From assembly GCA_030630015.1 (NCBI GenBank), contig DAOVNV010000002.1, positions 1-34,297 of the forward strand: DNA of 34,297 nucleotides. The letters run 5' to 3'. Position 1 is the stretch's first letter. Each line of letters starts with the position of its first letter. Of the stretch, positions 1-34,297 are shown piece by piece. The notes under the pieces were generated by a model. That model worked only from the letters and a program-made list of their open reading frames with translations, made no database searches and had not been told where the DNA came from. This stretch comes from Desulfuromonadales bacterium (GTDB lineage Bacteria; Desulfobacterota; Desulfuromonadia; Desulfuromonadales; BM103). Position numbers and translations under genes: made by a program.

Positions 1-477
1 CGCTTTGGTCCGACCCGCATCCCTTACCTGCGCCGCGACTTCGGCATCGTCTTCCAGGACTTCAAGCTGCTCAATCGCAGAACCGTCTTCGAGAACGTCG
101 CTTTCCCGCTGGAAGTGACGGGACGCAAGCGTTATGAAATCAGCAAAAAGGTGTATCAGACGCTGAAGCAGGTGGGTTTGCAGCACCGCCTGAACGACTA
201 TCCGCTGCAGCTTTCCGGCGGTGAGCAGCAACGGGTTGCCGTTGCCAGGGCCCTGGTCGTTGATCCCCTGATTTTGCTTGCGGATGAACCGACCGGCAAT
301 CTGGACCCGGATGTCACACTCGATATCATGGAACTTTTCAAGGATGCGAATGCCCGTGGCACTACGGTGGTCATGGCAACCCACGATCGCCACCTGATCA
401 GCCAGTTCCCGCGTCGGGTGCTGGTTCTTGAAGCCGGGCGACTGTTAACCGACGATGAAACCCACGATTCCTGGTAA
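1..477 (+). CDS. ftsE: Cell division ATP-binding protein FtsE (5' truncated by window edge)
   Basis: Frame 1 is open from base 1 (RFGPTRIPYLRRDFGIVFQDFKLL...); ABC signature LSGGEQQRVAVARAL, Walker B LLADEPTGNLD, followed directly by ftsX. Confidence 0.95.
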   Translation, partial: RFGPTRIPYLRRDFGIVFQDFKLLNRRTVFENVAFPLEVTGRKRYEISKKVYQTLKQVGLQHRLNDYPLQLSGGEQQRVAVARALVVDPLILLADEPTGNLDPDVTLDIMELFKDANARGTTVVMATHDRHLISQFPRRVLVLEAGRLLTDDETHDSW

Positions 478-492
478 GAGGCCAACTGCGGA

Positions 493-1398
493 ATGTTAGG
501 ACGACTCGGATACCACTTCAAAAGGGCAATGCGCAATATGCGCCAGAGCCCGGTGCTCAGCCTGGCTTCGATCGCAACCGTTGCCGTGTCCCTGGCATTG
601 CTTGCCTTTTTTGCGATTGCCGTGCTGAATGTGCAACAGCTGACCTCGACCTGGAGCGAGGAAATGGCCATTGTGGCTTATCTGGATGACCCTCCCGATG
701 CCAAAATTGTCAAGCAGTGGTTAGGTGACATTCGGGAGTATCCGGAGATTGCGAAAGCCGACTACATTACGCAGGAACAAGCTTTCGAAAGATTTCGGCG
801 GAGACTCGGCCCCGAGGCTGATCTGCTGGACGGTCTCGATGCAAACGTGCTGCCTGCATCGATTGAAATTCACCTTCAAGAAGACTTGCGTCAACGGGAA
901 ACAGTTGAGGCTGTTGTCGCAAGACTGCGCCAGGACACGCGCTTCAATGACCTGCAGTATGGCCAGGAGTGGCTGGAGAAATTTGAGGCGTTCCTGCTCC
1001 TGTTGCGTATTTCCGGTGCCGCACTGGGCAGCTTCCTGGTGTTTGCCGCGCTGGTTATTGTCGCCAATACCATCAAACTGACCCTCTACGTTCGTCAGGA
1101 CGAACTGGAGGCAATGGCCATGGTCGGCGGGACTCCACTGTTCATCAAGTTGCCCTACCTGGTTGAAGGCGCCCTGCAGGGGCTGTTCGGCGGCCTGGTT
1201 GCGCTTGGGGCGAGTTTCCTGGTTTTCAGGCTGCTGCTGATGGAAATCCTTGGACAGCTCCTCATGATTACTGGGGTCGACACGATTCATTTCCTGTCAC
1301 CTGTGTGGCAACTGCTGCTGGTTCTGGGTGGCAGTTTCATCGGCCTGCTGGGCAGTCTCTTTGCTCTGAGAAAGTTCGTGAGGGTCGGCCCGGCATGA
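493..1398 (+). CDS. ftsX: Cell division permease-like protein FtsX
   Basis: 301 aa; N-terminal TM, extracellular domain, C-terminal TMs (FTSX permease pattern); adjacent to ftsE. Confidence 0.93.
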   Translation: MLGRLGYHFKRAMRNMRQSPVLSLASIATVAVSLALLAFFAIAVLNVQQLTSTWSEEMAIVAYLDDPPDAKIVKQWLGDIREYPEIAKADYITQEQAFERFRRRLGPEADLLDGLDANVLPASIEIHLQEDLRQRETVEAVVARLRQDTRFNDLQYGQEWLEKFEAFLLLLRISGAALGSFLVFAALVIVANTIKLTLYVRQDELEAMAMVGGTPLFIKLPYLVEGALQGLFGGLVALGASFLVFRLLLMEILGQLLMITGVDTIHFLSPVWQLLLVLGGSFIGLLGSLFALRKFVRVGPA

Positions 1399-2564
1399 AG
1401 CGTTGGTTGGCAACCTGCCTGATGGCAGCATTTCTTCTGATTGGTTCGGCAGCCATCCGGCAGGCGGCGTGGGCTGACCAGGATGGTGACCTGGTGGCCA
1501 GCCAGGAGAAGCTTGCTGAGATTGAGAGGCAGATCGAAGCGGGTCTGCGTGACCTGCGCGATAAGCAGGCCAGGTCCAGCAGTCTTGCCGATGATCTGGC
1601 GCGGCTTGACGATGAGACCAGGCGGCTCGCCGCTGCCGTCAGGCGCAGCGGTAGAGAATTAAAAAAACTTGACGGACAGGTTGTGCAAGTCCGGAAGGAG
1701 CGGGAGACGTTACAGGCCTCTCTGCAGACCACCGGGGAGAAGGTACGCAGACGCCTGACCGTTCTCTACAAGAGCGGCGAAATTGGATTGGCCAGGGTGC
1801 TGCTCGGTGCGACGGTCACCCCTTACGAAATGGCTGAGAATCATGCTTTTCTGGCACGCCTGGTGCGTTATGATCGACAGTTGATCGAAGATTACAGGGG
1901 ACAGGCACAAAGGCTGGAAGAAAGACTGGTGCAGCTTCAGCAGTTGCGTGAAAAACAGGCTCGCCTGAATGAGAGGCGCAACCGACAGCAGGAGGCGCTC
2001 GGCAAAGCAGGCAAGACCAAGCGCAAACTACTTGTGGTGATACGCAAGGACGAGGCTCTATTGAGCGGTTATCTGGACGAATTGCGCGCCAAGGCAGCTC
2101 GACTCGGAGAACTGGTCAAAAAGCTTGAAACAGACCTTGTGCAATCCTATACTGAGTTTGCGACTTCGTTCAGTCAGCAGAAAGGCCGTCTTGCATGGCC
2201 GGTCTCCGGAAAGCTCCGGGTCGGCTTCGGGACGACTCGTAGCGCCGAACTGGGTACCTTGCTCGAGAGCAACGGGTTGGAGATCGTTGCTGAAGTCGGG
2301 TCGCCGGTCCAAGCCGTCTGGTCGGGCAAGGTCCTCTATGCCAGCCCGTTCCGTGGCTACGGCAAGCTGATGATTATCGATCACGGCGATAAATACTATT
2401 CACTCTACGCCCAGGTCGCGCGCTTTGCTAAACAGGCTGGCGAGCAGGTTTCACCGGGAGAAACGGTGGCTTACTCCGGTTTTGAGGGGCGTGATTACCT
2501 CTACTTCGAGGTCAGGCAAAGCGGCAAGCCGCTTGATCCTCTGCCGTGGCTGAAAAGGCGGTAG
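1395..2564 (+). CDS. envC: EnvC-like murein hydrolase activator: signal peptide, coiled coil, degenerate LytM/M23 domain
   Basis: ATG at 1395 overlaps the ftsX stop (ATGA); MKRWLATCLMAAFLLIGSAA signal, long coiled coil, C-terminal M23 fold lacking the catalytic His/Asp residues. The track start at 1305 is probably too far upstream. Confidence 0.88.
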   Translation: MKRWLATCLMAAFLLIGSAAIRQAAWADQDGDLVASQEKLAEIERQIEAGLRDLRDKQARSSSLADDLARLDDETRRLAAAVRRSGRELKKLDGQVVQVRKERETLQASLQTTGEKVRRRLTVLYKSGEIGLARVLLGATVTPYEMAENHAFLARLVRYDRQLIEDYRGQAQRLEERLVQLQQLREKQARLNERRNRQQEALGKAGKTKRKLLVVIRKDEALLSGYLDELRAKAARLGELVKKLETDLVQSYTEFATSFSQQKGRLAWPVSGKLRVGFGTTRSAELGTLLESNGLEIVAEVGSPVQAVWSGKVLYASPFRGYGKLMIIDHGDKYYSLYAQVARFAKQAGEQVSPGETVAYSGFEGRDYLYFEVRQSGKPLDPLPWLKRR

Positions 2565-2605
2565 ATCTGTTTCGATAATATTTCCCGTTGATGTCGGAGG
2601 TTTTA

Positions 2606-3916
2606 ATGTTCAGGGGTAAGCTTTCAATCTTTTTTCTTGTTCTGCTTGGTTGTCTGCTGTTCAGTTGGATGTCTTCAGGCCGGGTGGTGATCCCGGCCGC
2701 CGCCCAGGCGACGTCCAGCTATCAGGACCTGCAGCTTTTCACTGACGTACTGACGATCGTTAAACGCAGTTATGTGGAAGAAGTGTCGATCAAGGACCTG
2801 ATTTATGGTGCCATCGACGGCATGCTGCTGTCGCTCGATCCTCACTCAGGGTTCATGCCGCCTGAAATCTACCAGGAAATGAAACTGGACACACGCGGAC
2901 AGTTCGGAGGGTTGGGCATAGAAATCACCATGCGCGACGGACTTCTTACCGTGGTAGCGCCAATTGAGGACACCCCCGCCGCGCGTGCCGGGCTTAAAAC
3001 TGGTGACCAGATTATCAAAATTGAGGGACAGTTTACCAAGGACATGGAAATCATGGCGGCTGTGCGCCTGATGCGCGGCGAACCTGGGACCAGCATTACG
3101 ATCACCGTGCTACGCGAGGCCTTTGGCAAACCCAGGGATTTCACCCTGATCCGGGAGATTATCAAGGTCAAGAGCGTCAAGTCGAGTACTCTTGAAGAGG
3201 GTTATGGCTATATCCGTCTGGCCCAATTCCAGGAACGTTCCTCGCAAGACCTGGCCAAAGCCCTGACAACCCTTCATGAGGAGAACGAGGCCGGTCTGAA
3301 AGGCCTGGTGCTGGATTTGCGCAACAATCCTGGTGGCTTGCTTGATCAGGCCGTGGAGGTGGTAGACCTGTTCCTGCGTGAGGGTATGATCGTTTATACC
3401 AAGGGTCGTGAGGCTGATTCGCAGATGGAATTCACCGCGACTCAGGGAGGAACTGAGCCTGACTATCCCTTGGTCATATTGATCAACGGCGGCAGTGCCA
3501 GCGCGGCCGAAATTGTTTCTGGAGCCCTTCAGGACCATGGCCGTGCGGTCATCCTCGGCAGCCAGAGTTTCGGCAAGGGGTCGGTGCAAACCATTATTCC
3601 GCTGAGCGACGAATCCGGACTGCGTTTGACGACCGCTCGTTATTATACGCCAAGGGGAACATCGATTCAGGCCAAGGGGATCACTCCTGATATCGAAGTC
3701 CTCCTAGGAGAAGTGAAGGAACTCGAGGAAACGGGTCCCCTGCGGGAGAGTGACCTGAAGAATCATATTGAGATGGATGAAACTGCTCCAGATGACAGGT
3801 CGGAAATAGAGGCTTTGGTCGATGAGAAATTCAGGGACGATTATCAACTCATGCGAGCTCTGGATCTGCTCAAGGGCTGGCAGGTTTTTCAGTCGATGAA
3901 AAAAGATGCGGCCTGA
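2606..3916 (+). CDS. S41 family C-terminal processing peptidase with PDZ domain
   Basis: YGAIDGMLLSLDPHSGFMPPE, PDZ GLGIEI..GLKTGDQIIKIEG, catalytic region NGGSASAAEIVSGALQDHGRAVILGSQSFGKGSVQ; GGAGG at 2596-2600 favours ATG 2606 over the 2588 TTG. Confidence 0.93.
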   Translation: MFRGKLSIFFLVLLGCLLFSWMSSGRVVIPAAAQATSSYQDLQLFTDVLTIVKRSYVEEVSIKDLIYGAIDGMLLSLDPHSGFMPPEIYQEMKLDTRGQFGGLGIEITMRDGLLTVVAPIEDTPAARAGLKTGDQIIKIEGQFTKDMEIMAAVRLMRGEPGTSITITVLREAFGKPRDFTLIREIIKVKSVKSSTLEEGYGYIRLAQFQERSSQDLAKALTTLHEENEAGLKGLVLDLRNNPGGLLDQAVEVVDLFLREGMIVYTKGREADSQMEFTATQGGTEPDYPLVILINGGSASAAEIVSGALQDHGRAVILGSQSFGKGSVQTIIPLSDESGLRLTTARYYTPRGTSIQAKGITPDIEVLLGEVKELEETGPLRESDLKNHIEMDETAPDDRSEIEALVDEKFRDDYQLMRALDLLKGWQVFQSMKKDAA

Positions 3917-3924
3917 TCGGTTAG

Positions 3925-4085
3925 CAAGTTTGTACGTAATTATTCAGCATCTCAGCGAGGGCATGTGATCTACAGCCATTACCTGCGTCCAATGTTGTCA
4001 CTTAACTTCCCGCAGGCAACAGCTATAGCCCACATGCTGTGCGGTTAGTCAGACAGCTGAATAGTTACGTTTGTACAAGAACTTG
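3925..4085. repeat. 161-bp intergenic element bounded by long imperfect inverted repeats, with nested inner repeats
   Basis: Left arm 3925-3948 caagtttgtacgtaattattcagc; right arm 4056-4085 gctgaatagttacgtttgtacaagaacttg; inner gcatgtg (3961-3967)/cacatgc (4031-4037) and cctgcg (3982-3987)/cgcagg (4011-4016). Confidence 0.65.
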
Positions 4086-4126
4086 AGAGCTATTATTGCC
4101 AGCTCTGCGTCGCCGGATAGATATAT

Positions 4127-5272
4127 ATGGGAAAAAAACGTTCGAGTCGTCGTCGCAAATCGATCCCCTGGTATAAGCTGACCCGTACCTGGCTGGTGTT
4201 GCTCTGCCTGGTCGGCGGTCTGGTCTTTGGCTTGGTCTGGATGGCAGGGCAGGGCGATGCCCCGCCGCCCCGCAAGGTTCCGCCGCAGACTCAGCCCGGT
4301 CCGCCCGTGCCCGACCTGACAGATGTCATCAGGTCAGAGACGGAAGCTTTTCTCGCTTCCACCGATTTTCGCAAATCGATGGTCAAGCGTGACCTGACGA
4401 CTACGCCACTTCGCTATACTGTCGATGGTGAGCCGCCCTCGACGGCTTTGCTCAACGGTCTGCAGACACGTTTGAGAAATCACTCGTCGCGCCTTTCTGC
4501 CAGGATGACGGCCGATGATGTGCTGGTTGTTGCCGAGGCCGGCAAAGAACGTGTCCTGGTTTTTTTCGTCCCTCCACTGGCGCCGATACCGCAGGGGCCG
4601 CGAGTAGCAATCATTATGGATGACCTCGGGCGGGGAACCTATCCGGCCGAGGTGTTGCTCGGTATTGAACAGCCCGTGACCTTTTCGATCCTCCCCGGCG
4701 AAAGTGATGCCCGCAGAGTGGCGCAAATGGCACATGCTGCGAATCGGGAGATTCTGTTGCATGTACCTATGGAGCCTCAGGGCTATCCGGCTGTAAACCC
4801 GGGTGAGGATGCCCTGTTCGTCCGCTACTCCGAACAGGAGATTGCCAAGCGGTTTGTCGATCTCCTGGCCAAGGTCCCCTATGCCGTGGGGACCAACAAC
4901 CATATGGGCTCACGTTTTACCGAAGATCGTCGGGGGATGACAACGGTAATGAGTGTGTTGCGAGAACGGGGGCTGTTTTTTGTCGACAGCCTGACGACCG
5001 GCAGATCAGTGGCTGTCGCTGTGGCCCTGGATAACGGGGTGCCGGTCTTGCAGCGGGACGTTTTTCTGGATAACGTTGCCGATGTCGAGCTGATTACCGT
5101 CGAACTGCAACGTCTGGCCAGAAAAGCCGTTCAGAATGGTCAGGCGATAGGGATCTGCCATCCTTATCCGGAAACCCTGCAGGCATTGCAGCGCGAGTTG
5201 CCCAAACTGGCCGAACAAGGTGTTCAGATTGTGCCAGTGGCAAGTCTGCTGCAAGGGCGGCGCAGGGGGTAG
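4127..5272 (+). CDS. Divergent polysaccharide deacetylase family protein (YibQ-like)
   Basis: N-terminal TM; RVAIIMDDLGRGTYPAEVLLGIEQPVTFSILP...EILLHVPMEPQGYP...NNHMGSRFTEDRRGM typical of the family; downstream of envC as yibQ is in E. coli. Confidence 0.9.
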   Translation: MGKKRSSRRRKSIPWYKLTRTWLVLLCLVGGLVFGLVWMAGQGDAPPPRKVPPQTQPGPPVPDLTDVIRSETEAFLASTDFRKSMVKRDLTTTPLRYTVDGEPPSTALLNGLQTRLRNHSSRLSARMTADDVLVVAEAGKERVLVFFVPPLAPIPQGPRVAIIMDDLGRGTYPAEVLLGIEQPVTFSILPGESDARRVAQMAHAANREILLHVPMEPQGYPAVNPGEDALFVRYSEQEIAKRFVDLLAKVPYAVGTNNHMGSRFTEDRRGMTTVMSVLRERGLFFVDSLTTGRSVAVAVALDNGVPVLQRDVFLDNVADVELITVELQRLARKAVQNGQAIGICHPYPETLQALQRELPKLAEQGVQIVPVASLLQGRRRG

Positions 5273-5295
5273 TTGTTAGGTCCTAATTTGGCAGG

Positions 5296-6696
5296 TCAGG
5301 GCAGCTGAGTGCTGATGCGGGCCATGGCGGTGGTGAACTGATCATAGCTCTGATCGTAGAGGATCTCTTCCGGAAGGTCCGTGCTGACTTTGCGGAGGAT
5401 GAGGAAAGTATCGCCGAGACGTCCCTCGGCATCGAACAAAGTGCGCTCCAGAAGAGGAAAGAGGTCGGAGCGTTCCTTGCTCAGCAGGCGTTTCTCGAAC
5501 TCCTGGAGTTCGATCACCTTGTGTGAGACTTCGAGGCCTGTTTCATCGAACCTGTAAAAAGACAGCTGCTGCTGGTAAAAGTTGCGGGTGTGTGGAGCGC
5601 GGTGCAGAATGAAGTAGGATCGCTGAGCGGTTTCCCTGAACAGGTCCCAGGTCGGGTCATTCGGTTCGATAGTGCGCCGTGCGCCGTAGAAATAGCGGAA
5701 CACAAGTTTCGTGAAACACTCTTCCTCGAGAAAACCGAGGATTTTTTTGTCTGAACTTTGTGCAAAGTATCCGGCGGGATCAATGTGGTTTTCATGGACG
5801 AGGCTGCGGCCGCATACCAGGCAGTTCGGGTGGATCTGTAGACGGCGATCTGCGTAGGCTGATTGACGCTGTTCAAATGCCTGAAATTCGTTCTGCTGGA
5901 ATTCATCGAGTCGCCGCTGTTGGTTGTCCAGCATACCGAGGTACAACTGACGCGCCACATGTGCCAGTTGCACATGGACATCCGTGTGCCGGCCGTGAGT
6001 CAGGACCGGATAGATTTTCCCTTCCGGGTTAGTATTGAGCGATTCGACTTTGGGACTTTTCGCAATATATCCTTCCATGCAGCGGTAGCCGCGGTTGATG
6101 GCGTAGGCTTTGAGCAACTGGTAGGGGTCGCGAAACGGCCCGTCGTAATGAATGCGCCCGTCCACCAGGCAGGGAAGGATGCGCAACGGTCTGCGTGACA
6201 GGCCGTTGCTGTCGAAGAAATCGTAGATGTGGCGGCAATTTGCCAGGGAGGGTGCGTCCTTGACAGGGATGACGACCCGGTCGGCTGCAAACAAGGCATT
6301 CTGGGTAAAAATATCCAGGTCGGGCCGGGTGTCGATGATAACGATTCCGCCGAGTCGGGACTGGCCGAGAGCCTTGGCCAACAGGGCCGGGTTGTCAAGC
6401 TCTCTGCGCAGTTTATGCAAGTCACCGCTTGAAGCGATAAACTGCACGCCGTATTCGCCAGTTTCGACCAGGTTGTCAGCAACGGCTCCGCCGAACAGGT
6501 TGGCGACATTGCCGGACCCGCCCGACCCGTTAATGCGGAACATCTGGTCGACGGAAAAATGGTTGTCGAAGCTGAACAGGGTAACCGGCAAGTCCTCGTG
6601 AAGGGCTTTCAGGTAGATGGCAAGGTTGGTTGCCAGGGTCGTTTTGCCGACCCCGCCCTTGTCGCTGGAGATGGTGATGACATATGGTGCGGACAT
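5296..6696 (-). CDS. ParA/MinD-like ATPase with an additional ~200-aa C-terminal region of unknown function
   Basis: Deviant Walker A SSDKGGVGKTTLATNLA, VIIDTRPDLD; the C-terminal half (from about NCLVCGRSLVHENH) is not recognised. Confidence 0.85.
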   Translation of the reverse strand: MSAPYVITISSDKGGVGKTTLATNLAIYLKALHEDLPVTLFSFDNHFSVDQMFRINGSGGSGNVANLFGGAVADNLVETGEYGVQFIASSGDLHKLRRELDNPALLAKALGQSRLGGIVIIDTRPDLDIFTQNALFAADRVVIPVKDAPSLANCRHIYDFFDSNGLSRRPLRILPCLVDGRIHYDGPFRDPYQLLKAYAINRGYRCMEGYIAKSPKVESLNTNPEGKIYPVLTHGRHTDVHVQLAHVARQLYLGMLDNQQRRLDEFQQNEFQAFEQRQSAYADRRLQIHPNCLVCGRSLVHENHIDPAGYFAQSSDKKILGFLEEECFTKLVFRYFYGARRTIEPNDPTWDLFRETAQRSYFILHRAPHTRNFYQQQLSFYRFDETGLEVSHKVIELQEFEKRLLSKERSDLFPLLERTLFDAEGRLGDTFLILRKVSTDLPEEILYDQSYDQFTTAMARISTQLP

Positions 6697-6724
6697 AATC
6701 GTGTCTCGATGCTATAATCCAAAA

Positions 6725-6768
6725 TGAAACAGTTTCAGATATATAGTGTGCGTTGCTCGAAATGTCAA
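6725..6768 (-). promoter_or_regulatory. Sigma70-like promoter for the ParA-like gene with a palindromic operator at the predicted start site
   Basis: Minus strand TTGACA (6763-6768), 17-nt spacer, TATATA (6740-6745); immediately downstream perfect palindrome TGAAAC-A-GTTTCA (6725-6737). Confidence 0.6.
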
Positions 6769-6826
6769 ATGAAAACCCCAAGATGTAGGGGTTTGTTGGT
6801 TTTCTAAGACTCAACAGGTTCATGCT

Positions 6827-8035
6827 ATGCAGCCAATGAATGAAGTTTCCCGGAAATTGACGGTCAGCGGTCTTGTGGCACTGCTGCAGGACGTTGTCGA
6901 AAGCAACTTTGTCGATGTCGAGGTGGAAGGTGAAGTCTCGAATTTTTCGTCGCCGGCTTCCGGACATTGGTATTTCAGCCTCAAGGACGAGCGATCACAG
7001 TTGCGTGCGGTCATGTTTCGTGGTCGCAATCGGCATGTTGATGTGCGTCCGAAGGATGGGCTTCAGATCCTGTGCAAGGGTAGCCTGGGCGTCTATTTGG
7101 CGCGGGGTGAGGTGCAACTGATCGTAGAGCGTCTGACGACAAGCGGCATCGGCGACTTGCAGAAGGCTTACGAGGATCTGAAGCACAAATTGTCCGCTGA
7201 GGGATTGTTTGCAGTCGAGCGCAAGCGGCCTCTTCCTGCATTTCCGACGTCCATTGGTATTGTGACTTCGGCAACCGGCGCGGCCATCCACGACATCATG
7301 AACGTGATACGCCGGCGAGCACCGGGGCTGCATATCCTGTTGCGTCCGGTCAGGGTACAGGGGGAAGGTGCCGCCGCCGAAATCGCGGCGGCAATCGAAG
7401 ATTTTAATCAGTTTACCGGACCGGACGTGCTGATTGTCGGCCGCGGCGGTGGCTCGCTGGAAGACTTGTGGGCTTTCAACGAAGAGGTTGTCGCCCGGGC
7501 CATAGCGGCTTCACAGGTGCCGGTTATTTCTGCGGTCGGCCATGAGGTCGATGTCACCATTTCCGATCTGGTTGCAGACGTTCGGGCTGCGACTCCCAGT
7601 GTGGCTGCCGAGATGGTCGCCAAGAGCCGTCTTGAGCTCGAAGCACATCTTGATCACCTGGCCATGCGTCTGCAGTCGCAACTGATGCAGCGGATTACTT
7701 TGGTTCGGCAACAGCTTGATAGCCTGCAAGGCCGACTCAGGTTTTCGGTTCGTGACTGGTCTTTCCAGAAAGAGGCCCTCGAAAACCTTTCCCACCAGTT
7801 GCAGAGGGCGATGCAGGGCGAACTGCGTCGTCATGCGGATCAGCTTGGTCAATATGCGGGTCGTTTGCAGGCGCTTTCTCCACTGAATCAGCTCGAGCGT
7901 GGCTATGTGATTGCCAGCCGTACCCGGGATGCGGCTGGGTTATCCCACGCCGAAGGGCTTGCCCTCGGCGAGGACTTGTGGCTGCGTTTTGTCGATGGAC
8001 GGGTGCGTACAAAAGTGGTGGAGGTCGAATCGTGA
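6827..8035 (+). CDS. xseA: Exodeoxyribonuclease VII large subunit
   Basis: 402 aa; VSGLVALLQDVVESNFVDVEVEGEVSNFSSPASGHWYFSLKD, GRGGGSLEDLWAFNEE. Confidence 0.97.
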   Translation: MQPMNEVSRKLTVSGLVALLQDVVESNFVDVEVEGEVSNFSSPASGHWYFSLKDERSQLRAVMFRGRNRHVDVRPKDGLQILCKGSLGVYLARGEVQLIVERLTTSGIGDLQKAYEDLKHKLSAEGLFAVERKRPLPAFPTSIGIVTSATGAAIHDIMNVIRRRAPGLHILLRPVRVQGEGAAAEIAAAIEDFNQFTGPDVLIVGRGGGSLEDLWAFNEEVVARAIAASQVPVISAVGHEVDVTISDLVADVRAATPSVAAEMVAKSRLELEAHLDHLAMRLQSQLMQRITLVRQQLDSLQGRLRFSVRDWSFQKEALENLSHQLQRAMQGELRRHADQLGQYAGRLQALSPLNQLERGYVIASRTRDAAGLSHAEGLALGEDLWLRFVDGRVRTKVVEVES

Positions 8036-8895
8036 AATTGTGTCGCGGTTTGATCGCCGCTTTGCTGTTTTTTCTGACCCAGGCATCCTGTTTTGCCGGA
8101 GAGTTGCTGCTTGCCCCCCAGGAAGTCATCAATGGCGGTGTTGCGGTTCTGCATTGGGTTGGGGCGTCGCCAGACTTTGCCGTGGTTCGTTTCGCCGATA
8201 AGGTGATTTACCTGTATCCGGACCGGGATGGTGCTGTCGCACTCCTGCCGGTGCCGCTTGATATGCCGCCCGGGAACTATCCTCTGCTGGCTGCCGTGGC
8301 CGACAAGCAGGGAGAAACAACGGCTGTCGAACTCGAGTTGCAGGTCCGGTATATGGAACGACCGCAGGAAAGCCTCACCTTGCCGGTGGAGATGGTTTCG
8401 CCCCGCGATCCCGAGGTCCTCTCCCGCATTGAGCGGGAAAGTCGTTTACTCAACCAGCTGTTTTCCGGTCAAAGTGAACGTCTTTGGGACACCTTCGTGA
8501 GACCTGTCGATGAGCCGATCAGCAGTGTTTTTGGCAAGCGACGGCTGCTGAATGGTCAGCCCCGGGCCCCGCATGGTGGCACCGATTTCCGCAGCCCTGC
8601 TGGAACCCACGTACGCGCCATGAGTTCGGGCCGTGTGGTGCTGTGCCGTGACCTCTTCTATGCGGGGAAAACGGTCGTTCTGGATCATGGCGAGGGACTT
8701 TTCTCTCTTTACGCCCATCTTTCCTCCTATACCGTTCGCGAGAGTCAATCTCTGTCGGTTGGTGATGTCGTCGGAAAGGTAGGCAGCACCGGGCGGTCGA
8801 CCGGGCCTCATCTGCATCTCACCGTGCGCCTGCTCGGCGAGCGGATCGACCCGATTGATTTCCTGGAAACATTATCCTGGAAGCAAGACTCTTGA
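8032..8895 (+). CDS. M23 family metallopeptidase with intact catalytic motifs and signal peptide
   Basis: GTG 8032 overlaps the xseA stop (GTGA); PHGGTDFRSPAGTHVRA, FSLYAHLS, GPHLHLTVR. Confidence 0.9.
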   Translation: MKLCRGLIAALLFFLTQASCFAGELLLAPQEVINGGVAVLHWVGASPDFAVVRFADKVIYLYPDRDGAVALLPVPLDMPPGNYPLLAAVADKQGETTAVELELQVRYMERPQESLTLPVEMVSPRDPEVLSRIERESRLLNQLFSGQSERLWDTFVRPVDEPISSVFGKRRLLNGQPRAPHGGTDFRSPAGTHVRAMSSGRVVLCRDLFYAGKTVVLDHGEGLFSLYAHLSSYTVRESQSLSVGDVVGKVGSTGRSTGPHLHLTVRLLGERIDPIDFLETLSWKQDS

Positions 8896-8963
8896 CACTA
8901 TTGTGCGAGCGTGGTGAGATAACAAGTTATAGTGTGGTATTGAAGCGTGTGAAAGGATGCTGA

Positions 8964-9206
8964 ATGAGCGAACAACCGACTTTCGAACAAGCTCTCAAAC
9001 AGTTGGAAGATGCCGTTGCACGGCTGGAACAGGGTTCGCTGCCGCTTGATGAGGCCCTGACCAGTTTCGAAGCTGGTGTGCAGAGTGCAAATCAGTGCCG
9101 TAAAATGCTTCAGCAGGTTGAGACACAGGTCGAAGTTCTGGTCAAACAGACTGAGGGAGGCTTTGCAACAGAAGCTTTTCCTGAAGATGACAGTTCGGAA
9201 GATTAA
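8964..9206 (+). CDS. xseB: Exodeoxyribonuclease VII small subunit
   Basis: 80 aa; FEQALKQLEDAVARLEQGSLPLDEALTSFEAGV. Confidence 0.96.
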   Translation: MSEQPTFEQALKQLEDAVARLEQGSLPLDEALTSFEAGVQSANQCRKMLQQVETQVEVLVKQTEGGFATEAFPEDDSSED

Positions 9207-9212
9207 GTACCC

Positions 9213-10103
9213 ATGGATTTGAACGTATATCTTCAGGAACGGATCGAACAGATCGATGCCGCCCTGGATCGGTGGCTGCCGTCGGCAGCTATTCTCCCGG
9301 GCCGTCTCCATCAGGCAATGCGCTATTCCGTGTTTGCCGGCGGCAAGCGCTTGCGGCCGATTTTGACGATTGCGGCCAGCGAGGCCGTGGGCGGCCACAT
9401 CGGGCAGGTCCTGCACGCGGCCTGTGCCATGGAAATGATCCACACCTATTCCCTGGTGCATGATGATTTGCCGGCCATGGATGATGATAACTTCCGCAGG
9501 GGCCGGCCGACCAATCATCGCGAGTTTGACGAGGCAACCGCGATTCTGGCTGGAGACGCCCTGCTGACTGAAGCATTCAGACTGCTGATGGATTCGGAAG
9601 CCAATCAGGGCATTGATCCCTTGAGAACCATCAGGGTGGCAGAGACCATCGCACGCTGTGCCGGTTCCCGGGGGATGGTCGGAGGCCAGGTTGTCGACAT
9701 GGAGTCGGAGGGTCGGGAGGTTGACTTCCCGATCTTGGAGTATATCCACACTCACAAGACCGGCGCCCTGATTCTCGCCTCCGTTCAGGTGGGTGGCTGG
9801 CTCTCTGGTGCAAGTGATGATCAAATGAACGCTTTGACCCGTTATGCCGAGTCTGCCGGCTTGGCTTTCCAGATTGCGGATGATATTCTTGACGTGGTGG
9901 GCGACCAGTCGGAGCTTGGCAAGGATGTCGGCAGTGACCAGGCACGCGGCAAGGTAACTTATCCGGCCCTGCTCGGCCTGAAAGAATCGAGAAAGAGGGC
10001 TGACGAACTGCATGCAAGGGCGATCGCTTCTCTCGAACTTTTTGGGGAAGCCGCCGATCCGTTGCGTGAACTGGCTCGACACATGATTGATCGAAACTCT
10101 TGA
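9213..10103 (+). CDS. ispA: Geranyltranstransferase (farnesyl diphosphate synthase family)
   Basis: GGKRLRPILT, SLVHDDLPAMDDDNFRRG, QIADDILDVVGD; located between xseB and dxs. Confidence 0.95.
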   Translation: MDLNVYLQERIEQIDAALDRWLPSAAILPGRLHQAMRYSVFAGGKRLRPILTIAASEAVGGHIGQVLHAACAMEMIHTYSLVHDDLPAMDDDNFRRGRPTNHREFDEATAILAGDALLTEAFRLLMDSEANQGIDPLRTIRVAETIARCAGSRGMVGGQVVDMESEGREVDFPILEYIHTHKTGALILASVQVGGWLSGASDDQMNALTRYAESAGLAFQIADDILDVVGDQSELGKDVGSDQARGKVTYPALLGLKESRKRADELHARAIASLELFGEAADPLRELARHMIDRNS

Positions 10104-12014
10104 TTGAAAAAAACAGGTTATATGAACAGCATTCTTAAGCAGAAAAATCCCATAGAGGCGCTCAAGACCCTTCCGCTGGAACAACTTCAGGATGTGGCCG
10201 ATGAGATTCGCGATGCCATTATTGAAACCGTGTCCAAGAACGGCGGACATCTGGCCAGTTCCCTCGGTGTCGTCGAACTGACTGTCGCCCTGCATCGCGT
10301 CCTGGATTCGCCCCGTGACCGGATTATCTGGGATGTCGGCCACCAGGCCTATGCCCATAAGCTGCTGACTGGCCGATACGACCGCTTCGGTACGTTGCGG
10401 CAGTTGAACGGCATCAGTGGCTTTCCCAAGCGCAAGGAGAGTCCGCATGACAGTTTCGGGGTCGGTCACTCCAGTACCTCGATCTCGGCAGCGCTGGGCA
10501 TAGCCGCCGCCAGGGATGCCTTGCACGAGAATGAAAAAATCGTTGCTGTCATCGGGGATGGTTCCCTGACTGGCGGCATCGCTTTCGAAGCACTCAACCA
10601 GGCGGGGCATCTGAAGAAGGACCTGATCGTCATTCTCAATGACAACGAGATGTCCATTTCGCCCAACGTCGGGGCGTTCTCTTCCTTTTTAAGCCGGCAG
10701 CTGACTTCCGATTTTTTCGTACGGATGAAGCGCGAGACGGAAAATTTTCTCGATCATGTGCCGAAGATCGGCAAGGATCTGCGACGGCTCGCCAAAAAGG
10801 TCGAGGAATCGGTCAAAACCTTCCTGACTCCGGGGATGCTGTTCGAGGCTTTCGATTTCGATTATATCGGCCCTATCAATGGCCATAAGCTCGAGGAACT
10901 GGTCCAGACACTTGAAAATGTCTCGCGCATGGATGGTCCGATCCTGATGCATGTTGTCACCACCAAGGGCAAGGGCTACGTTCCCGCTGAAACCAACCCG
11001 TCTGTCTTCCACGGTGTTGGCCCCTTCAACCCGGAAACCGGCGAAGTCCAGAAATCTGCGGGACCACTGAGCTACACGAGTGTCTTCGGCAAAACCCTGG
11101 TTGATATGGCGGAGAAAGACGACCGCATCGTTGCCATTACCGCCGCGATGCCTGACGGGACGGGATTGATCCCCTTTGCCGAGCGCTTTCCGGAGCGTTT
11201 TTACGATGTTGGCATCGCCGAACAGCACGCTGTCACTTTTGCCGCCGGTCTGGCTTCCCGCGGACTGCGCCCTGTTGTCGCGGTCTATTCCACATTCCTG
11301 CAGCGCGCTTACGATAGTGTGATCCATGATGTCTGCTTGCAGAACCTGCCGGTGACATTCGCTATTGATCGCTGTGGACTGGTCGGTGCGGATGGGCCGA
11401 CCCATCACGGCACTTTCGATCTCTCCTTTTTGCGGCCGATTCCGAACCTGGTCTGCATGGTGCCGCGCGACGAGCAGGAACTGAGGCGTGCCATGGCGAC
11501 CGGACTTTCTCATGATGGACCCTTTGCCTTCCGATACCCGCGTGGCAGCGGCCTTGGGCTCGATCTTGATCAGTCTGTAGAGCCGGTCGTTATCGGGCAG
11601 GGGGAGAAACTGCGTGATGGCAGCGACGCCGTGATCGCCGCTGTCGGCGTCGGCGTTCAGACCGCCCTGGAGGCCGCAGAGTTGCTTGCTGAAGAGGGTT
11701 TGTCGCTGTCCGTGCTGGACGCCCGTTTCGTCAAGCCGTTTGATGCGGAACTGCTCGTTGCCGAAGCCCAGCGCTGCGGCAAGGTGATTACCGTCGAGGA
11801 GAATGCCCTGATGGGCGGTTTCGGCAGTGCCGCGCTGGAAACCCTCAACGACTACGGTGTGCTGGTTCCGGTCTGCCGATTCGGTCTGCCTGACCATTTC
11901 GTCGAGCAGGGCACCCAGGCGGAATTGCGCGAGCGTCTCGGTCTCGATGCCAAAAGCCTGGCTGGCACAATCCGCGAATTTCTGGCCGGGGGGGCGGTGC
12001 AGTCTAAGGCGTGA
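10104..12014 (+). CDS. dxs: 1-deoxy-D-xylulose-5-phosphate synthase
   Basis: [50 protein letters not shown]; start could be TTG 10104 or ATG 10122. Confidence 0.97.
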
Positions 12015-12042
12015 GGTCGGGGGAACAATAGAAAAGGAATAG

Positions 12043-12077
12043 ACGCATCATGGTATGGAGCCGTGGTGCGTTTTTTT
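12043..12077 (+). terminator. Rho-independent terminator after dxs
   Basis: acgcatcatgg (12043-12053) / ccgtggtgcgt (12061-12071) stem with G-T wobbles, then T-tract. Confidence 0.75.
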
Positions 12078-13053
12078 ATGCTGCGTGGCCATTGCCGTTG
12101 CGCCGTAGTTTGTGAATAATTCCTGATTTCTCCAGGGCCAGTGAGGCGTGATGCGCCAACTGGATCAGAAACTGCTTGTGGGCTTCCAGGAAAGGAGAGC
12201 CTGCAGGGTGGCCGAGCAGGGCAAGCATGCCGATTGTGCGGTTCCGGTGGTGGAGGGGGACGGCGATCAGTCCAGGATGAGCGAAAAGCTGGTGTTCTGC
12301 GGCTGAAATCCGCAGTTTTAATGGTGCCGTAAGTTCTGAGGGAGCCAACAGGGGTTTGCCCCGACGGGCCAGATCGAGCAACAGACCCTTAGGGAGTTGT
12401 TCCTGGTGAAGCCGGCAAAAGCTGGAGGCTGTGCCGCGGCAGATCTTGATGCCGAAATTCGTCTTGTCTGCCTTGGCTAAGGCCAGTAGCCCCTGACGGG
12501 CGCCGAGAGCTTCGATAGCCGAATCCACCAGACGATGCAGGATGTCGCCGACTTCCATTGCGCTGTTGATCCGTTCGATCGAGACGTTGAGTGCCTTGAT
12601 CATGTCCAGGGCCTGCAACAGTGCCTGGTTCTTGTGTTCCAGTTCTTCCATAAGAGCACGGTTCTGGCGACGCAGAGCGATCTGCGCATAGGCGCGGTTG
12701 ATGACGCTGAACAGGATTTCCGAAGTGTCGATCGGACGGACGATAAAATCAAAAGCGCCATGGCGCAGGGCCTGTAGCAGGTTGTAGGAGGTCGCGTTGT
12801 GCGTGACAAGGATGACTTCGGTTTCGGGATGCCGTCGCTTCACCTCCTGCAGCAGGTACATTCCACTGCGGGCGGGAAGTTCCGTTTCGGTGATGACCAG
12901 GTCTGATGCGTTCCCCTCCAGGATTTCAAGCGCCTGTTCGGTGTCGGACGCCTCGAGCAGCGAGTAGTCACGCTCGGCCAGTCGCTGCGTGATTTCTTTG
13001 CGACGGTTGGCGATGTCATCGACAACCAGTATGGATGGGGATGCGGTTTGCAT
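12076..13053 (-). CDS. Receiver-GAF domain protein with degenerate receiver (phosphoacceptor Asp replaced by Glu)
   Basis: ILVVDDIANRRKEI...DLVITETELPARSGMYLL...VILVTHNAT...FIVRPID; C-terminal GAF-like region. Confidence 0.88.
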   Translation of the reverse strand: MQTASPSILVVDDIANRRKEITQRLAERDYSLLEASDTEQALEILEGNASDLVITETELPARSGMYLLQEVKRRHPETEVILVTHNATSYNLLQALRHGAFDFIVRPIDTSEILFSVINRAYAQIALRRQNRALMEELEHKNQALLQALDMIKALNVSIERINSAMEVGDILHRLVDSAIEALGARQGLLALAKADKTNFGIKICRGTASSFCRLHQEQLPKGLLLDLARRGKPLLAPSELTAPLKLRISAAEHQLFAHPGLIAVPLHHRNRTIGMLALLGHPAGSPFLEAHKQFLIQLAHHASLALEKSGIIHKLRRNGNGHAA

Positions 13054-13308
13054 GAGTTCTGCCTCCAGCCCTACCTCATGAAGCTGTTTCTGCTTGTTCC
13101 AGAAGACCCTCTTTCAACATCATAAAATGAAACAACAGTGTCAATATCCTATCATAGCAAATCCCTTGCACAAGTCTCCGACTGAGCAGAGACCAGGTCT
13201 GCAAAATGGGCAGCTTTTCTACGCAACTGTCTGTAATAATATCGAAAAGGCTATTTTGAAACAAGGTAAACCTCTGTGCTGCCTGTTGTTCTACATTCGG
13301 TAGGCCGT

Positions 13309-13340
13309 TTGTCAACCCCTAGGCCTTGTCTGGTTGACAA
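13309..13340. promoter_or_regulatory. BirA biotin operator overlapping the bioW promoter
   Basis: TTGTCAACC-N14-GGTTGACAA, matching the biotin box consensus TTGTNAACC-N14/15-GGTTNACAA; contains TTGACA (13334-13339) 17 nt before TAGTTT (13357-13362). Confidence 0.93.
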
Positions 13341-13370
13341 TGCACCGGTGAGCTGGTAGTTTCATGCACC

Positions 13371-14171
13371 ATGAAAGCAGATTGGTACAGCCTCCGAATG
13401 CGCGCAACATGCTGCGGCAGACACCTGTCTGGTGCTGAACGCATCAGTCGGGTAGAGGATATCCCGGCATTGACTGCCGCACTTACTGAACGAGCCATGT
13501 CGCACAGTGCGAGGATTCCTGATGAGGTGCATTGTACGGTTGAACGGTTGGATGCGTCAGAAATACTCCATGCAGAACTTCCCGATATTACGACCTGGGA
13601 TGTTCCGGCCTGGCAGGCAGGCCGGGAGTTGGCAGGCAGGCTGCTTAAAAATGCCGGTGTGGCTGCACATGTTGTCAGCCGCAGCCTGGCCTGTCTGGCC
13701 GAAGGACCTGCCCCGGATGGCGGAGTGATGCGCGGTGCAATGGTTGTTGATCGGTTGAGTGGCGAGCGCCTCGAGCCGGACAACCGGCGAGGAGTGCGGG
13801 TCAGTCGCATGGACGTGGCGCCGGACGAGCGTGTTGCGCTCCGAAATTTGCTGGATAAGGTTGGACTGGGACACCATCGAGTGCTCGAAGCCTTGGTGCT
13901 GGCGGGCAAGGTCCTCAAGGCTCCGGGTATTGTCGCTGAATTGTGCTGGTCGGATGCACCTGATTACGTGACTGGTTATGTCGCAAGCCCGATCGAAGGT
14001 TACCAGCGCATCACCCGCCTGAAAGAAACCGGCGACCCGATGGGTGGACGAATCTTCTTCATCGACCGTCGAAACTGGGACCGGGACGAATTTATTGCAT
14101 TTCTTGAGCAACGGGGCGTGCTGTTCCATGGCAAGCCCGGCATCAATCCAACGCGAACCTGGAGAGTCTGA
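13371..14171 (+). CDS. bioW: 6-carboxyhexanoate--CoA ligase (pimeloyl-CoA synthetase)
   Basis: YSLRMRATCCGRHLSGAERI start typical of BioW; downstream of a BirA operator and directly followed by bioF. Confidence 0.93.
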   Translation: MKADWYSLRMRATCCGRHLSGAERISRVEDIPALTAALTERAMSHSARIPDEVHCTVERLDASEILHAELPDITTWDVPAWQAGRELAGRLLKNAGVAAHVVSRSLACLAEGPAPDGGVMRGAMVVDRLSGERLEPDNRRGVRVSRMDVAPDERVALRNLLDKVGLGHHRVLEALVLAGKVLKAPGIVAELCWSDAPDYVTGYVASPIEGYQRITRLKETGDPMGGRIFFIDRRNWDRDEFIAFLEQRGVLFHGKPGINPTRTWRV

Positions 14172-14172
14172 A

Positions 14173-15348
14173 GTGGAACAATGGAAAAAAGAGCTTGCCG
14201 GGCTGGATGCAACCGGCATGCGGCGCAGTTTGAAGGTGGTCGAGGATGGCCAGGGCCCGCACGTCCAGATTGACGGACGGGATCTCCTTCTGCTCTGTTC
14301 GAACAATTATCTGGGGATTGCTGGTCATCCGGCCCTGGTTGAGGCCGCTGTCGCAGCAACCCGTAATTTCGGGGCGGGCTCGGGAGCCAGCCGTCTGATT
14401 TCTGGAACCCTCCGGTCACATGCAGATCTGGAGGAGCGCCTGGCCTGTTTCAAGGGAACAGAAGCGGCATTGCTGTTCAACAGTGGCTATGCAGCCAACA
14501 CCGGTATCCTCCAGGGCCTGCTCGGTCCTGACGACCTGGTTTTCTCCGATGCACTGAACCATGCCTCGATTATCGACGGTTGCCGGCTCTCTCAGGCCAG
14601 GACTGTCGTTTATCCACATGCGGACCTGGCGGCTCTCGAAGAATTAATGGTAATGGAACGTCCACAACGCAAAGGGCGCTGGCTGATCGTCACTGACGGC
14701 GTGTTCAGTATGGACGGCGATCTGGCGCCGTTGGATGCATTATGCGATCTCAAGGAAGCCAATGACGCACTGCTGATGGTTGATGATGCCCATGGCACTG
14801 GTGTGCTCGGTATTCACGGCAGAGGGTCGGGGGAACTGCTCGGGTGTCTGGATAGAATCGACCTGCACATGGGGACTCTTGGCAAGGGGCTCGGTTGTGC
14901 AGGCGCTTACCTGGCCTCTTCCCGGGCGGCCATCGACACTTTGATTAACCGTAGCCGTCCCTTTATCTTTTCGACGAGTTTGCCCCCCGCCGTGCCGGCT
15001 TCGGCTATGGCGGCGCTGGACCTGGTTGAAAGCGAGGAGGGTGCCGTGCTGCGTCGAGACCTGGAGCGAAATCGGCAATTGTTTACTGAGAGACTCACAG
15101 TCGGTGGACTTGATTTGCTGGGCAGTTGTACGCAGATCGTGCCGGTATTGACACGTGAACCCCAGGCAACCATGGCGATGAGCCAGAAGCTGTTCGAACA
15201 GGGGGTCTTTGTGCAGGGCATCCGTCCGCCAACGGTCCCCGAAGGAGCCTGCCGCCTGCGGGCGACCGTCATGGCGACTCACACACCCGAAGAATTGCTT
15301 CAGGCCGCCAACCTGATCCGGGACGTCGTCCGCGAGTCAGCGGTATGA
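14173..15348 (+). CDS. bioF: 8-amino-7-oxononanoate synthase
   Basis: LLLLCSNNYLGIAGHPALVEAA, GSGASRLISGT, LMVDDAHGTGVLG, lysine region HMGTLGKGLGCAGAY. GTG 14173 preceded by GGAGAG; longer in-frame starts (14044, 14128) overlap bioW. Confidence 0.95.
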   Translation: MEQWKKELAGLDATGMRRSLKVVEDGQGPHVQIDGRDLLLLCSNNYLGIAGHPALVEAAVAATRNFGAGSGASRLISGTLRSHADLEERLACFKGTEAALLFNSGYAANTGILQGLLGPDDLVFSDALNHASIIDGCRLSQARTVVYPHADLAALEELMVMERPQRKGRWLIVTDGVFSMDGDLAPLDALCDLKEANDALLMVDDAHGTGVLGIHGRGSGELLGCLDRIDLHMGTLGKGLGCAGAYLASSRAAIDTLINRSRPFIFSTSLPPAVPASAMAALDLVESEEGAVLRRDLERNRQLFTERLTVGGLDLLGSCTQIVPVLTREPQATMAMSQKLFEQGVFVQGIRPPTVPEGACRLRATVMATHTPEELLQAANLIRDVVRESAV

Positions 15349-16163
15349 AATCCGCATACTTCAAGCTGGCCGACGGCAGGCAACTCGCCTGGCGGGAGAC
15401 CGGAGAAGGCCCTGCTGTGGTCCTGATCCATGGCTGGACTATGTCCGGTGCGGTGTTTACCGAGATCGCCGAGCATTTGAGTCGTGATCACCGGGTGTTA
15501 ATGCCGGACTTGCCGGGCCATGGGGCATCATCGCCGTCGGACAACTATTCACTTAAACAAATGGGGTCTGATCTCGCCGCCTGGCTGGGTGACATAGCGC
15601 CTTCGCCCCGCTTGGCTTGCGGCTGGTCGCTAGGGGGTATGGTCGCCATGGAGATGGTTGCTGGCAGCGGGGTTCAGTTGGATGGTTTGGTTCTCATGGC
15701 AACCACTCCGCGTTTTACTCAGGCGGATGACTGGGATTTCGGCCTGCCTGCAACTGAAGTGAAACTGCTGGGCCGAAATCTGCAACGAAACTTTCAACAG
15801 ACACTTGGCCATTTTTTTAAGCGGATGTTTGTCGGTGAAACCATGGCAACCGAACGGCTGAGGACCATACGAGGGTTTGCCATATACCAGGAAAAAGTTC
15901 CGGATCAAGCTGCGGCGCGAGAGACGCTGCAGATTTTTTCCAATCAGGACCAGCGCCACCTTCTGGGCAGGATCTCATGCCCCGTGATGGTTCTGCATGG
16001 GACCGGGGATCAGATTGCTCCCGTTGGTGCCGGCCGTTTTCTGGCGGCCTCGATTCCAGGAGCCCGTTTAAAGGAGTATCCGGAAACGGGGCATGCGCCG
16101 TTTCTGAGTCGACCCGATGCAGTCGCAGATGACATAAGGGAGTTTGTAAGATGGGACCGGTAA
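15345..16163 (+). CDS. bioH: Alpha/beta hydrolase, probable pimeloyl-ACP methyl ester carboxylesterase
   Basis: VVLIHGWTMSGAVF, CGWSLGGMVAMEM nucleophile elbow, GHAPFLSRPD; ATGA overlap with bioF and immediately before bioC. Confidence 0.85.
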   Translation: MKSAYFKLADGRQLAWRETGEGPAVVLIHGWTMSGAVFTEIAEHLSRDHRVLMPDLPGHGASSPSDNYSLKQMGSDLAAWLGDIAPSPRLACGWSLGGMVAMEMVAGSGVQLDGLVLMATTPRFTQADDWDFGLPATEVKLLGRNLQRNFQQTLGHFFKRMFVGETMATERLRTIRGFAIYQEKVPDQAAARETLQIFSNQDQRHLLGRISCPVMVLHGTGDQIAPVGAGRFLAASIPGARLKEYPETGHAPFLSRPDAVADDIREFVRWDR

Positions 16164-16963
16164 AAGCCATTGACGCGCGCAGAATGCGCAGTAATTTTTC
16201 CGGTCATGCCGGTGAGTATGACCAGTATGCTGCTGTGCAGAAGCGCGTCATTGCCCAATTGCAGATTCAGCTTGAAAAGATCGCCATAGCTGACGGGCCG
16301 GTGCTGGATATCGGGACCGGTACCGGTGCTCTGGCCGAAGCGTTCGGAAGCTGTCATCCCAATTATCCGATTACCGTTATGGACATCGCACACGGCATGA
16401 CCCGACAGGCTAACCAACGACTGGACGGAGTTGTCGCCTGTGATGGAGATGCTCGTTCATTACCCTTCAGGGACGCTGTGTTCGAGACGGTGATTTCCAG
16501 TTCGGTTTACCAGTGGGTTGCCCAGCTTCCCGCGGCTTTTTGCGAGGTTAGTAGAACTCTGAAGGAGGGTGGCTTGTTTGCCGTTGCACTGTTCGGTGAA
16601 CAGACCTTGTGCGAATTGAAGGAGTCCCACAGGCAGGCTGTCGTGGTATGCAACGGGGCACAGAGATCGCATGTGCAGAACTTCCCAGGCAAGGACGAAG
16701 TATGCACTGCACTGCAGGCAGCTGGATTGCATTGTCTGGCGATCGATGCCTACCCTGAGGTCGATTTTCATGAAGACGTCCCGGCTCTGCTTCGCCAGTT
16801 GAAGCAGATTGGTGCGAGCAACGCGTCCAAAGATCGCCCTCGCGGGCTCTCATCGAGAAGGGTCATGCAGAAAATGATGTCGTTCTATGAAGAGGGTTAC
16901 AGGTGTGGCAAGGGTTTGCCAGCGACCTACGAAGTGATCCTGGCTATCGCCAGGAAAAAATAG
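16151..16963 (+). CDS. bioC: Malonyl-ACP O-methyltransferase
   Basis: RSNFSGHAGEYDQYAAVQKRV, SAM motif VLDIGTGTGAL, SSSVYQWV; overlaps bioH. Confidence 0.9.
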   Translation: MGPVKAIDARRMRSNFSGHAGEYDQYAAVQKRVIAQLQIQLEKIAIADGPVLDIGTGTGALAEAFGSCHPNYPITVMDIAHGMTRQANQRLDGVVACDGDARSLPFRDAVFETVISSSVYQWVAQLPAAFCEVSRTLKEGGLFAVALFGEQTLCELKESHRQAVVVCNGAQRSHVQNFPGKDEVCTALQAAGLHCLAIDAYPEVDFHEDVPALLRQLKQIGASNASKDRPRGLSSRRVMQKMMSFYEEGYRCGKGLPATYEVILAIARKK

Positions 16964-16967
16964 AAAA

Positions 16968-17000
16968 GGGACGGAAAAAGAATTCCGTCCCCAATATGCT
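16968..17000. terminator. Bidirectional terminator between bioC and the arsR-family gene
   Basis: gggacggaa (16968-16976) / ttccgtccc (16983-16991), 6-nt loop; T-rich on both strands outside the stem. Confidence 0.75.
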
Positions 17001-17021
17001 TTTGTTTTCCTCCGGTTTGTT

Positions 17022-17351
17022 TTACGGCCTTTTCACCGGGTTTGTCGGGTCGAGAGTCATCACTCCTTCGAGAAGAGAACCGACGATTTTCTGAGCTTCC
17101 TCCGAAACGACGCGATAGAAGACTTCCACGCCTTCCCTCTGCCCGGTGATGATCCCTTTGTTCTTAAGCAGGGCGAGATGCTGGGAAACCGTTGCTTGGG
17201 GAAGGCCAAGGCATTCCCAGATTTTCTTGACGTTGCAACTCTGTGACATCAGTCCGGCAACGATCTTGAGGCGGACGGGATGCCCGAGGACCTTGAGGAT
17301 TTCCGCTTCACGATCAAAATTCAGGGACTTGTCAAATTCCATGTCGGTCAT
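17022..17351 (-). CDS. ArsR/SmtB-family winged-helix regulator
   Basis: EILKVLGHPVRLKIVAGL...LGLPQATVSQHLALLKNKGIITGQREGVEVFYRV. Confidence 0.93.
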   Translation of the reverse strand: MTDMEFDKSLNFDREAEILKVLGHPVRLKIVAGLMSQSCNVKKIWECLGLPQATVSQHLALLKNKGIITGQREGVEVFYRVVSEEAQKIVGSLLEGVMTLDPTNPVKRP

Positions 17352-17440
17352 AGGTCACCCTCTTGGTAAGAACTTAAATATATAAATATCTTATATTGTA
17401 GACTTTTAATTCATAATGCCTGCATGTGTCAAGCAAATCA

Positions 17441-17509
17441 TGAAAAATGAGCATTTTTCAGGAAAATCTCGACACCTTCCATAGGTCATACTAAAATGCG
17501 CATTTAGTC
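17441..17509. promoter_or_regulatory. Two ATGNGCAT-core palindromes upstream of the antiporter gene
   Basis: tgaaaaATGAGCATttttca (17441-17460) and actaaaATGCGCATttagt (about 17490-17508), centres about 49 bp apart. Confidence 0.5.
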
Positions 17510-17546
17510 TTTTGTGGTTCTTGATTAATCAGATTGGCTTGCTACG

Positions 17547-18509
17547 ATGTTATTTGCCTTGATCCTTACCTTTGCCGGTCTGCTGCTGCTTTATTATGGA
17601 GCGGAATACCTGGTCACCGGCAGTTCCCGCCTGGCACTTTCTTTCGGCATCCGGCCCCTAGTGGTCGGATTGACCGTGGTCGCCTTTGCTACCAGTATGC
17701 CGGAACTGATGGTTTCACTGTTTGCGGCTGTCAAGGGTTCGGCATCGATGGCCGCCGGCAATATTGTTGGCTCCAATATTGCGAATGTCGCTCTTATCCT
17801 CGGGGCAGCTGCCCTGGTCGCCCCCCTGGCTGTCGCCCGGACAACCCTTGTAAAAGAAATTCCAATGATGGTCGTCGCATCAATTGCGGCGTATCTGATG
17901 GCCTGGGATGGGCAACTCGGTTTCGTGAACGGCTTGGCCCTTTTCCTGAGCCTCATCGGATTTCTCGCCTACTGTATCGCTACGGCTCGCCAACCGGCAG
18001 GCCTGGAAAACGGCAATTCCGTGCAGCAGGTGGTTGCCGAAGAAACCACGCATCGCGGTCGCAACGCTTTTCTGGTTCTGATCGGCATGATTGGGTTGGG
18101 GGTTGGCGCCGAATTGATGGTGCGCGGTGCAGTGATGATTGCAACCCGCCTCGGCGTTTCAGAGTTGATTATCGGCCTGTCTATTGTCGCCTTGGGAACC
18201 AGCTTGCCTGAACTTGCCGCTTCGATGATGAGCGCTTCGAAGGGGCAGATGGATATGAGTGTCGGCAATGTGATCGGCAGCAATATTTTTAATGTTCTGT
18301 TTGTGCTCGGCATCTGTCCGATGATCCGTCCCCTTGACATCGAGCCAAGGCTTTTACATCTGGATTTTCCGATCATGCTTGGTTTTTTCCTGTTGCTCAT
18401 TCTTCTCCTGACCCTGCTGCAGCCGCGTCTTTATCTTGGCCGCTGGCGAGGAGCAGTCCTGCTGGGAGGCTACGCCCTTTTTACCATCAGTCTTTTCATC
18501 ACGGGGTGA
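17547..18509 (+). CDS. Calcium/sodium antiporter (CaCA superfamily)
   Basis: Two internal alpha repeats: ATSMPELMVSLFAA..GNIVGSNIANVALILG and GTSLPELAASMMSA..GNVIGSNIFNVLFVLG. Confidence 0.95.
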   Translation: MLFALILTFAGLLLLYYGAEYLVTGSSRLALSFGIRPLVVGLTVVAFATSMPELMVSLFAAVKGSASMAAGNIVGSNIANVALILGAAALVAPLAVARTTLVKEIPMMVVASIAAYLMAWDGQLGFVNGLALFLSLIGFLAYCIATARQPAGLENGNSVQQVVAEETTHRGRNAFLVLIGMIGLGVGAELMVRGAVMIATRLGVSELIIGLSIVALGTSLPELAASMMSASKGQMDMSVGNVIGSNIFNVLFVLGICPMIRPLDIEPRLLHLDFPIMLGFFLLLILLLTLLQPRLYLGRWRGAVLLGGYALFTISLFITG

Positions 18510-18568
18510 TCGGGGATGTCATGAACTCGCTGCGGTCCGTTAAGTCCGACAGGCTCTTGGGCGATACA

Positions 18569-19381
18569 ATGCGTTTCCTTACTTTTTTTAGTCTTTTTCT
18601 GCTGTTCCTTTCCGTCTGGCCGGTTCGGGCCGCGCAAGACGGTGGTTTTTCGTCTGTGTGCCGGCACTCCCTTTCTGAAGAACACCATACGTACGATCTT
18701 GACTTCCTCTTTTTTAAGCAGCTTGCTGAAGGGGAATTACAGTTAACCGCAACGCAGCAGCCGAATGTCCTGCGGGCAGAATTGGTAGGTCGTACCCGCG
18801 GCGTTGCCGCCTGGTTGACCGGAGACCGGACGCAGCGTTATGTTTCTTTCATGGAAAGACAGGCTGATGGTTCACTGCGTAGTCTGACCCACGAATCGCA
18901 GGTTACCAAGCGTAGATTTGGTCGTTGGAAAAATAGTCGCAAACGCTACCGGTTTGATTACGTACAACGGAAAGTTTTCCAGGAAAAGGCAAAAGATGGC
19001 ACTTTCTGCCCGGCGAAAGAATTTGATCTCCCTGCCGGCCAACATCCGGTCGACATCCTGACCGGATTTTATAACCTGCGTTCCGGTTGCTACGGAGAGA
19101 TGACTCCTGGCAGGCGCCTCGAGATTCCCACATTCAGTAGCAAGGGGTTTTCGATAATTGATGTCGAGGTCCTGACACCTGCGCAACGGCAAAAAAAATC
19201 TTTTTTCCCTGCGGGAGGGGTCTTGTTGAAAGTGACCCTGGATCCGGAGGTATTCGAGACCACTGATGGAGGTATGTATATCTGGTTCGACGATGTAGGG
19301 CAGCCTGCCCGTGGAATCGTTGAAAATGTCATAGGCCTGGGCGATGTCCGGGGCTATCTGAGGAAAGAAGTCAGCCCATGA
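18569..19381 (+). CDS. DUF3108-like exported protein
   Basis: Signal peptide MRFLTFFSLFLLFLSVWPVRAA; RYRFDYVQRKVF...DLPAGQHPVDILTGFYNLRSG resembles the DUF3108 pattern; start could be 18506, 18521 or 18569. Confidence 0.7.
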   Translation: MRFLTFFSLFLLFLSVWPVRAAQDGGFSSVCRHSLSEEHHTYDLDFLFFKQLAEGELQLTATQQPNVLRAELVGRTRGVAAWLTGDRTQRYVSFMERQADGSLRSLTHESQVTKRRFGRWKNSRKRYRFDYVQRKVFQEKAKDGTFCPAKEFDLPAGQHPVDILTGFYNLRSGCYGEMTPGRRLEIPTFSSKGFSIIDVEVLTPAQRQKKSFFPAGGVLLKVTLDPEVFETTDGGMYIWFDDVGQPARGIVENVIGLGDVRGYLRKEVSP

Positions 19382-21039
19382 AAAACGAGATTGTCTATGT
19401 CATAGGACACCGGAATCCGGATACCGATTCCATCTGCAGTGCTATTGCTTATGCCGATTTGTGCCGACGGTTGGGTGACCAGCGGGTGCGACCTGCCAGG
19501 GCCGGCAATCTCAATCGCCAGACCGAGTTTGTCCTCGAGGCCTTCAACCAGGAGCCACCTGAACTGGTGGCGGATGTCTTCCCGAGGGTTCGTGACGTGG
19601 TTGGCGGGAAACCGGCCACTATTTCTGGAAACGCCCCACTAGCTGATGCGATGCAGATGATGCGCCGCCGGGATATCAGGATGCTGCCTGTGGTTGATGA
19701 CGAAGACCGGCCTGCCGGCGCCCTGATCCTGAAGCGTTTGTCGGAGCATATCTTCCTGCCTGAAGAGGGGAAGCGCATCCGTCAGGTGCTGACCTCACCA
19801 GCGTCCATCCAGTCTTGTCTGAAAGCGGAGGCTCTGCATTTGGAAGATGCCGGTCGGGTGGAGATGCTTGACCTTTTCATCGGTGCCATGGCGTCGCAGA
19901 CATTCGCTCAGATTCTTCAGGAAGCTGATCCGCGTACTGCGGTGGTTTTGACCGGCGACCGAGAGAAGGTCCAGAGCATTGCCCTGGAAATGGGGGTCCG
20001 CCTGCTGATCGTAACCGGGGGCCTCCCTGTCTCCGTAGACTTGTGCAATGCTGCCAAAGCGAGGGGGGTCTGCGTGCTGAGCAGCCCCTTCGATACGGCA
20101 ACCAGTGCCTTGCTGACCCGTCTCTCCACTCCGGTGAAATATCTGGTTGACACCGATATCCCCCAGGTTGTTCCGGAAGACCGCCTGGAACAGCTGAGCG
20201 GGGTCCTCTCTCGGGGAGGGGTGCCTGGAGCTGTGGTGCTGGATAGCGATGGCCGAGTCTGCGGCGTTGCAACCAAGACCAACCTTCTGCGCCCGTCAGC
20301 GATCAAATTAATTCTGGTTGATCACAACGAGTTGTCGCAGGCCGTTCCCGGTGCCGGCCAGGTAGAAATCCTCGAAGTCATCGATCACCATCGTCTCGGC
20401 AATTTTCACACTGAAACGCCGATCAGGTTCATCAATCAGCCTCTCGGAAGTACTTGTTCAATCGTTGCGACCCTCTATCAGCAGGCCGGCCTGGAGCCGG
20501 ATCGCAAGATGGCGGGGTTAATGCTGGCCGGTCTGCTTTCAGATACAGTTCTAATGAAATCACCCACAACCACGGCCACAGACAGGGAACTGGTCAACTG
20601 GTTGTCGCAGTTGGCTGATCTGGATGCAGGCGATTTCGGTCAGAAGATGTTTTTGTCGGGAAGCGCCCTTGCCGAGTACCCTTCGACGGAGGCATTGCTC
20701 CTTGCCGATTTCAAGGAGTATGAGGCAGGTCGTCACAATTTCGGAATCGGGCAGGTCGAAGTGGTTTCCTTTGGAGAATTTCATGATCAGTTCGACGACC
20801 TAAAACAGGGGCTTTCTGAGCTGCGTCAGGCGCGCCAACTCGATTTTGCCGGGTTGCTGGTCAGCGATATTGTCGAGCAGACCAGTCAACTGCTGGTGCA
20901 GGGGGAGGCTGTCCTGGTTGATGCGATCGGTTACCCCCGGCTCAAAACAAACCTGTTCGAGTTAAAGGGCGTGCTTTCAAGAAAGAAGCAGCTCGTCCCT
21001 CATTTGCTCAGGGCCTTCAGAGAATTGTCGGTTGAATAG
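19378..21039 (+). CDS. Manganese-dependent inorganic pyrophosphatase, family II, with CBS and DRTGG domains
   Basis: IGHRNPDTDSICSAIAYADL, paired CBS halves with DRTGG insert, VIDHHRLGNF, GSTCSIVATLYQQAG. Confidence 0.93.
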   Translation: MKNEIVYVIGHRNPDTDSICSAIAYADLCRRLGDQRVRPARAGNLNRQTEFVLEAFNQEPPELVADVFPRVRDVVGGKPATISGNAPLADAMQMMRRRDIRMLPVVDDEDRPAGALILKRLSEHIFLPEEGKRIRQVLTSPASIQSCLKAEALHLEDAGRVEMLDLFIGAMASQTFAQILQEADPRTAVVLTGDREKVQSIALEMGVRLLIVTGGLPVSVDLCNAAKARGVCVLSSPFDTATSALLTRLSTPVKYLVDTDIPQVVPEDRLEQLSGVLSRGGVPGAVVLDSDGRVCGVATKTNLLRPSAIKLILVDHNELSQAVPGAGQVEILEVIDHHRLGNFHTETPIRFINQPLGSTCSIVATLYQQAGLEPDRKMAGLMLAGLLSDTVLMKSPTTTATDRELVNWLSQLADLDAGDFGQKMFLSGSALAEYPSTEALLLADFKEYEAGRHNFGIGQVEVVSFGEFHDQFDDLKQGLSELRQARQLDFAGLLVSDIVEQTSQLLVQGEAVLVDAIGYPRLKTNLFELKGVLSRKKQLVPHLLRAFRELSVE

Positions 21040-21048
21040 ACAAAAAAA

Positions 21049-21083
21049 GACCCCGCGTAAGGAGGGGGGGGATACGCGGGGTC
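21049..21083 (-). terminator. Strong GC hairpin oriented as terminator for minus-strand transcripts, possibly bidirectional
   Basis: gaccccgcgta (21049-21059) / tacgcggggtc (21073-21083); A7 on the plus strand gives T7 on the minus strand. Confidence 0.7.
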
Positions 21084-21158
21084 CAAAGACTCTTCGGTTT
21101 GCAGGTATCACGAAGAGCTTAGTTAGACTTATAACAAAGACATTGCCGGTGCGCAAGT

Positions 21159-21188
21159 GAAATTTTTGAGAAATTTTTGAGAAATTTT
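21159..21188. repeat. Short tandem repeat, 11 bp x 2.7
   Basis: gaaatttttga gaaatttttga gaaatttt. Confidence 0.9.
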
Positions 21189-21277
21189 ACCCACTCGGCC
21201 GGTCGGTCAAATAGAGTTATCATAACAGGGAAAAGGGCACCATCACTGGCACCCTTTTCCCCGAGCATGTTTGTTGA

Positions 21278-21550
21278 TTATTTTTTGTGGCAGTCGTTAC
21301 ACTTGGTCGGCCCACCCATCTCCTTATGGCAGGTCTTGCAGGCGTCTTTGTGTGCAGAAGCCTTGTCGATCACGATTTTGGCAGGCTCTCCCTCGTGGCA
21401 CTTGGCGCAGTCTCCGACTACTTCACTGTGAGCCTTGTGGTTGAAGGTGACGTTGCCCTTCTTAGCTTCGTACACCACGGTGTCTACGGCGATGGCGACG
21501 CCGACGCTGGCGAATGTGATCAGCATCATCAAGATAATCATTTTTTTCAT
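21278..21550 (-). CDS. Triheme c7-type periplasmic cytochrome (PpcA-like)
   Basis: 90 aa from ATG at 21550 with upstream AGGAGG; signal peptide; three CXXCH (CAKCH, CKTCH, CNDCH); VTFNHKAHSEVVGDCAKCH and GPTKCNDCHKK match the PpcA pattern. Confidence 0.93.
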   Translation of the reverse strand: MKKMIILMMLITFASVGVAIAVDTVVYEAKKGNVTFNHKAHSEVVGDCAKCHEGEPAKIVIDKASAHKDACKTCHKEMGGPTKCNDCHKK

Positions 21551-21778
21551 GGCTTTCCTCCTGAGTTTGAGGTTTTTTATTGGCCGGTTGGCCGGAAACT
21601 GTTTTGTGTCACTTATAACTAAAATGGACGTACAAAACATCAGACATCGGGGGATATACCGCTAGATGTCGGGTTGAAATTCCGTAATTACAGCTAGTTG
21701 AGACGCATGATGTCTGGTCTGAAAACTGTTCTTTTTTTCAGGTTTACAGGGCAGAGCCCCGACTGATAAAATCAGCGA

Positions 21779-22705
21779 ATGGGTATCGAACCGACGGAAA
21801 ATCATACTTCGACTGTTTGTCTGGATGGCAGCAAGGTCAAGCGCCAACGTGAAATTAATGGCTTGACTCAACTGTATATCAGCAAGGTTGTCGGGGTTAC
21901 GACCGATACGATCTCTCGTTGGGAGAATAATCGGTATCCGACGATACGTCGTGAAAATGCGCTCAATCTTGCAGAAGCTCTTGAAGTTCCCCTCGATCAA
22001 ATTCTTCGGAAGTTACCGGAAGAGGAGCTTGCTCCGGAACCCCATCGCACTAGGGTCTTGCCTCTGACTGTTGCGGGAAGTGTTCTGCTGCTGATTGTGA
22101 TGATTGCAGTCTGGTCTTTCCTGTCTCGCCAGGTTCCTGTTGCTGTCAATGTCGTCGCCGAGCGGATTCTGCCAGATTTTGCCGCACCGGCAACGGCAAT
22201 CCCCGTACAGGTGAAGCTGACTCATAATGGCGACGCGCAGGGCTTTATCCTCAGGGAGAATTTCCCACAAGGTTGGCAGCTTCTGGAAGCGTATCCTCCA
22301 CCCTCCAGTTTGGATAATGTCCATGGCGTTGCACGCTGGATCGTCAAGGCCGGTGACCAGGTAGAGAGGATTGTCTACCTGGTACAGGTTGATGCCTCTG
22401 CTTCTCAAGATGGTCCGGCAGCCTTTCGGGGCGAAATCATTGCTGGCACGGGTGATAACCAGATGTCGACTCTGATCCTGGGAGAGACCGGTTTGAAGGT
22501 CGCTTCCGTGCACTGGGCAGATTCCGATGGAGACGGCCGCATTGATGATTTGGAAATGCTGGACACTTCTTATACTGTTGATGAAATGACCGGAGTTCAC
22601 CTCGATTGGGATTACCTGGAGAGCCTCTGGGATGCGGATGGTTATCGTTGGAACGATCAGCAGAAAAGATTCGTGCCGCAGCATGTCGAAGAAAAGTCCC
22701 CCTAA
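21779..22705 (+). CDS. Membrane-anchored XRE-type HTH regulator with extracytoplasmic domain and EF-hand loop
   Basis: GLTQLYISKVVGVTTDTISRWENNRYPTIRRENALNLAEAL HTH; TM VLPLTVAGSVLLLIVMIAVWSFL; DSDGDGRIDDLE Ca-binding loop at 22520-22555. Confidence 0.85.
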   Translation: MGIEPTENHTSTVCLDGSKVKRQREINGLTQLYISKVVGVTTDTISRWENNRYPTIRRENALNLAEALEVPLDQILRKLPEEELAPEPHRTRVLPLTVAGSVLLLIVMIAVWSFLSRQVPVAVNVVAERILPDFAAPATAIPVQVKLTHNGDAQGFILRENFPQGWQLLEAYPPPSSLDNVHGVARWIVKAGDQVERIVYLVQVDASASQDGPAAFRGEIIAGTGDNQMSTLILGETGLKVASVHWADSDGDGRIDDLEMLDTSYTVDEMTGVHLDWDYLESLWDADGYRWNDQQKRFVPQHVEEKSP

Positions 22706-22903
22706 TTAGTTTCTATCCGGAAACTAATTTGTGTCGCGTTCTGTTTCTCAACCCCACTGCTATTTTCAGTTCTCTCTGTCGGTGCATTAGCACAGCCACA
22801 AGTGCTTGAACGTGATGCTGTTTTTACTAATTGCCACGTTTTTGTTCTCTTGGTTAAGGTAGAATCACAGACAATCTCCCTAACGCATAAGCTCTCATAG
22901 TTT

Positions 22904-22938
22904 AACGCCATGGATTGACTTCCCGTGGCGTTTTTTTG
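22904..22938 (+). terminator. Rho-independent terminator about 200 bp downstream of the XRE gene
   Basis: aacgccatgg (22904-22913) / ccgtggcgtt (22923-22932) followed by a T-tract. Confidence 0.8.
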
Positions 22939-23052
22939 TTGTCCAGTTTTTAGGCGTTTTAGCGTATATTCTTAATATTTATTTAATATAAGATTAATGT
23001 AAATATATTCAACTATAAGCAGGTATTGTGACCGGTTTTTATATTTATTATC

Positions 23053-23256
23053 TTGACAGGGTAGCCGTAGTTTAGTAGAAAGTACGAAATTTTCCACTCA
23101 ATGAAATTTTGACTATCCCGATAAAGCCGGATCTTTTTGACAAAGGTTTGGAAAACCAGGGGTCTCCTTTGAACTATGATCCGTAGATTTCACGGGTCAA
23201 GATTTTTAGGACAACCGGGCTGCCGAAGGATTTTGTTCTTGCGGCAGCCTTTTTTG
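23053..23256 (+). ncRNA. Candidate structured RNA (promoter, long bulged hairpin, intrinsic terminator) upstream of a response regulator; class unassigned
   Basis: TTGACA (23053-23058) N17 TAGAAA (23076-23081); helices 23104-23112/23197-23205, 23117-23120/23193-23196, 23128-23133/23178-23183, 23141-23146/23166-23171; terminator ggctgccg (23218-23225)/cggcagcc (23242-23249) + T6. Confidence 0.65.
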
Positions 23257-23288
23257 TTTGATTTCCGGGTGGGGGCCAAAATCGGTGA

Positions 23289-23900
23289 TTGATGCTTATG
23301 AATCTGCATGTACTCACTAAAGAACGATTGAACTTTCTGATTGTTGATCCGTCGGAGTCAATCTGTCAGCTACTGGAGGCGATGCTTACTCCGGTGAAAA
23401 GCAATTTGGTTTTTGCCGGGAATGCTGATGACGGACTGGTGCAAGCACAGTCTTTCTGGCCGGATGTAATCATTGCTGACTATTCGCTTGACGGGTCCGG
23501 TGCTGTACTTTGCGAGCGTGTGAGACGTGATCCGATGCTGTGCCGGACGCCATTTATTCTGATGACTGCATTTACCAATCAGATCAGCCCGGCAAAATAC
23601 CTCAAATCCGGTTGTGATGAGATTGTTTACAAACCATTCAAATGCATGGAAATGTATAAGGCCATCCGTTCAGCCATCCAGCATACGGCTGTGGAAGGGA
23701 GAGGAACCATGATCCCCGTTCTCTATAAAACGGGTCAGTGCGACCATGTCAGCCCCAAACATCTCGACAAGATGATCAGGGAGGAAGAAATTGCCTGTTT
23801 CCGGCGCAGCGACGGTGTTGTGATGATTGGCCGTGATCCGGTGCGGACCGGCAAACCATCCAATTTCAACGGCCCCGAACGGCGTTGGGCTGCCGCCTGA
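23289..23900 (+). CDS. Response regulator receiver protein with short C-terminal module
   Basis: FLIVDPSESICQLLEAML...DVIIADYSLDGSGA...ILMTAF...VYKPF; tail IREEEIACFRRSDGVVMIGRDPVRTGKPSNFNGPERR. Start TTG 23289, ATG 23292 or ATG 23298. Confidence 0.9.
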   Translation: MMLMNLHVLTKERLNFLIVDPSESICQLLEAMLTPVKSNLVFAGNADDGLVQAQSFWPDVIIADYSLDGSGAVLCERVRRDPMLCRTPFILMTAFTNQISPAKYLKSGCDEIVYKPFKCMEMYKAIRSAIQHTAVEGRGTMIPVLYKTGQCDHVSPKHLDKMIREEEIACFRRSDGVVMIGRDPVRTGKPSNFNGPERRWAAA

Positions 23901-23938
23901 TCAAACTCCGGACAGATTTTAGAGTCAGATCTCTTGTA

Positions 23939-23980
23939 AAAGCAGGCCGCCTCCGGTATCGGGAGCGGCCTGCTTTATTT
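23939..23980. terminator. Strong bidirectional terminator between convergent genes
   Basis: aaagcaggccgc (23939-23950) / gcggcctgcttt (23965-23976) with inner ctcc/ggag pairing and flanking A/T tracts. Confidence 0.85.
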
Positions 23981-23998
23981 GTGATATGAGATCGGTTG

Positions 23999-24178
23999 TT
24001 AGAGGGGTTTAGGGCAGCAGAGATATTTTTTGTCATGCACCTTGACGCCGCAGTTTGTGCAGACAAACTTTGGATCATTGCACAGTTTATCAATCTCCGG
24101 ATTCATCTCCGTGCACCTGAGTTGGCACATATGCAGTTCACAGTGCTCTTCGGGGTTTTGACAATCGTTTTCAGACAT
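23999..24178 (-). CDS. Small cysteine-rich protein, 59 aa, 9 Cys, zinc-ribbon-like
   Basis: AAGGAGGTGAACA-ATG; translation MSENDCQNPEEHCELHMCQLRCTEMNPEIDKLCNDPKFVCTNCGVKVHDKKYLCCPKPL*. Below the ORF track length cutoff. Confidence 0.85.
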   Translation of the reverse strand: MSENDCQNPEEHCELHMCQLRCTEMNPEIDKLCNDPKFVCTNCGVKVHDKKYLCCPKPL

Positions 24179-24267
24179 TGTTCACCTCCTTGTGTTTTTC
24201 CCAATGTTAACGCATGTTCTCTGGTAGTCAACCGGTATTCTCAAGGAATGTGAGATAGTCGCTCCTG

Positions 24268-25023
24268 TCAGAGGCCCTCAAGAAAGTCTCTGACCAGGGC
24301 AAAGTAATGTGGACCATTGGTAAACATGATGTCGTTGTGACTGCCCTGCGGAAAGATGTGCAAATGGCTTGGCCCGCTGCACCAACTGGCAAGGCGTTCG
24401 GCGTGACTGGCATCAATCAGTCCATCGTGCCGTGTATGCAGGATCAGTGTCGGTTTCTGAAACGCTTTAAGATAGCCGCGAATGTTAAGGATATCTTCAA
24501 CGGCCTGCACCAACCCTTCGCGGGTTGTCCCGATTTCGCGCGGATGGATGCGCAACAACAGTCGTTCGAGTGGATCGGCGATGGCGCTTTCAAGGATCAA
24601 CCCGGCAACATCGGGAAACAGTCCGACAGCTTTCAAAGCAAACAGAGAACCGACCGAGCGACCAAACAGAATGATGTCTTCCGGGGCGCGACCGAGTGCA
24701 TCAATGATGGCAGGCACATCTTCCAGCATCTGTCCCAGCAGGGGTTGTCCGGTTGAGTTGCCATAGCCGCGAAACTCTGCCAGTAGACAGTTGCAGCCCA
24801 TTTTGCCGATCAATTGCGGAAATCCGTCGAGATAGTCGGCAACAACCTCGCCATTGCCATGGAAATGCACCAGGGTTTTGGCTTTGGCGGAAATCTCGTG
24901 ATAGGAGCAGGCCAGGCGCACACCGTCGCGTTCAATCCAGAACGGAACGGCAACAGGATCTGATCTTGGAAAAAAATAGCGCTGTGCGATAACCGGATGG
25001 TTGAGAAGCGACTGACTGGTCAT
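24268..25023 (-). CDS. Alpha/beta hydrolase
   Basis: LVHFHGNGEVVADY, LLAEFRGYGNSTG, LFGRSVGSLFALKA; ATGA overlap with msrA. Confidence 0.9.
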   Translation of the reverse strand: MTSQSLLNHPVIAQRYFFPRSDPVAVPFWIERDGVRLACSYHEISAKAKTLVHFHGNGEVVADYLDGFPQLIGKMGCNCLLAEFRGYGNSTGQPLLGQMLEDVPAIIDALGRAPEDIILFGRSVGSLFALKAVGLFPDVAGLILESAIADPLERLLLRIHPREIGTTREGLVQAVEDILNIRGYLKAFQKPTLILHTRHDGLIDASHAERLASWCSGPSHLHIFPQGSHNDIMFTNGPHYFALVRDFLEGL

Positions 25024-25649
25024 TTGTCTCCCCAGATTTTTTTCAGGAACTGGTCCCTGCCGGAGTTATAGCGGTAAAATTTATAGCGTACCGGGTTCTT
25101 CTGATAATAGTCCTGGTGGTATTCCTCGGCAGGATAAAAATCCGATGCAGGCGTGATCTCCACCACGAGCTGTGAGGCAAAAACCCCCGAAGCTGTCAGT
25201 GTGTCGCGCGATTCCTCGGCCAGATGTTTTTGCTCTTCATTATGGTAGAAAATGCCCGGTCGGTACTGGGTTCCCCGATCGACGAATTGACCGTCGGCAT
25301 CGGCTGGATTGATGTTCCTCCAGAAAACCTCCAGAAGCTCTGCATAGCTGGTTTTTGAAGGGTCAAAATGGACCTGGAGTGCCTCGGTGTGCCCGGTGAT
25401 GCCGGCTGACACCTCCTGATAGGTTGGATTCAGTTTATGGCCGCCTGTGTAACCGGAAATAGTCGCCGTGACACCCTCAAGCTTGTCAAATGGTGGTTCC
25501 ATGCACCAGAAGCAGCCTCCGGCAAAAGTTGCTTTCCCTGTTGCGCTGGCTTGCGTGCCGATCATGTCGTCTCCTCCAAAAGCCCCGGACAAAGGTGGAG
25601 CCAAGGTCGCTATCCAGAGGCCAATAAAAAGGAAAATGAAACGGTTCAT
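25020..25649 (-). CDS. msrA: Peptide-methionine (S)-S-oxide reductase MsrA, with predicted signal peptide
   Basis: ATFAGGCFWCMEPPFDKLEGV, YQEVSAGITGHTEA, FWRNINPADADGQFVDRGTQYRPGIF; ATG 25649 preceded by AAGGAGG; MNRFIFLFIGLWIATLAPPLSGAFG. The upstream part of the track ORF overlaps the ADH gene. Confidence 0.95.
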   Translation of the reverse strand: MNRFIFLFIGLWIATLAPPLSGAFGGDDMIGTQASATGKATFAGGCFWCMEPPFDKLEGVTATISGYTGGHKLNPTYQEVSAGITGHTEALQVHFDPSKTSYAELLEVFWRNINPADADGQFVDRGTQYRPGIFYHNEEQKHLAEESRDTLTASGVFASQLVVEITPASDFYPAEEYHQDYYQKNPVRYKFYRYNSGRDQFLKKIWGDK

Positions 25650-25753
25650 TGTTTTACCTCCTTCCATTTGACACCATGATAACACCCATTGTAGATACGT
25701 GCAGGATCTGTCGGGAGGAAGGGCTCGTCTGTTGCATCGACTGCGACAGGCTC

Positions 25754-26740
25754 CTAACTGATCTTCAGAACCGCAGCTCCCTGGACCTTGCCGTTGCGCA
25801 GATCTTCCAAGGCCTGGTTTGCCTCTTCGAGTTCGTAGAGCTGGACTTCGGTACGAACGGGTACGCGAGGTGCCAGCTGCAGGAATTCGAGACCGTCCTG
25901 ACGGGTCAGATTGGCAACCGATTTGATGGATCGCTCTTCCCATAATAGCTGGTAGGGGAAGGCCGGAATGTCGCTCATATGGATACCGGCACAAACGACT
26001 ATCCCGCCTCTGTCTACCGCTTCGAGGGCCGCCGGCACCAGATGCCCCTCCGGAGCGAAAATAATGGCGGCATCGAGGGGCGCGGGCGGATGTTGATCGG
26101 ACCCTCCGGCCCAGGTCGCCCCCAATCTCATGGCAAAGGCCTGACCTTCAGTGTCGCCCGGACGGGTAAAGGCATAAACATCTCTTTGTTCGTACTTGGC
26201 AACCTGAATGATGATATGCGCCGCAGCGCCGAACCCATATAAACCCAGGCGTTGAGCCGAGCCTGTCATGCGCAGGGAACGATAGCCAATCAGCCCGGCG
26301 CAAAGCAGGGGAGCCGCCTGGACATCAGGATAGTCGTCCGGCAGGGGGAAGCAGTAGCGTGCATCGGCGACCGTATATTCTGCAAAGCCGCCATCAATCT
26401 GATATCCGGTGAACCCCGGGGCCAGACAGAGATTCTCCTGGCCGGAAGTACAAAATCTGCACGTATTGCAGGTTCGCCCCAGCCAAGGAACACCCACTCT
26501 TTGTCCGCGGGAGAGGTTTTCTGCTCCCTGGCCCAGTTCGATAATTTCACCGACAATTTCATGGCCCAGAATGAGGGGCAGCTTGGGCTCTTTCAGATCC
26601 CTGTCGATGACGTGCAGGTCTGTTCGACAGACGGCACAAGCTGAAACCCGGATGAGTACTTGTCCTGGTCCCGGTTCGGGAATCGGGACATCTTGGCAAC
26701 TCAAAGGTTCGCCGATTTTTTCCAGCAGCATGGCGCGCAT
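25754..26740 (-). CDS. Zinc-dependent alcohol dehydrogenase family protein
   Basis: VSACAVCRTDLHV, LPLILGHEIVGEI, TCNTCRFCTSGQENLC structural zinc Cys motif, GLYGFGAAAH. Confidence 0.93.
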   Translation of the reverse strand: MRAMLLEKIGEPLSCQDVPIPEPGPGQVLIRVSACAVCRTDLHVIDRDLKEPKLPLILGHEIVGEIIELGQGAENLSRGQRVGVPWLGRTCNTCRFCTSGQENLCLAPGFTGYQIDGGFAEYTVADARYCFPLPDDYPDVQAAPLLCAGLIGYRSLRMTGSAQRLGLYGFGAAAHIIIQVAKYEQRDVYAFTRPGDTEGQAFAMRLGATWAGGSDQHPPAPLDAAIIFAPEGHLVPAALEAVDRGGIVVCAGIHMSDIPAFPYQLLWEERSIKSVANLTRQDGLEFLQLAPRVPVRTEVQLYELEEANQALEDLRNGKVQGAAVLKIS

Positions 26741-26788
26741 ATGTATGCTCTTTCTACAGTTGATGCAGCAATGAATGATATGAACCTC

Positions 26789-26868
26789 GGATCCCGTCGA
26801 GTACTCACTAATACTGAATTATATCAGGATCATTTCCAAAATAAATACTGGATCCGTCGATTACTCAC
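26789..26868. promoter_or_regulatory. Paired direct repeats flanking a predicted -10 of the ADH gene
   Basis: ggatcccgtcgagtactcac (26789-26808) and ggatccgtcgattactcac (26850-26868); minus-strand TATAAT at 26818-26823 lies between them. Confidence 0.6.
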
Positions 26869-26930
26869 AGGTTCAAATTAAACTGATGGTGAAATGATGT
26901 GTCAGGGATATTCAAACAAGGAAAAAAGCT

Positions 26931-26960
26931 TTGACAAGATTTCATGAAATTCATTAGGAT
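26931..26960 (+). promoter_or_regulatory. Promoter of the polyprenyl synthase gene with palindrome in the spacer
   Basis: TTGACA (26931-26936), 18-nt spacer containing atttcatgaaat (26939-26950), TAGGAT (26955-26960). Confidence 0.55.
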
Positions 26961-26992
26961 AGGGCACTTCATTTCCCGAGGATTTTCTCCCA

Positions 26993-27961
26993 ATGGACCG
27001 TGTTCTCAATCTGCTCGCCGACGATATCCAACTCGTCGAGGCCCAGTTCCGCAAAGATCTGGATTCGCGTGTACCGCTAATCCGCAAGGTCGGCGAATAT
27101 GTCCTTTCCAGCGGAGGCAAGCGTATTCGCCCGATGCTTCTGCTGCTCAGCGCCCGCCTGGTTGGTTACACTGGTGATGCCCACGTCGGTCTGGCCAGTG
27201 TCGTCGAATTCATCCATACAGCTACTCTGCTGCATGATGACGTCGTTGACAGCGCTGTTTTGCGGCGCGGCCAGGACTCCGCCAACGCGATCTGGGGCAA
27301 CGAAGCCAGTGTGCTGGTCGGCGACTTTCTGTTCGCAAAATCTTTTTCGATCATGGTCCGCGGCGGTAACCTCGATATTTTGCGCGCCCTGTCGGATGCA
27401 ACCACCCAGATGGCGGAAGGGGAGGTTCTGCAACTGATAAGTACCTGTGATCTCGATCTTGACGAAGAGCATTATATCGAAGTTGTCCGCAATAAAACGG
27501 CGGTACTGCTTGCCGCAGCATGTCGATCCGGCGCCATTCTTGGAGACTGCCCCAAAGAACAGGAAGATGCCCTTGCCGCTTATGGCATGGACCTCGGCAT
27601 TGCTTTTCAGTTTATGGATGATGCCCTCGACTACGTGGCCGACCAGGAAGAGTTCGGCAAGGCGCAGGGCCATGACCTGCTCGAGGGCAAGGTGACGCTG
27701 CCCCTGATTCATGCCCTGCGACAGTGCACTGCCGATGAAAGGCAGCGGGCCGAAGTGATTGTTGATCAGGACGAACTGCCGCAGGAAGACCTCGATTATG
27801 TGATTAAACTGATCGATACTTACGATGGCATCCTCTATACGCGGGAACGCGCTGGTATCTTTATCGACCAGGCGAAGGCCCGGCTCAACGTTTTTGCTGA
27901 AGGACCGATCAAGGAGGCTCTCTGCATCCTTGCCGACTACGTGGTCAGTCGCGCAAAATAA
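26993..27961 (+). CDS. Long-chain trans-polyprenyl diphosphate synthase (octaprenyl/heptaprenyl type)
   Basis: GGKRIRPMLLLLSARL, TATLLHDDVVDSAVLRRG, QFMDDALDYV. Confidence 0.94.
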   Translation: MDRVLNLLADDIQLVEAQFRKDLDSRVPLIRKVGEYVLSSGGKRIRPMLLLLSARLVGYTGDAHVGLASVVEFIHTATLLHDDVVDSAVLRRGQDSANAIWGNEASVLVGDFLFAKSFSIMVRGGNLDILRALSDATTQMAEGEVLQLISTCDLDLDEEHYIEVVRNKTAVLLAAACRSGAILGDCPKEQEDALAAYGMDLGIAFQFMDDALDYVADQEEFGKAQGHDLLEGKVTLPLIHALRQCTADERQRAEVIVDQDELPQEDLDYVIKLIDTYDGILYTRERAGIFIDQAKARLNVFAEGPIKEALCILADYVVSRAK

Positions 27962-27988
27962 TTGACTGCTCTGTTACCTTCCGAATGC

Positions 27989-28034
27989 CAGCGCCTGAGC
28001 CCGCACCATGTTGCGATTTCAGGCGCTGTTTTTT
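27989..28034 (+). terminator. Rho-independent terminator
   Basis: cagcgcctga (27989-27998) / tcaggcgctg (28019-28028) then T6. Confidence 0.85.
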
Positions 28035-28115
28035 GTCCAATGCTCTTCAGTAACTCATTGATCGACTGCTTCATTCGGGGTTCTGATTTCCCGGTGTCCC
28101 TGATATACTTACGAG

Positions 28116-30623
28116 ATGTTCCGTCTTTCCTACCATAAAAAGGTTCTCTATTCTTTTTGTGTCCTGTCGCTGGTTCCTCTGGTCCTGATGGCGATTTTTT
28201 CCGCCCTGAATCTCAGGACTGTCGAAGGAGTACTGCGCAGCAGTGCGATTGATGCCCTGGACCAGCAGGCGGCCGAGATGCTCGAACTTCGGGCGGTTAT
28301 GGTGGCCAACGAGGTCAGAACTTTCCTGCGCAGTGCAGAAGACCACCTGGCCGCTTTCGCGCAGTTGGAGCCCACCTCTGAAAACTATCTCCATTTCAGT
28401 CGTACGAACCGCCGGCAGATCTGGGTACGAGCCGGCACCAACGAGGAATCGTGGGAAGATCGCCTGGTAATCCCACTTTACAGCGAGTTGACTTTCGTTG
28501 GCGCCGATGGTTTCGAACGGGTGCGGATTCAGGGTGACCAGGTGCTTAATGAACTGCGCGACGTGTCAAATCCTGCGAATACGACCTATCTCACTGAAAC
28601 CTACTTTGCTTCTGCCCGGGATCTTCCTCCAGGACGCATCTATGTTTCGCACGTGACCGGATGGCATGTGAACAAGATGGAACAGTTGCAGGGTGCGGCA
28701 ACGCCCGAGGAGGCTGTCGAGGGGCAAAAATACAAGGGGGTTATCCGCTTTGCCAGGCCGGTTCATGCTGAGGACGGACATCTGAAAGGCGTCGCTGTCC
28801 TCTCCCTGGATCATCGCCACCTGATGGAGTTCACCCAACATATCAGCCCCACGGAGGAGCGGTTCGTTGTTTTCCCCTCCTACCAGAGCGGCAATTACGC
28901 GTTCATGTTTGACAACGAGGGCTGGATCATTACCCACCCGAAGCTCTGGGATATCCGTGGTTTGGACCGTGATGGCCACTTGGTTCCGCCTTTCACGGAA
29001 CACTCATCACCCGATGCGATCGCTCGAGGGATTATCCCCTACAACTTGGGACAGGCGGCTTTTATTCATCCCAACTATCCATTTGCCCATCAAGCGGTTC
29101 TCGGTGGACGTTCGGGTGTGGTCGATGTGACCAATGTCGGTGGATCGCGCAAAATTATGGCTTATGCTCCGATTTTCTATGACCCGGGTCTCTATGCCGA
29201 AAGTGGTGTCTTCGGCGGGGTGACGATCGGTGCCGAGGTGCGCCAGTTCCACAAGACCGCCGAGCAAGCTTCGGCCCGCATCAACAAGCTTTTTGCCGGT
29301 TTCCTGGGCAGCGCCTGGATTTTGATCGGCCTGACTGCGGTGCTTGTCGCTTTTGCGGCCTACAAGCTTTCGCGCAGCGTGACCAATCCTCTTTCAAGTC
29401 TTATCTCGACTACCCGGGAAATGGCGCGCGGCAACCTGGAGACCAGGGTCGATATCAAGAGCCCCGCAGAGGTGGCTGATCTTGCCACCGCGTTCAATCG
29501 CATGGCCAGTCAGTTGCGTGAGCGGCAAAGCCGGCTGCTCAAAACCCTGTCTCAACTGCGCAACTCGCGCCATGAAATTCTGCGTGAGCGAAACCTGACG
29601 ATGACGATCGTCGAAAGCGTCGATACAGGTATCCTGACGCTGGATATCGAGAACCGGGTCACGTCATTTAATAGTGCGGCAGAACATATCCTGGGGTTGC
29701 GTGAGATGCCGCTCAAAACTGCCCTGTCTGATGTATTGAAGGATTGGCCTGAATTGAAAGAGGTTCTGGAGAATGTACCGTTCCAATCCAAATGGGGGGA
29801 GTATGTGTCCATGGAGCGAAAGGGCAATGCCCTGACCTTCCTCCTGACTCTCTATCCCTTGACCACCGGGACGGATGCTGGCCGGATTCTGACCGTGGAA
29901 GACCTGACGGAACGGGTCAACCTCCGCCAGCAGATGGCGCGTTTCGAACGCCTTGCATCTTTGGGAAGGCTGTCTGCCGGAATAGCCCATGAAGTCAGGA
30001 ACCCGTTAACCGGTATCAGTTTGCTGCTCGACGAACTGCATGACCGCCTGCTCGCCAATCCTGGTGACCAGCTTCTGATCCAGAAAGCCCTGCAGGAAAT
30101 TGAGCGACTGGAAGGGCTGGTCAGTGAACTCCTGCATTTCTCATCGTTGCCTGTGACGCGTCGTTCCAAAGGGGACATCGCCAAGGTTCTGAACGATACG
30201 CTTTTCCTAGTCAAAAAACAGTGCGAGCGACAGAATGTGGAACTGCTGATCGACCTTCCTGAGGGGTTGCCGCACCTGAGTGTGGATGCCGACCAACTCA
30301 AGCAGGCGTTTCTTAACCTGCTGACCAATGCCCTGGATGCCATGCCCGGCGGAGGACGTCTCTCCGTTTCCATCCGTGCCGGTGATGAGAACCTTTGCAT
30401 CTCCTTTGCCGATACCGGTGAAGGGATTGTCGCCGAAAAAACCGCTCTGATTTTCGAACCTTTTTATACCACCAAAGGGGAGGGGACCGGGCTGGGTCTT
30501 TCTATCACGCATACGATCATCGCCAATCATGGTGGGCATATTGAAGTCAAAAGCCGCCCCGGTGAGGGTACGACTTTTGAGATATGTCTGCCTTTTGATG
30601 GCCGAAAATCGCCTCAAATGTGA
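28116..30623 (+). CDS. Sensor histidine kinase: Cache-like periplasmic sensor, HAMP, PAS, HisKA, HATPase
   Basis: Two TMs flanking a ~370-aa periplasmic region; ASLGRLSAGIAHEVRNPLTGISLLLDEL; NALDAMPGGG, DTGEGI, GTGLGLSI. Confidence 0.93.
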   Translation: MFRLSYHKKVLYSFCVLSLVPLVLMAIFSALNLRTVEGVLRSSAIDALDQQAAEMLELRAVMVANEVRTFLRSAEDHLAAFAQLEPTSENYLHFSRTNRRQIWVRAGTNEESWEDRLVIPLYSELTFVGADGFERVRIQGDQVLNELRDVSNPANTTYLTETYFASARDLPPGRIYVSHVTGWHVNKMEQLQGAATPEEAVEGQKYKGVIRFARPVHAEDGHLKGVAVLSLDHRHLMEFTQHISPTEERFVVFPSYQSGNYAFMFDNEGWIITHPKLWDIRGLDRDGHLVPPFTEHSSPDAIARGIIPYNLGQAAFIHPNYPFAHQAVLGGRSGVVDVTNVGGSRKIMAYAPIFYDPGLYAESGVFGGVTIGAEVRQFHKTAEQASARINKLFAGFLGSAWILIGLTAVLVAFAAYKLSRSVTNPLSSLISTTREMARGNLETRVDIKSPAEVADLATAFNRMASQLRERQSRLLKTLSQLRNSRHEILRERNLTMTIVESVDTGILTLDIENRVTSFNSAAEHILGLREMPLKTALSDVLKDWPELKEVLENVPFQSKWGEYVSMERKGNALTFLLTLYPLTTGTDAGRILTVEDLTERVNLRQQMARFERLASLGRLSAGIAHEVRNPLTGISLLLDELHDRLLANPGDQLLIQKALQEIERLEGLVSELLHFSSLPVTRRSKGDIAKVLNDTLFLVKKQCERQNVELLIDLPEGLPHLSVDADQLKQAFLNLLTNALDAMPGGGRLSVSIRAGDENLCISFADTGEGIVAEKTALIFEPFYTTKGEGTGLGLSITHTIIANHGGHIEVKSRPGEGTTFEICLPFDGRKSPQM

Positions 30624-30788
30624 GTTTTGTGTTTGTGATAGTAGGCTTCCGGGAGAAATCTGGCCAAAATCCACCATTTTTTTGTTGTCATCATGCAGGA
30701 TATCCCGTTAGAATGCACCAACCTATCTAGGAGGCTGTCGAACTATTCATGAGTCAATCTCCTGGGTGATGAAAGGCTGGGGTCTGCT

Positions 30789-32177
30789 ATGGAAAGAATT
30801 CTGGTTGTCGATGACGAGGCATTTATCCGGGAAAACCTGGAACGGATCCTCGAAGAAGACGGTTATCGACCATACTCAACGGCCAGCGGCGACGAGGCTG
30901 TCCGTGAGGTCAGTGAAGAAGAAATCGACCTAGTGCTGCTTGACCTGAATCTGGGCAACAAGAGCGGCCTGGATGTTCTGCGTGCCATGCGGGAGGTTGA
31001 TCCCGAGGTTCTGGTGATTATTATTACCGGCTACGGTACGGTGGAGAGTGCCGTCGAAGCCCTGAAACTTGGGGCATACGATTACATCAAGAAGCCTTTC
31101 AAGGCGGATGCGATCCGATTGATTGTCCGCCTCGCCCTGGAGACCCAGAATCTCAGGCGTGAGGTCAGGCAGCTACGCCGCAGCAATCCCATGCGCGACC
31201 TGCCGGATGATTCAGTTATGGTCGGGTCAAGCCCGCAACTGATGCAGGTCTATCGGCAGATCAGGGAGGTTGCCAAGCATGAGACGGCGACCGTCCTGGT
31301 AACCGGCGAATCCGGGACCGGCAAGGAACTTGTGGCACGCGCCGTACACCATCTCTCCCCGCGCGAGGGAAAACCTTTCATCGAGATCAATTGCGGATCC
31401 CTGCCTTTCAACCTGCTTGAAACAGAATTGTTTGGTCATGAGCGCGGTGCATTCACGGATGCCAAATCGCGCAAGATCGGTCTGTTCGAAGAAGCTGATG
31501 GAGGGACGATCTTTCTCGATGAAATCGGTGAGATGGATATGAATCTGCAGGTGAAACTGCTGCGGGTTCTCGAAGATCGGAAAATTAGACGGCTCGGGGG
31601 AACGCGCAACATCGATATCGACGTCAGGGTGATCGCTGCGACGAATCGAGATTTGAAGGAAGCCCTTGAGCAGAAGGCTTTTCGAGAAGATCTCTACTAC
31701 CGCTTGAACGTTTTTCCTATCCACGTTTCACCGTTACGCGAGAGACGTGAGGATATCCCGGCCCTCCTCGAACTCTTTCTGAAACATTTCAGCAGTGCGT
31801 TCAATAAGGATATTCGCGAGATCTCCAGGGACGCACTTGACCTGCTCATGCGCTACCACTGGCCCGGCAATGTGCGTGAATTGCGCAATGTGGTTGAGCG
31901 GATCTGCATCATGAATGACCGGCAGACCCTTCTGTCCGACTGCCTGCCGCGTGAAATATGGGGCGAAGAGCCGCTCAAGGAGACCCCTTTCACATATCAG
32001 GTTCCTCCCGAAGGTCTTCTCTTTGAAGAGATCGTTGAACAGGTGGAGAAAAGCCTGATCAGTCAAGCTGTACAGATGACAGGCGGCAATGTGGCTAAAA
32101 CGGCGCGTCTGCTCAGTTTGCCGAGGGGGACCCTGCGCTACAAAATGGAGAAGTACGGGTTGGTCGAAACCGTGTAA
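30789..32177 (+). CDS. NtrC-family sigma-54-dependent response regulator
   Basis: ILVVDDEAFIRENL, LVLLDLNLGNKSG, GESGTGKELVARAVH, GAFTDA, GGTIFLDEIGEM, C-terminal Fis-type HTH. Confidence 0.96.
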   Translation: MERILVVDDEAFIRENLERILEEDGYRPYSTASGDEAVREVSEEEIDLVLLDLNLGNKSGLDVLRAMREVDPEVLVIIITGYGTVESAVEALKLGAYDYIKKPFKADAIRLIVRLALETQNLRREVRQLRRSNPMRDLPDDSVMVGSSPQLMQVYRQIREVAKHETATVLVTGESGTGKELVARAVHHLSPREGKPFIEINCGSLPFNLLETELFGHERGAFTDAKSRKIGLFEEADGGTIFLDEIGEMDMNLQVKLLRVLEDRKIRRLGGTRNIDIDVRVIAATNRDLKEALEQKAFREDLYYRLNVFPIHVSPLRERREDIPALLELFLKHFSSAFNKDIREISRDALDLLMRYHWPGNVRELRNVVERICIMNDRQTLLSDCLPREIWGEEPLKETPFTYQVPPEGLLFEEIVEQVEKSLISQAVQMTGGNVAKTARLLSLPRGTLRYKMEKYGLVETV

Positions 32178-32260
32178 CATGCTTGAATCTCTCCGTTCTC
32201 AGGCATTGCTGACGGGAAATACGGATGCAGGTATAAGGCCTCGCGACAAGGTGACCGTCT

Positions 32261-34297
32261 GTGCAACGTCAACGCATCATCATCGATGGGATTGTCCAAG
32301 GGGTTGGTTTCCGGCCCTTCGTTTACCAACTAGCTGCCCGTTTGGGGGTCGTCGGTTGGGTGCGCAACGATGCGCGTGGTGTGACCATCGAAGCGCAGGC
32401 TGCCCCGGCGATTTTGGAACAGTTCTGTCTCGCCCTTCAGCAGGATAAGCCCCCTCTGTCAGTTATCAATAATTTTTCCAGCGCAAATCTCCCCCCTGTC
32501 TCCGAGGCCGGTTTTACAATACAAGCCAGCCAGAACGAAACCGGTTCGCTTGCGGGAGTTCCGCCGGACACCTTCGTTTGTGATGACTGCCTTGCCGAAC
32601 TGTTTGATCCGACCGATCGGCGCTACCGTTATCCTTTCATCAACTGCACCAACTGCGGACCACGCTATTCGATTATTACCGGCATTCCTTACGATCGACC
32701 CTTGACGACCATGGCAGACTTTTCCATGTGTTCTGCATGCCGCCTGGAATACGAATCTCCGGATGACAGGCGTTTCCATGCCCAGCCGAACGCCTGTCCC
32801 GACTGCGGTCCGCAGTTGTCGCTGGTCGACAGCCACGGTTCTTGCCTCGATGGCTGCGACCCGCTGGCGGAGACCGTGCAGGCACTGCTCGAGGGCCGGA
32901 TTGTCGCAATCAAGGGTCTCGGTGGTTATCACTTGGCGGTGGATGCCAGCAACGCTGCGGCCATCCGCGAATTACGCCGCCGCAAACTGCGCGACGAGAA
33001 ACCTTTCGCTATCATGTCGCGCGATCTCGATCAGGTCAGCCGTTACGCATATTTCAGCCCTGCGGAGGCGAAGCTGCTGAGTGGAGTCGAGAGGCCGATT
33101 GTCCTGCTGCAGAAAAAAGCCACGACCCTGCTGGCGGACGAAGTCGCCCCGGGCAACCGCTTTGTCGGAGCGATGCTGCCTTATACGCCGCTGCATCACT
33201 TGCTGTTCGAAAAACATTTCCTGGCACTGGTTATGACCAGCGCCAACCTCTCCGACGAACCGATTGCGTATGAAGATGAGGAGGCCTGTTCGCGGCTTGC
33301 AGGGATTGCCGACCTGTTTTTGCAGCACGATCGAAGAATACACACCCGGACGGATGATTCCATTATGCGTGTCATGGCTGACCGGGCGACGATGATACGC
33401 CGTTCTCGCGGGTTTGTCCCCAGGGGAATAGCCCTGCCTGCAGAGCAGGCCAGCGTCCTCGGGGTCGGAGCGGAACTGAAAAATTGTCTCTGCCTGACCC
33501 GGGCCGACCGCGCTTTTCTCAGCCAGCACATTGGCGATCTCAAGAACCTGGAGGTTTACGAGGCGTTTAAAAGGACGGCCGACCACCTGCAGTCGATCCT
33601 CGAAGTTCGGCCCGAAATCGTTGCGCACGATCTCCACCCTGATTACTACTCAACCTGCTTTGCAGAGGAAGAATGCGGGTTGCCGACTGTGGCGGTCCAG
33701 CATCATCATGCCCACCTGGCAAGCTGCCTGGCAGAGCATGGACGGACCGGACCGGCCATCGGTGTCATTTTCGATGGACTCGGTTATGGTCCTGACGGGA
33801 CATTGTGGGGTGGTGAGTTCCTGGTCGGTGATCTGTGCGACTTCGAACGTTTCGGGCATTTCCGCTATGTTGCGATGCCTGGTGGTGACCTGGCAACCCG
33901 TGAACCCTGGCGCATGGCGCTGGCTTGTCTGCAAGCGGCGTTTGGCGAGATTCCAGATACTGATACGGCCCTGTATGGAATTGACACGACCGAATGGCAG
34001 TTGGCTGGAGAAGCGGCCAGGCTGGGCGTAAACTCGCCGCTGACATCCAGCTGTGGCCGCCTGTTCGATGCCGTGGCAGCCTTGCTCGGGATCCGCCGCA
34101 AAGTCAGCTATGAGGGACAGGCTGCCCTGGAGTTGGAAATGCTGGCTGACCCGAAAGCGGAAGATCTTTTGTCGTACGATCTGATCAAGGATGGAGAGAC
34201 CATGGTTTTTGATTTTCTGCCGCTGATCCGGGACATTGTAAAACTCCGTGACCAGGGTGTGCCTGCGGCGGTCATTGCCGGACAGTTTCATGTGACC
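32261..34297 (+). CDS. hypF: Carbamoyltransferase HypF ([NiFe] hydrogenase maturation), 3' truncated by window edge
   Basis: GTG 32261 with upstream AAGGTGA; acylphosphatase domain VQRQRIIIDGIVQGVGFRPFVYQLAARLGVVGWVRND; zinc fingers CDDCLAELFDPTDRRYRYPFINCTNCGPRYSII and CSAC/CPDC; AHDLHPDYYST. Frame open to the last base; absent from the ORF track. Confidence 0.96.
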   Translation, partial: MQRQRIIIDGIVQGVGFRPFVYQLAARLGVVGWVRNDARGVTIEAQAAPAILEQFCLALQQDKPPLSVINNFSSANLPPVSEAGFTIQASQNETGSLAGVPPDTFVCDDCLAELFDPTDRRYRYPFINCTNCGPRYSIITGIPYDRPLTTMADFSMCSACRLEYESPDDRRFHAQPNACPDCGPQLSLVDSHGSCLDGCDPLAETVQALLEGRIVAIKGLGGYHLAVDASNAAAIRELRRRKLRDEKPFAIMSRDLDQVSRYAYFSPAEAKLLSGVERPIVLLQKKATTLLADEVAPGNRFVGAMLPYTPLHHLLFEKHFLALVMTSANLSDEPIAYEDEEACSRLAGIADLFLQHDRRIHTRTDDSIMRVMADRATMIRRSRGFVPRGIALPAEQASVLGVGAELKNCLCLTRADRAFLSQHIGDLKNLEVYEAFKRTADHLQSILEVRPEIVAHDLHPDYYSTCFAEEECGLPTVAVQHHHAHLASCLAEHGRTGPAIGVIFDGLGYGPDGTLWGGEFLVGDLCDFERFGHFRYVAMPGGDLATREPWRMALACLQAAFGEIPDTDTALYGIDTTEWQLAGEAARLGVNSPLTSSCGRLFDAVAALLGIRRKVSYEGQAALELEMLADPKAEDLLSYDLIKDGETMVFDFLPLIRDIVKLRDQGVPAAVIAGQFHVT

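Follow-up and report, generated by a model that had tools for sequence, protein, structure and literature searches.

A predicted transmembrane XRE-type regulator with a conserved EF-hand loop, and a candidate palindromic operator shared by PpcA-like cytochrome genes

Does a membrane protein with an XRE-type helix-turn-helix (HTH) domain control the PpcA-like cytochrome gene from which it is divergently transcribed, and does the EF-hand loop near its C-terminus play a part in this control? These questions are raised by a locus of a Desulfuromonadales bacterium that lies in a window of 34,297 nucleotides, which is an entire contig of a 2.24 Mb draft genome. Our preferred answer, which we hold with good but not complete confidence, is that the protein is a transmembrane one-component regulator that binds a palindrome and most likely activates the cytochrome gene, together with a few genes for exported proteins.

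The open reading frame of 308 amino acids, with an ATG start, was confirmed at positions 21779–22705 of the forward strand. Its product matches Pfam HTH_3 at residues 20–74 (E = 4e-10, 39.9 bits against a cut-off of 23), which assigns it to the XRE family. HTH_3, HTH_19 and HTH_31 are the Pfam matches in 45/45 members of the regulator family. Pfam, orthologue conservation and AlphaFold (AF2) together delimit a cytoplasmic XRE/HTH_3 DNA-binding domain at residues 17–74 (21827–22000, forward strand), of which VGVTTDTISRWENNRYP, the HTH recognition region, is nearly invariant among orthologues. A PDB sequence search with the regulator returned relatives of the HTH only, the best being phage repressors and CylR2. 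The hydrophobic segment VLPLTVAGSVLLLIVMIAV, residues 93–111, is the sole transmembrane helix, placed by the orthologue alignment and AF2 at about residues 93–115 (22055–22123, forward strand). The segment is present in 61/61 orthologues and lysine and arginine are richer on its HTH side (2.7 vs 1.3), a positive-inside bias.

An AF2 model built from 45 orthologues (mean pLDDT 91) places the HTH at residues 17–67, the transmembrane helix at 96–115, a beta-sandwich at 125–241 and two helices at 257–269 and 277–285. Because of the positive-inside bias and this model, the regulator is predicted to span the membrane once, with its C-terminal sensor outside the cytoplasm. Modelled separately, the extracytoplasmic part (pLDDT 94.5, pTM 0.89) consists of an Ig-like beta-sandwich, the loop of the EF-hand, a pair of helices and a hairpin. 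Foldseek searches with this domain, whose Ig-like sandwich is encoded at 22151–22501 of the forward strand, retrieved generic Ig-like folds only, with low TM-scores and no indication of function. The XRE HTH, single transmembrane helix and extracytoplasmic domain described in the first-pass annotation were thus all recovered, and the AlphaFold model that it had proposed as a check shows the HTH, the membrane helix and, outside it, a beta-sandwich with the EF-hand loop.

The first-pass annotation had also called the loop DSDGDGRIDDLE (residues 248–259; 22520–22555, forward strand) a perfect EF-hand, and this reading held when orthologues were compared. The loop has the 12-residue EF-hand pattern with ligands at positions 1, 3, 5, 9 and 12. 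Among 61 distinct orthologues, position 1 is always D, position 12 is always E and positions 3 and 5 are always D or N, while position 9 holds D in 55 orthologues, S in five and N in one. Since the ligands are kept in all 61 orthologues, the loop is no chance motif. At E ≤ 1, Pfam EF-hand models gave no match to the full-length window protein, and EF-hand_5 matched 4 of 21 extracytoplasmic domains weakly (best E 0.0085). Owing to the weakness of these matches, we base the EF-hand assignment on the ligand pattern and the structural model rather than on a family score. Binding of Ca2+ is plausible, as predicted from the conserved ligand set, and the ion could be a signal or merely structural. 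A second, partial EF-hand had been proposed at DADGYRWND and had to be discarded: its acidic positions vary (residue 287 is G in 42/61 orthologues). What is conserved there instead is a W-x4-Y-x-W motif at residues 284–291 (22628–22651, forward strand), with W284 in 61/61, Y289 in 61/61 and W291 in 58/61 orthologues.

How does this protein compare with known systems? ToxR, CadC and TcpP carry an OmpR-type winged helix. They have their topology and one-component logic in common with the regulator, whereas the latter combines HTH_3/XRE with an Ig-like/EF-hand sensor. No winged-helix family was found among the Pfam matches of the 45 family members, and because the DNA-binding fold differs we place the regulator outside the ToxR/CadC family; the proposed ToxR/CadC-like topology with an XRE-type DNA-binding domain agrees with the HTH_3 match, the lysine and arginine bias and the AF2 model. 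BcrR of Enterococcus faecalis has an HTH of the XRE type. It acts from the membrane as a one-component regulator and activates a neighbouring set of genes, but it senses bacitracin through a four-helix membrane domain and has no periplasmic domain, while the regulator described here has a single transmembrane helix and an extracytoplasmic sensor (PMC3968067, PMC13384398). With a cytoplasmic DNA-binding domain and a transmembrane segment in one chain (HTH_3 match, segment in 61/61 orthologues, AF2), the predicted architecture puts the regulator among the transmembrane transcription regulators, likewise single-pass inner-membrane proteins with a cytoplasmic DNA-binding domain. In the survey of these regulators by Demey et al. 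2023, about 56% are single-pass and most have HTH domains (PMC10269533); its searchable text does not mention EF-hands, calcium or cytochromes, whereas here a specific candidate operator and a conserved predicted regulon are defined. The literature searched contained no description of this regulator or its operator and no dedicated regulator of cytochromes of the PpcA type; searches for a membrane regulator with an EF-hand, or for a dockerin/HTH protein, likewise returned nothing of relevance.

Orthologues of the regulator were detected in 128/195 related genomes, almost always as a single copy and with 35–63% identity. They span the family, order and class, and the relative families f4 and f22 appear to lack the regulator. 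Remote relatives with around 30–35% identity occur in Desulfopila, Desulfofustis and other Desulfobulbia-type genomes. No paralogue was found in the window's own genome, where the search gave only a weak 39% match over 61 residues. Downstream of the regulator, a stand-alone receiver-domain-like protein (23289–23900) is well conserved only in a genome of the same genus (70% identity). An ispB-type polyprenyl-diphosphate-synthase-like gene (26993–27961) lies 4.3 kb downstream; 13 relatives have counterparts near the regulator (the best about 70% identical), several of them directly downstream. Relatives of a histidine kinase and response regulator at 28116–32177 are likewise found near the regulator in 12–16 relatives.

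PpcA-type cytochromes are electron carriers of metal-reducing bacteria that bring electrons across the periplasm to outside acceptors. The divergent gene of the window, our predicted target, encodes a PpcA-like triheme cytochrome c7 with a signal peptide on the reverse strand at 21278–21550, in agreement with the first-pass annotation. Its start is at 21550 and not at 21640. The protein contains three CXXCH motifs and matches NCBIfam CytC7_Geobact over its full length with 94.5 bits, under the 120-bit cut-off of that model. A small cytochrome gene with three (c7) or four (c3) haems is divergent and directly upstream of the regulator at 47 of 61 distinct orthologue loci. Geobacter sulfurreducens PpcA (GSU0612) is a triheme c7 like the predicted target. 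We considered its neighbour by locus number, GSU0613, as a regulator orthologue and rejected it, as it is a ResB-like protein of cytochrome c biogenesis (PMC2700814, PMC7894505). No regulator orthologue beside ppcA of G. sulfurreducens is reported in the literature searched.

The gap between the two genes contains a candidate operator, the palindrome GACATC-N16-GATGTC at 21643–21670. In 47 orthologous regulator/cytochrome gaps the palindrome is exact in 41, has one mismatch in four and two mismatches in two. Half-sites are spaced by 16 nucleotides in 41/47 gaps and by any other given distance in at most three. The arms are 22 bp apart, or two helical turns, as would be expected if two XRE dimers bound the same face of the helix. 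A third half-site, GATGTC at 21709–21714 (forward strand), lies on the regulator side, 44 bp from the right arm of the operator, and recurs in relatives: among the 41 gaps whose operator is exact, 13 have a half-site (at least 5/6 matches) at this same offset. Between the operator and the third half-site, a TGATTWCAGTANGTT-like block at 21683–21699 is found at a similar position in many relatives. The operator was absent from the first-pass annotation, as was the wider regulon of basic exported proteins described below, one of which is encoded in the window's own genome.

We scanned genomes for the operator by pattern matching only. The extended pattern GACATCN16GATGTCGRG was found in 68/195 genomes and its reversed control in 0. 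The 12-base form GACATCN16GATGTC occurred in 95/138 genomes, compared with 4/138 for the control pattern, and was present in 91/108 genomes with the regulator vs 4/30 without a detected regulator, counts that do not represent independent events because many of the genomes are closely related. All four site-positive genomes without a detected regulator are drafts from families where the regulator is common. Absence was also shared, with neither regulator nor site in 14 f4 genomes and in any f22 genome. In f6 and most f7 relatives the regulator is present and the exact site is absent. The N16 palindrome is absent from the genomes of the Desulfobulbia relatives as well, yet in three of five of them (L032, L033, L035) GACATC/GATGTC half-site words cluster just upstream of the regulator, next to a divergent gene for a small secreted protein where this is readable. 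Words kept upstream without the N16 palindrome suggest an old DNA word whose arrangement has changed.

The window's own genome has exactly two exact sites, one in the cytochrome gap and one 51 bp before the gene of a basic lipoprotein. Allowing one mismatch gave six matches, the two exact sites included, vs two for the control, and the one-mismatch matches look like background. Two of the three c7-like genes of this genome, those other than the divergent one, have no exact operator upstream.

Is the palindrome a property of the locus or of the cytochrome gene? Outside the Desulfobulbia, nine loci have no adjacent cytochrome gene (genomes G027, G029, G030, G034, G045, G048, G050, G056 and G058). 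In seven of these nine genomes the palindrome lies about 60–110 bp upstream of an unlinked c7/c3 gene (L129, L152, L154, L155, L156, L166 and L167), so its conservation tracks the cytochrome gene and not just the locus. In G048 the palindrome precedes a gene whose small product is exported, and an exact palindrome is missing from the genome of G027. In G029 the regulator (L064 neighbourhood) and the c7 cytochrome (L129) are around 32 kb apart on one contig, and the operator stays with the cytochrome. The exact palindrome in 41/47 gaps and in 7/9 unlinked cases lends strong comparative support to the suggestion of the first-pass annotation that the protein may regulate the divergent cytochrome gene.

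Beyond the cytochromes, the sites point to a wider set of predicted targets. Of 70 off-locus sites inspected, roughly 60 lie upstream of a gene whose product is a cytochrome or is exported; for 42 exported-protein targets the median distance from site to ATG is 82 bp. Most of the remaining off-locus sites fall within long open reading frames and resemble background. Genomes of the window's family have a lipoprotein as target, basic, His-rich and about 350–445 amino acids long; the own-genome copy (G000:C4) begins 51 bp past its site, which is at G000:C4:22739-22766. Such lipoproteins with an upstream operator were seen at L140 (the own-genome copy), L143–L147, L149 and L150, and L140 has no credible family in Pfam and NCBIfam. 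Other families have a small exported protein in this place (n = 32; median pI 10.9, 10.6% His, 15.8% Arg), with a C-terminal W or F in 26/32. Small targets of this kind (L114–L127, L135–L138, L142, L158–L162, L168, L170, L174, L175 and L184) are very basic and rich in His, Arg and Tyr, they mostly end in a hydrophobic strand with W/F, and for their representatives Pfam and NCBIfam gave no credible family. In two genomes (L119, L182) the operator is upstream of a small monoheme cytochrome c (GNSRKGK..CKTCHG / CKSCHG).

Promoter elements were found at a fixed position relative to the operator. In the window, a −10 element, TATAAG, starts exactly 25 bp after the operator on the cytochrome side (21612–21617, reverse strand). 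At this offset a TATAAT-like hexamer (at least 4/6 matches) is present for 68% of the cytochromes adjacent to the regulator, 86% of those unlinked to it and 65% of the exported-protein targets, while other offsets had medians of 0–3% across the three target groups (2% for adjacent cytochromes). With a 17 bp spacer, the implied −35 element starts 2 bp past the operator and is weak across targets (ATGTTT and ATGAAA are examples); the window has ATGTTT at 21635–21640 (reverse strand). An operator abutting a weak −35 at a fixed distance would correspond to the layout of a class II activator, and it is solely from this geometry that we argue for positive control. On the other side of the gap, the regulator has a promoter-like element, TTTACA-N18-TAAAAT (21743–21772, forward strand), similar in relatives. 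Because its −10-like TAAAAT ends 6 bp before the ATG, the regulator mRNA is probably leaderless; no Shine-Dalgarno sequence was found at its start (21779).

From the architecture, the EF-hand ligands, the operator and its promoter geometry, the membership of the regulon and the link to the cytochrome gene even when unlinked, we propose the following mechanism. The regulator would sit in the inner membrane and read the periplasm via its Ig-like and EF-hand domain. Its own XRE domain, as a paired dimer, would bind GACATC-N16-GATGTC. Once bound, it would most likely activate the divergent gene of the periplasmic c7/c3 cytochrome, along with a few genes whose products are lipoproteins or exported proteins of basic, His/Arg-rich composition, and it may also control its own gene. 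Periplasmic Ca2+ occupancy or a partner would modulate its activity.

The sign of regulation could be the opposite, with the regulator repressing the cytochrome and exported-protein genes. Many soluble XRE proteins, such as those of the P22 c2 and Cro types, are repressors, and so are the phage proteins that, with CylR2, are the closest PDB sequence relatives of the HTH. However, the operator overlaps neither the −10 nor the start. It is wholly upstream of the core promoter, at a constant distance and 2 bp from a poor −35, which is the arrangement of a class II activator, and we regard repression as unlikely. Another concern is the identity of the protein that reads the palindrome: a different, soluble regulator could have the same distribution as the regulator gene, the membrane protein merely sharing its locus. 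Against this, the operator hardly varies and neither does the recognition region of the HTH, the family-level absences in f4 and f22 agree, and whenever the cytochrome is a neighbour the site falls in the gap that precedes the regulator itself. This makes such a second factor rather improbable. More improbable still is a RodZ-like morphogenetic protein without a regulatory role. RodZ has a comparable HTH, transmembrane and periplasmic beta-domain layout, but it belongs to the HTH_25 family and has no operator, whereas the regulator is HTH_3. The regulator has no match to HTH_25 at E ≤ 1 in the Pfam scan, the same genome has a separate strong HTH_25 gene (85.8 bits), and operator and regulon are conserved, which leaves this reading hardly credible.

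The role of calcium is far more evenly balanced. With the same regulator and regulon, the EF-hand could bind Ca2+ for structure alone, locking the C-terminal helices in place, with another ligand, a partner protein, redox state or envelope stress as the true signal. The calcium site is single and unpaired; conservation of the loop goes along with that of the W-Y-W motif and of the helices after the loop, as in a structural site; and the Ig-like domain is a typical partner-binding fold. We give this version even chances. A more tentative idea is that the regulator is calcium-gated and links the divalent-cation state of the periplasm (or cell surface) with the supply both of the main electron-shuttle cytochrome of the periplasm and of basic His-rich envelope proteins, across a class of metal- and sulfur-reducing bacteria. 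It is likewise speculative that the amounts of cytochrome and basic envelope proteins supplied depend on divalent cations or on the state of the envelope.

For the transmembrane activator that we favour, the locus provides a predicted regulator of the PpcA-type electron-transfer step; with the protein named, its candidate DNA site exactly defined and the list of targets short, regulation of this step is now testable. The pairing of regulator and cytochrome and their shared DNA site run across a group of sediment bacteria. They point to an uncharacterised family of small His/Arg-rich exported proteins that is predicted to be co-regulated with the cytochrome, and to a sensor domain of Ig and EF-hand type joined to an XRE DNA-binding domain.
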